Positions 1 to 64,000 of a DNA stretch of 64,000 nucleotides are shown one piece after another (within the stretch, counting starts at the first letter, position 1; the number at the start of each line of letters is the position of its first letter). This DNA comes from an uncultured Opitutaceae bacterium (GTDB lineage Bacteria > Verrucomicrobiota > Verrucomicrobiia > Opitutales > Opitutaceae), in assembly GCA_937902925.1 (NCBI GenBank), contig CALFNN010000103.1:62001-126000 (forward strand), written 5' to 3'. Position numbers and translations under genes: made by a program. A model generated the notes under the pieces. The model worked only from the letters and a program-made list of their open reading frames with translations. It was not told the origin of the DNA and searched no databases.

Positions 1-861
1 CTCACCGAGCAGGAGAAAATGCTGGTGACGCCGTCTCCTCGCCAGCGTGGGGGCGACGATCCTCTCGTGGTGTTTTTTTCCCCCGAGACGGCAAGGCTGT
101 CGCTGCCGCCCGGCCTGTCGCCGGATCTCCGGACAAAAATCGGATCCTACAACGGCGACAAGGACGCGTTGAAACGGGAATTGCGCGACGCGATCGTCGA
201 CCTGGACAAGTCCTCCGACGCCAGACGCACCAAGGCGCTGCGCGAGCTGACGGAGCGACAGTGGCCGCGTCTCGTCGCGCTCGAGAAACTGGCCGAGGAA
301 ATCCGCCAAGGCCTGGCCGCGCTGCCGCCGCCGCCGCTCCCCGCGCTGCCGCCCGCGTTGCCCGCCGGCCTGAAGGAAAGAATCGAGGTCTATCTCCGTG
401 AGCGACAGGCCCTCGAGCAGGAACACGCGAAAAGCCAGCGAGCCGCGTTCGCAAAGCTCCTCCAGAGCGGGTCCCGTCGCTCCGATATCGTTTTCCGGGA
501 CGACGGGTCGTTCCGCCTGGAAAACGCCGAGCGTTACGAAGCCCTTGCCGCGGATCTGAAATCGATCAGTCACGACCTGACGGTGTTTGCCCACACCCAG
601 ATCGACCCCGAAACAAGCCAGCCGATGGACCCCCGGATTCTCCTGCGCCGGATCGACGCCTCCGACCGGGCCTTCGACAAGATCGGACGCGAGGAGGCGG
701 TCTATCACGACTATCGGACGGCGATGCTCGAACCCGGCCTTTCGGCCGAACAACGCCGTCTTCTTTTCGGACGCGCGGTAGTGGAACTCGCCCAACCGCT
801 GACAGCCGGATCGAAAATGCCCAACGGCCCGCTGATGAATCCTGTCCGCGCGCTGTTTTGA
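1..861 (+). CDS. Unrecognised protein, probably cut by the left edge
   Basis: The reading frame is open from the first base, and the first ATG is at 19, so the true start may lie outside the window. An AGGAG stands only three bases before that ATG, too close for a good ribosome site. From the ATG the product is 280 residues: a mostly helical, charged protein with a proline-rich hinge near residues 100-118 and several Lys/Glu-rich segments that could form coiled coils. There is no signal peptide or membrane segment in the visible part. I do not recognise the family. The next gene downstream is on the opposite strand. Confidence 0.6.
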   Translation, partial: LTEQEKMLVTPSPRQRGGDDPLVVFFSPETARLSLPPGLSPDLRTKIGSYNGDKDALKRELRDAIVDLDKSSDARRTKALRELTERQWPRLVALEKLAEEIRQGLAALPPPPLPALPPALPAGLKERIEVYLRERQALEQEHAKSQRAAFAKLLQSGSRRSDIVFRDDGSFRLENAERYEALAADLKSISHDLTVFAHTQIDPETSQPMDPRILLRRIDASDRAFDKIGREEAVYHDYRTAMLEPGLSAEQRRLLFGRAVVELAQPLTAGSKMPNGPLMNPVRALF

Positions 862-949
862 CCGGTCAAGGACCTTGGCGGGCGGAATTTTTAGAACGCC
901 GGTGCCGCCGGACCGAAACGACGCGACGCCGACCGGTTGCTGCACAGCG

Positions 950-1504
950 TCACGCTTCGACTGCCGGGTAGAGCGCGGCGAGCTTGCGGATCGTGGTGAG
1001 GTTGCGCGCGGACGACGAGGGCAGCTTGAGCGCGCGCATCTGCGGCGAGGTCCACACTTTCGAATCGGCGGAAGGGATCCGGCACAGCCAGTAGAACTCG
1101 CGACCCTCGACGCAAAACTCGTCCACCCCGGTCCGGCAGGCGACCAGCCCGCTGGCCTGCGCCGCGCTCAGCGGTTCGCGCACGAAGCTGCAATAGACCC
1201 GGTTCCCGGGAGCCTCCATGTCCTTTTTTGGAAACGGCCGGAACGCCGCCACCGCTGCGACCTCCGCGCGGGTGCGGACGAAGGTGTCCACGTCATAGCC
1301 CAGCGACTTTTCGAGGCGACATTCGATCGCGTCCGCCAGCCTGGCGTCGTCGCGAGTCTTGCTGTCGAAGATCACGTTGCCGCTGGCGATGAACGTCTCG
1401 ACGTTGGCGAACTTCATCGCCGTGAACAGCGCGCGCAGGTCGTCCATCTTGAGCCGGCGGTTGCCGAGATTGATGCCGCGGAGAAAGGCGATGTGGCGGT
1501 GCAT
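950..1504 (-). CDS. DUF1697 family protein
   Basis: The product begins with the family hallmark AFLRGINLG directly after the start, followed by a segment ending IASGNVIFDS, both typical of DUF1697 proteins (about 180 residues, function unknown). The length of about 184 residues fits a complete member. An in-frame ATG at 1519 would add five residues; the start at 1504 puts the AFLRGIN motif at the usual distance from the N-terminus. It is probably cytoplasmic, with no signal peptide. It stands alone between two plus-strand genes. The family assignment is firm, but no biochemical role can be given. Confidence 0.85.
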   Translation of the reverse strand: MHRHIAFLRGINLGNRRLKMDDLRALFTAMKFANVETFIASGNVIFDSKTRDDARLADAIECRLEKSLGYDVDTFVRTRAEVAAVAAFRPFPKKDMEAPGNRVYCSFVREPLSAAQASGLVACRTGVDEFCVEGREFYWLCRIPSADSKVWTSPQMRALKLPSSSARNLTTIRKLAALYPAVEA

Positions 1505-1661
1505 GGGGAGTTGGGCCATCCCACCGGAAAACTACCGCGACGTCAAAAGCGATGGTTCGAAACGATCGCGGCGCGGACGATTCTCTGTTCGTTTTTGCAC
1601 CGGCCGGCTGCTATGGCCGAATGAGCAAGAAAGCCTCCGTCGCTCGCGCGTCGTTCCTCGC

Positions 1662-2429
1662 ATGAAATTCCCGGCCCCGTGCATCCTGTTCGCGTTGCTC
1701 CCCAGCCTGGGGCTGGCGCTGCCGGCCGCGTGCGGCGCCGGCGGCGCAACGGAGCGCGACCAGATAGCGGCGTTCGTCGACCGCACCTACGAACCGGCGT
1801 TGAGGGCGCTGCACCTGCCGGACGAGACACTTGAACGAGCGAAGCAACTCCTCGTTGAGCGAAGCGTGGCGCGAGCGATCGCCACGAGGACCATGCCCTT
1901 GGGTCGCACGGTGGAAGAGCAAAAGGCCGCGATCGATCAGGCGGAAAGAGAGGTCGATCAGAAGCTTCAGGCGATGGTTGAACCGACGGTCTATCAAAAA
2001 ATCCAGGAGATGGTTTTCGTCGAATTGGAGCTGGATAATATCGAAATCGATTACGCGCCGGCGATGGCGGCGGCCGGGGTTCCGCTAGACGGGCCCCAGG
2101 CCGTCGCCTTGGCGAAGGTTTTCAAGGCCGTATACATCGACGTAGATGCCGCGCTGAGCGAGGGCACCGACTTCGCCGCCATTCGCGCCGCCAAGACTCC
2201 CGCCGAGAAGGCGCGGGCCGAGGCGCCGCTGGTGAACGTGCGGGCCTACCACACCCGGGACGTCGACTCGAACAGTCTCTCCGTCGCCGACCGGGAGGCG
2301 ATGCGGCAAGCCGCGGTTTTTCTTTCCCAAGGCCAGTTGGTTGTCTTGCAGAAAAAGCTGGCGGCACTCACCCGGGGATGGCTCCGGCTCGAGGCGGAGC
2401 GACGGACGCGATCGGGGGGCACGCCATGA
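1662..2429 (+). CDS. Exported protein of unknown function, upstream of a sigma factor
   Basis: The ATG at 1662 opens a 255-residue product with a hydrophobic leader (about residues 5-25) ending in small residues, so it is probably exported. The rest is soluble and helical, with many Lys, Glu and Gln. The open frame extends upstream to 1359, but that part runs antisense to the DUF1697 gene and lacks a plausible leader. The next gene, a sigma factor with a membrane anchor, starts 34 bases after the stop, so the two are probably cotranscribed. I do not recognise the family. The pairing suggests a partner in the sigma factor's signalling, but this is inference only. Confidence 0.65.
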   Translation: MKFPAPCILFALLPSLGLALPAACGAGGATERDQIAAFVDRTYEPALRALHLPDETLERAKQLLVERSVARAIATRTMPLGRTVEEQKAAIDQAEREVDQKLQAMVEPTVYQKIQEMVFVELELDNIEIDYAPAMAAAGVPLDGPQAVALAKVFKAVYIDVDAALSEGTDFAAIRAAKTPAEKARAEAPLVNVRAYHTRDVDSNSLSVADREAMRQAAVFLSQGQLVVLQKKLAALTRGWLRLEAERRTRSGGTP

Positions 2430-2463
2430 AATTCTCCGAGCCAACGCGAGACGCACCTGCGCC

Positions 2464-3993
2464 ATGCCGGTGGCGAACGACACCATGATGGACGACGCCC
2501 AACTGTTGCGCCGCTACGTGGAGAAACGCTCGCAGGAGGCGTTCGCCGAGCTCGTGCAGCGGCATGTCAACCTGGTCTACTTCGCCGCGCTCCGGCGGGT
2601 CGGTGGCGACGCGCACCTCGCGGACGACGTCGCGCAGCGCGTCTTCGCCGATCTCGCCCGCAAGGCCCCGACACTCCGGGGCCGGACGGCGCTCACGGGC
2701 TGGCTCTACACGAGCACGCGTTTCGCGGCGGCGCAGGCGGTGCGGAGCGAGCGGCGGCGGCGAACCCACGAACAGGAGGCCCAAACCATGCAAGAAATTC
2801 ACGCGACGGCGGACCCCGATTGGAACCAGCTCCGGCCGGTCATCGACGAGGCGATGGACGAGTTGAGCGATACCGATCGCGAGGCGGTGCTGCTGCGTTA
2901 TTTCGAGAACCAGCCGCTGGCCGCCGTCGGGGCGAGGTTCGCCCTCAGCGCGGACGCCGCGCGGATGCGCGTCGATCGCGCCCTCGAAAAGTTGCGCGGC
3001 CTGCTCGAGCACCGGGGCGTCGCGTCGACCTCCGCTGCGCTCGCGACGGTGTTTTCCGCGCAGTCGGGCATCGGCGCGCCGGCGGGCATCATCGCCCGGA
3101 TTGTCGCGCAGGCGACGGGTCAGGCCGGGGTGGTTTCGGCGGCGACTTTCACGCTGTGGAAAATTGTTGCCGGGGTCGCGGCGGGCGCCGCGGCCGTGGG
3201 CGTGACGATTTACGAAGTGAAGGCCCATGGCAGCGACAGGCGCGTGGTTCCCGCGGTGGCGGTCGCCCGCGAAAGCGTCGATCCCGGCGCCGCTACCCGT
3301 TCGCCCGAGCCGGCGGCGCCCGCGTCCGCGGAAATGATTGTCGCGGCGCCGGCCCAACCGCCCCGGCCGGCCGGCGTTGCCCGGGCGGTCGCGGGGTTTG
3401 ACGGATTGTCCGAGCGACAGAAAAACATCCTCAAGACTCTCTGGGCGCACCGGGAGATCGCCCCGGAGGCGCCGCCGTCGGGTTGGAGTTTCAAGCTCGG
3501 GCCGAAAGCGCCGGACGCCGCGATCGCGGAGTTTGCCGCGGCCGTCGAACTGCTCCATGCCGCGGGTCTCGTGGGCGTTCATGCCGGCAGCGACACGGTT
3601 TTTCTGACCGACGCGGGCGACGCGTTTTGCCGGGCGCATGCGGCCGAGATCGACGCCCTGCCGTCGAATCTTGCCGCGTTCGTGCCGATGAAATTCGGTG
3701 CGCTGCCGGAACGGGCGAAAAAAATCCTGAAGACGCTCTGGGCGCATCAGAAAGTTTCGCCGGACCGGCCGGCGCAGCGATGGGCTTTCCGGGTCCCGCC
3801 CGATTCCCCGGATTCCGCGGACTTCGAGGCGGCGGTCGCGGGGCTCCACGAGGTGAATGGTCTGGTCGGGGTCAGCCCCCAGACGGGGATGGTATTCCTT
3901 TCCGACCGCGGGCGGGAATTCTGCGAGGCGCACGCGGCCGAGATCGATGCCTACCCGCTGCCGCCTTCCGTCTCGCGTCCGCTGGTGCCGTGA
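2464..3993 (+). CDS. ECF-type sigma factor with membrane segment and duplicated C-terminal module
   Basis: Residues 8-100 match sigma-70 region 2 (QEAFAELVQRHVNLVY, DDVAQRVFADL) and residues 115-182 match region 4 (LSDTDREAVLLRYFE, SADAARMRVDRALEKL). A hydrophobic stretch at about 230-250 could cross the membrane. After an Ala/Pro linker come two copies of an 85-residue module (about 313-398 and 412-496), each with ILKTLWAH near its start and CRAHAAEIDA or CEAHAAEIDA at its end, resembling winged-helix domains. ATGs at 2485 and 2488 would give MMDDAQLLRRY, closer to the start of the second sigma factor at 14127, and may be the real start. No anti-sigma gene is adjacent. The sigma part is secure; the role of the repeats is unknown. 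Confidence 0.85.
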   Translation: MPVANDTMMDDAQLLRRYVEKRSQEAFAELVQRHVNLVYFAALRRVGGDAHLADDVAQRVFADLARKAPTLRGRTALTGWLYTSTRFAAAQAVRSERRRRTHEQEAQTMQEIHATADPDWNQLRPVIDEAMDELSDTDREAVLLRYFENQPLAAVGARFALSADAARMRVDRALEKLRGLLEHRGVASTSAALATVFSAQSGIGAPAGIIARIVAQATGQAGVVSAATFTLWKIVAGVAAGAAAVGVTIYEVKAHGSDRRVVPAVAVARESVDPGAATRSPEPAAPASAEMIVAAPAQPPRPAGVARAVAGFDGLSERQKNILKTLWAHREIAPEAPPSGWSFKLGPKAPDAAIAEFAAAVELLHAAGLVGVHAGSDTVFLTDAGDAFCRAHAAEIDALPSNLAAFVPMKFGALPERAKKILKTLWAHQKVSPDRPAQRWAFRVPPDSPDSADFEAAVAGLHEVNGLVGVSPQTGMVFLSDRGREFCEAHAAEIDAYPLPPSVSRPLVP

Positions 3994-4034
3994 GGCCAGC
4001 GGCGTTTATTTGATCGTCCGGGTCCTGATTGTCG

Positions 4035-5849
4035 TCACTTCGCCGCGATCGCTTCCGAGCGGACCCAGCGCTTCAGGATGGCGGCGAGTTCCGTCTTGCG
4101 CGCGGGCTTGCCCACGAAATCGCACATGCCGGCGGCAAAGCATCGCTCGCGATCCCGCATCGAGGTATTGGCCGTGAGGGCGACGATGGGTGGCGCCTTG
4201 TTGCCCGCGAGCGTCCGAATCTGCTCGGTCGTCTGGAAGCCATCCATGTCCGGCATCTGGCAATCCATGAGAATGAGGTGATAGATCGAGCGCTGCGCGC
4301 GGTCGATCGCCTCGGGTCCGCTGACCACCTGGTCCACGGCGCAACCGAGGCGCGCCAGCAGCTGCGCCGTGACCGACCGGCTGATTTCGTCGTCGTCGAC
4401 GACGAGCACCAGCGGGCCCTCGCGGAGCGTGGGGCGGACCCCGCCGCCGGCCTCGAACGGCGCGCGCGAGTCCGCGGGTTTGAGGGCGCCGGCAGCCGCC
4501 GCGGGGCGCAGCACCTCGAGGAGGTTTTCGGCGCGCAGCAGGGGTTTCCGCAGCACGGCCGCGACGGGGAATTCGAACTCCGCCGCCGCGACCGCCGCGG
4601 GGTCGCGCGCCATCAACACGACCCGGGTCGGGCGGAGCGCGGAATCCGCGCCCAGCATCCGCATGAGCCCGGCCGCGCTGTCCGGGACGACGGATTCGTC
4701 GAGCAGGAGCACGAGTTCCCGGGCGCCGGTTTCCTGGGCGTCGCGGAGGAGCTCGGCGGCTTTGGCCACGGTGTCGGTGGCGTCCTGGTCGATCCCGAGC
4801 CGGGCGAGGAGGGCGGACACGGCGACGCGCGAGGCCGACAGATCGTCGAGGACCACCACATGGAGGTCGTCGACCTGCGGTGCGGCCGTCGGCAGCTGAA
4901 TTTTTTCCGCGGGCAGCGGCAGGACCGCCCAGAATTCCGAGCCGCTCTCCGGCAGGCTGCGGGCGCCGATGGTGCCGCCCATCAACTCGACCAGCCGCTT
5001 GCTGATGGCGAGTTCGAGGCCCGAGCCGCCGAACTTCCGGGGCGAGGTCGAGTCGGACGAGGGAAACCGGTCGAAGATCGTCGCCTGCATGTCCTCGGGA
5101 ATCCCGGCGCCGGTGTCACGCACGGTGAAATGGATCCAGGTCGCCCCCTGCTTCGAGGGGGAAGCGGATCCGGCCGACAACTCGACGTGCAGCACGACGC
5201 GACCGGTGGCGGTGAAGCGAACCGCGTTCGACATCAGGTTGAGCAGGACCTGGCGGAGCCGCGCCGCGTCACCGGACAGGTTCAGCGGCACGTCCGGCGC
5301 GATGATGAGCACGAGTTCCAGCCCCTTCAGCAGCGCCTGCGGCGAGAAATGCTCCACGACCTCGATCAGCGGCTGGCGCAAATCGAACGGCGTGCTGGCA
5401 ATCTCGATCTGGCCGGTCTCGATGTTGGAATAGTCCAGGACATCGTTGAGCGACTGGTGCAGCGACTCCGCGGAGGAGCGCAGGGTGATGAGGTGCTCGC
5501 GTTGCGCGGGCTTGAGCGAATGGTCGAGCATGAGGTCGGCGGACCCCATGATGCCGTTGAGGTGGGAGCGGATTTCGCGGCTCAGCGTCGCGAGCATTTC
5601 GCTCTTCGCCTGGCTTTCCCGGATGAACGCCTCGCGTTCCTGCAGGGCCTGGGTCGTCTGCTCGCGGGCCTCGGCCACGTGGCGGGACTGTTCCGCGAGT
5701 TCGAGGGCGTAGTGGCGTTGCGCCCGCCAGAGCTGCCAGCCGAGCAGGCAGATCGCGCTCCCACCCAGGACCGGCATCAGCGGACTCCACCAGCCTGGGT
5801 CTCCTCCCGCTTCGGCCAGCAAGAGCAGGGAGGGGGTGCTGGGAAACAT
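4035..5849 (-). CDS. Hybrid sensor kinase-like protein lacking the phospho-acceptor histidine
   Basis: The 604-residue product has one membrane helix (about 21-42), a coiled coil, a HisKA-like region, a HATPase domain (N208 in the N box, DTGAGIP at 245-251, a GGSGLELA lid) and two receiver domains. The second receiver is intact (D485, D486, phospho-site D529, T559, K581). The first keeps D335, D336, D384 and K435. In the H box the usual SHEIRTPLNG reads SREIRSHLNG, so the phosphorylated His is Arg91; His96 takes the place of the conserved Pro. Autophosphorylation at the normal site is therefore impossible if the reading is right. It may work as a scaffold, a phosphatase or an acceptor for another kinase. 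There is no periplasmic sensor domain and no partner gene nearby. Confidence 0.88.
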   Translation of the reverse strand: MFPSTPSLLLLAEAGGDPGWWSPLMPVLGGSAICLLGWQLWRAQRHYALELAEQSRHVAEAREQTTQALQEREAFIRESQAKSEMLATLSREIRSHLNGIMGSADLMLDHSLKPAQREHLITLRSSAESLHQSLNDVLDYSNIETGQIEIASTPFDLRQPLIEVVEHFSPQALLKGLELVLIIAPDVPLNLSGDAARLRQVLLNLMSNAVRFTATGRVVLHVELSAGSASPSKQGATWIHFTVRDTGAGIPEDMQATIFDRFPSSDSTSPRKFGGSGLELAISKRLVELMGGTIGARSLPESGSEFWAVLPLPAEKIQLPTAAPQVDDLHVVVLDDLSASRVAVSALLARLGIDQDATDTVAKAAELLRDAQETGARELVLLLDESVVPDSAAGLMRMLGADSALRPTRVVLMARDPAAVAAAEFEFPVAAVLRKPLLRAENLLEVLRPAAAAGALKPADSRAPFEAGGGVRPTLREGPLVLVVDDDEISRSVTAQLLARLGCAVDQVVSGPEAIDRAQRSIYHLILMDCQMPDMDGFQTTEQIRTLAGNKAPPIVALTANTSMRDRERCFAAGMCDFVGKPARKTELAAILKRWVRSEAIAAK

Positions 5850-6018
5850 GGGGAATCTTCGTCAAGTCCCTCACGGCACATCAAACCCATAATCGTGACT
5901 CCCGCCGGGCCGGTTCCGGGGTTTGACCTTCGTTCGCTGCCCGTCGAATGTCGGCGTGCAACGCCCGGGCGCCGGCATGCGTCAGGCCCCGGTTGCGCCC
6001 GCCCGTCCGAATTTCCCC

Positions 6019-6948
6019 ATGATTCCGAAACGATTCCGCCCGTCTGTTCTGGTCACGTTCCTGATTGGTTGCACCGTGCTCCCCGGCCTGGGCCGGCTGG
6101 CCGCCGCCGAACCCGGGACCACACCCACGATTTTCGTATGCGGCGACTCGACCGCCCACAACACGGCCAAGGGCAAGAACGGTCAGCAATGCGCCGGTTG
6201 GGGCACGCCGCTCGCCGACTATTTCGACCCGGCGAAGGCCGCGGTGGCGAATGTCGCCCATGCGGGCACGTCGAGCCAGTCTTACTTCAACAACCCCGGC
6301 GACTGGCCCAAGGTCGAACCGCGGATCAAGCCCGGCGACTTCGTGCTGATTGTCTTCGGCATCAACGACGGCACGCCGCCCCCCCGGGGGCGCGGCTCGT
6401 TTCCCGGGATTGGCGACGAAGTGGTCGAAGTGAAGCAACCCGATGGGTCCACCAAGGCGTTCCACACCTACGGCTGGTATATGTCGACGATGGCGACGCA
6501 GGCGCGCGAGAAGGGCGCGCACGTTTGTTTCCTGACCGTGACCACGCGCAACATCTGGACGAACCCGAAGGTGAAATTCAGCGACGCCACGCCGACCGGC
6601 CCGCTGCCGGCCGACTACGACGCGAAACAGGACCGCATCGAGCGCGGCACCGGCGACGGCCGATACACGCAGTGGACCAAGGATCTCGGCGCGAAGCTGC
6701 ACCTGCCCGTCCTCGACCTCACGAATCTCTGCGCCGACAAATACGAGGCGATGGGTCGTGAGGCCGTCGACAAACTCTACAGCGACCACAACCACACCTA
6801 CGTGCCCGGCGCCGACGTCGTGGCCGGGAGCATCGTCTCCGGCTTGAAGGCGTTTCCCGGGAGCCCGTTCCTCGCGTTGCTTTCGGACAAGGGCCGGGCC
6901 GTTCCGACCGCCGACGCGAAATACGTGAGCGCGAACGCCGCGCCGTGA
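6019..6948 (+). CDS. SGNH-hydrolase esterase, rhamnogalacturonan acetylesterase-like (CE12)
   Basis: A signal peptide (about residues 1-30) is followed by block I GDSTA with the nucleophile at Ser44, block III FGIND, and the closing DHNHTY, whose Asp and His complete the triad. The order and length (309 residues) match the CE12 rhamnogalacturonan acetylesterases, which remove acetyl groups from the pectin backbone outside the cytoplasm. The frame is open upstream to 5923, but the ATG at 6019 gives a clean leader. A GH106-like rhamnosidase gene follows 0.5 kb downstream, consistent with work on the same polymer. Substrate is inferred from family and context. Confidence 0.85.
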   Translation: MIPKRFRPSVLVTFLIGCTVLPGLGRLAAAEPGTTPTIFVCGDSTAHNTAKGKNGQQCAGWGTPLADYFDPAKAAVANVAHAGTSSQSYFNNPGDWPKVEPRIKPGDFVLIVFGINDGTPPPRGRGSFPGIGDEVVEVKQPDGSTKAFHTYGWYMSTMATQAREKGAHVCFLTVTTRNIWTNPKVKFSDATPTGPLPADYDAKQDRIERGTGDGRYTQWTKDLGAKLHLPVLDLTNLCADKYEAMGREAVDKLYSDHNHTYVPGADVVAGSIVSGLKAFPGSPFLALLSDKGRAVPTADAKYVSANAAP

Positions 6949-7012
6949 CGCGGGTGCGGGGTCCCGACGCGTGATCGTTGCCGCCGGGTCCGGCCCAAAA
7001 TAAAAATCGCCG

Positions 7013-7342
7013 ATGGGAAATTCCTCCCGGCCCTCCAAGCCCAAGGCGCCGGCACCGGATGCGGGCGCCGCGGACCGGATGCCGACCCCGGCGGAACTGT
7101 TGCACGAGTTGCGCCTGCACGGGGCGAAGCCGGCGCCACCGCGGGAGTTGCCGGCCGTGAGCCGCCGGACCCGGGACTATCTGCTCCTCGCGGGGACCGG
7201 CAGCGCGGCCATTATCCTGGCGGCGTTCCGGCTGCTGGACGGCTCGGACACGCTGGTCATCCTCCGGCTCGCCCTGACCGGCGCCGCACTTCTCTGCGGA
7301 CTGCTGTGGTTTATTTTCTACGGCGTCATGAGTCGCTACTGA
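7013..7342 (+). CDS. Small membrane protein of unknown function
   Basis: The 109-residue product has a charged, Pro/Ala-rich N-terminal half (about 1-55) that includes a short amphipathic helix with AELLHELRLHG, then two hydrophobic helices (about 57-75 and 82-104) separated by a short polar loop. It ends almost directly after the second helix, so both termini would lie on the same side of the membrane. It sits 64 bases after the esterase gene and 114 bases before the rhamnosidase gene, on the same strand. I do not recognise the family, and the context gives no firm clue. Confidence 0.6.
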   Translation: MGNSSRPSKPKAPAPDAGAADRMPTPAELLHELRLHGAKPAPPRELPAVSRRTRDYLLLAGTGSAAIILAAFRLLDGSDTLVILRLALTGAALLCGLLWFIFYGVMSRY

Positions 7343-7456
7343 CTGCCGGACGGTCCCGGCTGAAATTCCGAGAAATTTGCATTCGCCGACAACGTTGCCG
7401 TCGTTGGTGCGTTTTGCTATCGAAGCGTGCTCACGTCCGCCCCAGGAATCATTCTG

Positions 7457-10207
7457 ATGAAAACCCCATCGCGTTGGTTGCTGTTGTCATTGGCCCTCCC
7501 GTGCGTGCTGCCCGCCGCGCAGCCGTGGCAGGAAATCACGGTGCCGACCGTGGCGCAGGCTGCGGCCGCTTTTCCTGCGCCGCCGCGCGAATACGGCACG
7601 ATCAACTGGGCGATCTGGGGCGGCCTCGTGACGAAGGAGCGCATCCTCGGCGACATCGAGCACATGCAGGCGAACGGCGCCTACATCATCATGATCAATA
7701 ATTCGCGCGGGTTGCAGCCGAAATACTTTTCGCCGGAGTATCTCGACCTCGTGAAATTCACGGTCGAGGAATGCAAGAAGCGCGGCATGAAAGTGTGGAT
7801 CGAGAACGATGCGGGTTATCCCGACGGCATGGCGGGTGGGCTGATCAGCAAGGACTATCCCGAGCTCGGCATGCAGGCGCTCGTCGCCGACGCGCGCTAC
7901 TCGGTCGCTGCCGGCCAGACGCTGACCATTCCGGTTCCGCCCGACACCGTCGGGATCCTCGCGCAGACCCGCGGGGCGGGTCTGACCAAGTCGCTGCCGA
8001 TCCCGACGGACGGCCAGTTCAAATGGACGGCGCCCAATCCCGGGATGTCGGAGGTCGTCTTCGTGCGGCATGTTTTCCGCAGTTCGCCGACGCGCTACAC
8101 CAATCGCGCGGACGGCACGGCGGACAAGGACAGCCTCTACTCGCTGATCGACTATCTCAATCCGGAGGCAACCCGCACTTATCTGAAGCTCATCCACGAG
8201 ACCTACGCGAAACTCGTCGGCGACGAATTCGGCAAAACCATCCTCGGGTTCCGTGGCGACGAGCCGGACTACACGGGGTTCATGCCGTGGACGCCGAAAT
8301 TGCTCGAAGTGTTCAAGGAGCGCAAAGGCTACGACCTCCAGCCGTATCTTGCGCAGTTCTTCGCGCCCGAGTTCACGCCGGACGTGTTGCGCGCGAAGGC
8401 CGACTACTGGGACGTCTGGAGCGGGATGTTTCGCGACAATTACTTCAAGCCGCAGGAGGAATGGTGCAAGGCGCGCCACATGGATTTCATGGTCCACCTC
8501 AACCACGAGGAGCTGATGATCGACCTGAACCGCGGCGAGGATTTGATTCGCAACGAGGGCTCGTTCTTCCGCGCGATGCGCTACGTGGGCGTCCCCGGCG
8601 TCGACAACCTCAACCAGACCGGTCCGGGCATCGTCGCCGACTTTCCGAAACTCGCCGCCTCGACCGCGCACGTGTATGGCCGGCCGCAGGCGTGGACCGA
8701 GCAGGGCGGCGCGCTGCACCAGGCGGGGAAGTTCGTCATCGATCACCAACTCGTGCGCGGAATTAATTTCCTGCAGATCCGTGGGATGACCAACCCGTAT
8801 GCCGCCGACGCTGACCTGCTGCTCAATCCCTCGGCGGCGACAGCGTGGTATGTCAATCGCGCGAGCTATCTCCTCGCCGTCGGCCGGCCGGCGGCACAGG
8901 TCGCGTTGTTACACCCGACGGACAGCATGTGGCTGGGCGACAAGGAGGCCGACGACGTCACCGTGAAGCTCGTGACCGAATTGCTGGAGCACCAGATCGA
9001 CTTCGATCACATCGACTCGGATTCGCTGGCGACGGTCTGCGCGCTCGAGGGCGGCGGGCTGAAGAACCTGAGCGGGCAGGTTTACCGCGCAGTGATCGTG
9101 CCGACGTCGACGGTCATCGAGAAGAACGTGCTGGAACGGCTGCGGGCCTTCGCTTCCGCCGGCGGCAAGGTGATTTTCATCGGCCGCACTCCGACGATGG
9201 TCGCGGACCGGAGCTTCCTGCATCCGGAACCCGGCGCGCCGGACCTGGGTTTCGCGACCCTCGAGCCGGAGCCGGAAATCACGGCGCGGGTTGTCGCCGC
9301 GCTGCCGAAGCCCGACGTCCAGCTCGATGCCGCCTGCCCGCCGGTCAAATACACCCATCGCACGCTGGCTGACGGCGACACGTATTTCTTCTTCAACGAG
9401 TCCAACGAGACGCAAACGCGAACGGCGACGCTGGCTGGCAGCGGCCGGGTGCAGGTGTGGGATGCCACCGCCGGCACGATCCATCCGCTCGCGGGCGTCG
9501 CAGCGGCGTCGGGTCACGTGGCGGTGCCGCTGACGCTCGGGCCGCAGGAATCGCGTTTCATCGTGATCGGTGCGCTGCCGGCGGGCGCCGGCGATCCATT
9601 GCCGACCGTGTCAGAGAGCGAGACGGTGGCGGAGCTGAACGGCGACTGGTCGCTGACGCTCGGCGAGAGAAAATTCACCGCGCCGCTCGAGTCGTGGGAG
9701 AAGCTGGGCGTCACGTCGTTCGAGGGCACGGCGGATTACCGGCGGGAATTCGCGGCGCCGGCCGGCGTGCCCGCGGGGAAGCGGGTCTACCTTGATCTCG
9801 GCGATGTGCACGAGGACGCGCGCGTCCGGCTCAACGGCGTCGAACTGCCGGCGCGTTCGTGGCCGCCGTATCTGTGGGACGTCACCGCGTCGCTCAAGGC
9901 GGGCGCCAACACGCTCGAGGTGCAGGTGCAGCAGCCGGCCGGCAATGGACAGCGCGCGGGATTCGGCGGCGGCGGCCGACGTGGCGGTGGTCGGGGTGCG
10001 CCGGCGGCGGCCAGCGAAACGCCGCGGGGCTTCGCCCCGACCGGCGTGCCGGGCGGGCTGACCGACGAACCCTCCGGCGGTGGCGGCCGGGGACGCGGCG
10101 CGGCGGCCGGCCCGGGTGGCGCAGGCGGGCGCGGTGGTCAGGGTGGACCTGCGTTGCCGACGCCGGCTTCCGGACTGCTCGGCCCGGTGCGAGTGCTGGC
10201 GGAGTAG
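7457..10207 (+). CDS. GH106-like alpha-L-rhamnosidase, secreted
   Basis: The 916-residue product has a signal peptide (1-21) and a catalytic region with the GH106-type signature around residues 116-128 (ENDAGYPDGMAGG), followed by the helical core and an amidotransferase-like fold near AVIVPTSTVIEKNV. A GH2-like beta-sandwich (about 730-835, with NGVELPARSWPPYLWDVT) follows. That sandwich is interrupted at about 833-902 by a Gly/Arg-rich, low-complexity stretch before the closing SGLLGPVRVL. GH106 enzymes cleave terminal rhamnose from rhamnogalacturonans. The start at 7457 gives the leader; upstream codons from 7427 look non-coding. A shorter paralogue lies at 46078-48348. Confidence 0.8.
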   Translation: MKTPSRWLLLSLALPCVLPAAQPWQEITVPTVAQAAAAFPAPPREYGTINWAIWGGLVTKERILGDIEHMQANGAYIIMINNSRGLQPKYFSPEYLDLVKFTVEECKKRGMKVWIENDAGYPDGMAGGLISKDYPELGMQALVADARYSVAAGQTLTIPVPPDTVGILAQTRGAGLTKSLPIPTDGQFKWTAPNPGMSEVVFVRHVFRSSPTRYTNRADGTADKDSLYSLIDYLNPEATRTYLKLIHETYAKLVGDEFGKTILGFRGDEPDYTGFMPWTPKLLEVFKERKGYDLQPYLAQFFAPEFTPDVLRAKADYWDVWSGMFRDNYFKPQEEWCKARHMDFMVHLNHEELMIDLNRGEDLIRNEGSFFRAMRYVGVPGVDNLNQTGPGIVADFPKLAASTAHVYGRPQAWTEQGGALHQAGKFVIDHQLVRGINFLQIRGMTNPYAADADLLLNPSAATAWYVNRASYLLAVGRPAAQVALLHPTDSMWLGDKEADDVTVKLVTELLEHQIDFDHIDSDSLATVCALEGGGLKNLSGQVYRAVIVPTSTVIEKNVLERLRAFASAGGKVIFIGRTPTMVADRSFLHPEPGAPDLGFATLEPEPEITARVVAALPKPDVQLDAACPPVKYTHRTLADGDTYFFFNESNETQTRTATLAGSGRVQVWDATAGTIHPLAGVAAASGHVAVPLTLGPQESRFIVIGALPAGAGDPLPTVSESETVAELNGDWSLTLGERKFTAPLESWEKLGVTSFEGTADYRREFAAPAGVPAGKRVYLDLGDVHEDARVRLNGVELPARSWPPYLWDVTASLKAGANTLEVQVQQPAGNGQRAGFGGGGRRGGGRGAPAAASETPRGFAPTGVPGGLTDEPSGGGGRGRGAAAGPGGAGGRGGQGGPALPTPASGLLGPVRVLAE

Positions 10208-10233
10208 GCGGCGGTTGGATTTTGCCCGGAGTC

Positions 10234-10830
10234 ATGTCGGACGAAATCCTCCAACTGCTCGACGGGCGCCGCGGGCATTTCCGGATGGAGTCCGGCTACC
10301 ACAGCGAGCGCTGGTTCGACCTCGATGCGCTGTTCGCACAACCGGAACGACTGCGACCATTCGTCGTTGAGTTGGCGACGCGCCTTGCCGCCCATCGGAT
10401 CGATGCCGTGTGCGGGCCGGTGACCGGCGGCGCGAAGCTGGCGGCCATGATTTCCGCGGAACTCGGCGTCGAATATTTTTTCACCGGGCGCTTCGAGGAG
10501 CCGGGCGCGACTGGAATGTTTCCCGTGAAATATCGGATCCCCGCGTCGCGGCGTGAGGCGGTTCGCGGGAAATCGATCGCCATTGTCGACGACGCCGTGA
10601 GCGCCGGCTCGGCGGCGCGCGGGATCCTTGCCGACCTGATCGGTGGTGGCGCGCGCCCGGTTGCGCTCGGGGCGTTGATCGTGTTTGGCGACACGGCGGC
10701 ACGCTTCGCCGCGGACAATGGCCTGGCACTGGAGGGCGTCACCCGGGCGGCGTTCGGCCTGTGGCCGCCCGGCGATTGCCCGTTGTGCCGGGCCGGCGTC
10801 GCACTCGAAAAAGTTTCCGACGTCGCGTGA
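10234..10830 (+). CDS. pyrE: Orotate phosphoribosyltransferase-like protein
   Basis: The 198-residue product has a type I phosphoribosyltransferase fold with the PRPP-binding loop IAIVDDAVSAGSA (about residues 113-125), the GPVTGGAKLA segment typical of orotate phosphoribosyltransferases, and a C-terminal CPLC pair that may bind metal. PyrE makes orotidine monophosphate from orotate and PRPP in pyrimidine synthesis. The ATG at 10234 is 26 bases after the rhamnosidase stop; the open frame upstream is only a shadow of that gene. No other pyrimidine gene is nearby, so another purine or pyrimidine phosphoribosyltransferase remains possible. Confidence 0.78.
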   Translation: MSDEILQLLDGRRGHFRMESGYHSERWFDLDALFAQPERLRPFVVELATRLAAHRIDAVCGPVTGGAKLAAMISAELGVEYFFTGRFEEPGATGMFPVKYRIPASRREAVRGKSIAIVDDAVSAGSAARGILADLIGGGARPVALGALIVFGDTAARFAADNGLALEGVTRAAFGLWPPGDCPLCRAGVALEKVSDVA

Positions 10831-10842
10831 GCTGCCGCGCAG

Positions 10843-12858
10843 TCAGGGACCGGACGGCAGCCGCGCCGCCGCGTCGCGGTGGGCCTGCGCTTCCACCGGG
10901 TGCCCGGTGGCGGAAAAAATCTCGCTCAACGCGAGGTGCGCATCGCGCTGCGTCGGGTCGAGGCGCACCGCCTCCTGCAAGTGTGCGACCGCCCGGTCGA
11001 TTTGCCGGGTTTGGGCGAGCAGGAAACCGAGACGGCTGTGCGCATCCGCGTGGGTTGGATCGAGTCGCACCGCCGACTCGAGACTGTGAATCGCCTCTTC
11101 CGTGCGCCCCTGGCCGGCCAGCACGTTGCCGATGAAATAGTGCACGGCGGCGGATCGGGGCGCGGCCTGAGCCAGTTGTTGCAGACCGGCAAGTGCGGCC
11201 ACCGGCGGCGCGACCCGCATCAGTTCGTTTCCGAGCATGCCGGCGTAGTCTGCGCTTTTCGCCGGATCGAGGCGGACTAACGCGGCCTCTTGCGCGGAAC
11301 CGGCCGCGAAGTCCCCCGACCGGATCAGGGCGACGCCCAGCATGAAATGCACGTCGGCCGCCGACGGTTGCAGCCGCACCGCCGTTTGCAGTGCGGCCAC
11401 CGCGGCGGCGTTGTGGTTCGCTCCCAGCAGGGCGGTGGCGTAGGCGCACTGGATGTTCAACCGCCGGATCAAGCCATACAGCGACGTGAACGCGACCGAG
11501 TAGGCGAGGGCGACGACCGCGGCGCCGAGCGCGAGGTATCGCAGGCGAATCCGGTCGCGCAGCGCCGCCTCGGCGCCGAACAAGCCGATCACCGCGAGCA
11601 GCACGAGCGCGGGTGAAAACTCCAGCTCGTAGCGCACGCAGGAGCCGTAGAAAAATCCCATCGTCAGCGCGGGGATGGCGAACGCGACCGTGGCGATGCC
11701 GACGAATCGCCGGAGCGTTTCGGCCCGATCGTCCGGCAGGCTGCGCCACGCCAGCGGGACCGCCAGTGCGAGCAGCACGAACGGCGTGTTGGTCAACAGG
11801 CCGTAGGGCGAATCCGAGGCGCCGTGCCCCGGCGGCAGCGGCGGCTCGACGATCGCGCGAAAAAAAGGAAATACGTCCGACCAGCCCGCGGTGCCGAGAA
11901 AATAGAGACGGAGGTTGATCCAGAGATTGCTCCACGCGAAGTGTTGCACGCGATCCTGCCGGTCGGCCGCGAGTTGGTAATGCTGGCCGAACTCGAGCGC
12001 GTTGCCGAACCGAAGATAATTGTAGGCGAGGAGCGCGATTCCCACGGCGGCGATCGGCCCGAGCGCGCCGGCGAGCAGTCGTGCCGGCGGCGAGCGTCGT
12101 CCGGCTCCGGCGCGGAGCGCGGGCAGGACGGGCATGAGCAGGATCACGGCGCCGGGAAGCAGCGACGGCCTCGCCCCGACCGCCAGCCCGAAGCACAGGC
12201 TGGCGAGCGCGAGCCAGCGTGCTTTTCCTTCGTCGTGCAGTGCGCGCCAGAGCGCCAGCAGCGTCAGCATCGTCAGCGCATACCCGCAGCTGACCGCCAC
12301 CTCCCACACCTCGGGGCGATGCAGCACGAATGGCGCGCTGGTCGCGAGACCGGCAGCGAGGACGCCCAGGGCGACGATCCAGATGGGAGCCATGGAAAAA
12401 TAACGCCGCCACAGCGCGTGGATGAGTCCGGTGCTCGCCAGAAATCCGAGCGCGGCAAATACGATCACGGCATGCCGATGACTGAGCGGATGACCGGTGA
12501 GAGCCGCGACCGGCCAGAAGAGGACGATCGCCGGCGTCACCCCGAAGTAGAGATAGAGCCGGCCACGAAAGTAGCTCAGGTCATGCACCCGGTCGTCGGC
12601 AAACAGCGGGCCGCGAGACGCGATGTTGGCCTTGGGATCGAAGGGGTCGGGCAGTTGGGCGAGACCCGGCGGGGCGGCCCGGTGCAGGCTCAACTGGCCG
12701 GCTTGGAATCCCTCGACCAGGAGATTGTAGTAGGCGCGGCCGGGTATGTTGCCGAGTTCGCCGGGTGCGCCGCCGCCGATCCAGGCGTAGACGACGATGA
12801 CGCCGGCCGCGCAAGCGCCGAGCAGGGCAGCAGGCAAAAACCGCCGCGAGCTAGCCAT
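10843..12858 (-). CDS. Polytopic membrane protein with C-terminal TPR repeats
   Basis: The 671-residue product has a hydrophobic N-terminal two-thirds with roughly nine to eleven membrane helices, and a luminal or periplasmic loop near LGNIPGRAYYNLLVEGF. The C-terminal third holds about five TPR units, recognisable by repeats such as AIHSLESAVRLDPTHADAHS and AVAHLQEAVRLDPTQRDAHL. This architecture is seen in GT-C-like glycosyltransferases and O-linked mannosyltransferase-like proteins, but no catalytic motif is certain. The ATG at 12858 was preferred over the one 39 bases upstream because it directly precedes the first membrane helix. It converges on the pyrE-like gene with only 12 bases between stops. 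Confidence 0.75.
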   Translation of the reverse strand: MASSRRFLPAALLGACAAGVIVVYAWIGGGAPGELGNIPGRAYYNLLVEGFQAGQLSLHRAAPPGLAQLPDPFDPKANIASRGPLFADDRVHDLSYFRGRLYLYFGVTPAIVLFWPVAALTGHPLSHRHAVIVFAALGFLASTGLIHALWRRYFSMAPIWIVALGVLAAGLATSAPFVLHRPEVWEVAVSCGYALTMLTLLALWRALHDEGKARWLALASLCFGLAVGARPSLLPGAVILLMPVLPALRAGAGRRSPPARLLAGALGPIAAVGIALLAYNYLRFGNALEFGQHYQLAADRQDRVQHFAWSNLWINLRLYFLGTAGWSDVFPFFRAIVEPPLPPGHGASDSPYGLLTNTPFVLLALAVPLAWRSLPDDRAETLRRFVGIATVAFAIPALTMGFFYGSCVRYELEFSPALVLLAVIGLFGAEAALRDRIRLRYLALGAAVVALAYSVAFTSLYGLIRRLNIQCAYATALLGANHNAAAVAALQTAVRLQPSAADVHFMLGVALIRSGDFAAGSAQEAALVRLDPAKSADYAGMLGNELMRVAPPVAALAGLQQLAQAAPRSAAVHYFIGNVLAGQGRTEEAIHSLESAVRLDPTHADAHSRLGFLLAQTRQIDRAVAHLQEAVRLDPTQRDAHLALSEIFSATGHPVEAQAHRDAAARLPSGP

Positions 12859-12962
12859 GACGTCGGTAGGTTCCCATGGGACGCGGGCGTTTCTCAATCA
12901 CGCCACGGCGGCGACCGCGAAGGAAATAATGGACGCGGACGGTCCGCGCCCGCGACATCCGG

Positions 12963-13985
12963 CTATTTTTGCGCGGCGGACGATGAGTCGGCTGCGACCG
13001 CGGCGGGCGGGCGGAAGGCGCGCTCGATGGCGTCGTTCGGGTCGGTCGAGACCGGTTGGTCGCGCCACAGCCAGCGCATCATCGAGGGGAAAATCGCGCC
13101 GCCCTGCTTCTGGCCGTGGTTGCCGATGCCCCAGGCGTAGTTCACCTCGTAACCTTTGCTGGTGAGGGCGTCCTTGAGCCGGACGTTCTGGAGAAACCAG
13201 TCGTCCTTCGGGCTGTCGGGCCGGCGGTTGTCGTTGCGGCCGTCCTGCATGAAGATCCGGATCGGCTTCCGGCCGGCAGCCGCGACGAGCTCGGGATAAA
13301 CATATTCGCCGCGGAGGTCGGTGAAGCTGCCGACAAACGTGATGACCTTCCGGAAATCGTCGGGCCGGAACCAGGCCACGCCGAACGCGGCGCAACCGCC
13401 CGAACTCGAGCCCATGATGCCGCGCAGGTTCGGGTCGGGCGAAATGTTGTATTCCTTTTTGAGCGCGGGCAGCAGCTCGTCGACGACGACGCGGGCGTAG
13501 TTGTCGTTCGGCGGATTGTATTCGTTGGCACGGTTGGTGGTCCGGTCGCCCCAGTTGCTCGGGACGGGCTCGGGCTGGTCGGGCCGGCGGCCGGGGTTGA
13601 TGAACACGCCCAGCATCACGGGGATTTCGCGCCGGTAGATCAGGTTATCGAGGACGTTCTGCGCCTGGACGTCGCCGGGCTCCGCCATCATCGGCTGGCC
13701 GTCGTTGAAAATCATGAGCGCGGTCGGCTGGGCCGGGTCATACTGCGCGGGCACATAAACGTAGTAGGTATGCTGCGTGCCGGGAAAAACCGCGGAAGGC
13801 AGAAATTTTGCCGCGGAGAATCTGCCCCTCGGCACGCCAGCCATCGGCTGCGAATCCGGGCCGAGCTTGTAGAACGCGTCCATCGCGGGATTCGGGGCGT
13901 TGGGGCGTCGCGCCGGTGCGGACTCGGCAAACGCGACGGCGGCGGGCAGAAGTAAACTCAGCAGGCAGGCGGCGGGGGTTTTCAT
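12963..13985 (-). CDS. Secreted esterase, CE1/Fes-like alpha/beta hydrolase
   Basis: A signal peptide (1-20) leads a 340-residue alpha/beta hydrolase. The nucleophile elbow is GSSSG with Ser194, a downstream Asp is likely in the segment with QDGRNDN, and the catalytic His is likely in GIGNHGQKQ. The N-terminal strand [12 protein letters not shown] and the FNDGQ oxyanion region are like those of enterochelin-esterase and CE1 feruloyl or acetyl esterase relatives. In this context a polysaccharide-linked ester is the likely substrate, which is inference. A 141-base gap separates it from the divergent sigma factor gene at 14127. Confidence 0.8.
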
Positions 13986-14126
13986 GGCGTCGTCCGGAAG
14001 CTAGCCCAAGCGGCGGCGGCAACCAAGCGCGAAGGCGGGAGCCGCGCCCGACCGACCGCGGGTGGGAGAAGCCACGCGATTCTTTGTTCGGTTTTGGGAA
14101 CGGCGCTGTTTATGAGGTAAACCCGC

Positions 14127-15581
14127 ATGAACGATGATGCCGTCTTGCTCCGCCGTTACGCCGACGAAGGCTCGGAAACCGCCTTTACCGAGCTGGTGCG
14201 CCGCCACATCGATCTCGTCTACGGCGCCGCGTTGCGCCGCACCGGCGGCGATCCGCACCGGGCCGCGGATGTCGCGCAGTTGGTTTTCACCGCTCTGGCC
14301 CGCGAGGCGCGGAAACTTTCCCGCCACGCCGTGCTCGGCGCCTGGCTCCACACCGCCACGCGGAACGCCGCGCTCAACCTCATGATCTCGGAGCAACGCC
14401 GCCAGGCGCGCGAAGTCCAAGCCCTCACCCTCAATCCCGCACTCGCGGCCGGCGATCCGGCGCCCGACTGGGACCGATTGAAGCCGGTGCTGGATGCCGC
14501 AATCGACGAACTGCCCGAGGCGGACCGCGCCGCGGTGGTGCTGCGTTTTCTCGAGCGGCGGCCATTTGCGGAGATCGGCGTCGCGCTCCACGTCTCCGAG
14601 GACGCCGCGCGGATGAGGACCGATCGCGCGCTCGACAAACTGCGCGTGGCGCTCGCCGGTCGCGGCATCACCTCCACCGCGGCGGCACTTGCGGCCCTCG
14701 TGGCCGGCCAGCCGCTGGTGTCCGCTCCGGCGGGCCTGGCCGCGGCGCTCGCGGCGCAATCGCTCGCCATGGGCAATGCCGGGCCCGCCCTCTTTGGCGC
14801 CCTCGCCACCATTATGAGCACCAAAATCCTCGCCACGGCTGCGTTGAGCGCGGTCGTTTTCTTCGCGCTCGGAGCCTATGTGGGCGTGGACTATACCATC
14901 GGACAGCCGCCGCTGCCGCCGCCGGAACGCCCGGCACAGACAGAGAAAATCGCGTCGCTGCGCGAGCAGAACGACCGGCTGCGGGCGGAGGTGGACCGGT
15001 TGACGGCGGTCAACGCCACGCTCTCCGCGGCGCATGCCGCCCGGCCTGCGCCTGCTCCAGCGGCGCCGGTCGCTCGTCCGGCGGCGGCCGTTCCATCGAC
15101 GGCGGTCGCAGCGCGGCAAATCACGATCCTGAACAATCTCCGGCAGCTCGCCGCGGCGCGCGATCAGTTCATGCTCGAAAACGGCCGTCCTCCGGCCTCG
15201 CTCGACGATCTGGTCGGCGAAACGAAATTCATCCGGCGGCTCGACCCGATTGCGGGCGAGGATTATTCGCTGGTCCTGGTGGGGCGCGATCAGCCGATGG
15301 TCGTCACCATGGCCGATGGCACGAACGTGACCTATGATCCGGTCGGCGGAACAACGACGCACGTGGTCGTTCCGACTCCGCCGGAGCGGATCGCCGCGCT
15401 CGCCGCCCTCTTGGGGCCCAGGGTGGGGCCCTCCATGCAGCGCGCGGTGGCCGCCTATGCGGCGGCCAACAACGGTGGCTTGCCGGCCAATCCGCAGGCG
15501 CTGCTGCCTTACTTCGCGACCCCGCAGGAGGGCGCCGATTTCGTCGAGGCCATCGAGGCGCAGAAAGGGGCCCGACCCTGA
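14127..15581 (+). CDS. Sigma factor fused to membrane helix, coiled coil and pilin-like domain
   Basis: The product is 484 residues. Residues 1-95 are sigma-70 region 2 (ETAFTELVRRHIDLVYG, AADVAQLVFTALA) and 115-178 are region 4 (LPEADRAAVVLRFLE, SEDAARMRTDRALDKL). A strong membrane helix lies at about 233-252, then a coiled coil (271-302), an Ala/Pro linker and a C-terminal domain (331-412) that begins ITILNNLRQLAAARDQF, resembling the globular part of pseudopilins. A last helical block (about 436-478) follows. Thus a transcription factor appears to be tethered to the membrane. The adjacent gene at 15626 repeats everything from the helix onward. No anti-sigma gene is seen, so the C-terminal half may hold sigma in check or be cleaved. 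Confidence 0.88.
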   Translation: MNDDAVLLRRYADEGSETAFTELVRRHIDLVYGAALRRTGGDPHRAADVAQLVFTALAREARKLSRHAVLGAWLHTATRNAALNLMISEQRRQAREVQALTLNPALAAGDPAPDWDRLKPVLDAAIDELPEADRAAVVLRFLERRPFAEIGVALHVSEDAARMRTDRALDKLRVALAGRGITSTAAALAALVAGQPLVSAPAGLAAALAAQSLAMGNAGPALFGALATIMSTKILATAALSAVVFFALGAYVGVDYTIGQPPLPPPERPAQTEKIASLREQNDRLRAEVDRLTAVNATLSAAHAARPAPAPAAPVARPAAAVPSTAVAARQITILNNLRQLAAARDQFMLENGRPPASLDDLVGETKFIRRLDPIAGEDYSLVLVGRDQPMVVTMADGTNVTYDPVGGTTTHVVVPTPPERIAALAALLGPRVGPSMQRAVAAYAAANNGGLPANPQALLPYFATPQEGADFVEAIEAQKGARP

Positions 15582-15625
15582 AGGGGTGGCAACCGGATCG
15601 AGCTTTCCCCGACATTGTTTTCACC

Positions 15626-16396
15626 ATGAATCCCAGAACCATCACAGCCGCGGCCGCCGGCGCACTGATCGCTTTTTTGATTGGAAACTATTTTGGCTTT
15701 GGCCAGTCCGCGGCGGTGGCGCCGGTGCCCCCAGCGGTGGCCGCGGCTCCTTCGCAAGCAGCGCAGACAAACACGGCGCTGCGCCAGGACAACGAGCGCC
15801 TCGTGGCGGAGGCCTTCCAGTTGAAGGCGGCGCTCGAGCGCGTCGACGCCGCCAACACCGAGCTGATGAAACAGCACGCGGCACCGGCGGCGGCCCCGTT
15901 CGTCGCCAGCAGCCCGAACATCGGGCTGCCGATCTACGAACTCCAGCGCGGCGTGCTCAACAATCTCCGGCAGATCGATGCCGCGCGAAAACAATTTCAA
16001 ATCCAGAACGGTCACTCGGCTTCGTCCGTCCGCGACTTGGTCGGGACGCGCAGCTTCATCAAGACGGTGCGCACCGTGGGTGGGGAGGATTACTCGGCGG
16101 TGCCGATGGACGCCACGCAACCGATGACGGTGACGACGCCCGACGGGGTCAGCGTGACCTACGATCCCACCGGAGGGACGACGACGCATCTGGACATCCC
16201 GCCGGAGGTGGCGCGCGTGCAGGAGCTGAGCGCGAAGGTGCTCAAGCCGTCCACGTCCGCACTCCAAGCCTATCGCGCGGCGCACGGAGGAGGCAACCCG
16301 CCCAACGAGGAAGCGGTGCTGCCGTATTTTGCCACACCTGAGGAGGCCGCCGACTTCGCTGAATTCATCAAGGCGAAGCGGGCCGCGGGCCTCTAG
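15626..16396 (+). CDS. Stand-alone paralogue of the sensory half of the upstream sigma factor
   Basis: The 256-residue product has a membrane helix at 6-25, a coiled coil at about 48-84, and a domain (111-187) clearly related to the C-terminus of the sigma factor encoded 44 bases upstream: NNLRQIDAARKQF against NNLRQLAAARDQF, GEDYS in both, and VTYDPTGGTTTH against VTYDPVGGTTTH. The final block also matches (LPYFATPEEAADF against LPYFATPQEGADF). There is no sigma region. It probably arose by duplication and loss of the DNA-binding half, and may pair with the sigma factor through coiled coil or pilin-like domain. Function is unknown. Confidence 0.82.
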   Translation: MNPRTITAAAAGALIAFLIGNYFGFGQSAAVAPVPPAVAAAPSQAAQTNTALRQDNERLVAEAFQLKAALERVDAANTELMKQHAAPAAAPFVASSPNIGLPIYELQRGVLNNLRQIDAARKQFQIQNGHSASSVRDLVGTRSFIKTVRTVGGEDYSAVPMDATQPMTVTTPDGVSVTYDPTGGTTTHLDIPPEVARVQELSAKVLKPSTSALQAYRAAHGGGNPPNEEAVLPYFATPEEAADFAEFIKAKRAAGL

Positions 16397-16433
16397 CCGC
16401 AAACCGGAAACCCGGTTGCGTCTTCCGGCCGGC

Positions 16434-17042
16434 ATGGGAAAAACAGGGATGCCTTCACCAGGGCGGATGCGAGTCGGGTTGCTGCTCGGCGGATTGCTGG
16501 CGGTTATCGGCCTCGGCGTTGCACTGGTGCAATCGGGGGCCGGACACGCGTCGCGGCAACTGGTGGGCTGGCTCGGCTTCGATCTTCATCGCAAGCTCTT
16601 CCCTGAGCAGGACGCCGCGGGCCCGACCTATGACGAAACCGCGAAAGGGCCGCTGGCGCTGGCCGCGCTGGTCGGCCAGTTGCGCGCGGCGTGGCCCGGC
16701 GAGAGCCTGGCGGTCGTGCATGGTGCCGCGTGCGACGTCGCCACGGGCCTGTTGCACCACCGCGACATCGAGGTGGGCAGCCTGACCGGCGGGAAGTTCG
16801 TGCCGTGGCCGATGAGCCGGTGGGCGGCGGAGGAGAAAATCCGCCGGGAGGTGATGGCGATGCCCGGCTTGCTCACCGATGAAACCGACTACGTGTTCCG
16901 GCGGAAGCCGGACTCGGGGACACGCGGGGCCGGTGCCCACTGGCCACGGGCCGTAGGCAGAATGGTCGGATGGCCGGCTGGGATTTTCCGTTCCAGGCTG
17001 GTGGGCGCGAGGCCGGGGGGAATCTCGGCGACAGCGCGATGA
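16434..17042 (+). CDS. Membrane-anchored protein of unknown function
   Basis: From the ATG at 16434 the product is 202 residues, with a membrane helix at about 14-34 and a soluble part containing VVHGAACDVATGLLHHRDIEVG and a Trp-rich motif VPWPMSRWAAEEK. In-frame ATGs at 16449 and 16467 are alternative starts. The last 40 residues or so, after FRRKPDSG, are Gly/Arg-rich and of lower quality, so the true end or a frameshift there is uncertain. It follows the pilin-like gene by 37 bases on the same strand. I do not recognise the family. Confidence 0.5.
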   Translation: MGKTGMPSPGRMRVGLLLGGLLAVIGLGVALVQSGAGHASRQLVGWLGFDLHRKLFPEQDAAGPTYDETAKGPLALAALVGQLRAAWPGESLAVVHGAACDVATGLLHHRDIEVGSLTGGKFVPWPMSRWAAEEKIRREVMAMPGLLTDETDYVFRRKPDSGTRGAGAHWPRAVGRMVGWPAGIFRSRLVGARPGGISATAR

Positions 17043-17169
17043 CCGGCGAACGGGCCAAAGTTTATTGCGCGGGAATTGAAACGGGATTTGACGGCGGAAA
17101 TTTCCTCCGCTTGCTGGAGGTGTTCCGCGGCGGTTTTGTTCCCATTCCAACAACCACAGGAGTTACCCA

Positions 17170-17490
17170 ATGGCTTACGTCGTCACCAACAAATGCAACG
17201 CGTGCAAATTCACCGATTGTGTGGAGGTTTGCCCGGTCGCGTGTTTCTACGAACTGGATAATCAAGTCGTCATCCACCCGGACGATTGCATCGACTGCGG
17301 GGCGTGCGTCGACGTCTGTCCCGTGCAGGCGATTTACGCCCAGGACAACGTTCCCGCCGAAATGTCGGCCGACATCGAGTTCAATGCCGCCCAGGCGCGG
17401 CAAGTGAAGGACGGCGGCACGGCCTCGATCACGGAGAAGAAGGAGCCATTGCCGACCGCGGCCGAGCGGAGAAAAGCCCTGGGCTATTGA
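17170..17490 (+). CDS. fdxA: 7Fe ferredoxin of the FdxA type
   Basis: The 106-residue product has the FdxA cysteine pattern: Cys9, Cys12, Cys17 and Cys21 in the first set, then [12 protein letters not shown] in the second. In this family the sets hold one 3Fe-4S and one 4Fe-4S cluster and the protein carries electrons in the cytoplasm. The length and the C-terminal tail ([13 protein letters not shown]) fit the family. A good ribosome site, AGGAG, stands eight bases before the ATG, which is unusual in this window and suggests strong translation. It is separated from the upstream gene by 127 bases. Confidence 0.93.
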
Positions 17491-17520
17491 GCCGCCGCGG
17501 GCGCCGCGGCGCCCCAAGGG

Positions 17521-18462
17521 TCACGGCGTCGCGGGAGCGACGGACTTGGCCCGGTCGGAAAACCACGCGGCGACAGGGTCCCTGTCGCCGAGCGCCTTCA
17601 GGCCGGAAACCACGACCTCGGCATTGATGACCGCACCCTCCCAGCCGGGGTGGACGGTCTCGCCCCTCGGCTTCTCGGGCGTCGGATTCGGCACATAGAT
17701 TTTGTCGACCTTTTCCTTGCCGAGCGCATCGAGCCGGCGCGCGATCAACTCATTGAGGTCGATGAAGCCGACGTTCTCCGCCTTGGCGACCTGTTCGGCC
17801 CAGCCCGCGAAAGTGTCGTGGTCGCGCTGGATGTGACCGGTGTCGTCCCAGCGTTTGCGCGGGATGAGCGAGCAAACGATGGGCGTGGCGCCCTTGGCCT
17901 TGGTTTCGTCGATCAGTTGCCGGAGATACCAGCCATAGGTATGCGAGGGTTCCTTCTTTCCGCCACGGGCCGTCGTCTCGCCCATCTCGTCGCCGATGCC
18001 GTGCGGGTAATTGCCGTCATTGGTGCCGAACTGCATGATGACCACGTCGCCGGGCTTGATCAGGTCGACCATGTTTTTCCACTGCGCGCCGTAAAAACTG
18101 CGTGCGCTGGTGCCGCCCAAGGCGCGATTGACGACGTTCACCTTCTGCGGATCGAAATAAAATGTCAGCGGCGCGCCCCAGCCCCACTGGTTCATATTGG
18201 TGCCATCGCCGGCCGAGCCGTTGCGGACGGTCGAGTCGCCGATGAGCCAGAACGTCGGCAGCTTCGAGTCCACGGGCACCGGCGGCGAATAGCGCGGGCC
18301 GGGCGGGCCGGCCTGCGTCCGCATGTCGACGCCGTGCGTGTCGGGCGGCGGACGATCGGCTGGCGCCGCGGCGGGTGCGGCCGGGACCTTGGCGGCGGGG
18401 ACGGTGTTCTGGGCGCGGGCGAGCACCGCGCAACCGAGGGCGAGAACGAGGATCGCTTTCAT
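17521..18462 (-). CDS. SGNH-hydrolase esterase, rhamnogalacturonan acetylesterase-like (CE12)
   Basis: A signal peptide (1-18) and a Pro/Ala linker precede the SGNH core: GDSTVRNG (block I), GGTSAR (block II) and FGTNDG (block III). The usual closing DxxH reads ETVH, with Glu in place of Asp. Length is 313 residues. The start at 18462 gives the leader; the frame upstream is shadow. It diverges from the GH42-like gene, with 119 bases between the starts holding the promoters of both. The likely reaction is removal of acetyl groups from rhamnogalacturonan; the Glu for Asp change is also present in the second domain of the esterase at 54407. Confidence 0.82.
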   Translation of the reverse strand: MKAILVLALGCAVLARAQNTVPAAKVPAAPAAAPADRPPPDTHGVDMRTQAGPPGPRYSPPVPVDSKLPTFWLIGDSTVRNGSAGDGTNMNQWGWGAPLTFYFDPQKVNVVNRALGGTSARSFYGAQWKNMVDLIKPGDVVIMQFGTNDGNYPHGIGDEMGETTARGGKKEPSHTYGWYLRQLIDETKAKGATPIVCSLIPRKRWDDTGHIQRDHDTFAGWAEQVAKAENVGFIDLNELIARRLDALGKEKVDKIYVPNPTPEKPRGETVHPGWEGAVINAEVVVSGLKALGDRDPVAAWFSDRAKSVAPATP

Positions 18463-18581
18463 GAGATAGTGAAATGAATCGGATCGCTGGACGCAACGTG
18501 TGGCCGGACGATGCGGGGAAACTGCGGTGGTTGCCAAACTCTTCGCAAGCGGCAGGCTCGTCGCGGCCCCAAGGAAATCCC

Positions 18582-20765
18582 ATGAAAAAATCTCCCCTTT
18601 TCCCCGCCGGTTGGCTCGGACGCCTCCGGGTCGTGGTGTTCGCAACGCTGGCTGCGGCGTCTGCTGCATCCGCGGCGCAGGACGACACGTGGCCGGATCC
18701 GGTGTTTCCGTTCGGCGCCGTGTATTTCCGCAAATCGAATCCGCCGGAACGGGATTGGGCGCGGGACCATCAGGTCGCGGCGGAGATGGGCATGAATATT
18801 TTCCGTCATTGGTTCATGTGGGCGTCGGTCGAAAATTCGCCGGGAAAATACGATTGGCGCGATTACGACCGGATGGTCGACCTCGAGGGACAGAACCACA
18901 TCAAGGTCGTCATCGCGGAGAACGTCACCGGTGCGCCCGAGTGGATGTGGGACAAATATCCGCAGGCGCGCCACATCGATGTCGACGGGGCATTCAGTTA
19001 TCCGAGTTCGGCGACCGGCAGTGCCACCGGGAGCGCCGCGCTCTGCCTCGACAACGACGAGGTGCTCGCGCAGGCGGGCAAGTTTCTTACGGCGCTCGTC
19101 GAGCGCTACCGGGACAAGCCGGCGACCTACGGCTACGATCTGTGGAACGAGAGCAACCCGCAGGAATGCTTCTGCCCGGCGACCGAGGAGAAATTTCGCG
19201 ATTGGCTGAAGGCGAAATACGGCACGATTGAAAAACTGTCGCGGGCGTGGCACCGCTACAGCCTCGGCGACTGGGAGTTCGTGCACGCGCCGCACAACAA
19301 GATCGGCTACCCGGAGGCCCTCGACTGGGAGCAATTCCGGCGCGACGACGCGATGCGGCTGATGCGCTGGCGGATCGACCTCATCCGGAAGCTCGACCCG
19401 AAAAACCGGATCACCGCGCACGGCACGGGCCTGTTGAACGAGATCGAATGGCGGATGTCGGACGCGGTGCAGACCTATGGCTACACCTGGGTGGCGTCGC
19501 GGCACACGAACGCCCCGTGGATGCAGTTCCAGGCGGTCGACATCGTGCGCGGCGGCGCGCGCGGGAAACCGTTCTGGCACGCGGAGGCGACCGGCGGGCC
19601 GCTGTGGCTGCAACCGCAGGTGCTCAACCGTCCACTCGAGGACGGGCGCAGCTCGGACGAGAAGGACGTGCGCGTGTGGAGCCTCATCGACATGACGGCG
19701 GGCGCGAGCGGGATCCTCTTCACGCGCTGGCGGCCGCTGCTCGACGGGCCGCTGTTCGGGGCGTTCGGGCCGATGGGGATGGACGGTTCGGTGACGCCGC
19801 GCGCCGAGATGGCGGGGAAGCTCGCGCGCTGGGCGAACGCGCACCCGGACATCTGGAAATCGCATCCGGTGCGCGGCGATGTCGGCATTGTGTTCGTGCA
19901 GGAGGCGGCGGACTTCGCCGGGATTCAGGGCCTCGGCACCGGTGGCGGGCGGGGCGGCGAGGGCGGCGGCGGGAACGGTTACATCCAATCCGCGCAGGGC
20001 GCCTACCAGGCATTTTTCGATTCGAACATCCAGGCGGACTTCGTGGGCATCGACGACATCGGCGAATATCCGGTCGTTTACCTGCCGTTTCCCGAGATGC
20101 TCAAGAAATCCACGGCCGACAAGTTGCGCGACTATGTGGCGAAGGGCGGCCACCTCGTCAGCGAGGGCTGCCCGGGATATTTCGGCGACGGCGGCACGGT
20201 GGGCACGGTGCAGCCGAATCTCGGCCTCGACGAACTATTCGGTGCGCGCGAATCCTACGTCCAGTTTACGCCGGATATCCTGACGAAGCTCGCGCTCACC
20301 GTGCAGGGCAGGCAGATCGGCGGTCAGTATTTCCTGCAGGAGTATCAACTCACGGGCGGCGAGGAGGCGGGGCGGTTTGCGAACGGCCACATCGCGGCGG
20401 TCGAACATGAGTTCGGCAAGGGTCGAACGCTGCTGATCGGGACATTTCCGGGCGGCGGCTATTTCCGGAACCATGCGCCAGCGACGCGCGAGTTCTTCGC
20501 CGGGCTGCTCGCGTGGGCGGGCGTGAAGCAGCAGGTCGTCTCCAGCGATCCGGAGATCAAGGCGCGGCTGCATCGCGGGCCGGGCGGCACCTATCTCTGG
20601 GTCGTCAATCCGACGCGCCAGCCGAAGACGGTGAACCTCACGCTGCCGGCGGCGTTTCGGCGCGCGACGGATCTCTGGCAGGAAACCGCACACGCAACAG
20701 TCGCCGGCGCAGTGGTGACGGCGACGGTTGGAGATCGGGACGCCGCCGTGATCCGGTTGGAATAA
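18582..20765 (+). CDS. GH42-like beta-galactosidase, secreted
   Basis: After a signal peptide (1-32) comes a TIM barrel with the GH42 hallmarks: a GAVYF start, the acid/base pair LWNESNP (Glu190) and a likely nucleophile in FWHAEATGG (Glu335). A trimerisation-like domain and a beta domain follow. A 17-residue Gly-rich insert (about 451-467) breaks the second domain. The product has 727 residues, near the family's usual 650-750. AAGGA stands before the ATG at 18582. GH42 enzymes mostly release galactose from beta-galactans; here rhamnogalacturonan side chains are the likely target. Unlike most GH42 enzymes it is exported. Confidence 0.82.
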   Translation: MKKSPLFPAGWLGRLRVVVFATLAAASAASAAQDDTWPDPVFPFGAVYFRKSNPPERDWARDHQVAAEMGMNIFRHWFMWASVENSPGKYDWRDYDRMVDLEGQNHIKVVIAENVTGAPEWMWDKYPQARHIDVDGAFSYPSSATGSATGSAALCLDNDEVLAQAGKFLTALVERYRDKPATYGYDLWNESNPQECFCPATEEKFRDWLKAKYGTIEKLSRAWHRYSLGDWEFVHAPHNKIGYPEALDWEQFRRDDAMRLMRWRIDLIRKLDPKNRITAHGTGLLNEIEWRMSDAVQTYGYTWVASRHTNAPWMQFQAVDIVRGGARGKPFWHAEATGGPLWLQPQVLNRPLEDGRSSDEKDVRVWSLIDMTAGASGILFTRWRPLLDGPLFGAFGPMGMDGSVTPRAEMAGKLARWANAHPDIWKSHPVRGDVGIVFVQEAADFAGIQGLGTGGGRGGEGGGGNGYIQSAQGAYQAFFDSNIQADFVGIDDIGEYPVVYLPFPEMLKKSTADKLRDYVAKGGHLVSEGCPGYFGDGGTVGTVQPNLGLDELFGARESYVQFTPDILTKLALTVQGRQIGGQYFLQEYQLTGGEEAGRFANGHIAAVEHEFGKGRTLLIGTFPGGGYFRNHAPATREFFAGLLAWAGVKQQVVSSDPEIKARLHRGPGGTYLWVVNPTRQPKTVNLTLPAAFRRATDLWQETAHATVAGAVVTATVGDRDAAVIRLE

Positions 20766-20784
20766 AGGGGCGGCGGCAAGACGG

Positions 20785-21204
20785 CTAAAAATCTTCGGGG
20801 CGGATCAGCGGCTCCACCAAATCGAAATACTCGAGCGTGACCTCGACGTCTTCGCTCAAGGCGATGCCAACCCGGGCGCACTCGGCGCCGAGGTAACTCC
20901 AGTGCGCCGCCCGCCAGTGGGCGAGGCTCCCGTCGCCCTCACCCTCGATGGCGGCATAAGTCGCGTCGACTTCGCGAAAGCGCCGCACCTCGACACGGGA
21001 GTATTCGATCACCGCGACGTTCCGGCTGCGGCCGTCCCGCACGAGGCTACGCTCACCCGGTCGTGGCATCGGCTCGCGGTCGTGGGCGTAGGAGGCGAGA
21101 AGGGCGGTGGTCGCGCGCTTGGTTCTCAGCAACACCAGTCGCGCCGACGAATCCTTGTCCGCGGAAGTGAGGCCGAAATCGATGACGGGCAGATCGCGCT
21201 TCAT
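20785..21204 (-). CDS. ASCH domain protein
   Basis: The 139-residue product matches the ASCH fold, a PUA-like domain thought to bind RNA. Seen features are KRATTALLASY in the first helix, PRPGERSLVRDG in the turn, a VAVIEY strand, and the very typical EGEGDGSLAHWRAAHWSY segment. Length fits a complete single-domain member. It lies 34 bases downstream of the SGNH gene at 21239 on the same strand and may be cotranscribed, and it converges on the GH42-like gene with a 19-base gap. ASCH proteins may act in translation or base metabolism; the precise role is unknown. Confidence 0.85.
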   Translation of the reverse strand: MKRDLPVIDFGLTSADKDSSARLVLLRTKRATTALLASYAHDREPMPRPGERSLVRDGRSRNVAVIEYSRVEVRRFREVDATYAAIEGEGDGSLAHWRAAHWSYLGAECARVGIALSEDVEVTLEYFDLVEPLIRPEDF

Positions 21205-21238
21205 GGATGCCGCGGCTGGTGGCCGTGGCGGCCGCGAT

Positions 21239-22159
21239 TTACTTCATCAACTCGGCGAGCGGCTCTTTGACGGCCTCGGCCCAGATCTCGTAACCCTTTT
21301 CGGTCGGGTGCAGCCGGTCCTGCATGATGTCCGGCGTGAGCACCCCGTCGGCGTCGAGGAACTTGCTGCCGATATCCAGGTAGAAAACGTTCTTGTGGTC
21401 GTCGAGTTTCGCGATGATCGGGTTGACCTCGAGGATGGTCTTGCGGATGGCGTCACCCGGATTTGCGCGCGGGAAGATGCCGAGCAGGAGAATTTTCGCG
21501 GCGGGGAAATCCTTGCGCAGTTCCAGGACCACTGCGCCGACGCCCTCGGCGATCTCAGCGGAAGAGCAGTTGCCGCCGTTGTTGGTGCCGATCATCAGCA
21601 TGATCGCCTTGGGTTGGAAGCCCTCGCCTTCGCCGTCGCGCAGCCGGTAGAGCACGCCCTGGGTCGTGTCGCCCGCGATGCCGAAGTTCGCCGTCTTGAT
21701 GGCGCCGTAGTATTTGTCGAAAACCGCCTTGCCGGCATGGGGCGGGTTGACGACGCCGGCGGGACCGGCCTGGCGCCACCAATCGGTGATCGAGTCGCCC
21801 ATGAAGAGGAGGTCGATGCCGCCCTGCTTCGCGACCTCGACATTGGCCGCGTGCTGCCGGCGGAAATTGGGTGCGAGGAACGGGACGACCGCGGGATTCA
21901 CGCGCGGCGGCCGGACGCCGATCAAATCCGGATACTTCGTGGCGATTTCCTTCGTGGCGGGGTCGGCCTGGGCGAGGAATTTCCGGAGGCTCGTTTCGGC
22001 CTGCGCGATCTCCGCGGGAGACGGGCGGGAGATGGCGACGACATCGGGGACGGGCAGCGGCGCGGGTGCGTCGGCGGCGCGACTGCAAGGCAGGCTGGAG
22101 AGGACGGCGCTGGCGAAGGAAGCAAGGAGCAGGCGGGGAAGACGGGCGGGGATTTTCAT
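21239..22159 (-). CDS. SGNH-hydrolase, GDSL type (platelet-activating-factor acetylhydrolase-like)
   Basis: The product is 306 residues. A signal peptide (1-28) and a helical spacer precede the core: MGDSITDWW (block I, nucleophile Ser), NFGIAGDTTQG (block II), IGTNNGG (block III) and DRLHPTEKGY (Asp and His). This is the pattern of the GDSL lipases and esterases related to platelet-activating-factor acetylhydrolase subunits rather than of the CE12 group. It is probably an extracytoplasmic esterase acting on a carbohydrate ester, although no substrate can be read from the sequence. The ASCH gene follows on the same strand. Confidence 0.82.
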   Translation of the reverse strand: MKIPARLPRLLLASFASAVLSSLPCSRAADAPAPLPVPDVVAISRPSPAEIAQAETSLRKFLAQADPATKEIATKYPDLIGVRPPRVNPAVVPFLAPNFRRQHAANVEVAKQGGIDLLFMGDSITDWWRQAGPAGVVNPPHAGKAVFDKYYGAIKTANFGIAGDTTQGVLYRLRDGEGEGFQPKAIMLMIGTNNGGNCSSAEIAEGVGAVVLELRKDFPAAKILLLGIFPRANPGDAIRKTILEVNPIIAKLDDHKNVFYLDIGSKFLDADGVLTPDIMQDRLHPTEKGYEIWAEAVKEPLAELMK

Positions 22160-22447
22160 GCGGCTCGTTTTTCGGCGGACGTGCCGGGCGAGGCAAATTA
22201 AAATCCGGGGAGCGGAGCGGCTGGCCGGGGCCGGCGAAGATCCGCGCCGGGCATCCCCGATCTGGAGTCGTTCCACCAATCGCCCGAGGCGAATGCTCTC
22301 CCGCAATGCGTGAAAGCTCAGGGCGGTTGGTATTGATTGGCCGCGGGAACATCGGGCGGGGCCATGCGCGTGGACGGGGTGAACGGCCAGTGGACTTGGC
22401 GGGTTTGACCCCATTTCGTCCCGCCGTCCTTTGCGCTATCTTTTGTC

Positions 22448-22645
22448 ATGCCCCTCGTAAACGTAGTCGTGACCCTGATTGTCGTCGGCGTGATTCTCTG
22501 GCTGATCAACACCTACATTCCCATGCAGGCGACGATCAAAAAGATCCTTAACATCGTCGTCGTGATCGTGGTGGTGCTGTGGCTGCTCTACGGCTTCGGG
22601 ATCATCAATAATTCGGGCGACATCCATCTGCCGGTGGTGAAGTAG
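22448..22645 (+). CDS. Thivi_2564-type small membrane protein
   Basis: The 65-residue product consists of two membrane helices (about 4-22 and 32-52) joined by the short loop INTYIPMQATIKKILN. The loop and the run of Val and Ile match the small conserved membrane proteins named after Thivi_2564. These are found in many Gram-negative bacteria; no function is known. The gene stands alone, 288 bases after the start of the divergent SGNH gene, and converges on purL. The stretch 22160-22447 before it contains no other gene that I can see. Confidence 0.75.
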   Translation: MPLVNVVVTLIVVGVILWLINTYIPMQATIKKILNIVVVIVVVLWLLYGFGIINNSGDIHLPVVK

Positions 22646-22728
22646 GCCAGCCGGTGGTGACGCCGATCAGGGCGCGAATGCAGGGGTCGGCGGCGCCGTT
22701 TTTTTGCGGGCGCAAAGGCAAACCGCAA

Positions 22729-22754
22729 CGGACGGCAGGTGTGGCCGCCGTCCG
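22729..22754. terminator. Inverted repeat between convergent genes, possible terminator
   Basis: An 8-base perfect inverted repeat, CGGACGGC and GCCGTCCG with a 10-base loop, lies between the stop of the small membrane protein and the stop of purL. A run of seven T at 22699-22705 precedes it. Its placement between two 3' ends suggests a shared terminator, but the T run is not next to the stem, so this is tentative. Confidence 0.35.
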
Positions 22755-22776
22755 CTTCGGGTGGGGGCCGGTGCGG

Positions 22777-25700
22777 TCAGCCGACCCACACCCGCGCGTT
22801 GTAGAACAGCTTCATCCACGGCGAATCCTCGCCCCAGTCGGCGGGGTGCCAGCTCATCGCGACGGAACGGAACACGCGCTCGGGGTGCGGCATCAGGATC
22901 GTGACGCGGCCGGTGGTCGTCGTGAGCGCGGTCATGCCGAGCGGCGAGCCGTTGGGATTGAGCGGGTATTGCTCGGTCACCCGATGGTGGTTGTCGACGT
23001 AGCGGGCGACGACGAGGCCGGAGTCGCTGCAACGCTGCAGCGCGGCGGCGTCGGCGAACTCGGCGTAGCCTTCGCCGTGCGCAGTGCAGATCGGGATGAC
23101 GGAGCCTTCCATGCCGGCGAAGAGCACGCTCGGACTTCTTTCGATTTTCACCGAGACGAAGCGGCCCTCGTAGCGCTCGGACTGGTTCTGCACGAAACGG
23201 GGCCAGCGATCGGAGCCGGGGATGATCGAGTGGAGGTTACTCATCATCTGGCAGCCGTTGCAGACGCCGAGCGCGAACGTGTCTTCACGGGCGAAGAAGG
23301 CGGCGAACTCGGCGCGGGCGCGCTCGTGGAAGAGGACGCTCTTGGCCCAGCCTTCGCCGGCGCCGAGGACGTCGCCGTAGCTGAAGCCGCCGCAGGCGGC
23401 GAGACCGCGGAAATCCCGCAGCGAAACGCGACCGCCGAGGATGTCGGTCATGTGCACGTCGACCGCCGTGAAGCCGGCGCGCGTGAACGCGGCGGCCATC
23501 TCGACTTCGCCGTTCACGCCCTGTTCGCGGAGAATCGCAATCGGGGGCCGGATTTTTTTCAACACGGAGGCCGCGGAGATCGCGGAGGGTTGAGGACCAG
23601 TTTCCTTGGTCTGGATTGACTCTGCGCTCTTCGCGTTCTCCGCGTTAAATGGTTTTAACTCGAACGTGATCTTCGGGGTGATGCCCGGATTTTTCGGATC
23701 GAGGCGGACCTGGTGTTCCTGGGCGGCGGCCGCCGGATTGTCGCGGAGCGAGGCGATGCGGCGGGTGACGTCGGACCAGGTGGCGCGCAGGTTGAAGAGA
23801 TTATCGTCGAACAGGAGCTCGTCGCCGCGCTTCACCCGGAGGCGGTGGTCGCGATTGAGCGTGCCGACGCGCGTGGTGCAGGCCTTGAAGCCGCGCTTGC
23901 GCAGGGTCAGCGAAACCTCGTCGAGGTCCTCGCCGCGCACCTGGATCACGGCGCCGAGTTCCTCGCTGAAGAGGGTGGCGAAGGCGTTGTGGCCGTTGGG
24001 AAGCTCGAGGTCGACGCCGGTGTGGCCGGCGAAAGCCATCTCGATCACGGTCGCGAGGAGGCCGCCGTCGGAGCGGTCGTGATAGGCGAGGAGTTTTTTC
24101 TCGCGGCCGAGCTGCTGGATCGCGTTCCAGAATTCCTTCAGGTCGGCGGGATCGTCGACATCGGGCGGGGCGTCGCCGGTCTGGGAGACAATCTGGGCGA
24201 GGATGGAGCCGCCGAGGCGGTTCTGGCCGCGGCCGAGGTCGATGAGGAGCAGGATCGTGTCGTCGAGTTGCTGCAGTTGCGGCGTGAGCGACAGGCGGAT
24301 GTCGGCGACGGAGGCGAAGGCGGAAACGATGAGCGAGACGGGGGCGGTGATGCGTTTTTGATCGGCGCCGTCCTGCCAGACGGTGCTCATGCTCATCGAG
24401 TCCTTGCCGACGGGGATCGTGATGCCGAGGGCGGGGCAGAGTTCCATCCCGACGGCTTGCACGGCGGCGTAGAGATCGGCGCCGTCGCCGGGAATCGCGG
24501 GCGCGGCCATCCAGTTGGCGGAAAGATTGACCTTGCCGAGATCGCCGACCTGGGCGGCGGCGAGGTTGGTGATGGCCTCGCCGACCGCGAGGCGTGCGGA
24601 GGAGGCGGCGTTGTTGACGGCGACGGGCGTCCGCTCGCCCATGGCCATCGCTTCGCCCGTGTAAACATCGAACGCCGCGGCGGTGACGGCGCAGTCGGCG
24701 ACGGGAACCTGCCACGGGCCGACCATCTGGTCGCGGCAGATGAGCCCGCCAAGCGTGCGGTCGCCGATGGAAATGAGAAACGTCTTGTCGGCAACCGCGG
24801 GGTGGGAGAGGACGCGGCGGATGGCGTCGGCCAGCGACAAATCGCCGAGTTCCAGACGGCGGAGCGGGCGGCGGAGTGTAGCGTCAGTGCGCGACATCCG
24901 CGGCGGTTTGCCGAGCAGCACCTCGAGCGGGAGGTCGATCGGCGTGTTCTGGAAATGCGTGTCTTCGAGGACGAGCTGCTTTTTTTCGGTGGCCTCGCCG
25001 ACGATGGCGAAAGGGCAGCGCTCGCGCGCGCAGAGCTTTTGAAACGCGGCGATGCGCGCGGCGGGGACAGCGAGGACGTAGCGTTCCTGCGATTCATTGC
25101 ACCAGATCTCGAGCGGGCTCATGCCGGGCTCGTCGTTCGGGACGGTGCGGAGATGGAAACGGCCGCCGCGGCCGCCGTCGTTGACGAGTTCGGGCAGGGC
25201 GTTGGAGATGCCGCCGGCGCCGACGTCGTGGATGAAGGAGATCGGGTTGTCGTCACCGAGCGCCCAGCAGCGGTCGATGACCTCCTGGCAGCGGCGCTGC
25301 ATCTCGGCGTTGTCGCGCTGGACGCTCGCGAAATCCAGGTTCTCGTCGCCGGCGCCGCTGCCCATCGAGCTGGCCGCGCCGCCGCCGAGGCCGATCAGCA
25401 TCGCGGGGCCGCCGAGGACGACGAGCTGGTCGCCGGGATGGATGGCGCCCTTCTGCACGTGGTCGCCGCGGATGTTGCCAAGGCCGCCGGCGAGCATGAT
25501 CGGTTTGTGGTAACCGCGGAGCTCCGTGCCCGAACCCGCGGGGACCGCCGCTTCGTAGGTCCGGAAATAGCCATTGATGTTGGGACGGCCGAATTCGTTG
25601 TTGAAGGCGGCGCCGCCCAGCGGGCCCTCGATCATGATGTCGAGCGCGGAGACGATGCGGTTGGGTTTGCCGTGGTCTTTTTCCCACGGCTGCACGGCGC

Positions 25701-26763
25701 CGGGGAGTTTCAGGTTGGAAACCGAGAAGCCGGTGAGGCCGGCCTTGGGCTTCGCGCCGCGGCCCGTCGCACCCTCGTCGCGAATCTCGCCGCCGGAGCC
25801 GGTCGCGGCGCCGGGGAACGGCGAGATGGCGGTGGGGTGGTTGTGCGTCTCGACCTTGCAGAGGAGATGGATGTCCTCGTTGTGCGCGGCGTATTCGTTG
25901 GTGCGCGGGTCGACGAAGAAGCGGCCGCCGCGCGAGCCGGTGAGGACGGCGGCGTTGTCCTTGTAGGCGGACAGGATGCCGTCGCGGTGCAGCTCGTAGG
26001 TGTTCCTGATCATCTGGAACAGCGAGCGGTCGCGGCGCTCGCCATCGATGTCCCAGGTGGCGTTGAAGATCTTGTGCCGGCAGTGCTCGGAGTTGGCCTG
26101 GGCAAACATCATCAGCTCGATGTCGTTCGGGTCGCGGCCGAGAGCGGTGAAGTTCTTGACGAGGTAGTCGATCTCGTCGTCGGCGAGGGCGAGCCCGAGG
26201 TCGGCGTTGGCGGCGGCGAGCGCGGCGCGGCCGGCGGCGCGGACGGGCACGCTGTTCAGCGGGCGCGGCGTCTCGTGGCGGAAGAGCGACTCACAGGCGG
26301 CGAGATCGCCGAAGACGACCTGCGTCATCCGGTCATGGAGCCGGGTGCGGAGGATCCGGGACTGCGTCGGATCGAGCCGGGTGAGCGGGAAGGGAATGAC
26401 GGTCTCGCCGAGGTCGAGCGTGTAGGCGACAACGCGCTCGATGCGTTTCACGGCCTCGAGGCCGCAGATATGGGCGATGTCGGTCGCTTTCGACGACCAC
26501 GGGGAAATGGTGCCCGGGCGCGGGGCGACCACCTGCACGAGACCGGTGACGTCCGCGGTGGCGCGGGTCGGGCCGTAGGTGAGGAGTTTTTCGAGGACGG
26601 TGTGCTGGGAGTCCGTCAAGGCTGTGACGCCCGGCGCCAGTTCCACGACATGAACGAATTCCGCGCCGATGGCCCGCACGTGAACTCCGGCGCCGACGAG
26701 ATCCTGCACGAGCTTCGAGAGGCGAAACGGGGAGAGAGCCGGAGAGCCGCGGAGGATCAGCAT
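22777..26763 (-). CDS. purL: Phosphoribosylformylglycinamidine synthase, large fused form
   Basis: The 1328-residue product is the single-chain FGAM synthase, which converts FGAR, glutamine and ATP to FGAM, the fourth step of purine synthesis. It has the N-terminal domain (starting [11 protein letters not shown], as in the family), two AIRS-like halves with the ATP loop segment [10 protein letters not shown], and a C-terminal glutaminase with the nucleophile in GVCNGCQ and the His/Glu segment AHGEGY. The frame is open to 26982, but the family start and a hairpin just upstream favour 26763. About 30 residues at 1039-1068, in the linker before the glutaminase, come from a palindromic repeat. 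It diverges from purF. Confidence 0.95.
23560..23646. repeat. Palindromic extragenic-type repeat read in frame inside purL
   Basis: Two related arms, the left starting AACACGGAGGCCGCGGAG and the right (complement) starting AACGCGGAGAACGCGAAG, form an imperfect inverted repeat around a 10-base loop. The arms match the intergenic element at 54283-54351. Read on the purL strand they encode the Asn/Ala/Glu/Ser-rich stretch around [10 protein letters not shown] with no stop or frameshift. The insert lies in the linker between synthetase and glutaminase domains, where extra residues would be tolerated. Confidence 0.75.
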
Positions 26764-26772
26764 GGTTGGAAA

Positions 26773-26793
26773 GGCGATGTTCCAAACATCGCC
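26773..26793. promoter_or_regulatory. Perfect hairpin just upstream of the purL start
   Basis: GGCGATGTT and AACATCGCC form a perfect 9-base inverted repeat with a 3-base loop, nine bases before the purL ATG. In the purL transcript it would be a stable hairpin next to the start codon; in DNA it could equally be an operator. Its place between the divergent purL and purF genes suggests purine control, but it does not look like the E. coli PurR site. Regulator unknown. Confidence 0.45.
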
Positions 26794-26965
26794 GGGGCGG
26801 TCAAGGAAGCTGACGGTCATGCCGCCAGGGCATAAGACGCGGCGGGTGGAGAAAGCCGTTGACCATTCGCTTTGTCTCATCCGAATGGGTAGCTTTATCG
26901 CACGTGACGCTGAACGATAACCGAACGCCCGCTGCCACCACTGCCGCCCGAACGGCGCTGTCTCC

Positions 26966-28873
26966 ATGAGCGAACGAATCACCCACGAATGCGGCGTCGC
27001 CCTGGTGCGCCTGTTGAAGCCGCTGTCCTACTACCAGGAGAAATATGGGACGCCCCTGTGGGGCTTCACCAAGCTTTTCCTCCTCATGGAAAAGCAGCAC
27101 AACCGCGGCCAGGATGGCGCGGGCGTGGCCTGCGTGAAGCTCGACGCGGCGGTCGGCGAGGCATTCATGTTTCGCGAGCGGAGCGTGAAATCCAATCCGC
27201 TCGACAAGATTTTCAAGCTGCTGCTCGCGCAATACAACGAGAAGGTCGACGCGGGGACGATCCACCCCGAGTTCACCCCGACGGTGAAGCAGCACTTCGA
27301 CTTTGGCGGCGAGCTGCTCCTCGGTCACCTGCGCTACGGCACCAGCGGCGGCTACAACCTCAGCTCGTGCCATCCGTTTTTCCGACGGAGCCCGTGGCCG
27401 ACGCGCAATCTCGCGCTCTGCGGCAACTTCAACCTGACGAACACGCGCGAGCTCAACGCGTCGCTCATGCACATGGGGCAGCACCCCATTTTCGCGACCG
27501 ACACGCAGGCGATCCTCGAGAAAATCGGCTTCTTCCTCGACGAGGAGCACGAGGACATCTTCCGGTTTCTGCGCACGCGCGGCATGCCCGGCCACGAGAT
27601 CAGCCAGCGGATCAGCGAGGAGCTCGATCCCACCCGCGTGCTGACGCGCGCCTCGCAGCAGTGGGACGGCGGCTACACGCTGTGCGGCCTCATCGGCAAC
27701 GGCGACGCGTTCGTGGCGCGCGACCCGTCGGGCATCCGGCCGTGCTTCTGGTTCCAGAACGAGGAGGTGGTGGCGTTCGCCTCGGAGCGCGCGCCGCTCA
27801 TGACGGTGTTCGACCTGGGGATCGAGGACGTGAAAGAGGTGACGCCCGGCCACGTCGTCGTCATCAAGCGCCGCGGCACCGTCACGGAGAATCCGTTCAC
27901 GGCGCCGCTGCCGCGGGCGTCGTGTTCGTTCGAGCGCATCTATTTTTCCCGCGGCAACGATTTCGACATCTATCGCGAGCGCCAGGCGCTCGGCGGCGGG
28001 CTGGCCGACCAGGTGATCAAGGCCATCGGGCACGACTGGGCGAACACCGTCTTCAGCTTCATCCCCAACACCGCGGAGGTCGCGTATTACGGCCTCATGT
28101 CGGCGTTGCGCACGCGGCGGCGCGACGAGGTGAAGGCGGCGATTCTCGAGGCGTCGGCCAAGGGCAAGCTCACCGAAGGGCTGCTCGACGACCTCATCCT
28201 GCGCAACTGGCCGCGCGGCGAAAAAGTCGTGTCGAAGGACATCAAGCTCCGGACGTTCATCGGGCAGGAGAGCATCCGCAAACAGCTCACGAGCCACGTC
28301 TACGACATCACCTACGGCTCGGTGAAGCCGGGCGAGAATCTCGTGTGCCTCGACGACTCGATCGTGCGCGGCACGACGCTGCGCCGTTCGATCCTGCGCA
28401 TCCTCGCGCGGCTCAATCCGCGCAAGATCGTCATCGTCTCGACCGCGCCGCAGATCCGTTACCCGGATTGCTACGGGATCGACATGTCGGAGCTCGGCAA
28501 GTTCGTCGCGTTCGAGGCGGCGGTGGAACTGATCAAGGAGCGCGGGCAGGGCCAGTTGCTCGACGAAGTCTACGAGTTGTGCCGCGACGAGGTGGCCAAA
28601 AACGGCACGACGAACCATGTCCGCCGGATCTACGATCCGTTCACCCCCGAGGAGATTTCGGCAAAGATCGTCGAGCGCGTGCGGCCCACCGGCATCACGT
28701 GGCAGGGCGAGGTCGAGATCATCTTCCAGACGATCGAGAACCTGCACGCGGCCGTGCCCAAGCACCGCGGCGACTGGTATTTCACCGGCAAATATCCGAC
28801 GCCCGGCGGCTACCGCGTCGTGAACCAGGCCTTCGTGAACTATTACGAACAGAACGAGGGCCGGAGTTACTGA
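26966..28873 (+). CDS. purF: Amidophosphoribosyltransferase
   Basis: PurF makes phosphoribosylamine from PRPP and glutamine, the first committed step of purine synthesis. The N-terminal glutaminase has its nucleophile at Cys9 (THECGVALV), so the first eight residues would have to be removed to free the Cys. Further glutaminase motifs are [20 protein letters not shown] and the CGNFNLTN segment. The PRPP loop is [17 protein letters not shown]. At 635 residues it is longer than the usual 470-510, with extra segments in the glutaminase half and a C-terminal extension of about 80 residues. It is followed by the ORF6N gene after two bases and then purM, forming an operon. Confidence 0.93.
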
Positions 28874-28875
28874 GC

Positions 28876-29229
28876 ATGGTTGCGAGAAAGGAAACAGAGG
28901 CGGACGACGCCCGGCGGGAGGCAGCGCCGGCCGGCGCCTCCGCGGAGGCCATCCGGAGCCGGATTCTTTTTGTGCGGGGCAAGCGGGTGTTGCTCGATGC
29001 GGACCTGGCGCGGTTTTATGGCGTGCAAACGCGGGAGCTGAACAAGGCGGTATCGCGCAATGGCGACCGGTTTCCGGAGGATTTTGCGTTCAAGCTGACG
29101 CTGAAGGAAACGAAGGCTTTGATGTTCCAATCTGGAATATCAAAGCCCCACGAGGCGATCCGGCAGTTGCTCGCCAGCCCCGAGCCGACTCACGGGCGCA
29201 AGATCGGTTTTCATCCCGGCAACCGCTGA
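28876..29229 (+). CDS. ORF6N domain protein with internal deletion
   Basis: The 117-residue product carries an ORF6N domain (about 27-76): RILFVRGKRVLLDADLARFYGV, then ELNKAVSRNGDRFPEDFAFKLT. ORF6N is a DNA-binding domain best known from phage and mobile-element proteins, usually 150-300 residues long. Here, after ALMFQSGISK, the conserved middle (the GRR...LPYAFTEHG region) is missing, and the product passes straight to EAIRQLLASP...GRKIGFHP, which resembles the C-terminal tail of full-length members. An in-frame internal deletion fits best. The gene begins two bases after purF and ends six bases before purM, so it is translated within the pur operon. Confidence 0.75.
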   Translation: MVARKETEADDARREAAPAGASAEAIRSRILFVRGKRVLLDADLARFYGVQTRELNKAVSRNGDRFPEDFAFKLTLKETKALMFQSGISKPHEAIRQLLASPEPTHGRKIGFHPGNR

Positions 29230-29235
29230 ACGATC

Positions 29236-30342
29236 ATGGCCCTGTCCTACGAATCCTCCGGCGTCCGCTACGATCAGCTCGATGCGTTCAAGCGCGCGTG
29301 CCAGCGGGCGGCACGCACGACCGCGGGCGTGCTGACGGACCACGGTTACGCCGAGCCGGCGACGACGCGCGGCGAGAGCGCCTATTTGATCGAGGCGGCG
29401 GATCATTTTCTCGCGCACGTCGAGGAGGGACTCGGCACGAAAAACCTCGTGGCCGACGCGGTCTACGCCGCGACCGGCCAGTGTTTTTATCGCGAGATCG
29501 CGATCGATACCGTCGCGACGATCGTGAACGACCTCATCACCTGCGGTGCGCTGCCCATCTCGGTGGCGATGCACGCGGCGGTCGGGGATTCGGACTGGTT
29601 TGCGGACGCGAAGCGGACCGCGGCGCTCGTGGAGGGGTTTGCCGAGGGTTGCCGCACGGCGGGAGCGGTGTGGGGCGGCGGCGAGACGCCGACGCTGGGC
29701 GGAGTCGTGGAGCGCGAGGCGATCGTGCTCGCGGGCTCGGCCATCGGGAAAATTTCCCCGAAGCACCTGCGGATCACCGGCGACGTGCGTGAGGGAGACG
29801 CGATCATCTTCTTTGCCAGCTCCGGCGTGCAGACCAACGGGCTGACGCTCTGCCGGCGCGTCGCGGCCCAACTGGCGCGGGAATACCAGACGCCGATCGG
29901 CCACGGCGATCCGCGGACGTTTGGCGAGGCGCTGCTGGCGCCATCGGTGATCTACGTGGCGTTCGTGCGCGAGTGCCAGCGCCGCGGGCTGAAGCTCAAT
30001 TACGTCTCGCACATCACCGGCCACGGGTGGCGGAAGCTGATGCGGCTCGACGAACCGTTCGTCTACGAGATCACGAATCCACGGCCCGCCCCCGCGCTGT
30101 TCCAGTTTCTGGAAAAGGCCGGCCCGATCGACCGGCGCGAGATGTATGCGACCTTCAACCAGGGCATCGGCTTTGCCGCCTATGTGGCGCCCGGGCTCGC
30201 GGACGACACGCTCGCGATCGCGAAGGCGACGGGCTACGACGCGTGGCTGGCCGGGCGGGTGAAAAAGGAAGGCGCGCGCAAGGCGGTGGTCGTGCCGTCG
30301 CTCGACCTCACGTTCGAGGGACACACGTTGCAGGTGCGCTGA
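29236..30342 (+). CDS. purM: Phosphoribosylformylglycinamidine cyclo-ligase (AIR synthetase)
   Basis: The 368-residue product closes the imidazole ring of FGAM to give AIR, the fifth step of purine synthesis. It is a member of the PurM/AIRS superfamily: GTKNLVADAVY in the N-terminal half, DTVATIVNDLITCGALP in the dimer core, GGETPTLGG, and HITGHGWRKLMR in the C-terminal half. The length is close to the family's usual 340-390. It lies six bases after the ORF6N gene and completes the purF-ORF6N-purM operon; purL is transcribed the other way. Confidence 0.92.
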   Translation: MALSYESSGVRYDQLDAFKRACQRAARTTAGVLTDHGYAEPATTRGESAYLIEAADHFLAHVEEGLGTKNLVADAVYAATGQCFYREIAIDTVATIVNDLITCGALPISVAMHAAVGDSDWFADAKRTAALVEGFAEGCRTAGAVWGGGETPTLGGVVEREAIVLAGSAIGKISPKHLRITGDVREGDAIIFFASSGVQTNGLTLCRRVAAQLAREYQTPIGHGDPRTFGEALLAPSVIYVAFVRECQRRGLKLNYVSHITGHGWRKLMRLDEPFVYEITNPRPAPALFQFLEKAGPIDRREMYATFNQGIGFAAYVAPGLADDTLAIAKATGYDAWLAGRVKKEGARKAVVVPSLDLTFEGHTLQVR

Positions 30343-30387
30343 GCCGCCGGGCTGGACTCGCAGGCCGGCCCTTGGTGCGATGCGACG

Positions 30388-32349
30388 ATGGCGCCCAGCT
30401 CGCAGCCCCCGCCCGCACAAGCCGTGATGACCCGGGCAGGGATGCCGGCGTGGGTCGCGGCGGCCCTGATCGCGCTCGCGACGTTCGTCGCCTACCGCAA
30501 CACGTTCACGGCGCCGTTCGTTTTCGACGACGAACGGGCCGTGGTCGAAAACCAGACGATTCGCCAGTGGTCGACGGCGTTGTTTCCGCCGGACGACAAT
30601 GGTTCGGGGGTGCGCGGACGGCCGCTGATCAATCTCAGCCTGGCGTTGAACTACGCGGTCGGCGGCCTCGATGTGCGCGGCTACCATGCGCTGAACCTGC
30701 TGCTTCATCTCGCGGCGGCGCTCACGCTTTACGGCATTGCCCGGCGGACGTTGCGGCGCCCACGACTGGTGGCACGCTTCGGCGAGGCGGCGGAGCGGCT
30801 CGCGCTGGCGATCGCGATGATCTGGGCCGTGCATCCGCTGCTGACGGAATCGGTGACGTGCGTCGTGCAGCGCACCGAGTCGCTGGCGGGGCTGTGGTAT
30901 CTGTTGACGCTGTATGGCTTCGTCCGTGCGACCGAACCGGGCGGCTCGAAGCGATGGCTGGTCGGGAGCGTGGCGGCCTGCCTGCTCGGGGTGACGGCCA
31001 AGGAGATCCTCGCCACGGCGCCGCTGGTGGTGCTGCTTTACGACTGCACTTTCGTGAGCGGGAGTCCCGGCGCAGCGTGGCGGCAGCGGCGTGGTTACTA
31101 TCTCGCCCTGTGGGCCGCGTGGCTGCCGCTGGCGGCGCTGGTTCTGGGCGCCGAGGGACGCGGCGGCACGGTGGGATTCGGTGCGGGTGTCCTTTGGTGG
31201 CAATACGCCCTCCGCCAAAGCGAGGCTGTCGTCGCCTATCTCGGGCTGAGCGCGTGGCCGCATCCGCTGGTGCTCGACTACGGCGTCGATGTGGTCGAGC
31301 GGGTGGGCGCGGTCTGGCCGCAGCTCGTGCTGCTCGCCGGTGCCGGCGTCGCCATGCTGTGGGCCTTGTGGCGTCGCCGCCCCGCGGGATTTCTCGGCGC
31401 GTGCTTTTTCGCGATCCTGGCGCCGAGTTCGAGCGTGGTGCCGCTGGCGACGCAAACGATGGCGGAGCATCGGATGTATTTGCCGCTCGCCGCGCTGGTG
31501 GCCGGTGCGGTCGCGGCGGGATATGCGGCGTTGGGCCGGCGGATCGTGCTGCTCCTCGCGCTGGGCGCGGTGGCACTGGCGGCGGGCACGATGGCGCGCA
31601 ACGAGACGTATCGCACCGGCCTCTCGATCTGGAGCGACACGGTCCGGCACCGCCCCGGAAATGCGCGCGCGCATTGCGATCTCGCGGTGGAACTGCTGGA
31701 ACTCGACCGGCTCCCGGAGGCCGAGCGGGAACTGCGCGCGGCGCTGCAACTCGCGCCGGATTACGCCGACGCCCTCGCCAACCTCGGCAAGCTGCTCGTG
31801 CTCTCCGGCCGCCCCGCTGAGGCGGTGCCGCTGCTCGAGCGCGTGCTGGCGGTCCGTCCCGATTATTTTCTGGCGCAGCGAAGTCTCGGTGCGGGGCTGG
31901 ACAAGCTGGGCCGACCGGCTGACGCGATTGCGCCCTACGCCGCCGCGGCGCGACTCCAGCCGGACTCGGCGCTCGCCCATTTCGACCTGGGCAACGCCCT
32001 GGTCGAGCTCCGGCGTCTGCCGGAAGCCGTCGGGCCCCTGGAAACGGCGGTGCGACTGCGGCCGCAAAGCGCCTCGATGCGGGCGGTCCTGGCCGGCACG
32101 CTCGCGGCCCTCGGCCGCACGGCCGAGGCGACCGCGGCCTTCGAAACGGCCCTGCGCCTGGATCCGAACGTGCCGGACGCCCATTTCAATTTCGGCGTCC
32201 TGTGTTTCAAGTTGGGCGACTTCGCCGGCGCGGAGCAGCAATGGAAACGCACGCTCGAGCTGAACCCGGATTACGCCGAGGCGCGCGCCAATCTCGAGCG
32301 GCTCCGCGAAAGCGAAGTTTCGCGCAACCCGACCGGCGGAAAGCCGTGA
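30388..32349 (+). CDS. TPR membrane protein, possible O-mannosyltransferase-like
   Basis: The 653-residue product has a polytopic N-terminal part with roughly nine or ten membrane helices, including the early periplasmic segment FVFDDERAVVENQTI and RPLINLSLALNYAVGG. About six to seven TPR units follow (from about 435), for instance RAHCDLAVELLELDRLPEAE and PDYADALANLGKLLVLSGRP. The FxxDD segment after the first helix and the helix-TPR order resemble the TMTC-type O-mannosyltransferases, in which such an acidic pair is catalytic. That role is inferred. It follows purM by 45 bases, but there is no functional link to purines. Confidence 0.8.
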   Translation: MAPSSQPPPAQAVMTRAGMPAWVAAALIALATFVAYRNTFTAPFVFDDERAVVENQTIRQWSTALFPPDDNGSGVRGRPLINLSLALNYAVGGLDVRGYHALNLLLHLAAALTLYGIARRTLRRPRLVARFGEAAERLALAIAMIWAVHPLLTESVTCVVQRTESLAGLWYLLTLYGFVRATEPGGSKRWLVGSVAACLLGVTAKEILATAPLVVLLYDCTFVSGSPGAAWRQRRGYYLALWAAWLPLAALVLGAEGRGGTVGFGAGVLWWQYALRQSEAVVAYLGLSAWPHPLVLDYGVDVVERVGAVWPQLVLLAGAGVAMLWALWRRRPAGFLGACFFAILAPSSSVVPLATQTMAEHRMYLPLAALVAGAVAAGYAALGRRIVLLLALGAVALAAGTMARNETYRTGLSIWSDTVRHRPGNARAHCDLAVELLELDRLPEAERELRAALQLAPDYADALANLGKLLVLSGRPAEAVPLLERVLAVRPDYFLAQRSLGAGLDKLGRPADAIAPYAAAARLQPDSALAHFDLGNALVELRRLPEAVGPLETAVRLRPQSASMRAVLAGTLAALGRTAEATAAFETALRLDPNVPDAHFNFGVLCFKLGDFAGAEQQWKRTLELNPDYAEARANLERLRESEVSRNPTGGKP

Positions 32350-32358
32350 CCGCCGTCC

Positions 32359-32754
32359 TCAAAGGTGGAGAATTTGCACCCCGCTCGATTCGTGCTTCGC
32401 CGTTCGCGACCGGGGGCGGCGCAGCACCACCTTGGGCGCCCGCTCGTGGATTTCCTCCGAGTTGGCGGCGAGCACGTCGGCCTTCTCGATCACGGGCGGC
32501 TGCGCGAAGAGCGAGCCGTCGGCGGCTTTCAGGGCCGCCGCGAGTTTCGCATTGATGCGAGCCTGCCGTCCCGATTCGTCGTTGAACGCCTCGAAGAGCC
32601 CGAAGGTGGAGGGGCCGAGTCGCAGGGCAAACCACGCCGCGGCGGCCGGCCCCGGTTTTCCCCGGGCGAGTCCGTCGATCAGAAGCTTGGCGACGGCGCC
32701 AGCTTTCCCCGCTTTGGTTTCCAGTCGGACAAACAGTGCGGTCTTCATCATCAT
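32359..32754 (-). CDS. ABM-domain (quinol monooxygenase-like) small protein
   Basis: The first 100 residues resemble the antibiotic-biosynthesis-monooxygenase fold: KTALFVRLETKAGKAGAVAKLL, a central WFALRLGPSTFGLFEAFND strand pair and a helix ending in NAKLAAALKAA. Such proteins are small dimeric ferredoxin-like barrels that act on quinols or heme-like compounds or simply bind small molecules. A basic tail of about 30 residues extends past the domain, which is unusual for the family. Three consecutive ATGs at 32754, 32751 and 32748 can start it. The gap 32755-33042 to the next start contains no gene that I can see. Confidence 0.7.
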   Translation of the reverse strand: MMMKTALFVRLETKAGKAGAVAKLLIDGLARGKPGPAAAAWFALRLGPSTFGLFEAFNDESGRQARINAKLAAALKAADGSLFAQPPVIEKADVLAANSEEIHERAPKVVLRRPRSRTAKHESSGVQILHL

Positions 32755-33042
32755 GCGGCCTCCTTTCCGAGACTCCCTTTTAGAGGCGGCGATGGCGGGA
32801 CGGTTCGGGGATTTGTGCGGGAGGGGGAAAATTATTCGGGCAAAAAAATGGAACTACGGCGTCGTGGATCCCGGGGAAAATCGCGGGCCGCGGCGCGCGA
32901 CGCGGGGAAGTCGTTGGACCGCAGGAAATGACTGGAATTTGACAGCAAACGCGCACGCGTGGCGGCGCAAGTTCGCGGCGGTCGTGCCGAAGTTGGAAGG
33001 GCGTGGCGATCATCCCGAGAGCCGCGGTTTTTGCATGGCTAC

Positions 33043-34533
33043 ATGAAACTTCGCACCCAACTGATTCTCGCCTTTGGCATCGTCGCCTCGATTCCGCTGG
33101 CCGGCGGCGGCCTTGGCCTGCTCGCGCACCGCGATGCGGCCGGGCGCGCCCGCACCATCTTCGAACTCGGGCGCTCGGCACGCGACGGGGTCGATGCGGT
33201 TCGATCCGCCCAGGCCCGGTTCAAATTACAGGTGCAGGAGTGGAAGGACATCCTGCTGCGGGGTCACGATCAGGCGGCCTACGACAAATACTTCGCCGGC
33301 TTTGTGGCCGCGGAGCAGTCCGTGCGGGAGTCGTTCGATGCCGCCGCCGCGGTCGCGCCGGCCCTCGGGATCGACCAGAGCGAAATCGACGCGGTGCGGC
33401 GGACGCACGAGGAGCTGGGAAGGAAATATCGCGCGGCGCTCCAGCAATTCTCGGTCGTCGATCCGGCCAGTTCCGTGCGGGTCGACCATCTCGTGGCGGG
33501 CATCGACCGCGCGCCGACGGCGGCGATCGATGCGCTGGCCGTGCACGTGGTGCAACTGGCCGAGCGCTGGTTGCAGGCGGCCGATGTCGCCCTCGGCCGC
33601 CGGAGCCAGTGGCTCGAATGGGTGATCGCGATCGGCGCGGTCTTCGGGGCGGTGCTCGGCGCCGGATTCGGCTGGTGGACCAGTGCGGCCGTCGTCCGGC
33701 ATCTGGGCGAAATGGGAACCCGGATGTGGGACCGCACCAACGCCGTGGCCGGCGCCGCGCGCCAGGTGGCCGAATCGAGCCGGACTGTTGCCGCAAGCTC
33801 GTCCGAGCAGGCGGCCTCGCTCGAGGAAAGCAGCGCCTCGCTGACCGAGGTGACCTCGGCGGTGAAGCAAAACGCCGATCACGCCCGCGACGCCCGTGAG
33901 GTTTCGCACGCCAACCGCACTGCCGCGGACCAGAGCGCCGCGGAGATTGCGCAATTGCAGGGGGCGATGAGCGACGTCGCCGGGGCCAGCGCCAACATCG
34001 CGAAGATCGTGAAGTCGATCGACGAGATTGCGTTTCAAACGAACCTGCTGGCCCTCAATGCCGCCGTCGAGGCGGCGCGGGCGGGCGAAGCCGGCGCCGG
34101 CTTTGCGGTGGTCGCCGGGGAAGTCCGGTCGCTGGCACAGCGATCGGCGCAGGCGGCGCGCGAGACCGCCGGGATGATCGAGGACGCCACCGGCAAGAGC
34201 GCCCGCGGGGCGGACCTCGCGCAGCGCGTCGGCGGGTCGTTGCGGCGGGTGATCGAGGGCACGCACAAGGTGGACGAACTGGTCGGCCGGATCGCGGAGG
34301 CTTCCGCGGAACAGGCGCGGGGGTTGGAGCAGGCGGTGGATTCGATGCACCGCGTCGATCACCTCACCCAGTCGAACACCGCCGCGGCGGAGGAAACGGC
34401 GGCGGCCGCCCAGCAACTCGACGCCGAGGCGGGCGAGCTGCGGCATGATCTTTCCGAACTCGTCGACGAACGGACGCGCCATGCGGTGGCGGAACTCGCG
34501 GCTCCGCCGGAGGCCGCGGCGCTGGCCGCTTGA
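33043..34533 (+). CDS. Methyl-accepting chemotaxis protein
   Basis: The 496-residue chemoreceptor has a first membrane helix (about 7-28), a helical periplasmic ligand region (29-187), a second helix (about 191-214) and a cytoplasmic signalling rod. The hairpin tip is present ([40 protein letters not shown] in two adjoining runs from about 326). No HAMP domain is recognisable between the second helix and the rod: the region 215-250 passes straight into the methylation helix. No che gene lies in the window, so it is an orphan receptor that must feed a chemosensory array encoded elsewhere. The ATG at 33043 immediately precedes the first helix. Confidence 0.9.
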
Positions 34534-34681
34534 AAACGCACCCGGCGGGGCGCCGCGACCGCCGGTTGCCGCGATCGGGGTGAAAACCGCCGTTCGATTC
34601 GGGGAGCGGTTAGTGCAAACCGACGACGAAAAAATATGTCGCCCGAGGGGGCCGGGATTGTTGGTCTGTGCGGCCCAGCTT

Positions 34682-35056
34682 GTGACTACCTCTACCCAGG
34701 CCTTGGCCGTGATCGACGGCGCGCTGTGCCGGCTTGGCCGCTTCGGCGGCCGGGCGGTGTGGCATGTGCCGATCGCCAGCGCCGTGCTCGAGTTCCGCCG
34801 GGGGGCGCTGCGCACCTACGTGCGCGAGCACACCTACGGGTTGCTGCCGGGGCTCCCGAATCTCTACTGCCTCGACGGCGCGCACCGCCTGCAATGGATG
34901 GCCGAGTGGCCGGACGCGGGTGATCCGTGCGCGGGAATCGTGGGAGAGAGTGACGGCGTGCTGGTGGCGGCAGCGGAATCGGGCGCCGAAGTGCGGCTCG
35001 AGGCCGCGACGGGGCGGCTGCTCAGTTGGACGCAGCCAGTGGCGGCGGCGGGGTGA
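34682..35056 (+). CDS. Small protein of unknown function
   Basis: A GTG at 34682 opens a 124-residue product containing VWHVPIASAVLEFRRGALRT and LPNLYCLDGAHRLQW, then an acidic stretch. The strand-turn pattern with NLYCLDG recalls a single blade of a beta propeller, but nothing is certain. The open frame extends upstream to 34445, where it overlaps the chemoreceptor gene and looks non-coding; a TTG at 34658 is another possible start. It is read in the same direction as the chemoreceptor. I do not recognise the family, and the start is uncertain. Confidence 0.5.
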   Translation: MTTSTQALAVIDGALCRLGRFGGRAVWHVPIASAVLEFRRGALRTYVREHTYGLLPGLPNLYCLDGAHRLQWMAEWPDAGDPCAGIVGESDGVLVAAAESGAEVRLEAATGRLLSWTQPVAAAG

Positions 35057-35080
35057 ATTTGTTTTCACCACGGATGGTCG

Positions 35081-35099
35081 CGGATGCTTGAAGCATCCG
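35081..35099. terminator. Palindrome between convergent genes
   Basis: CGGATGCTTGAAGCATCCG is a perfect 9-base inverted repeat around one base, lying between the 3' ends of the two genes at 35056 and 35127. It is part of a longer run (about 35065-35115) of the accac-ggat type found as extragenic repeats in these genomes. A shared terminator or a repeat element are both possible; there is no T run. Confidence 0.4.
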
Positions 35100-35126
35100 A
35101 ACCGTGTCCGTCCATGAAATCCGCGG

Positions 35127-35507
35127 TCAATTCTTTGGGGGATGCTGCAATTCGGCGCGGAGCTGCATCCAGATATCGAAGTAGCGCCAGGCCGCAGGGG
35201 CGCCGGGTTCCTGGATGTGATCGGGCCTGAGAACGAGGTCGCCGGTCGCGAGCAGGATTTTTTTCACCGCGGGATTCTGGGCGAGTTTCTCCCGCATGGC
35301 GGCGATGATGAGGCGGTAATGCTCGCCGGGTTCCCTCGGCTTGTAGTCGAAGCGTTTCCCCTCGAACGAAACCCAGCCGATGCTCATCGCCTTCATGCTG
35401 GCCTCGCCGAGGTCGCCGGCGTGTTTGGCGTCGGTCGCGCCGGTCGCGTGGACCAGCCCGCTGAGGAGCCCGGCGAGAACAAACCGGGCAAGTTGCGGCG
35501 ATGTCAT
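35127..35507 (-). CDS. Exported protein of unknown function, coupled to pectinesterase
   Basis: The 126-residue product has a signal peptide (about 1-23) and a helical body with RLIIAAMREKLAQNPAVKKILLATGDLVL and a C-terminal IWMQLRAELQ. The order of a helix, LLATGD, then a terminal LRAEL helix recalls the end of NADAR (YbiA-like) domains, but the conserved Trp-Gly segment is missing, so I do not assign that family. It starts six bases after the pectinesterase stop and is probably translated with it, which suggests a role outside the cytoplasm in pectin use. Confidence 0.6.
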   Translation of the reverse strand: MTSPQLARFVLAGLLSGLVHATGATDAKHAGDLGEASMKAMSIGWVSFEGKRFDYKPREPGEHYRLIIAAMREKLAQNPAVKKILLATGDLVLRPDHIQEPGAPAAWRYFDIWMQLRAELQHPPKN

Positions 35508-35513
35508 CGGCGG

Positions 35514-36863
35514 TCAGGGCAGCGTCGCCGAAGCGAATCGCAGGGTTGCGCCGGCTTCGGAGGCGACGACGGTGCCGCCGTTGAAATCCAGTTTCGCCCC
35601 GGCGATATCCGCGGTGGACGTGGTGAAGACGAGTTTGTCGCTACCGCTGCCACTCGAATAGTCGGCAATGCTGCCGTTGCGCAGCACGAGACGCGGGTGG
35701 CCTTTGACCGTCACGTTTTCGCTGAAGGTGAGCGCGGCCTGGTCGGTCGAGGTGCGGACGTTCTTCACGACGGGACCGGTTTTGCTTTCCGGATCCCATT
35801 TGCCCGCGAAGGTCCACTTGGCGGTGATTTGTTCGGGCTGGGGCGAGCCGGGGGCGCTCGCGAGATTGTCCCGGTGCCAGTCGTAGTCGCCGCCGTCGCG
35901 GTGGCTGTTGAAAAAGTAGACCCGTTTACCCCAAACGTTGTGAACCACGTAGTCGTCGTGGAGCGCGATTTCCGCAGCGGTCGGCGGCCGGTCGGTATGC
36001 AGCGGGGCGATCGGGTATTGGTAAGGCTCACGCGGACCCATCGCCTTCGAGAATTTGCAATCGACGAAGAAGAACTGGCCGTCGCGATGCCAGCGGGCGA
36101 GCACCCAGTTTTCGAGGCCGTCGAACCGGCAGTCGCGCATGACGAGTTTCATGTCGGGATTGCGGCAGCCGTCGTGCCAGATGCCGCCGGTGCCCTTCGG
36201 GTTGACCTCGAAAAACTCGCTGTCGATGACGTAGCACCAGCCGCGGGGGCAGATCATGTCGACCGAGCCGCAGACCTTGATGCGGGCGTGGTAGTAGCGG
36301 CCGTCCGGGTTGGAGTGATTGCCGGCGTCCTCCGAATACTGGCCGGTGCCGGTGCGCCAGAGCGAGAGCGTGTCATTCCCCTGGCTGAGCACATCGCAGT
36401 CCTGGATGACGGTGCGGTCGCCGCGGCCGAAGATCGCGAAGGCATGCGTGCCGATCACGCCGTGCGTGTTCTGGACGACCATGTTCTCGAGCACGAAGTC
36501 GTCCCCGAAGATATTCAGGACGGCCTGGCCGAGCTTGTCGGTGGCGGCGCGATATTCGCCCAGGCCCTGGGAGAATTCGAGATGCGTGCCGGCGCGGCTC
36601 TGGCCCCGCAGCGTGACGTTGTTCGCCTCGACGCGGACCTTTTCGCGATAGGTGCCGTCCTTGACGAAGATGATCTTGCGCTCGCGGTTGTCGTGCGGGA
36701 TCGAGGCGACGGCGGCCTGGATGGTCGGGAAATCGCCCGAGCCGTCGGCCGCGACGGTGACGTCGGGCTTGAACGGCAACGGTGCGGGCTGGGCGGCGGC
36801 GGTGACGGCGAGCCCGGCACCAAGCAACAGGACCGCGACTCGAACGGGGTGGGGGCAGGGCAT
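35514..36863 (-). CDS. Pectinesterase (CE8), secreted
   Basis: Pectinesterase removes methyl groups from homogalacturonan and makes it open to lyases and GH28 enzymes. The 449-residue product has a signal peptide (1-24), the beta-helix start VAADGSGDFPTIQAAV, the first catalytic Asp in GNDTLSL (D164, for QDTLY), the nucleophile Asp in GSVDMI (D202, for GTVDFI) and the Arg/Trp pair in LARW (R257, W258, for LGRPW). After the helix a beta-rich C-terminal domain (about 375-449, LTFSENVTVKG...) resembles adhesion or cell-surface repeats. The frame upstream to 37250 is shadow. The exported protein at 35127 follows at once. Confidence 0.9.
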   Translation of the reverse strand: MPCPHPVRVAVLLLGAGLAVTAAAQPAPLPFKPDVTVAADGSGDFPTIQAAVASIPHDNRERKIIFVKDGTYREKVRVEANNVTLRGQSRAGTHLEFSQGLGEYRAATDKLGQAVLNIFGDDFVLENMVVQNTHGVIGTHAFAIFGRGDRTVIQDCDVLSQGNDTLSLWRTGTGQYSEDAGNHSNPDGRYYHARIKVCGSVDMICPRGWCYVIDSEFFEVNPKGTGGIWHDGCRNPDMKLVMRDCRFDGLENWVLARWHRDGQFFFVDCKFSKAMGPREPYQYPIAPLHTDRPPTAAEIALHDDYVVHNVWGKRVYFFNSHRDGGDYDWHRDNLASAPGSPQPEQITAKWTFAGKWDPESKTGPVVKNVRTSTDQAALTFSENVTVKGHPRLVLRNGSIADYSSGSGSDKLVFTTSTADIAGAKLDFNGGTVVASEAGATLRFASATLP

Positions 36864-36919
36864 GGGGTGACAGACGCGTGCGACCGGCCGGACGTTGTGC
36901 GGGCGGCGCCGCGGCTTCC

Positions 36920-37708
36920 CTAGGGCTTCGGGTGCGCCTGGAAGAACTCGACGATGCGGGGCGGGGCCTCGGCCGGAAACTCGTGGCCACCCGGGTGGAT
37001 GAAGGTGACGACGGGGGTGCCGAGCTTCGACGCGTGGACGACAAGGCCCAACGCCAGCGACGGCGAGGGATCGCAACGATCGAGCCGGAGCAACCCGGCG
37101 ATCATCTGTTTCTGCCAGACGAACTTGACCAGCGGATCGTTTTCGCCGGCGACGTGAAAGACGGGCTTGGGTCGGAGCGCGGGCAGGGACCGGGCATCGA
37201 TGGCTGAAGAAGGGGCGACGGCGGCAAAAACGCCGCCGCGCTGCGCCCATAACAGATAGGTGAAGCTCCCGCCGTTGGAGTGGCCGGTGCAGTAGACGCG
37301 GCGGTCATCGATCCGGTAATCGTTGCGCAGACTGGCGAGCATTGCGTCGAAAAACTTCAGGTCGCGGTCGCCCTGTTCGCCGGCGGCCGCCTGCCAGCCC
37401 GGGCTGGCGCCGGCGGAATCGGTGAGGCGGCCGGGCGTGTCGAGACCCTGCGGATAGACGACGAGTGCCTCCGGCCAGAGCGTCTGGTAACTCCACGACC
37501 GGGCGGCGTTGCCCGCGGTGCCGCCATGGCCGTGGAAGGCGAAGATGACCGGCGTGGGCTGGGCGGTCGCGTGCGGCGGAACACAGACCAGCGCCTCCCG
37601 CACGAGGCCGTCGACTTTCCATTCGCGGCGAACGGGCGGGCTGGCGGCGGCCACCGTGGCACCGAGCCAGATGCCGGCGGCAAGCGGGAGGACGAAGGGG
37701 CGATGCAT
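36920..37708 (-). CDS. Secreted esterase, polyhydroxybutyrate-depolymerase-like (CE1)
   Basis: A signal peptide (1-22) precedes an alpha/beta hydrolase of 262 residues with FHGHGG (oxyanion region), the elbow TGHSNGG (Ser144), an Asp in HVAGENDPL and the His in HPGGHEFP. Proteins of this LpqC or PHB-depolymerase-like type include CE1 acetylxylan and feruloyl esterases. In a pectin locus, feruloyl or acetyl esters on side chains are plausible targets. It starts 30 bases after thrC on the same strand and lies 56 bases before the pectinesterase start, so all may be read together. Confidence 0.85.
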   Translation of the reverse strand: MHRPFVLPLAAGIWLGATVAAASPPVRREWKVDGLVREALVCVPPHATAQPTPVIFAFHGHGGTAGNAARSWSYQTLWPEALVVYPQGLDTPGRLTDSAGASPGWQAAAGEQGDRDLKFFDAMLASLRNDYRIDDRRVYCTGHSNGGSFTYLLWAQRGGVFAAVAPSSAIDARSLPALRPKPVFHVAGENDPLVKFVWQKQMIAGLLRLDRCDPSPSLALGLVVHASKLGTPVVTFIHPGGHEFPAEAPPRIVEFFQAHPKP

Positions 37709-37738
37709 GATGCGAACCGTGGGCGGCCGGCGGCGTGA

Positions 37739-38911
37739 CTAGTCGCCGAAACATTCGAGATATTTCAGGCCGGTGCTGGTGTTGAAGAGGACAATCGTTT
37801 CGGCGGGGGAAACCTTGTCCGCGGCGAGGAGTTGCTTCAAGGCCGCGTAGCAGGCGGCGCCCTCGGGAGCGGGGAAGACGCCCTCGGCGGCGCCGACTTC
37901 CCTGGTGCAGGAGATCATTTCGTCGTCGCTTACGGCGATGGCGCCGCCGCCGGACTGGCGGAGCGCGTCGAGCATGAGGAAATCGCCGATGGCCTTCGGC
38001 ACGCGGAGCCCGGACGCGCGGGTGTGCGCGCCGGCGTGCTCGGTGGCGAATCGCTCGCCGGCCTCGAACGCGCGGACGATCGGCTGGCAGCCGGTGGCCT
38101 GCACGGTGAACATCCGCGGGCGCTTCGTGCCGGGTGCGATGAGGCCGAGTTTTTCGAGTTCGTCGAACGCCTTCCACATGCCGATGAGGCCGGTGCCACC
38201 GCCGGTCGGATAAAGGATCACGTCGGGGAGCGTCCACTCGAGTTGCTCGGCGAGCTCGTAGCCGAGCGTCTTCTTGCCCTCGGCGCGATAGGGCTCCTTC
38301 AGGGTGGAAACATCGAACCAACCCTCGGCCGCCTTGCGCCTCGCGACCTCGGCGCCGCAGTCGGTGATGAGGCCGGCGATGAGCGTCACGTGCGCGCCCA
38401 TCTGCTCGCACTCGATGATGTTGGCGCGGGGCGTGTCGCGCGGCATGAAGATGTAGGCCTCGATCCCGGCGCGGGCGGCGTAGGCGGCGAGGGCGCCGGC
38501 GGCGTTGCCAGCGGAGGGCACCGCGAGTTTTTTCAGGCCGAACTGTTTCGCCATCGACACGGCGGTGGTCATGCCGCGGGCCTTGAAACTGGCGGTCGGG
38601 TTCTGCGCCTCATCCTTGATGAAGAGTTTTTTCAGCCCGTGCCTGGCGCCGAGACGCGGAGCGGGGAGGAGGGGAGTCCAGCCCTCGCCGAGCGTGACGA
38701 TGCTGGCGATGTCGCGAACGGGCAGGACCTCGCGGTAGCGCCAGAGGGATTTTTCGCGCGAGCGGAGCGAGTCCTTGGTGAGCGTGCGCGCCGCGGCGGC
38801 GAGATCGTAGTGCGCGAAGAGCGGTTTGCCGCAGCAGGCGGAAACGTTCTGCGGGACGGCGGCATCGTGGCGCTGACCGCAGAGCGTGCAGGCGAGGTGG
38901 GTGAGATGCAT
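37739..38911 (-). CDS. thrC: Threonine synthase
   Basis: The 390-residue product converts O-phosphohomoserine to threonine. It is a fold type II PLP enzyme with the cofactor Lys110 in [10 protein letters not shown], the phosphate-binding [14 protein letters not shown], the [10 protein letters not shown] loop, and an N-terminal zinc-finger-like segment (CTLC, ACC) common in this branch. The ATG at 38911 is preferred to the one at 38959 because the zinc-finger start then falls at the usual place. Two genes for pectin esterases follow on the same strand, an odd partner for an amino-acid gene. Upstream is a GTTGTCG/CGACAAC repeat. Confidence 0.9.
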
Positions 38912-38943
38912 GCGGAGTCCAGATGGATTGCCGGGTCGAGCCG

Positions 38944-38960
38944 GTTGTCGCAACGACAAC
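38944..38960. promoter_or_regulatory. Perfect inverted repeat upstream of thrC
   Basis: GTTGTCG and CGACAAC form a perfect 7-base repeat around CAA, 33-49 bases before the thrC start. The place suits an operator or part of a leader hairpin. A second short repeat (GCCCG/CGGGC) lies at 39054-39072, nearer the 3' end of the upstream sialate esterase gene, and could be its terminator. No regulator can be named. Confidence 0.35.
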
Positions 38961-39100
38961 GTGGAGCGGCGCGCGGAGCTGTGGCGGGTAGGGGTCGATC
39001 TCCGAGCGGCCCGGCGGATCTCCGTTGGGAAGCAAATCTGGTCGTGAACCCAGGCCCGCCCGGAGGTCGGGCGTCACCTCAAGACAACGGCGTTCGGACG

Positions 39101-40576
39101 TTACTCTCGCTGTTCGGACGCGGGGCGCCACGACGGGCCGTCGCTGCGGAAGGGGTAGGCGGGCCAGCCGGCGTGGTTTTCGAGATTCGGGCGGGCGGTC
39201 TCGTGCCACGCGAAGCGCACCGTCGCGGGCGAGGCGACTTCGGGGCTGCCCACCTCGACGGTGTCGCCGTGAATTGCGGCGGTCGCGGGAACAAATTTGC
39301 CCCCGGCGCCAGCGATTTCGAAATCGGTCGGCGGCTGGCCGTCGCGAGTGGCGAGACCGTCGGCGTCGTGAAAATGCACGATGGCCGTGGCCCCTTTGAT
39401 TTCGAGCCGGTCGAAAGTCGGGAACGTAGCGCTGACATTCGCGAGGTGGTAGGTGTCGGCGAGGGCGAGCGCGGCGAGCCGGTGGCCGACGACGGATTTC
39501 TTGCCGGGATGGATGTTGGCGAGGTCGTCGACGGTGTCGGTGATGGGCACGAGGCCGGTGTGCGGAATCGCGGTCGCCCGCAGTTGGGCTTCCCAGAGTT
39601 TGGGGAGTTCGTCGTCGGCGTGAGGCAGCTTGTCCTTGCGTTTCGTGTAGTAGAACGGCGCGAGTTGGACGCTGTAGAACGGCAGGTCGGGCCGGCCCCA
39701 GGCGGCGCGCCAGCTCGCGACGAGGGTGTTCATCTTGTCGGCGTAGCGGAGGCCGTCGTTGTAGGCGATGATCTGGGATTCGCCCTGATACCAGAGCACG
39801 CCGCGGAGCGCGAAGGGCGCGAGCGGCGCGATCATGTCGTCGTAGTCGCGGCTCACGAGCCTGGCGTCGCGTTCGAAGGTCCGCGCCGCATCGGCGCCGA
39901 GGATTTTTTCCAGAGGGGCGTAGGCGGCATCGGAGATCCACTCCTCGATCCGGCTGCCGCCCCAGTTCGACTCGATGAGACCGACGGGGACGCCGAGGTT
40001 TCGTTGCAGTTCGGCACCAAAGAAAAAGCCGGCGGCGGAAAAGCGGGCGAGGGCGTCGCCGCCGCATGCGGTCCAGCCGTCGCTCACGACGTCCGGCGGC
40101 TGGTGCTTTTTCTCGACGCGGAAGAGGCGGACGGCGGGATAGAACATGGCCGGCAGTTCCCCGGCGAGCCCGCGATCGTGCGCGGACTCGGGTTGGGCGC
40201 CGGCGCTGGCGACGCCGACGGCCATTTCCATGTTCGACTGGCCGGAGCAGAGCCAGACCTCGCCGACGAGAATGTCGTGGAGACGGACGGTGTTGGCGCC
40301 CGCGACCTTCAATTCGCGCGGGGTGGTGGAGAAGCCGAGCGGATCGAGCGAAACCTGCCAGCGGCCGTCGGCGCCGGCCGCGGTGGATTTTTCCTGGGCG
40401 GCGAAAGTGACGGTGACTTTTTCGCCCGGCGCCGCGCGGCCCCAGACGGGCACGGCGAGGTCGCGTTGCAGGACCATGTGGTCGCTGAAGATTCCCGGCA
40501 GGCTGACATCGGCGCGCGCGGCGAAAGCCAGCACGACGGCGGGCAGGCAGGTCCGGAGAATGCGCGCCGGGCTCAT
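39101..40576 (-). CDS. Sialate O-acetylesterase-like enzyme, secreted
   Basis: A signal peptide (1-22) leads a 491-residue enzyme with an N-terminal beta domain (LPGIFSDHMVLQRD) and an SGNH core: LCSGQSNM (Ser114), WYQGESQ, and the Asp/His segment DLANIHPGKK. This is the sialate O-acetylesterase family, whose bacterial members often remove acetyl groups from plant polysaccharides. Its ATG overlaps the stop of the upstream GH2 gene by four bases (ATGA), so translation is coupled. It is the last gene of the minus-strand run that begins with GH28 at 50219. Confidence 0.88.
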   Translation of the reverse strand: MSPARILRTCLPAVVLAFAARADVSLPGIFSDHMVLQRDLAVPVWGRAAPGEKVTVTFAAQEKSTAAGADGRWQVSLDPLGFSTTPRELKVAGANTVRLHDILVGEVWLCSGQSNMEMAVGVASAGAQPESAHDRGLAGELPAMFYPAVRLFRVEKKHQPPDVVSDGWTACGGDALARFSAAGFFFGAELQRNLGVPVGLIESNWGGSRIEEWISDAAYAPLEKILGADAARTFERDARLVSRDYDDMIAPLAPFALRGVLWYQGESQIIAYNDGLRYADKMNTLVASWRAAWGRPDLPFYSVQLAPFYYTKRKDKLPHADDELPKLWEAQLRATAIPHTGLVPITDTVDDLANIHPGKKSVVGHRLAALALADTYHLANVSATFPTFDRLEIKGATAIVHFHDADGLATRDGQPPTDFEIAGAGGKFVPATAAIHGDTVEVGSPEVASPATVRFAWHETARPNLENHAGWPAYPFRSDGPSWRPASEQRE

Positions 40577-42972
40577 GGCTGCGCGGTGGCCGCGAGGTTG
40601 ATGATGCCGGCGGCGAGTCCGGGCGCGGTGGCGGTGAGGGTGAGCTGCGCGGTGGCCGCCGAGGCGCGGACGTAGGCGACGCAGCGGCCCTGGAAGGCGT
40701 GGCGTTCGTGCGCCTGGAAGGACTCGTGGCTGGCGTTGTCGGCGCTGTCGACGGCGGCGATCACGCCGGGACCGGCGAGCGAAAAAGAAATGAGATCGGC
40801 GGCGGCCGGCACGGGGACGCCCTGGGCATCGACGACGCTGGCCGTGACGGCGGCGACGTCGTCAAAGGACGGCGTTACTTTCGTCGACGAAGCGGTGAGG
40901 ACGATCTTGGCCGGCCGGCCGGCGGTGCGCAGGTCCCGCACGGTCGCGGTCTCGCCGTGGTTGGAACCGACGGCGTGGAGCACACCCGGGGCGTAAGCGA
41001 CTTTCCACTCGCGCGGCGAGGCGTCGGCGTTGATCGGCTTCGCGCCGAGCGAGGTGCCGTTCAGGAAAAGTTCGACCGACTCGCAGTTGCTGTAGACCTC
41101 GACGGTCTCCTGGTGCGGCGACTGATCGAGCGGCGTCCAGTCGGCGAACTGCACCTGCCGGGCCGTGAGCGGCACGTAGCCGGGATCGGTCGGACTCAGC
41201 CGGCTGGGCGCGGTGCGGCGGACCAGATTGACGACCGGACGCGGGCTCCACCAGCTCGCGCGCTCGAGGCCGTTGGGTTTCACGCCGGCGGTGCGATCGA
41301 TGAGGCCGGAGCCGGCGGCGACGACGGGCCAGGCGCGCGACTCACCGAGGTAATCGACGCCCGTCCACAGGAACTGGCCGGAGTGAGAGGGATGGTCGCG
41401 GGCTTCGAGCCACGTCTCGCGATCATGGCGCTGCTCGGTGCCGACAATGCTGCGGGTGGGCTTGGCGCGCTGGGCGGCGAGGAGCTCGGCGTCGCGGTAG
41501 TTCGTGCCGACGACATCGAGGAGGTCGGCGAGGCCGTTGGTGTAGTCGTGGCTAACGTTGGGACGGAAGAGGGCCTGCGTGACGGGACGAGTGGGATCGT
41601 TTTCGTGGAAGACCTGCACGAGGCCGGCGAGGATCTGCTTGGCGAGTTCCTCCTTGGGCGTGTCGTGGATTTCATTGCCGGAACTCCAGAGGATGATGCT
41701 CGGGTGGTTGCGGTCGCGACGGACGGTGTCGCGGACATCGGTCTTCGACCACTCGTTGAAGAAGAGATGATAGTCGTAGGGATTCTTTCCGACGGTCCAG
41801 CAATCGAAGAGTTCGTCCATCACGAGAAAACCCATCCGGTCGCAGAGATCGAGGAAGGTCGGGTCGGGCGGGTTATGCGCGGTGCGGATGGCGTTGACGC
41901 CGAGGGCGCGGAGGGCGGTCAGGCGCTGCGCCCAGATGGCGGCGGGCACGGCGGCACCGAAGGCGCTGCCATCCTGGTGGACGGCGACGCCATGGAGCTT
42001 GATGTTTTTCCCGTTCAACCAGAACCCGGTGGCGGGCTCGAAGTGCGCGTCGCGGATGCCGAAGGGGACGGTTTCATTGTCGATCGTTGCGCCGGCGGCA
42101 CGGACGGCGAGCGCGGTGTGATAAAGCGCCGGATCGTCGAGGTTCCAAAGGCGCGGATGCGCGAGGACGAAGTCCATGTCGAAGTCGACCGACACGCCGC
42201 CGGCGAGCGCCTGGGCCGGGGTGGCCGCGGTGCCGACGACACTCCCGTCAGGCGCGAGGAGCCTGACCTGCACGGAGACGTTGCGCGCGAGGTCGGACTC
42301 GTTGACCACGGTGGTGTGGACGTGAACGGTGGCGCTCGCGGCCGAGGCCTTGGGGGCGGTCACGAACGTCGCCCATGGCTCGAGATGCACCGGATCGGTG
42401 ACGACGAGCCGCACGTGGCGGTAAATGCCGGCGCCGGAATACCAGCGCGACGCGGGCTGGGCCGAGGTATCGGCGCGGACGACGAGGACGTTGTCCTTGC
42501 CATCGCCGAACTGGAGCTGGCCGGTGAGCTCGTAACGGAAACTCACGTAGCCGTAGGGCCGATGACCGAGGAGGTGGCCGTTGATCCAGACATCGCTGTT
42601 CTGCATCACGCCGTCGAACTCGATGAAGACGCGGCGGCCGGCGTCGGCGGCGGGCAGGGAAAAGTGCCGGCGATACCACGCCACGCCGCTCGGCGAAAAT
42701 GCGCCCGAGCCGCGCGTCGCGGCCTTGGCGTCGAACGGACCCTCGATGCTCCAGTCGTGCGGCACGTCGAGCTGCCGCCACGTGGAATCGGCAAACGCGG
42801 GCGATTCGGCGCCGGCGAGGTCGTTGGACTGGAGGAAGCGCCAGCCGGCGTCGAAGGACATGGTGGCGCGCGCGGGCGCGACGGGCTTGGGTGCCATCGC
42901 GAAAACCGCAGGGGAGGCGAGGAACGCGACGGCGGAGAAGAAGGCGAGGGAGGAGGAGAGAGCGAGGCGCAT
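40573..42972 (-). CDS. GH2 glycoside hydrolase, beta-galactosidase-like, secreted
   Basis: The 799-residue product has a signal peptide (1-25), the sugar-binding beta-sandwich (WRQLDVPHDWSIEGPF, DVWINGHLLG, SRWYSGAGIYR), an immunoglobulin-like domain and the GH2 barrel. The acid/base is Glu434 in SSGNE and the nucleophile is probably Glu513 in VGTEQ. A DUF4982-like and an Ig-like domain with VTASVVDAQGVPVPAA end it. It is closest to the beta-galactosidases with the IRTAHNPP and MGFLVMDELFDCW motifs. It would trim galactose from pectin side chains outside the cytoplasm. The stop overlaps the next gene's start. Confidence 0.9.
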   Translation of the reverse strand: MRLALSSSLAFFSAVAFLASPAVFAMAPKPVAPARATMSFDAGWRFLQSNDLAGAESPAFADSTWRQLDVPHDWSIEGPFDAKAATRGSGAFSPSGVAWYRRHFSLPAADAGRRVFIEFDGVMQNSDVWINGHLLGHRPYGYVSFRYELTGQLQFGDGKDNVLVVRADTSAQPASRWYSGAGIYRHVRLVVTDPVHLEPWATFVTAPKASAASATVHVHTTVVNESDLARNVSVQVRLLAPDGSVVGTAATPAQALAGGVSVDFDMDFVLAHPRLWNLDDPALYHTALAVRAAGATIDNETVPFGIRDAHFEPATGFWLNGKNIKLHGVAVHQDGSAFGAAVPAAIWAQRLTALRALGVNAIRTAHNPPDPTFLDLCDRMGFLVMDELFDCWTVGKNPYDYHLFFNEWSKTDVRDTVRRDRNHPSIILWSSGNEIHDTPKEELAKQILAGLVQVFHENDPTRPVTQALFRPNVSHDYTNGLADLLDVVGTNYRDAELLAAQRAKPTRSIVGTEQRHDRETWLEARDHPSHSGQFLWTGVDYLGESRAWPVVAAGSGLIDRTAGVKPNGLERASWWSPRPVVNLVRRTAPSRLSPTDPGYVPLTARQVQFADWTPLDQSPHQETVEVYSNCESVELFLNGTSLGAKPINADASPREWKVAYAPGVLHAVGSNHGETATVRDLRTAGRPAKIVLTASSTKVTPSFDDVAAVTASVVDAQGVPVPAAADLISFSLAGPGVIAAVDSADNASHESFQAHERHAFQGRCVAYVRASAATAQLTLTATAPGLAAGIINLAATAQP

Positions 42973-43004
42973 GAACGGGGAGGGCGGGGTGCGGGGTGAG
43001 CGGG

Positions 43005-43096
43005 TTGTCATTCTGAATTCAGTGAAAAATCCAAGCGGCCCGACGTTTCGAACCTCCCGATGGATTCTTCGCTGCGCTCAGAATGATAAATTTTTC
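43005..43096. repeat. Extragenic inverted repeat between two GH2 genes
   Basis: The arms TGTCATTCTGAATTCAGTGA and, on the other strand, TTATCATTCTGAGCGCAGCG continue with AAAAATCCA and AGAATCCA, making a long imperfect inverted repeat with a loop of about 40 bases that contains CCCGACGTTTCGAACC. It fills the gap between the GH2 gene ending at 43118 and the GH2 gene starting at 42972. Such elements are interspersed repeats in many GC-rich genomes; it may also attenuate transcription between the two genes. Confidence 0.65.
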
Positions 43097-43117
43097 GAGC
43101 GGCCGCGGATGCGTCCG

Positions 43118-46051
43118 CTACGGCTTTTTGGCCGCGGGCGCCGGAACGGTGCCATCGTTCAGGTCAGGATCGAAGGCGCGCGGCGCCGCGGCAGGGGCGG
43201 GCGCGGCGGGAGCGGACCAGAGCTGGCGGACCTGTTCGCTCGAGAGGGCGACGGCGGGCTGGAATTTGGGTGACGCCATGTAGTCGAGCAGCGAGCGGCG
43301 GAGCTGTTGCGCGCCGGCGCTTTCGTTGGTTTTTTCGAGGTTGATGGCGGAGACGAGCAACCGGCCGGGGCCGACCTGGCACTCGAAGATCACGCCGAGG
43401 CGCCAGTTGCGGTTCCAGTCGTCGATCGCCGCGACGATGGGTTTCAGATCGCGCGAGGCGGCGGTGAGATTGACGGAGCGGACGTTGTCGACGAGGGGCG
43501 TCCACTGCCAGTCGCAGTTGGCGGCGGTGGGAAACTCCGCGAGCGCGGGGTGCTTCGCGTCGCAGAGGAGGCCGAGCATCGCGTCGAACTTGGGCGTCTT
43601 GTTCTGCGGCGGGCGGACGGTCATCTGGATGTTCCAGAACACCGGCACGCGCTTCATCGGCGGACTGCGCGTCGGATCGAGTTCGTTTGCGGCGGGTGTG
43701 AAGAGCACCTTGCCACCGGCGGCGAGGCGCGCGGCGGCGTCGGCCCAGTTGGTCGTTTCGAGGACATCGGCGGGCGCGGTGGCGGCGATGGACGCGGGAT
43801 AGAGCCAGAAATTCCAATCGTTCTCGACGGAGGTTTTCTCGAGGCCGACGACGAGCTTGTAGGCGCCGGGCGCTGCGAGTTTCGCGAGGCTGGCGGACAC
43901 GTTGCCGAGCGGGATGTTTTTCCCGATCGGAATGTCGCGCGCGGCCCATTTGCCGGACGCGACCGCGCGACCGGAGGCATCGGTGATCTTCCAGTAGGGC
44001 GCGGCGGCGGTGAGCGGCTGCTCGCCGAAGTGATAGAGCTCGATCTCGGAGGTCAGCGTGTCGGCGGTCGTGAACGTGCGCTGCGCGAGCCGGGCGAGCG
44101 GGACCGTGGGCCCATCGAAGCGGCGGAATTCCGCGGCGGTCACATAGCTCTTCGGCTTCCAGAACGCATCGACGAGCCCGATGAGCGCGGTGCCCTGGCC
44201 GAGGTAGTCGTGGAGGTCGAGCAACTGGAAGCCGGAGAGGCCGGGCGTGCGGAGGTTGGCCTCGATCTCCTCCTTGTAGCACTCGAGCTGGAAGCGGCCG
44301 GATGCCCACGCGAACGCGTGGTCCTGGTCGAGCACGCCGTTTTGTTCGGCGATGTAGCGAAAGATATCGTAGTTGCTCGGCCGGAGGTAGCCGGTGAATT
44401 CCTTGATCACGTCGAAGTCGGGATACGCGCACCACTGGCCGACCTCGTGGGCGATGACGGGAATGTGGACGTTGGCGAGGGCGGCGCGATAGTCCCGGCC
44501 GAACCAGCCGCCGGTATTGCGGAGTTGGCCGCGGTTGAACCCGACGAGCGAGGCGTATTGCGCGCCGCCGGTGACCTGCGAAGGATCGGCCCAGCCGGTG
44601 CCGGCCGAATAGAGATGGCGGCGGTCGCGTTGATACCAGTCCTTCGCCCATTGCGGCGTGAATTTCTGGTAGGCGCGCGGTTCGTTGCTGGGCGAGAGCA
44701 GGAGGAATGACGGGTGGTTGCCGTAGGCGCGGAGGAGGCGGGACGTTTCCTCCTGCAGTCGCTCCTGCATCGCGGGCGAGCCGAAATCGTTCCACATGCC
44801 GCACTCGGGCTGGAGGTAGAAACCCAGCTCATCGGCGGCGGTGAACGCGGCCTCGGGCGGGCACCACGAGTGAAAACGCATGCCGTTCAGGCCGTAGTCC
44901 TGGCAGACCTGAAAAATCTTTTTCCACGAGGCGACGTCGGTCGCGGGCGAGCCGGTGAGCGGAAAGTCGCCGCCGAAGTGGGTCGTGCGCAGGTTGAGCG
45001 GGCGGCCGTTGAGGAGAAGGTCCTGGTCGCTCGCGGCGATCTCGCGAAGGCCGAACGTGATCGTGCGGGTGTCGTCGGCGCCGCCCCCGGTCAAGGCGAT
45101 GGGCACGGTCTGGAGCGCGGGATGAAACTCGTCCCAGAGCGGCGCGCTGGGGCCGAACGGCAGCGACGCGTCGACTTGGGCACCGTTGGCCGTCCAGTTG
45201 ACGGCGGTCGGGACGCCGTTGACCGTGAGCGTGCCGGAGCCCGGCTGGCCGGTGGCGTTGGCGATCTGGACGCGGAAAACCACGCGCTGGTGAACGAGGT
45301 CGGGATAGGCCTGCACGTCGTCCATCCACACGGGTGTCGTCCCCTGGAGTTCGATGCGACCGACGATGCCGTTCCACGTGGCGCCGAGGGCGTCGGAGAC
45401 GCTATGGCCGTCGACGAGATGACCGACGGCGGGAAGCTGGGTGCGGTTGTCGACGCGGATGGTGAGGCGGTGCTTGCCGGGCGCGAGTTCGCCGAGGTCG
45501 GTGATGTGCGGGGCGACCAGGCTGTCGTTCGGCGGATAAGCCTGGTCGTCCACCCAGACGGTCGTCTGCCAGTGGGCGCGTTCGAGGAAGAGTTTGAAAT
45601 GACGGCCGGCCTCGGTCGCGGGGATCTCGAGGTCGCGCTGATACCACGCGGCGCCGAGGTAGTGGCGCGGGGGCTGGGAGAGGAAAGGGACCTCGACATG
45701 GCCCGGCTGGGAAAAATGATCGCGGAGCGCGGCGGGTTGCAGGTTCCACCAGGCGTCGCCGAGGCCGAGCACCCATGGCGTGGTGGGGGTGATTTCGTCA
45801 CCGTAACCCTGGGCCTGCAGGATGCCCGGGAGCGCGATGCGATCGGCCAGGTCGCGTTTGAACCATTCCTGCGTGACGCCGTCGCCGGGCGTCAGCGTCG
45901 GCATCCTGGCGCCGTCGGTGGTTTGCTCCGTGCTGCGATCGAGGGCGAAGCGCCACTGGCCGGCGAGGGAGGTCGTCTGCCCGGCGGCCGGGGAGACCGA
46001 AGCGAGCACGAGGGCGGACAGGAGAGTGGCGGGCGGGAAAAGCTTTGTCAT
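43118..46051 (-). CDS. GH2-type glycoside hydrolase, secreted, substrate unclear
   Basis: The 977-residue product has a signal peptide (1-24), a sugar-binding sandwich (LERAHWQTTVWVDDQAY), Ig-like domain and a barrel with the acid/base Glu457 in SPSNEP and the likely nucleophile Glu536 in IAHEVGQW. A long C-terminal beta region (about 690-950) follows, ending in an Ala/Pro-rich tail. It differs from the second GH2 protein in the catalytic motifs, and its specificity (galactose, glucuronic acid or other) cannot be read. The start at 46051 gives the leader. It begins 26 bases after the GH106-like gene stop, in the same run. Confidence 0.85.
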   Translation of the reverse strand: MTKLFPPATLLSALVLASVSPAAGQTTSLAGQWRFALDRSTEQTTDGARMPTLTPGDGVTQEWFKRDLADRIALPGILQAQGYGDEITPTTPWVLGLGDAWWNLQPAALRDHFSQPGHVEVPFLSQPPRHYLGAAWYQRDLEIPATEAGRHFKLFLERAHWQTTVWVDDQAYPPNDSLVAPHITDLGELAPGKHRLTIRVDNRTQLPAVGHLVDGHSVSDALGATWNGIVGRIELQGTTPVWMDDVQAYPDLVHQRVVFRVQIANATGQPGSGTLTVNGVPTAVNWTANGAQVDASLPFGPSAPLWDEFHPALQTVPIALTGGGADDTRTITFGLREIAASDQDLLLNGRPLNLRTTHFGGDFPLTGSPATDVASWKKIFQVCQDYGLNGMRFHSWCPPEAAFTAADELGFYLQPECGMWNDFGSPAMQERLQEETSRLLRAYGNHPSFLLLSPSNEPRAYQKFTPQWAKDWYQRDRRHLYSAGTGWADPSQVTGGAQYASLVGFNRGQLRNTGGWFGRDYRAALANVHIPVIAHEVGQWCAYPDFDVIKEFTGYLRPSNYDIFRYIAEQNGVLDQDHAFAWASGRFQLECYKEEIEANLRTPGLSGFQLLDLHDYLGQGTALIGLVDAFWKPKSYVTAAEFRRFDGPTVPLARLAQRTFTTADTLTSEIELYHFGEQPLTAAAPYWKITDASGRAVASGKWAARDIPIGKNIPLGNVSASLAKLAAPGAYKLVVGLEKTSVENDWNFWLYPASIAATAPADVLETTNWADAAARLAAGGKVLFTPAANELDPTRSPPMKRVPVFWNIQMTVRPPQNKTPKFDAMLGLLCDAKHPALAEFPTAANCDWQWTPLVDNVRSVNLTAASRDLKPIVAAIDDWNRNWRLGVIFECQVGPGRLLVSAINLEKTNESAGAQQLRRSLLDYMASPKFQPAVALSSEQVRQLWSAPAAPAPAAAPRAFDPDLNDGTVPAPAAKKP

Positions 46052-46077
46052 GGGGAGCGGGATGGCCGGGTGCGGCC

Positions 46078-48348
46078 TCAGTTGCGGGCGAGAGCGGCGG
46101 CGGGCGCGGGGCCGATCACCACGACGGTGGTGGTCCACGGCGCCAGTTCAAGCGGGACCCGCACTCCGCCAGCGCTGGGCGCGGCGCCGGCAAGCGGGGC
46201 GATTCGGCCGGTGTCGGCGTTCCACGTCTGGGCGGTCCCCGTGCCAGAGAGAGTGGGGTGAAGGGAGGCGGGAGCGTCGCCAGAGTTGAAGATAAAATAG
46301 AGGTCCGCGTCGCGCAGGCGGCGGTGGGTATAGCTGACGAGCGGGGCCGGGTGATCGAGCGCGAGGTCGGGCGGCGGCAGGCGATCGAGCACGGCGGGTG
46401 TGATGGCGACGGTGTCCTCATGGAGCGTGGCCCAGGAGATGTCAGCCGGGCCGGTGGCGTGGAGGAAATTCCTTTCGGCGACCAGGGCCGGGGCGGCGCC
46501 GACGAAGATGACCTTGCCGCCGGCAGCGGCGAAGGCGTGCAGGCGGTCGAGCGCAGCGCGCGAGATCGCGAGCGACGGCGGCACGACGATCGCGCGGTAG
46601 CCCTGGCCGCTGAGATTCACCAACTCGTTGCCGCGCGGCTGGAGCACGGACGACAACGCCTGCTCGTCGACAAAATCGAAATCGCGCTGGTGCTCGATCA
46701 ACGAGTGGGCGAGTGCGAGGAGGTTCTTGTTCAGCTCCTGGCCGGTGGCGGAGTTGGCGAGCCAGAAACTGCTCGAGGGAATATAGAGGCCGATATCGGC
46801 GCCGGGGCGGCCTTCGCCGAGCAGGTAGGACAGACGATTCACGTAGGCGGCGACGGCGGGAAACCCGGGATCGCGATAGTAACGCGGGCCGCCGGCGCCG
46901 CGGCGCGGCAGCGGGGTGCCATCGGCGGCGATGGCGGACGGAGTAGGATTGGCGGCGGCGGGAGCGGCGGCGGCGCGTCCGCCGCTGCGGGGAGTCGAGG
47001 CGGACCAGAACATGTATTCGATGCGATTGATGCCGCGGGTCATCAGGAAATCGAGAAGCCAGCGCGCCTCCTTGAGGCTTGGCGCCGGCTGGTAGGCGGC
47101 AAAGGCCTCGCACATGGCGCGCGGGTGCCCGTAGAGGTGCGCGGCGGACGAGGCGAGTTTCGGAAAGTCGGCGGGGTTATCCATCCAGAGCTGGTGCCAG
47201 ATGATGTCGATGCCCGGCTCGGAGATATTGCGGAAGCATTTGAAGAAATCGCCGTCCGCCGTCGCGAGCTGCGGGAGAATCTCCTCGTGCTCGATGTGAA
47301 GCTGCATCGCGAGTCCATGGGCCGCGGTCCAGTTGCCCTCCATGGTGAAATAGCTGTCGCGAAAGAGATCGGACCAGACGTCGCAATAATCGGCATAGGC
47401 GCGGCGCTGTTCGTCGGTGAGCGCGGCGTTGCGCGGCCCGGGCGAGGCGGCGAAGGCGGCCAGATAAGGGCGGAGATCGTAGCCCTTGCGCCGGGAGAAT
47501 TCGGCGAAGAGTTGCGGCGTCCACGGATTGAAACCGTAGGCGGGTTCGTCACCGCGGAAGCCAAGGACGGTCTTGCCGAACTCGTCGCCGATGACCTTCG
47601 CGTAGCCCTCGAACGTCCACTGCTTGAAATACTCCGTCGCGGCCGGATCGAGGAAGTCCATCAGCGAGTGCGTCGCATCCTTCACGTTGGCGGGGTTGTT
47701 CGCCGAGCGCGTGGGCATCGTGCGGTAGATCCGGCTGGTGATGGCGACTTCCCAATCGCCCGACGCCGGTGCCGTCCACGCGAGTTTGCCCGAGGAGATG
47801 TCGAGGACCTGCGTCGTATGGTCGGTTTGGTTGACGGCGACGGCGCAGACGACGTTGGGCGAAAGGTCGCGGGTGAAAGTCGCGCCGGCGACGACCGCGA
47901 CGTGTTCGGGCGCGGCGAGCGACTGCATGCGGAGGGCGGGCTGCTCGAGGGAAAACTTCCCGCCGGCGAGACCGGAGGGGTAGTCGCCCTCGTCCATGAT
48001 CCAGAGGCGCATGTTGCGTTTCTTCGCCTCGGCGACGGCGGCTTTCACGAGGTCGAAATATTCCGGCGAGAGATAAGGATGCGTCATGCCGGTCTTCGGT
48101 TCGATAACGGCGGCGTTGACGCCGAGGGCCTGCATGCCGTCGAGGTCGCGCGCGATGACTTCACGGTCGACCGGTCCCTGCCAGCCCCAGGTGAACTGCG
48201 CGCCGGTGTCAACGGGCGGCGAGGCAAACTGCGCGGCGGCCTCGGCGGCGGTCGGGTCGGTGATTTTCTGCCAGGGCTGGTCGAGCGCCGCGAAGGCAGC
48301 GGCGGGGCCCGCGAGAAACGCGATCAGGAGACGGGCGGAATAAGACAT
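46078..48348 (-). CDS. GH106-like alpha-L-rhamnosidase, short form, secreted
   Basis: The 756-residue product has a signal peptide (1-20) and the GH106 signature at 119-130 (DEGDYPSGLAGG). It is a paralogue of the protein at 7457-10207 (for example YLSPEYFDLVKAAVAEAKKRNM here, YFSPEYLDLVKFTVEECKKRGM there). It ends after the catalytic core, without the GH2-like sandwich of the longer form. Relative to that paralogue it has an Ala/Pro/Arg/Gly-rich insert of about 40 residues at roughly 450-490 (TPRSGGRAAAAPAAANPTPS). It probably removes rhamnose from rhamnogalacturonan. It stands between GH28 and GH2 in the same run. Confidence 0.82.
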   Translation of the reverse strand: MSYSARLLIAFLAGPAAAFAALDQPWQKITDPTAAEAAAQFASPPVDTGAQFTWGWQGPVDREVIARDLDGMQALGVNAAVIEPKTGMTHPYLSPEYFDLVKAAVAEAKKRNMRLWIMDEGDYPSGLAGGKFSLEQPALRMQSLAAPEHVAVVAGATFTRDLSPNVVCAVAVNQTDHTTQVLDISSGKLAWTAPASGDWEVAITSRIYRTMPTRSANNPANVKDATHSLMDFLDPAATEYFKQWTFEGYAKVIGDEFGKTVLGFRGDEPAYGFNPWTPQLFAEFSRRKGYDLRPYLAAFAASPGPRNAALTDEQRRAYADYCDVWSDLFRDSYFTMEGNWTAAHGLAMQLHIEHEEILPQLATADGDFFKCFRNISEPGIDIIWHQLWMDNPADFPKLASSAAHLYGHPRAMCEAFAAYQPAPSLKEARWLLDFLMTRGINRIEYMFWSASTPRSGGRAAAAPAAANPTPSAIAADGTPLPRRGAGGPRYYRDPGFPAVAAYVNRLSYLLGEGRPGADIGLYIPSSSFWLANSATGQELNKNLLALAHSLIEHQRDFDFVDEQALSSVLQPRGNELVNLSGQGYRAIVVPPSLAISRAALDRLHAFAAAGGKVIFVGAAPALVAERNFLHATGPADISWATLHEDTVAITPAVLDRLPPPDLALDHPAPLVSYTHRRLRDADLYFIFNSGDAPASLHPTLSGTGTAQTWNADTGRIAPLAGAAPSAGGVRVPLELAPWTTTVVVIGPAPAAALARN

Positions 48349-48446
48349 GCGATTGCGATGGTTTCAGATTAGGCGGACGGGAAAAGGGCGCGGGGAGTCG
48401 CGTGGGGAGGGCGGTCTCCCGCGGATCGAGCGCGAGGGAAACGGGA

Positions 48447-50219
48447 TCAGAGCGATTCGTTGTCGGCGGTCGTCCGCGTGGCGTCGGGCAACCCGGCGCT
48501 GGCACGCGTGGTAAAATCGGAGACGTGGCGCAGGACGAAAGTTTTGCCATCGCCGGAATGCGGGGCGGTGAGGTGATCGAACTCGGCGCCGGCCACGTCA
48601 TCGAGCACGACGACTGGACGCTGATCGGCGGTGGCGAAACCGAACTCCACATCGCGGAAGGCGAGGCGCTGCGCGTGGCGGACGTAGAGGCCGCTGGCGG
48701 GGAGCAGGCCGAACATCGACGGCTCGGGATAGCCGGTCTCCTGCTCGGGTGGCTGGTAGGGATCGTGCGGACCGCCGAGACCGGGGCCGCGGAGGAAAAA
48801 CGTGTTCACCAGATCGGGCGGCTGCCGGGCCGCCTGCTCCAGCGTGAGCCCGCCGCGCGACAGCACGCGGATGTCGCTGAGCCGGACATCCTCGATCGGA
48901 TGGCCCGGCAGGCCGGCGATGATGATCGGATAACGGGCGTCGACGTTCGAGGCGACGACGTGACTGATCGTCACCCGGCGAATCGCGCCAACGGGCGTGC
49001 CCTCGGGGCCGCGGTGGCGGTTGCCGAGGCGGAGGAAGATCGCGGAATTCGAGACGTCGCGCATCGTGATGTTCGAGATCGCGACGTCCTCGATGATGGC
49101 GCCATCGACGCTCTCGAGCGCGAGACCGCGGCTGCGGATGAAGACGCAGTTGGAGATGGCGATGTTCCTGAAGCCGCCGTTCGACTCGGTGCCGAACTTG
49201 ATGCGGCCGGTCGGGCCGTCGCGGTCGGGCGCGCGCTCCTGCGTGGTCTTGTAGGTGCCGTCGAGAAACGAGCCGGGGTCGAAACCGCTGACCTGGCAGC
49301 CGGTGATGGTGATGTTCTCGCACGACCGGAGCTCGCCGAGCGCGTAGGAACTCTTGAGGACGATCGCGTCGTCGTTGGGCGCGTTGACGCTGCAATTCGA
49401 GATACGGACGTTGCGGCAGGCGTCGATGTCGAAGCCGTCGCGATTCGTGTCGACCTTGAGATTGTCGATGGTGAAGTTGTCGATGCCGGTGGCGAGGAGC
49501 CCGAACCAGCCGGCCTGCAGGATGGAGAAATCGCGGAGCGTGACGTTGCGGCAGTTTTTCAGGGCGATGGTCTTGTTGCCCGAGCCCGGGCCGCCGCCGA
49601 ATCCGCCGCCACCGCGACCGCCGCGACGGCCATCGGGTCCGCCGCGCTCGGCGGCCGCCGGCGGACCGCCGGGAGCGCCGACGGCGTCGCCGGGACCGAA
49701 GGTGCCATTCGGACCCTGGGGAGCGCGTCCGCCACGTCCGCCACCGCCACCGCCGCGGACGAGGCCCTTGCCGTAGATCACGCCGGAGCCGGTGATCGCG
49801 ACGTCATCGAGATTCTCGCCCCAGATGAGGCCGTCGTGCCAGTGGCTGTGGCCGAAATCCTGGTATTGCTTGTCGCCCCATTCGTTCGGCTCGGGTGGAT
49901 CGTAGGCGCCGCCGTCGGTGGCCGGCGACGCGGCGACGAGCGTGCAACCGGGATCCAGCTGGAGCGTGAGATGGCTCTTCAGCCGGATGGAAAAACTCAG
50001 GTAGGTGCCCGCCGGAAAACGCACCGTGCCGCCGCCGGCGGCGGATGCGGCGTCGATGGCCTTGTTGATCGCGGCGGTGTCGACGGTCTTGCCGTCGCCC
50101 GTGGCGCCGAACGTGCGGATGTCGAAGTCGGCCGCGCGCGCGGGCACGGCCGGCGACAGCACGCCGAGCGCGAACAACGCGAGCATTGACCGCATCGAGA
50201 CGGGGTTATCGAGGGGCAT
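48447..50219 (-). CDS. GH28 polygalacturonase-like enzyme, secreted
   Basis: The 590-residue product has a leader (about 1-29; ATG at 50195 is an alternative start), then the beta-helix start FDIRTFGATGDGKTVDTAAINKAI, and the GH28 catalytic acids in NRDGFDI (near 261) and NDDAIVLKS (283-284), with a later TGRIKFGTESNGG matching the RIK region. A 60-residue Gly/Arg/Pro-rich insert (155-215) interrupts an early coil of the helix. It would cleave galacturonan or rhamnogalacturonan. As first gene of the minus-strand run it carries the upstream element at 50254. Confidence 0.87.
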   Translation of the reverse strand: MPLDNPVSMRSMLALFALGVLSPAVPARAADFDIRTFGATGDGKTVDTAAINKAIDAASAAGGGTVRFPAGTYLSFSIRLKSHLTLQLDPGCTLVAASPATDGGAYDPPEPNEWGDKQYQDFGHSHWHDGLIWGENLDDVAITGSGVIYGKGLVRGGGGGGRGGRAPQGPNGTFGPGDAVGAPGGPPAAAERGGPDGRRGGRGGGGFGGGPGSGNKTIALKNCRNVTLRDFSILQAGWFGLLATGIDNFTIDNLKVDTNRDGFDIDACRNVRISNCSVNAPNDDAIVLKSSYALGELRSCENITITGCQVSGFDPGSFLDGTYKTTQERAPDRDGPTGRIKFGTESNGGFRNIAISNCVFIRSRGLALESVDGAIIEDVAISNITMRDVSNSAIFLRLGNRHRGPEGTPVGAIRRVTISHVVASNVDARYPIIIAGLPGHPIEDVRLSDIRVLSRGGLTLEQAARQPPDLVNTFFLRGPGLGGPHDPYQPPEQETGYPEPSMFGLLPASGLYVRHAQRLAFRDVEFGFATADQRPVVVLDDVAGAEFDHLTAPHSGDGKTFVLRHVSDFTTRASAGLPDATRTTADNESL

Positions 50220-50253
50220 CGTCCCGCGAGCATCAGGCCGGCCCAAGGGCGGG

Positions 50254-50283
50254 CGCAACGAGGGCCGTTGTTGGACGGTCAGA
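50254..50283 (-). promoter_or_regulatory. Conserved 30-base element upstream of the GH28 gene
   Basis: The plus strand reads CGCAACG, four variable bases, then CCGTTGTTGGACGGTCAGA. The same block stands at 52568-52597 upstream of the PKD-protein gene, with 28 of 30 bases alike and the same distance from the start (35 and 33 bases from the inner edge). The core holds a small inverted repeat, CCGT-TGTTGG-ACGG. A shared operator or promoter for pectin genes is likely; this is inferred. Confidence 0.55.
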
Positions 50284-50515
50284 AACGGACGCGATCGGGC
50301 CCGGCGCGTAGTGGGCGTGCGGTCCGGCGGAGGCGATATAGTCCTCGCCTCGGCGGCGCGCCGATGGTTCAGTCCGTTCAACCCCTTCCCGCCTCGACCT
50401 CCATCGTGTCATGACCATGCAAGGCATCGTCTGGCGATTCTGTCCCCTTCGGATCGTTTCCGACGCCGACTGAGCTTCCGTCTTCCGTTTTTTTCCCGGC
50501 CTGGATCCGCCCAAC

Positions 50516-51244
50516 ATGAAATCCTTCCATTTTGGCAAACTCGTCCTCGGCTCCACGTTGGTCACCGGCCTCTGGCTTGGCCCGGCCTCCCATGCGACTG
50601 CCGCCCCGGCAACAATCCCTTTCTGGGAAAAACCCGCGGTCCAGCCGGCGACGGAAAAATATACGCCGGCGTTCGTGCAACTGCTGGCCGGCCCGGACCT
50701 GTCGGCCGGGTTGGCGACCTTCGACGCGGCCAATCCCGCGGGCCAGACGGATTTCGTCCCGACCAATCCCAGGGTGGTGCCGTATGTCCAAGGGACCGAC
50801 CAAGCCTACCGAGTCATCCCGCAAGGGCTGAAGGAAGGGGCGAATCCGTATACCGACCGGAAGTATAAATTCACGAGCGTGCCGGCGCGTTTTCGTGACC
50901 TGACCCTCTTGCAGACCAAGGGCGGGCACAAAGGCATCGTCGACGGCCGGTTTGCCATTCAGCTGATGGTCGCGCAGCCGGCCATCCTGTTTCTCGCCAT
51001 CGACCGGAGGGACCTGAAGACATACGAGGCTTTTGGTTGTCCGCCGTGGCTGCAGGATTTCGAGCCGACCGGAGAACAGCTCCTGACCGACGACCCGATG
51101 CTGGCGACCGCGGGATCCGCCTACCTGGTGTTCAGGAAAAAAATCCCCGCGGGTCCGCTGACCCTCGGCCCGTGTGCGGTGGACCCACGGACGGACTCGA
51201 TGTATTTCGCGTTCTTTGGGCAGCTCGACCCCACCGGGGGCTGA
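50516..51244 (+). CDS. Exported protein of unknown function
   Basis: The 242-residue product has a signal peptide (about 1-29) and a soluble beta-rich body with the segments DRKYKFTSVPARFRDLTLLQTKGG, QPAILFLAIDRRDLKTYEAFG and FRKKIPAGPLTLGPC. I do not recognise the family. It resembles carbohydrate-binding or cell-surface modules only in composition. It lies between two minus-strand pectin genes and may be expressed on its own. The region 50220-50515 before it holds the GH28 upstream element and nothing else that I can see. Confidence 0.6.
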   Translation: MKSFHFGKLVLGSTLVTGLWLGPASHATAAPATIPFWEKPAVQPATEKYTPAFVQLLAGPDLSAGLATFDAANPAGQTDFVPTNPRVVPYVQGTDQAYRVIPQGLKEGANPYTDRKYKFTSVPARFRDLTLLQTKGGHKGIVDGRFAIQLMVAQPAILFLAIDRRDLKTYEAFGCPPWLQDFEPTGEQLLTDDPMLATAGSAYLVFRKKIPAGPLTLGPCAVDPRTDSMYFAFFGQLDPTGG

Positions 51245-51335
51245 CGCGTCGATACCCGCCAAAGGTGTTCCCTGCCAGACGCGGGCCGCAGCCGGGAGGC
51301 GACAGTGAGGCGGAGCGGGGATTTCTTCGGACGGA

Positions 51336-52535
51336 CTATTTCAGTTGCACGTCCCACACCTTCGACCGGCGCGACGTGCCGGCGGGGCCGGTGATGTCGA
51401 GAATCGTGACGTAGCTGCCGGGCTTGGCGTAGGCGTGGATGGGATCTTGCTCGGCGGACGTGGCGCCGTCGCCGAAGTCCCATTTCCAGGCGGTGATTTT
51501 TCCGACGGACTGATCCTTGAACGCGACGAGATGGCGGTCCATGTCGACGACCTTGAACGTCCACTGCGCCTCGATCGGCTTGAGGAATTGCGGCTCGAGC
51601 GGCATGAGCCTGAACGCGCAGAGCTGGGAGGCGTCGCCATACATCCGGTGCTCCGGCGAGAGGTTCCAGAATCCGTTGTTTCCGCGGCCGTTCACGTCGT
51701 CGTAGTCGATGACCGCCCAGGCGAGGCCGATGATCTTGTTCTCGGAGAACACGGACTGGACGGCGCGCTGCGGGCCCTCGGGGCCGGCGTAGTCGAAGGC
51801 CGTGACGTAGAACTCGAGCGTGTATTTGCCGCTCTCGCCGGGCTTGAAGTTGAACGACTGCGCGGAGTTCGCCCACGGGAACTCCTTCACCCACGAGGCG
51901 GCGTTCCACGACATGCACCAGTCCTTGTCCACGTGCGGCGTGAAGATGTGGTAGTTCTGCGCGGTCACGCCGTGGATGGCCCAGTGGGCCTCGTCGACGC
52001 TGATGCGCGGATCGGGCGCGGCGGCGGACGGACCGACGTGATCCTTCGTCCAGAACTCGGTGTGGCCCTTGTCGATCAGCGGACCGCCCGAGGCATCGCC
52101 GTCGACGACGATCTCGAAGGTGTCGTTGTGGAGATCGGGATGCGAGAAATCCCAGTAATTGTCGGTGGCCTCGTAGAGGAAATAGAGGCGGTTGAGCCCC
52201 TTTACCCAGCCAACGCGGACGCGGATGTCGAGGTTCGCGGGATCGGCCTTCGGGTGTTTTTTCGAATCGTCCCACACCTGGTCCATGCCGATGACGTAGG
52301 ACTCGGGCACCATCGCCCAGTCGTCGGTCTTGCCGTCGATGCGGGGGATCTGGTCGGTGGGGAACTGAAAGACCTGGTAGGTGACGCCGGGCTTTTCGAG
52401 TGCGCGGGCGCGCGGGATGGCGGCAAGGGCGAGCGCGCACACGGCGACGAGCGCGAGGGAAGGCAACCAGGCAAAAGACCCGGAAGCCGTCGCCCGAACG
52501 CGCCGCGAAAAACGGCCGGGGTTGAGAAGGGGCAT
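51336..52535 (-). CDS. CBM9-like and PKD-domain protein, secreted
   Basis: The product is 399 residues with a leader (about 15-45), a CBM9-like domain that starts IPRIDGKTDDWAMVPESY and contains NDTFEIVVDGD, and a C-terminal PKD domain (about 325-399, WKWDFGDGATSAEQDP with HAYAKPGSYVT). Both domain types are carbohydrate-binding or adhesive. No catalytic motif is visible, so it may hold polysaccharide at the cell surface. A GTG at 52544 is an alternative start. The upstream element shared with the GH28 gene (52568-52597) suggests common control. Confidence 0.7.
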   Translation of the reverse strand: MPLLNPGRFSRRVRATASGSFAWLPSLALVAVCALALAAIPRARALEKPGVTYQVFQFPTDQIPRIDGKTDDWAMVPESYVIGMDQVWDDSKKHPKADPANLDIRVRVGWVKGLNRLYFLYEATDNYWDFSHPDLHNDTFEIVVDGDASGGPLIDKGHTEFWTKDHVGPSAAAPDPRISVDEAHWAIHGVTAQNYHIFTPHVDKDWCMSWNAASWVKEFPWANSAQSFNFKPGESGKYTLEFYVTAFDYAGPEGPQRAVQSVFSENKIIGLAWAVIDYDDVNGRGNNGFWNLSPEHRMYGDASQLCAFRLMPLEPQFLKPIEAQWTFKVVDMDRHLVAFKDQSVGKITAWKWDFGDGATSAEQDPIHAYAKPGSYVTILDITGPAGTSRRSKVWDVQLK

Positions 52536-52567
52536 GACGGTCACTATCGCCGTGCCCGGCGGGGCGC

Positions 52568-52597
52568 CGCAACGCGGACCGTTGTTGGACGGTCAGA
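52568..52597 (-). promoter_or_regulatory. Second copy of the 30-base upstream element
   Basis: The plus strand reads CGCAACG, then four bases, then CCGTTGTTGGACGGTCAGA, the 19-base core being identical to that at 50265-50283. It is 33-62 bases upstream of the ATG at 52535. Here the inner inverted repeat extends to GACCGT and ACGGTC. The agreement with the copy upstream of the GH28 gene extends only across this block; the flanks differ, which argues for selection and not a recent duplication. Confidence 0.55.
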
Positions 52598-52686
52598 TGA
52601 GTTCGCAGTTGGGCGGTTGGCAACGGCTGAACCGAAAAGTCAGGCCCGAGCGCCGGTTCCCTTTTCTGTCATGGTGATGAACGACG

Positions 52687-52919
52687 CCGGATGCGATCCC
52701 CGCCGCCGAGTTCGTCGACGAATATCGCCTGTGGGTTTTCCCGGTTGTGCTCGGCGCCGGCAAGCGGCTGTTGGGAAAAACGTGCCACCGCGCGGCCTCA
52801 CGCTGGTCGGGACACGACGCACGCCCAGCGGCATCCTCGCCAACACCCACCGCCCAGCCGGGCCGGTCGTGCTCGGGCCTTGGGGTTGGGCGGCGCCACG
52901 TTTCCTGGCTTCGTCTTAG
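52687..52919 (+). pseudogene. Remnant of a RibD-C/dihydrofolate-reductase-like gene
   Basis: In one frame (from 52690) the sequence reads EFVDEYRLWVFPVVLGAGKRL, and in another (from about 52788) VPPRGLTLVGTRRTPSG. Joined, these match the C-terminal end of the dihydrofolate-reductase-like RibD C-terminal family (VDEYRL..FPVVLG.GKRLF, then ..L.LV..R.TPSGV). So a frameshift near 52780-52790 separates them, and the N-terminal two-thirds is missing. It ends in TAG at 52917, next to the end of the convergent LLM gene. It is a decayed gene and probably non-functional. Confidence 0.7.
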
Positions 52920-53938
52920 CGCCAGCCCAGGCCGGGAGCGATATGCGTGAGAATGGACTCCATGACGTGGACGTTATACGCCACGCCCAGTTGATTGGGG
53001 ATGGTCAGCAGGATGGTGTCCGCTTCGGTGAGGGCTTCATCCTGGCGGAGTTGTTCGATGAGCACGTCCGGTTCCGCCGCGTAGCTCCGCCCGAAAACCG
53101 CCCGCGTGGTCGCGTCGAGAAAACCGATCGAATCCTGGGGCTCCTCGTCGCTGCCGAAGTAAGCACGGTCGCGATCGTTCATGAGGGCAAAGATGCTTCG
53201 GCTCACGGAGACGCGGGGCGTGCGGGTGTGGCCGGCTTCGGCCCAGGCCTTCCGGAAGGCCCGGATCTGGGCGGCTTGCTGGACGTGCAGGGGTTCACCC
53301 GACTCGTCGAATTTCAGGGTCGAACTCTGCAGGTTCATGCCGTGCTTGGCGGCCCAGATGGCCGTCGCATTGGTCGCCGAGCCCCACCAGATCCGCTCGC
53401 GCAGCCCCACGGAAAAAGGTTCGAGCCGCAGGAGCCCGGGAGGATTGGGAAACATCGGATGCGGGTTGGGCGGAGCAAAGCCCTTGCCGTCGAGCAGCCC
53501 GAGAAACGTTTGGGCGTGGCGCCGGCCCATGTCCGCGTCGTCCTCCCCTTCCTCGAGCTGATGGCCAAAGTGACGCCAGCCCTCGACCACCTGCTCGGGG
53601 GAGCCGCGGCTGATGCCCAGTTGCAGGCGCGAACCCGCGATCAGATCGGCCGCACCCGCGTCCTCCGCCATGTAGTGCGGGTTCTCGTAACGCATGTCGA
53701 TGACCGCGGTGCCGAGCTCGATTTTCTTGGTGCGTGCGCCCGCCGCGGCGAGCAGGGGAAACGGCGAGGCCAGTTGCCGGGCGAAATGGTGCACGCGAAA
53801 ATAGGCGCCATCCATGCCGAGGCGCTCGGCCTCGACCGCGAGGTCGATGGACTGCAACAGCACATCCGCCGCGGACCGCGCCTGGGATTGAGGCGAGGGC
53901 GTCCAATGACCGAAGGACAGGAAACCGAGTTTTTTCAT
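52916..53938 (-). CDS. Luciferase-like monooxygenase (LLM class)
   Basis: The 340-residue product is a flavin-dependent LLM barrel: KLGFLSFGHW at the first strand, AEAERLGMDGAYFRVHHF, LGTAVIDMRYENPHYMAEDAGAADLIAGSRLQLGISRGSPEQ and the late ILLTIPNQLG strand, typical of the bacterial alkanal or alkanesulfonate monooxygenase relatives. It would use FMNH2 or F420 to oxidise a small substrate, which cannot be named. The ATG at 53938 gives the usual family start; the open frame upstream is shadow. It converges on the RibD-C remnant. Confidence 0.85.
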   Translation of the reverse strand: MKKLGFLSFGHWTPSPQSQARSAADVLLQSIDLAVEAERLGMDGAYFRVHHFARQLASPFPLLAAAGARTKKIELGTAVIDMRYENPHYMAEDAGAADLIAGSRLQLGISRGSPEQVVEGWRHFGHQLEEGEDDADMGRRHAQTFLGLLDGKGFAPPNPHPMFPNPPGLLRLEPFSVGLRERIWWGSATNATAIWAAKHGMNLQSSTLKFDESGEPLHVQQAAQIRAFRKAWAEAGHTRTPRVSVSRSIFALMNDRDRAYFGSDEEPQDSIGFLDATTRAVFGRSYAAEPDVLIEQLRQDEALTEADTILLTIPNQLGVAYNVHVMESILTHIAPGLGWR

Positions 53939-54406
53939 GGCGGGAAGTGGTATGCACCGCGAAGCGTTTGGCAAAGCGCTCCTTCGCCCGAGCCGCCGTC
54001 GCGCCTCACGCTCACGCCGGCGGCGCCGACGGCGTTGCGGGGTGGGTATCGGGCAAGGCAAGTCATCGGTTTGAAGCAACCCGTGACGCTTGTTGCCATT
54101 CAGCGCCAGTCGGTCAGGGAGGGGAATTCAGGCCGGAGGCCAGGTCGGCTCTCCGAGCCGACCTGGGTTGAAGGGTAATTCGAAAATCGCGCTGCGGAGC
54201 GGTGGGGGAAACTCAGGCCGGCTCGGAGAGCCGGCCCCGCCGTCGGCGAATCCATCGGCTATAGCTTTGCTAAACCTGCGGTAAACGCGGAGACCGCGGA
54301 GCACTCGGAGCCCCGGTTTGGGTCTCTGTGTGCTCCGCGAGCTCCGCGTTTCAACTGTCCGGGCCTTGTTGTCATCTGAATCTCGTCGGGCTGGGGCGAA
54401 GCTCCG
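53939..54406. repeat. Gene-free stretch with three palindromic repeat elements
   Basis: No gene is visible. It holds a perfect 12-base inverted repeat, CCAGGTCGGCTC and GAGCCGACCTGG around TCC (54140-54166), a perfect 9-base repeat, GGCCGGCTC and GAGCCGGCC around GGA (54216-54236), and a larger imperfect one (54283-54351) with arms starting AAACGCGGAG. The first two are both preceded by a TCAGGCCGG block (54128 and 54213), suggesting one repeat family. The third is the family inserted in purL. Confidence 0.75.
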
Positions 54407-56038
54407 TTACGATTTCGGCGGGAGCAGGTAGGCGGCGGCGGGGTCGGTGGGCAGCGCGCGCAGGGCGGCGGCGACAATACCGGCGCTCACCTTCGCGCCG
54501 TCGCGGTTGGTGTGCGTGTGCTCGTCGGGCGTGACTTGCGGGAAGAGCTTCATGACCTCGTCGTGACCGATGGCGTCGTAGTGGGCGGCGATGAGCTCGT
54601 TCAGATCGACGAAGGGCACGTGCTCGGCGGCGGCGACCTCACCGGCCCAGCCGGCAAAGGTGTCCTTGCTGCGCGCGATTTTATCGTCCTTCCACGTTTT
54701 GCGCGGGACGAGCGAGCAGATGATCGGCGTGACGCCCTTGGCGCGGGCGTCGGCGAGATATTTGCGGAGATACCAGCCCCACGAGTGGAGGGTTTGCTTC
54801 TCCTTGGTCCGGGGATTCTCGCGCTCGACCGTTTCATCGCCGATGCCCGGCGCGGGGCCGCGCGGCGGGTTGTCGTTGTGGCCGAACTGGATCATCACGA
54901 AATCGCCGGGCTTCATCAGGCGGAGCACGTCGGCCCAGTGCGTGGCGAGATAGGTCTGCACGCCGGTGCCACCGACGGCGCGGTTGCAGACGTTGAGTTT
55001 GCCGGTGTCGAAATAGGGCGCCAGAAAATCGCCCCAGCCCCACTGGCCGCCCTTTTCCTGGCCGTCGCCGAAGCCGTTGCGGACGGTCGAGTCGCCGACG
55101 AGGAAGAGCGTGGGCAGCGTGCGGTCGCGCGGCACGGGGAGGCGGAGCCACGCGAACTGGTCGGCCGCGACCGCGTTGCCCGTCGCGGAAAAATACGGGG
55201 CGAAATTGCGCAGGCGGAGTCCTTTCAACCCCGCCACCACGCCGGCCGCGTGGAGATCGGCGCCGACGGCGTTGAAGTGCGTGCGGTCCTGCTCGTAGAG
55301 CGCGGCGACTTTGGCCGGACCCATCGCCTCGAACTCGTCGGCCATCGTCGTCGTGAGATCGATGAACGGCACCGCCGCGTCGCGCGCGATATCGTAGGCC
55401 CATTCGCGATAGCGGCCGGGGCCGCGCTCGATGCGGTCGCCCTGCCAGTTGTTGCGGACCGTGCACGAGACGACGATCGGGTGGGCGTTCTTCGCCTTCG
55501 TGTCGGCGATCATTTTCCGCATATACCAGCCGTAGGTGTGCACGACCTCGTGCTCGCGGGTCAGGACGTTTTCGATTTCCTGTGTCTCCTCGCCGAGGCC
55601 GGGCAGGGTGCCGCGGGAGCGCACCCGGTCGTGCGGGACGGAGGCCTCCTCGTTGACGGGACTGGCGTCGTTGTGGCCCATCTGGATCAGCACGTAGTCG
55701 CCGGGCTTCAGGTCGGCGAGCAGCCGGTCCCACCAGCCCTGCGTGATGAACGTGCGGCTGCTGCGGCCGGCGCGGGCGCGGTTGACGACGTTGATCTTCG
55801 CCGGGTCGAAATAATCGGCGAACGGCACGCCCCAGCCGCGCTGGTGGACGCCGGTGCCGACGTCGGCGGTGGAATCGCCGGCGATGAAGATCGACGGCAG
55901 CGCGGCGTTGGCCGGCGGGGGCGGCGGATCGCGGTCGGCCGGCATCGTGGCGTCGGCCGAGGAAGGCGAACGCGGCTGCGCGTGCAGGCTCAAGGCGAGG
56001 AGGGCGGCGGCGAAAACGGCGAGGCGGCGTGGATTCAT
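54407..56038 (-). CDS. Tandem SGNH esterase with two CE12-like domains, secreted
   Basis: The 543-residue product has a signal peptide (1-20) and two complete SGNH domains. The first (about 48-285) has GDSTADVG (Ser56), GHND (121-124) and DRTHFNAVGA (Asp251, His254). The second (about 309-540) has GDSTVRNG (Ser317), GHND (386-389) and PDEHTHTN, where the DxxH position is Glu506, with His509. Both would remove acetyl groups from rhamnogalacturonan. The second domain resembles the single-domain esterase at 17521 (YLRK, GWGD/GWGA, VNV/CNRA). It is alone on its strand. Confidence 0.88.
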   Translation of the reverse strand: MNPRRLAVFAAALLALSLHAQPRSPSSADATMPADRDPPPPPANAALPSIFIAGDSTADVGTGVHQRGWGVPFADYFDPAKINVVNRARAGRSSRTFITQGWWDRLLADLKPGDYVLIQMGHNDASPVNEEASVPHDRVRSRGTLPGLGEETQEIENVLTREHEVVHTYGWYMRKMIADTKAKNAHPIVVSCTVRNNWQGDRIERGPGRYREWAYDIARDAAVPFIDLTTTMADEFEAMGPAKVAALYEQDRTHFNAVGADLHAAGVVAGLKGLRLRNFAPYFSATGNAVAADQFAWLRLPVPRDRTLPTLFLVGDSTVRNGFGDGQEKGGQWGWGDFLAPYFDTGKLNVCNRAVGGTGVQTYLATHWADVLRLMKPGDFVMIQFGHNDNPPRGPAPGIGDETVERENPRTKEKQTLHSWGWYLRKYLADARAKGVTPIICSLVPRKTWKDDKIARSKDTFAGWAGEVAAAEHVPFVDLNELIAAHYDAIGHDEVMKLFPQVTPDEHTHTNRDGAKVSAGIVAAALRALPTDPAAAYLLPPKS

Positions 56039-56120
56039 GGGGAAACGCGGATGGAATTTACCGCAAAGTGCACCAAGAACCCAAAGAAAAATTCTTCTTC
56101 ATTGTTGGATTTTGCGGACA

Positions 56121-56143
56121 ATGGACCGGGAGGTCCGTTCTCC
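56121..56143. repeat. Extragenic repeat upstream of the export operon
   Basis: The block ATGGACCGGGAGGTCCGTTC continues TCC and recurs at 59617-59638 with one change, and in reverse at 59564-59586. Its centre GGACC-GGGA-GGTCC is a short inverted repeat. It follows a run of the type CGCAAAG...CCAAAG (56056-56090) that is another common extragenic repeat. Confidence 0.65.
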
Positions 56144-56260
56144 TCGAAGAGTTCAAACGCGACGGCGGTGCGACGTCCACCTTGGGCCGAAGCGCGGCAA
56201 AACGGCATTGCGCGATTCCGTTCGCCACGGCTTGTTTCCCCGTTCCACTTTTCCCGTCCC

Positions 56261-57307
56261 ATGAACAAAAGGCGCACGCTTGTCATCCTCGCATTGGTCG
56301 TCGCAGTCGGCGCGGCCGTTTTTGCGTTAGGCTTCCGCCGTTCCAAACTCGTGCTGACCGGCCTGGTCACGACCGACGAGGTCATCGTCAGCTCCGAGAT
56401 CCCCGGGCGCCTGCAGCAGCTCACGTGTCAGCCGGGCGACGTGGTGAAAAAGGACCAGCTTCTCGGCGTGATTTCCGCGGCCGAATGGAAGGCCGACCTG
56501 ACCTACTTCGAAAGCGTCGAGCATGGCGCCGCCGCCCAGGTGACCCAGGCCGAGGCGGAGCTCTCGTTTCAACAGGAGCTGACCAGCCAGCAGGTGAAGC
56601 AAGCCGAGGCGAATCTCGCGGCCGCCGAGGCGTCGGTGAAGCAGGCCGACGCCGAGCTGGATATCGCGAAACTCAACTTTGAACGTGCCGACAGCCTGCG
56701 GCGCCAGGGCGTAAACTCCGCGCAGGAATTCGATCTGGCGCGGACAGCCCGGGACGGTGCCACGGCCCGCGCGGTCGCGCTGCAGAAACAGGTGACGGCC
56801 GCACGGGCAGCGGTGGACCTCGCGAAGGCAGGCTCGGCGCAGGTGGCGGTGCGCCAGGCCACGCTCGCGGCCAGCCGCCAGCAACTCGCCGCCGCCGACG
56901 CGCAAAAGGAAAAAGCCGGAGTGCGTTTCGGTTACACCGAGTTGCGGGCGCCGGCGGACGGCATCGTCAACGTGCGCGCCGCGCTTTCCGGCGAGGTGGT
57001 CAACGCCGGCCAGCCCGTCGTCACGCTGATCGATCCGTCGAACCTCTGGGTGCGAATCGACGTGGAGGAGAGCTACATCGATCGCCTGCACCTCGGCGAC
57101 AAACTGACGGTCCGTTTTCCCTCGGGTGCCGAGCGCGAGGGCAGGATCTTTTTCCGCGGGGTCGATGCCGACTACGCCACGCAGCGCGACGTGAGCCGGA
57201 CCAAGCGCGACATCAAGACGTTCGAGGTCCGGATCCGGTGCGACAACCGCGACCAGAGCCTGGCGGTCGGGATGACGGCCTACGTCACGCTGCCGTTTGC
57301 GCACTGA
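56261..57307 (+). CDS. HlyD-family periplasmic adaptor of an ABC exporter
   Basis: The 348-residue product has an N-terminal membrane helix (about 7-25), the lipoyl-like half SSEIPGRLQQLTCQPGDVVKKDQLL, a long coiled coil (about 75-210, Ala/Gln-rich), the second lipoyl half ELRAPADGIVNVRAALSGEVV and a beta-barrel domain. It is the YbhG-like adaptor that joins an ABC-2 exporter to an outer-membrane channel. The ATG at 56261 precedes the helix; upstream open frame is antisense shadow. The ATPase and permease genes follow after 24 and 7 bases. No TolC-like gene is in the window. Confidence 0.9.
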   Translation: MNKRRTLVILALVVAVGAAVFALGFRRSKLVLTGLVTTDEVIVSSEIPGRLQQLTCQPGDVVKKDQLLGVISAAEWKADLTYFESVEHGAAAQVTQAEAELSFQQELTSQQVKQAEANLAAAEASVKQADAELDIAKLNFERADSLRRQGVNSAQEFDLARTARDGATARAVALQKQVTAARAAVDLAKAGSAQVAVRQATLAASRQQLAAADAQKEKAGVRFGYTELRAPADGIVNVRAALSGEVVNAGQPVVTLIDPSNLWVRIDVEESYIDRLHLGDKLTVRFPSGAEREGRIFFRGVDADYATQRDVSRTKRDIKTFEVRIRCDNRDQSLAVGMTAYVTLPFAH

Positions 57308-57331
57308 CGCCACCGGCAACCGGGACGAACC

Positions 57332-58321
57332 ATGTTCGACGTCGAAGTCCAGAACCTCACGAAGCGCTTTGGCGATTTCTGCGCGGTCGACGGGCTCAAT
57401 TTCAACGTGAGCCACGGCGAAATCTTCGGGCTGCTCGGGCCGAACGGCGCCGGCAAGTCCACGCTGCTGCGCATGCTGACGACCCTCGTCCCGCCGACCT
57501 CGGGCGTGGCGCGCGTCGACGGTCACGACGTCGTGCAGGCGCCGTTCGAGGTGCGCAAGGCCATCGGCGTCATTCCGCAGGCGATGACCTCCGACCTCGA
57601 TCTCAGCGCCGAGGAAAACATGAGCGTTTACGCGAAGCTCTACAGCATCCCGCGCGAGCAGGGCCGGCGCGCGATCGACGAACTGCTCGCGGCCGTCGAC
57701 CTGACGCAGTGGCGCGACAAGCCGCTGAAGATGTTTTCGGGCGGCATGCGGCGGCGGTTGGAGATCGCGCGCGGCCTCGTGCACCAGCCGAAGATTTTCT
57801 TTCTCGACGAGCCGACGACCGGCCTCGATCCGGTGTCGCGCACGGCGGTGTGGGAGATGTTGTCGCGGCTCAAGCGGGAGCGCGACCTCACGATCATCAT
57901 GACGACGCACTACATGGATGAGGCGGACAAGCTGTGCGACCGCATCGCGATCGTCGATCATGGCAAGCTCGTGGCGCTCGACTCGCCGCTGAAGCTGAAG
58001 GCATCGATTCCCGGCAAGAACGTGCTCGAGGCGAGTTTCACTGCGGTGCCGGCCGGTTGGGAGGAAACCCTGCGCGCGCTGCCGGAGGTCGCCGAACTCA
58101 AGGCCGACCCGCCGGTCTTCCGGATGTCGTCGAACAACGGCCCGCGCACCACGACCGCGCTCATGGAGGCGGCGCGGGCGGCGGGCATCGGCGTCACGTC
58201 GCTGTCCGTCAAGAGCACGACGCTCGACGACGTCTTCGTGCACTATACCGGCCACCAGTTGCGCGACGCACTGCAAGCCCCGGCGCCGCGGCGGATGATG
58301 ATGCGCCGCGAACCCAATTGA
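57332..58321 (+). CDS. ABC exporter ATP-binding protein
   Basis: The 329-residue product has Walker A GPNGAGKST (about 37-45), a signature FSGGMRRRLEIARG, Walker B IFFLDEPTTGLDP and the H-loop MTTHYMDEAD. A C-terminal domain of about 100 residues (from KASIPGK) is typical of the DrrA or YbhF type ATPases that drive ABC-2 exporters. It energises the export of a lipophilic compound, drug or polymer from the cytoplasmic face. The stop is seven bases before the permease start, and the adaptor precedes it. Confidence 0.93.
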   Translation: MFDVEVQNLTKRFGDFCAVDGLNFNVSHGEIFGLLGPNGAGKSTLLRMLTTLVPPTSGVARVDGHDVVQAPFEVRKAIGVIPQAMTSDLDLSAEENMSVYAKLYSIPREQGRRAIDELLAAVDLTQWRDKPLKMFSGGMRRRLEIARGLVHQPKIFFLDEPTTGLDPVSRTAVWEMLSRLKRERDLTIIMTTHYMDEADKLCDRIAIVDHGKLVALDSPLKLKASIPGKNVLEASFTAVPAGWEETLRALPEVAELKADPPVFRMSSNNGPRTTTALMEAARAAGIGVTSLSVKSTTLDDVFVHYTGHQLRDALQAPAPRRMMMRREPN

Positions 58322-58328
58322 TTCCGCC

Positions 58329-59441
58329 ATGATCCGCACCTGGGCCATCATCGAGCGCGACCTGCGGCGTTTCCGCCGCAGTCCGGCGTTGCTGGCGATG
58401 TCGATGATGATGCCGCTCGTGCAGCTCGTGTTCCTCGGCTACGCCTTCGGCGGGCAGGTCAAGAATCTGCGCCTCGGCGTCGTCGATCAGGATCATGGCG
58501 TGCCGGCCGTGCAGTTGAAGGAAATGTTCCAGGCGGTGGCCGCCAATGCGCGCACGTTTCAGACGGTGGCGTATGCCGACATGACGGCCGCGATGCAGGA
58601 TCTGCGCACCGGCCGGCTCAACGGCGTGCTGAACATCCCGCCGGAGTTCTCGCGCAAGCTCCACGAGGGCGCGTCGCCGCAACTGGCGCTGATCGAGGAC
58701 AACACCGACCAGTTTTCTTCCGCCGCGCTCGGCGGCGCGCTCCAGCAACTGGTCGCCGCCTATCGCCGGCCTGCGGCGCCGCAGCGGCTCGAGGCGAAGG
58801 CGACGCTTTCCGTTGTCGAAATTTATCCCTACGTGCCCTACATCCAATACCTGCTGCCGGGCACCACCGTGCTCGCGATCTTCGTCTCGGCGATGATCGG
58901 CGGCGGCATCATCTTCATCGACGACAAGGCCCGCGGCCTGCACGAGGGTTATCTCGTCACGCCGATCGGGAAGTTCGAACTGATCCTCGGCTTCACGCTG
59001 TCCGGCGTCATCAAGGCCGTCATTTCGGGCGTGGTGCTGATCACGGTCGGCTCGATCATCGCCGGCATTCCCGATCCGCTGAACGTGTTCCGGCTGGCGC
59101 GGCTGTTCGTGCTGGTGGTGGCGACCTCGCTCGCGCTGATCAGCATGATGTTCCTGCTCGTGGTGCGCATCAACGATCCGCTGCTGCCGCGCGCGCTCTT
59201 CGGCATGCTCAACACCATGCTGTTCTTCCCGAGCGGCGCCGTCTATCCGGTCAACGCGTTTCCGCCGTGGATGAAGGCGATGACGACGGTGAACCCGTTC
59301 ACCTACGCGGTGCACGGCTTCAAGGAAGTCCTGCTCAAGAACACCGGGCTCGGCGCGGTGAGCCACGATCTCCTGTTTCTCTTCGGGTTCACCGCCGTCG
59401 CGATGGGCTTGGCGACGTGGTTGTTCCGGCGCACGCTGTGA
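58329..59441 (+). CDS. ABC-2 type exporter permease
   Basis: The 370-residue product has an N-terminal helix (about 18-40), a large periplasmic domain (about 45-175) with QVKNLRLGVVDQDHG, and five further membrane helices. The late helix motif with FFPSGAVYPVNAFPPWMKAMTTVNPFTYAVHG is the classic ABC-2 permease signature seen in YbhR- and YbhS-like proteins. Only one permease gene is present, so a homodimer is likely. Substrate is unknown. Confidence 0.92.
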   Translation: MIRTWAIIERDLRRFRRSPALLAMSMMMPLVQLVFLGYAFGGQVKNLRLGVVDQDHGVPAVQLKEMFQAVAANARTFQTVAYADMTAAMQDLRTGRLNGVLNIPPEFSRKLHEGASPQLALIEDNTDQFSSAALGGALQQLVAAYRRPAAPQRLEAKATLSVVEIYPYVPYIQYLLPGTTVLAIFVSAMIGGGIIFIDDKARGLHEGYLVTPIGKFELILGFTLSGVIKAVISGVVLITVGSIIAGIPDPLNVFRLARLFVLVVATSLALISMMFLLVVRINDPLLPRALFGMLNTMLFFPSGAVYPVNAFPPWMKAMTTVNPFTYAVHGFKEVLLKNTGLGAVSHDLLFLFGFTAVAMGLATWLFRRTL

Positions 59442-59563
59442 ACGCGGGGCTGGGGTCGGCGACCCCCGGCTACGACGAGCGCGGATTCACGCCGACAAAA
59501 CGTCACGCGCTGCGCTTCGCCGATTCCGGTCGGGCCCTGCCCTCGGATCGTCCGGATCTCGCG

Positions 59564-59638
59564 GAGAACGGACCTCCCGGTCCGTTCTCCCTCATCGCCG
59601 GGCATAGTCTTCATGAATGGACCGGGAGGTCCGTCCTC
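59564..59638. repeat. Pair of repeats downstream of the export operon
   Basis: At 59564-59589 GAGAACGGACC and GGTCCGTTCTC form a perfect 11-base inverted repeat around TCCC. At 59617-59638 stands ATGGACCGGGAGGTCCGTCC plus TCC. Both belong to the repeat upstream of the operon at 56121, so the exporter genes are bracketed by copies of one element. The first hairpin could also terminate the operon. Confidence 0.65.
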
Positions 59639-59669
59639 CGTAAATTCCAGTGATCAAGCGACGCTGGTA

Positions 59670-62546
59670 TTATTTGGCGCCAGCTTTCTCCCAGTCGGCG
59701 AGCCACGGCTTGGCGAACTCGAGGGTTTCGATCGCGTTGAGCGCCCACTGCACGCTCGCGACGCCGTGCAACTGCCAGCCGACCGGCGCGCCGAGGAAGG
59801 CGGGATCGGTGACGGACTTGAGAACATCCGGACCGGTGACACGCTGCGGCACGGCGAGCGGCGGGAGCTGGCCGTCGGGGCCGATGAGTTTTTCCCAAGC
59901 CATCCGGCCGAGCTCGGCGTCGTGCTTCTTGGCCGCGGCGTAGGCGAGCATGCGCGGGGCGGTCATCTGGCCGCCGTTGGCCTGGCGGCCGATAGCCTCG
60001 CATGTGTTGGTCCAGGCGTTCCAGAACTCGGGGATGTCATACATCGGCTCGATCTCGTTCATGTTCTCGGGGCCGCCGAAGATCACGTCGAAGTAGCGGC
60101 CGGGAAACGCGCCGTTTTCGTCGACGGTTTTGGCCATCGCCTTCATGTCGGATTCCATGCGCGTGCGCCACGTCTGGTCGCCGCCGCGCTCCCACTCGGT
60201 GGTCCAGTTGATCGCGTAGCACAGCCACTCGAGGCCGAAGCGCGTGAACGGCTTGCGGTCGGCGGCCGTGGGGCGCGGCGCGAAGTCCTCGGGGCGCGGT
60301 GCGGGGACGACGCGACCGAACCCGCCGCGGGCGGGGGCGTTGGCGGTCGTGAGCGCGGGGTTGGCCGAAGTGAGCGGGGCGGGGGCGGCGTTTCCACCCC
60401 GGGCGCCGCGCCCTCTGCCACCGCCGCCGGCCGGGACATCCAGGCGCGGCGTGCCGTCGGGGTTCGGGACGTAGTGCGAGGCGTTGAACTGCGAGACGTA
60501 GTCGTAGGTGAGGTCGGCATCGATCTGGTCGTGGAGCAGGTCGCCGAGCCGGCCGTCGCCGCCGGTAAGGAAATAATACTGGCGCTTGAGCCCGGCGTGA
60601 CTTTCGCGCGGCTGCTTGGAGCCGTCACCCCAGTGGTTGACGTTGTGCCGCGAGCCGAGCGGCGCGAACGGGCCGATGTGGTAGTTGTCGACCTCGCTCG
60701 TGTGGCGGGTCATCGCCTCGGCCATCCGGAAAATGTCGGGGCGGCCGGTGCGGAGGAAGGTGAACCAGAGCAGCATGTCGGGCATCAGCTCGGTGTTGGC
60801 CCACGCCCAGCCGCCGACGTCGTAGCGCCACACATGCCGGCCGAAATCGTAGTTGTGCATGATGTCGCCGAAATCCCAGAAGCCATACCACGAGCGCTCG
60901 TCGACCTGGTCGCGGTAGAAATTCACGAACGTCCCGATCTGGTCCTCGACCCAGCGGAGCGCGGGCGTCGAGCGATCGGGCAGGCTCCAGCGGCCGAGCG
61001 CCTGCTGCGCATGATAATACTCGGGCGTGCAGACGAGAATCGGCGGCGCGGCGGCGACATGGGACATCGCGACGAGCTGCGCGTCCGACGGAATCGTGCC
61101 GAACGCCCAGAGCGTGAGATCGTGGGTGTTGGCGATGCCGTAGGGCGTGCCCCAGCCGGGCTTCCAGTCCTCGTAGTTGGTGGAGAGGCCGTGCGGAACG
61201 TCGTCGTAACGGCGGAGGTCCATCGCGTCCGCGTCGGGCGACCAGAGCCAGACCTTCAACTCGCCGACGGCGGACGCGCCGCCGGTGATCTCGAACGACG
61301 CGGGCGATTTCTGCCAGAAATCCTTCACGCCGACGGCGAGGCCGCCGGAGACGTCGCCGAGGACGGCGAGCCCGCGGGCGCGCTGGCCGTCGACGACCTT
61401 GAGCCACGAGGAGCCGGGCGTGGCGGTGCGCTTGACGATCGTCCAACTGTTGGGCCCGAGTTGCGTGAGCTTCGCGTCGCTCCAGACGGGGACGCTGAGA
61501 ATCGCGGTGCGCGACTGTGGCGAGAAGTCGGCGAGGTTGGGGACGCGCTGGCCGCCGAGATTCGCGTCGTAGAGATTGCCGATTTCCTGACCGGCCTGCG
61601 AACGGTAGCCGGGGAGCATCCGCACGGGCTGGTTCCACACGCCGTCGCCATCGCCGACGAAGCGGATGTGGCGGTTGTGCAGTTCCTCCTTGAACGGCAC
61701 GTCGAACGCGAGGCCGAGGCCCTTGATGAAGTCCTTGTCGGCGTCGCCGTCGTAGATGAACGTGTGCGTCAGCCGGATGGCGCCGCTGCCGGCGAAGAAA
61801 TAGAGGCGGACGGTGAACGGCAGCCAGGCGCGCTCGCCGGTGAGCGAGTGGTGGCGGCCGGTGACCTTGACGACGGCGCGGAGCGGGCCGGATTGCTCGA
61901 GGGTGGCGGCTTCGATGCGGCTGGTGAATTCCTCCTCGCGGAGAACGCGTTCCGTGGCGTAGCGCGAGCGGTCCTCGAGTTCGGCGATGAGGTGGCCGTT
62001 TTGGGCGACGGTGCGATTGCCGACGATGAGCGACGAGATGACCGCGTCGCCGTGTTTTGCGATGCGGGCACGGACGGCGCCAGTGTCGATGGTGAACGCA
62101 TCGGCGTCGTCGGAGTATTTGATTTCGGTCGCGGCGGCGCTGCGTTCGTCCTCAGCGCCGGGAAGCGGCGTGAGGGTGAGCGGACCCTGGAGGGGTGCCG
62201 GCCGGAGACCGGCGCCAATTGCGCCGCTGTCAGCAGCTGAACCCGACGTGACGATGGCGTGGCCGGTCCATTTGATCGAGCCGTCCGGCCAGTAGGCGAG
62301 AGGCCACGTCTGCAGATCGACGCGAGTGCCGTTGGCGGCGGTGAGGCGCATCTTGGTGCCCGGCTTCACGGCGCCCTTTGGCCACGGCACACCCCAGCTC
62401 ACGCCGTCGGGCGCGGCCGGCGCGGCGTCGTCGAGCCAGTGAAGCGTCACGCTCTGAGCAGGCGACGTGGCGGGCGGTTCGGCGGCGAGGGCGAAACTGG
62501 CGAAAGCCAAAAGCGCGGCGAGCGGGGAAATGGATTTGAGGCGCAT
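59670..62546 (-). CDS. Exo-rhamnogalacturonan lyase-like protein (PcRGLX/YetA-like), secreted
   Basis: The 958-residue product has a signal peptide (1-21), an N-terminal barrel starting TLHWLDDAAPAAPDGVSWGVPWP and containing LAYWPDGSIKWTGHAIV, a central beta-sandwich and a C-terminal alpha/alpha toroid (about 530-950, FWDFGDIMHNYDFGRHVWRYD). This order is that of the PcRGLX/YetA-like exo-rhamnogalacturonan lyases (PL26). The toroid is interrupted at about 702-760 by a Gly/Arg/Ala-rich insert. It would release disaccharides from the rhamnogalacturonan I backbone. It starts ten bases after an exported-protein gene, so the two are cotranscribed. Confidence 0.78.
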   Translation of the reverse strand: MRLKSISPLAALLAFASFALAAEPPATSPAQSVTLHWLDDAAPAAPDGVSWGVPWPKGAVKPGTKMRLTAANGTRVDLQTWPLAYWPDGSIKWTGHAIVTSGSAADSGAIGAGLRPAPLQGPLTLTPLPGAEDERSAAATEIKYSDDADAFTIDTGAVRARIAKHGDAVISSLIVGNRTVAQNGHLIAELEDRSRYATERVLREEEFTSRIEAATLEQSGPLRAVVKVTGRHHSLTGERAWLPFTVRLYFFAGSGAIRLTHTFIYDGDADKDFIKGLGLAFDVPFKEELHNRHIRFVGDGDGVWNQPVRMLPGYRSQAGQEIGNLYDANLGGQRVPNLADFSPQSRTAILSVPVWSDAKLTQLGPNSWTIVKRTATPGSSWLKVVDGQRARGLAVLGDVSGGLAVGVKDFWQKSPASFEITGGASAVGELKVWLWSPDADAMDLRRYDDVPHGLSTNYEDWKPGWGTPYGIANTHDLTLWAFGTIPSDAQLVAMSHVAAAPPILVCTPEYYHAQQALGRWSLPDRSTPALRWVEDQIGTFVNFYRDQVDERSWYGFWDFGDIMHNYDFGRHVWRYDVGGWAWANTELMPDMLLWFTFLRTGRPDIFRMAEAMTRHTSEVDNYHIGPFAPLGSRHNVNHWGDGSKQPRESHAGLKRQYYFLTGGDGRLGDLLHDQIDADLTYDYVSQFNASHYVPNPDGTPRLDVPAGGGGRGRGARGGNAAPAPLTSANPALTTANAPARGGFGRVVPAPRPEDFAPRPTAADRKPFTRFGLEWLCYAINWTTEWERGGDQTWRTRMESDMKAMAKTVDENGAFPGRYFDVIFGGPENMNEIEPMYDIPEFWNAWTNTCEAIGRQANGGQMTAPRMLAYAAAKKHDAELGRMAWEKLIGPDGQLPPLAVPQRVTGPDVLKSVTDPAFLGAPVGWQLHGVASVQWALNAIETLEFAKPWLADWEKAGAK

Positions 62547-62556
62547 GGGGACGAAG

Positions 62557-63087
62557 TCAGGGGGCTTTTTTCTCGGGCGGGGCGGCGAGGATGGTTACCT
62601 CGAAGTTGGGGGTGTCGGAGGAAATCTGGTCCCAGCCGAGGTCCTTGCCGGCGGGATCGGTGAGATAGATCATGCCGCCGAAACCTTCGCCGAGCTTGGT
62701 GAGGAACGAAGCGTGGAAATGCAGCCGGCCGGGAGCGGGCCGCGGATAGACGAGCGTGAACTCGATGTCCATTTCCTCGGTGAGGCGGACCTCGACCGTG
62801 CGCGGCTTGAGCGGCGTGCGGATCGACGTGATCACGTAGAGGTCGGGCGCGCGGGTCTTCAGGGCGTCATGGTAGTCCTTGAAGTTGTCCTCGGTGGCGT
62901 AGGGCAGATTCGGGCCCTTCCCGAGGAGCATCAGCGCGCACTGCTGAGCCATCGTCACCTCGACCTTGAGACCGTCGGGCAGGAGCGTGCAGTTGGTCCA
63001 GCTCTCCTCGGGGTTGTGCGCGCGGGCCGTGGTGGCGACGACCGCCGCGAGGAAAAACCAACGCAGAATGGAGCGGGGAAGGCGCAT
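62557..63087 (-). CDS. Exported protein of unknown function
   Basis: From the ATG at 63087 the product has 176 residues: a signal peptide (about 1-23, ending TTARAHNP), then a beta-rich body with TNCTLLPDGLKVEVTMAQQCAL and FTLVYPRPAPGRLHFHASFLTKLGEGFGG. The open frame extends to 63234 without a better leader. I do not recognise the family; the pattern suggests a small extracellular beta-sandwich. It is ten bases upstream of the lyase-like gene on the same strand, so it is likely part of the same pectin unit. Confidence 0.65.
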   Translation of the reverse strand: MRLPRSILRWFFLAAVVATTARAHNPEESWTNCTLLPDGLKVEVTMAQQCALMLLGKGPNLPYATEDNFKDYHDALKTRAPDLYVITSIRTPLKPRTVEVRLTEEMDIEFTLVYPRPAPGRLHFHASFLTKLGEGFGGMIYLTDPAGKDLGWDQISSDTPNFEVTILAAPPEKKAP

Positions 63088-63291
63088 CAGCGGCGAGCAG
63101 GCGTGAAAAAATAAAAAGAGGGGCGTCGGACAGGAATCATGGGGATGACCGGTGAATGGAGAGCCTAACGCACCGGCGGTGTTTTGGTGACGGCATGGGG
63201 GGCGGGGGAGACAACCCTGCTCCTCACGCGGCAACCGAGTAAGGGTGAACCTGTCGGACAGTTCGGTGCCGGCTGGGGTGCCGGCGCGCGA

Positions 63292-63990
63292 TCAGCCCTG
63301 GTCGACGAAGCGATAGCCGATGCCGGATTCGGTTTTCAGGAACCGGGGGGCGGTGGCGGACGGCTCGAGTTTCTTGCGGAGGTTGGCCATGTGCACGCGG
63401 AGATAGTGGGTGTCCTCCTCGTGGCCGGGACCCCACACGTCGCGCAGGAGCTGGCGGTGGGTGACGACCTTGCCGCGGTGCTGGAGCAGCAGGCGAAGCA
63501 GGGCGTATTCCTTCACGGTGAGGTGGAGATCGGCGCCGGCGCGCGTGACGGCCCGCTTCGCGAAATCCACCTCGATGTCGCCGAAGCGCGCGATGCTGAC
63601 CTCGCCGGCGGGTTGCTGGCGGCGCAGGAGGACGCGGACGCGCGCAAGCAATTCGCCGCCGCCGAAAGGCTTGGTGAGGTAGTCGTCGGCGCCGGCGTCG
63701 AGCGCGGCGATCTTGTCGGACTCGCCGCCGCGCACGGAGAGGATGAGCACGGGAATCTGGCTCCACTCGCGGAGGCGGCGGAGCACGTCGAGTCCGCCGA
63801 GGTCGGGCAGGCTGAGGTCGAGGATGATGGCGTCGGGCCGCTGCACGGCGGCCTCGTTAAGGCCGAGCGCGCCGGTCTCGGCCTCGCGCACACGGTAGCC
63901 CGCGGCCTCGAGCGTGAGGCGCAGGAGGCGGCGGATCTGCACCTCGTCGTCGATGACGAGGAGGTCGGGCTGGGCTGGCGCGGCGGTCAT
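63292..63990 (-). CDS. kdpE: KdpE-type response regulator
   Basis: The 232-residue product has a receiver domain with Asp14, Asp15, phospho-site Asp58 (IILDLSLPD), Ser85 and Lys107 (TKPF), followed by an OmpR-type winged helix (about 133-229, LHLTVKEYALLRLLLQHRGKVVTHRQLLRDVWG). The string EWSQIPVLILSVRGGESDKIAALDAGADDY is diagnostic of KdpE, which turns on the potassium uptake operon kdpFABC. The start codon is ten bases inside the right edge. KdpD and the transporter genes would be expected beyond that edge, which cannot be seen. Confidence 0.9.
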   Translation of the reverse strand: MTAAPAQPDLLVIDDEVQIRRLLRLTLEAAGYRVREAETGALGLNEAAVQRPDAIILDLSLPDLGGLDVLRRLREWSQIPVLILSVRGGESDKIAALDAGADDYLTKPFGGGELLARVRVLLRRQQPAGEVSIARFGDIEVDFAKRAVTRAGADLHLTVKEYALLRLLLQHRGKVVTHRQLLRDVWGPGHEEDTHYLRVHMANLRKKLEPSATAPRFLKTESGIGYRFVDQG

Positions 63991-64000
63991 TCGGCCGGGA

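Follow-up and report, generated by a model that had tools for sequence, protein, structure and literature searches.

A membrane-tethered ECF sigma factor with a pseudopilin-like domain and a sigma-less twin in an Opitutaceae genome: one unit of a paralogue family that appears to read its own promoters

The window, a stretch of 64,000 nucleotides from an uncultured Opitutaceae bacterium, encodes an ECF sigma factor fused to a transmembrane (TM) helix, a coiled coil and a pseudopilin-like domain, and directly downstream a twin protein that lacks the sigma part. With moderate confidence, we see in this pair one representative of a large family whose ECF sigma factors are tethered to the membrane, address their own promoters and are tuned by sigma-less partners. 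Computation supports the architecture, the recurrent pairing, the recognition of the own promoter and selection on the region of an internal ATG. The compact pair given in the preliminary description is real, but that view was too narrow, as the pair is one member of a large family with apparently self-read promoters.

The fusion gene and its sigma-less twin

The features of the two genes are as follows.

14127-15581 (+): fusion of ECF sigma factor, TM helix, coiled coil and pseudopilin-like domain, 484 aa (ORF, Pfam, NCBIfam, AF2)
14193-14399 (+): sigma region 2 of the fusion, aa 23-91 (Pfam Sigma70_r2, E 1.4e-9)
14499-14645 (+): sigma region 4 of the fusion, aa 125-173 (Pfam Sigma70_r4, E 2.2e-11)
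14823-14879 (+): TM helix of the fusion, aa 233-251 (AF2 helix, of low confidence there; hydrophobic, after Lys, conserved in the alignment)
14931-15041 (+): coiled coil of the fusion, aa 269-305 (AF2 helix, heptads with Asn at 'a')
15096-15341 (+): pseudopilin-like domain of the fusion, aa 324-405 (homologous to the genome's own pilins)
15378-15572 (+): second C-terminal helical module of the fusion, aa 418-482 (AF2 helices; kept in orthologues and in the twin)
15626-16396 (+): sigma-less twin, 256 aa (ORF without sigma domain)
15632-15694 (+): TM helix of the twin, aa 3-23 (predicted helix)
15749-15877 (+): coiled coil of the twin, aa 42-84 (predicted helix)
15932-16177 (+): pseudopilin-like domain of the twin, aa 103-184 (homology and structural alignment)

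The sigma part of the fusion consists of sigma2 and sigma4, with sigma3 absent, and scored 63.8 bits against the NCBIfam sigma70-ECF model (cut-off 42.9), which places it among the ECF factors. A TM helix and an extracytoplasmic domain lie C-terminal to sigma4, which is the architecture of TM-extended ECFs. Pfam, NCBIfam and the AF2 model agreed on the order of ECF regions 2 and 4, membrane helix, coiled coil and pilin-like domain that had been read from the letters of the DNA. The ORF coordinates and Pfam likewise confirmed a twin that begins after a gap of 44 nt and repeats helix, coiled coil and domain without the sigma part. Fusion and twin were 39-50% identical across their common part, and the second C-terminal module of the fusion (about aa 418-482) carries the motif '..AYxxAN.G..P.NP..LLPYF..'. 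Structure predictions, which were of monomers, gave TM and coiled-coil helices in each protein alone, with low confidence in the linker and TM of the fusion model. The a/d register of the two coiled coils was identical, with Asn at 'a' positions in both, which is compatible with pairing but proves none.

No anti-sigma Pfam domain matched the twin. A role of the twin as an anti-sigma factor was rejected, as its TM starts at about residue 3 and it has almost no cytoplasmic part. Because only about two residues precede this TM, any action of the twin on the fusion would have to take place within the membrane or in the periplasm, in agreement with the coiled-coil idea.

The C-terminal domain of fusion and twin is homologous to the globular part of type IV pilins from this genome: about 40% of 79 aa were identical in L056_5436 and L056_5994 (E about 1e-13), and L056_5436 has the N_methyl prepilin motif (PF07963, E 1.3e-8). 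By fold, the domain resembled PulG: 1t92 was the top row of the second-look alignment of the twin model (Z 7.1, 84 residues, rmsd 3.1 Å). The earlier label 'pilin-like' was borne out by both likenesses. A Foldseek search of the twin model against PDB returned nothing significant, and the best matches of a C-terminal-half profile among PDB sequences were weak, mostly coiled-coil segments, and not significant. Unlike type IV pilins and PulG, the window proteins possess neither a prepilin motif (no Pfam match to PF07963 in fusion or twin) nor a pilin N-terminal helix, and have an ordinary TM and a coiled coil instead. Since the prepilin N-terminus is absent in both, fusion and twin are pseudopilin-like and not pilins.

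The paralogue family and its promoters

A search of the 6.0 Mb genome with the fusion identified about 25 proteins that have sigma, linker and TM in common with it, at roughly 37-60% identity. Their C-terminal parts differ; by eye, one was TonB-C-like, one was SLBB-like, and the others were unnamed. The genes are clustered: contig C102 carries about ten and C55 five. A pseudopilin-like part occurs in just one further full-length fusion of the genome (contig C95, 45% identity, no partner). About a dozen further genera of the family have orthologues of the window fusion, and more distant relatives were found in other families of the class and phylum; many of the genomes compared were draft assemblies.

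The promoter of the fusion operon and the residues of the sigma factor that bear on it are:

14084-14112 (+): promoter with -35 TTGTTCGGTTT (14084-14094), spacer and -10 region CGGCGCTGTTTA (14101-14112)
14601-14603 and 14613-14615 (+): recognition-helix residues D159 and M163 of the fusion, which covary with the fourth variable base of its own -35

What the aligned upstream regions of the paralogues share is TTTTTGTxCGGTTTTC, then a spacer rich in GC, then a -10 resembling TATAG; the ATG follows the 16-base -35 block at about 25-40 nt. The log-likelihood of this shared motif was 349, compared with 162-173 in shuffles. Exact TTGTxCGGTTT occurred at 17 sites in the genome, 15 of them upstream of fusions. 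One-mismatch -35 sites numbered 217 in the genome versus 191 in the reversed control, so no large regulon was seen. The window promoter ends 14 nt ahead of the fusion ATG and is the genome's only zero-mismatch bipartite site. Its variant is kept nearly letter for letter in orthologues of other genera. Across 200 genomes of the family, the bipartite window variant had 21 matches (0 in the reversed control), and 17 of the 21 stood 10-15 nt ahead of the start of a sigma fusion.

The variable -35 base x tracked sigma4 recognition-helix residues 159 and 163 in 47 of 50 fusions. D159 with M, V or I163 went with T (26/27), N159 with G (12/13), and K163 with C (9/10). The rule drawn from these 50 fusions was right for 20 of 21 distinct held-out genes (a tally of 21/22 before two loci proved to be one gene), and the sole miss, Arg163 with C, again joined a basic residue to C. 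Furthermore, across genomes, the more alike two sigmas were, the more alike were their promoters (rho 0.51; at most 0.25 in permutations). The sequences are related and not independent, so that the code amounts to about 12 changes of the base on a tree whose branches have weak support. It is nevertheless unlikely to be a by-product of ancestry, because the rule succeeded on held-out genes. Each fusion sigma therefore appears to read mainly its own promoter, and the own-gene motif and the residue-base code point, by sequence alone, to positive autoregulation.

Autoregulation and residue-base codes are known for ECFs in general, positive autoregulation being common and not universal, and AAC and CGT are promoter elements typical of ECFs. 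About 55% of ECFs are reported to be autoregulated (PMC8103513). What sets this large group of paralogues apart from known ECFs is that its members appear to address themselves almost exclusively, and that their -35 and -10 elements are unlike AAC/CGT.

Of the two exact -35 sites not before fusions, the one on contig C90 looks like an antisense coding match. The other (L108, G000:C36:88495, minus strand), which alone of the two is close to a start, has a poor -10 and is followed after 28 nt by a 170-aa ORF whose N-terminus carries a TM; this ORF is a possible extra sigma target. In the L050, L052, L156 and L198 fusions, in which C goes with Q162-K163, the -35 was shifted to TGTCGGATTT, which suggests that residue 162 may set a further -35 base in the Gln162-Lys163 subgroup.

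Recurrence of partner genes and the conserved internal ATG

A sigma-less TM gene was located within -50 to +44 nt downstream of 15 of the 25 fusions of the genome, and all 15 products matched fusion C-termini (BLAST E below 1e-4). These products begin with a TM helix, followed in most by a coiled-coil-like stretch, and the nearest fusion of some partners was the immediate neighbour (e.g. 34% over 340 aa, E 1e-40). The partner genes overlap or abut the fusions, often by 4 nt, an arrangement fitting coupled synthesis. Starts were assigned by codon-usage score and partners by hydrophobicity, so an individual assignment could be wrong. The same layout was present at 14 of 20 held-out loci in other genera of the family, with a 4-nt overlap in several, and also at several loci in a different family of the class. 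The preliminary description had proposed a signalling unit without an anti-sigma gene, and these counts uphold a recurrent two-gene unit with a sigma-less partner.

As to whether the pair co-occurs elsewhere, the outcome was divided: the layout of fusion and sigma-less gene recurs in other genera, but none of 11 orthologues of the window fusion in other genera had an adjacent twin. Because all 11 are without it, the twin is lineage-specific within the window-fusion subgroup. In G017, a homologue of the gene after the twin stands directly after the fusion orthologue. In the tree, the twin clustered with fusions from outside its genus (86/85) and apart from the neighbouring fusion; sisterhood of twin and neighbour had an AU p of 0.053 and was not firmly rejected. 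A simple recent duplication of the neighbouring fusion is thus neither supported nor firmly rejected as the origin of the twin.

The absence of the twin at the 11 orthologous loci, the gene order in G017 and the lack of any promoter motif upstream of the twin would fit a decaying or neutral partial duplicate that has no role and whose pairing is incidental. We regard this as quite improbable: the twin ORF is intact and retains the invariant domain residues, and most paralogues and other genera show the same layout. The gene just after the twin in the window (16449-17042, plus strand) is an unknown gene with an N-terminal hydrophobic helix, which possibly belongs to the fusion operon.

The chief rival to a self-activating loop is a homeostatic module, in which the sigma-less membrane protein would be the working product, associated with the envelope or pilus; the fusion would gauge its shortage and activate the operon, with the twin as output. 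The motif points to self-regulation and, with no large regulon seen, to the operon as the main target; the partner genes sit in the operon, and the outer domains resemble envelope components such as pilins. About 9 of the 25 fusions and the window orthologues have no partner gene, however, and the sensor domains are highly diverse, and we consider such a module unlikely.

One further feature of the fusions would bear on the supply of sigma-less protein:

14814-14816 (+): conserved internal ATG (Met230) of the fusion, a putative internal start (Met in 52/56 fusions)

In these 52 of 56 fusions the Met lies within about three residues of the TM (F-M-S-T-T-K). Amino-acid-corrected third-position GC drops sharply around this ATG, at codons -4 to -1 and +2 to +5, and nowhere in the aligned region is it lower (residual over 9 codons -0.27, against a median of 0.007 with sd 0.053). 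No comparable dip was found at other conserved Mets of the fusions, no comparable AT-rich patch in the four fusions without the internal Met, and no dip in 86 internal hydrophobic segments of other genes (0.004 +/- 0.015). Predicted folding of the 60 nt around the internal ATG was -11.7 kcal/mol, compared with -13.7 for gene starts, which were roughly called, and -20.4 for the rest of the fusion genes; it was nearer to the gene starts than to the rest (p 5e-11). No Shine-Dalgarno sequence was found at the internal ATG, and none is enriched at the genome's true starts either. In held-out loci of the same family, the Met was present in 17 of 21 and the dip was -0.17 against a null of 0.01 +/- 0.03 (0 of 2000); it was weaker in other families (32 of 2000). 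The window fusion has the Met, with a dip of its own of only -0.06. No trade-off between partner gene and internal-start signal was detected (p 0.92).

Because the internal ATG is kept in a synonymous AT-rich, unstructured patch, the fusion genes probably also yield a sigma-less isoform from this start. The Met and the patch might instead have a role unrelated to translation, for instance in membrane insertion or as a recombination hot spot for module swapping; the C-terminal modules switch at about this junction, and the window copy and L094 retain the Met without AT bias. We judge this rather unlikely, given that the bias is synonymous, extends over codons -4 to +5 around the ATG and is absent from other conserved Mets and from the 86 hydrophobic segments, and that local folding is like that of real gene starts in a genome without Shine-Dalgarno enrichment. 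Fusions of one C-terminal type, moreover, retain the AT-rich patch with different letters, and both sigma-less pilin-type genes, the window twin and a lone one in G153, start at the position of that Met.

Proposed mechanism and comparison with known systems

In the mechanism that we favour, that of a self-addressed tethered sigma factor tuned by its partner, the fusion would be located in the inner membrane with its sigma part in the cytoplasm; because sigma must be cytoplasmic, the coiled coil and the pseudopilin-like sensor would be periplasmic. The fusion would sense an envelope state; once its own state changes, probably because the right partner is lost, regulated proteolysis would follow. 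The freed sigma would transcribe mainly its own promoter and boost the operon, that is, fusion, partner and probably the internal-start isoform. New sigma-less subunits would then pair with the fusion or occupy its ligand, setting the threshold and the shut-off, and periplasmic competition by sigma-less proteins would replace the job of a separate anti-sigma factor. Release by proteolysis is suggested because IutY and ECF52 serve as analogues (PMC8999054); we infer the heteropairing of fusion and twin through their coiled coils, the direction of control and the ligand. Against a tuned pair stands that the window-fusion orthologues work without an adjacent twin. It is possible, and we put it somewhat short of probable, that each family gene gives a tethered sigma and an internal-start sigma-less isoform, often with a third protein from the partner gene. 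The genome would then run about 25 parallel self-reading loops, with a -35 code of two residues and one base, and with subunit competition instead of anti-sigma factors.

ECF48, ECF52 and ECF53 (e.g. SCO4117 of ECF52) share with the window family sigma2-sigma4, a TM, an extracytoplasmic domain and the lack of a separate anti-sigma factor, a likeness of architecture, phylogenetic group membership aside; they are thought to be proteolytically activated (PMC8999054, PMC5826349). These groups are actinobacterial, and their zinc-finger and carbohydrate-binding domain were not found in the window family. Only the latter, in turn, has the large paralogue array, the sigma-less partners, the internal start signal and the paralogue-specific self-promoter code. 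In IutY (ECF243) of Pseudomonas putida, sigma is also held in the membrane by its own C-terminal part and is freed by Prc/RseP (PMC8999054), but IutY also has a fused anti-sigma of the FecR type and a TonB-dependent receptor as its working partner, neither of which was found for the window fusion. The nearest relatives of the window family are likely to be the planctomycete ECFs with WD40 and other extensions. These belong to the same superphylum and, in the portion of PMC8567305 drawn on here, are likewise expanded paralogues with C-terminal domains, many of them young, and found in membrane-associated fractions. Their outer domains are different, and that portion of the account describes neither sigma-less partners nor a promoter code. 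The literature searched contained no prior description of the pair of fusion and twin, and its novelty is provisional. Tethered ECFs are already known; the paired, self-addressed array looks like a new form of them.

If the proposed mechanism is true, these proteins form a signalling class without anti-sigma factors, with sensor, tether and transcription factor in one protein and damping supplied by copies of its membrane half that lack sigma. The arrays offer naturally occurring pairs of ECF and promoter whose specificity code is simple and testable, and they could help to explain how dozens of similar sigma factors in one cell escape cross-talk.

Two minor observations were made on other genes. 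Other envelope-type proteins of this genome also carry the pseudopilin-like domain, at the end or close to it; they are encoded at L045 14807-15499 (-), L055 6300-7859 (+) and L054 7076-7663 (-). The group comprises a protein with a LysM domain alongside, a long lipoprotein-like protein and a small secreted-looking one. The window also holds a second family member (2485-3993, plus strand), a sigma fusion with a duplicated helical C-terminal motif. It has neither the promoter motif nor the internal Met, no partner gene was called for it, and it is possibly a member that left the scheme.
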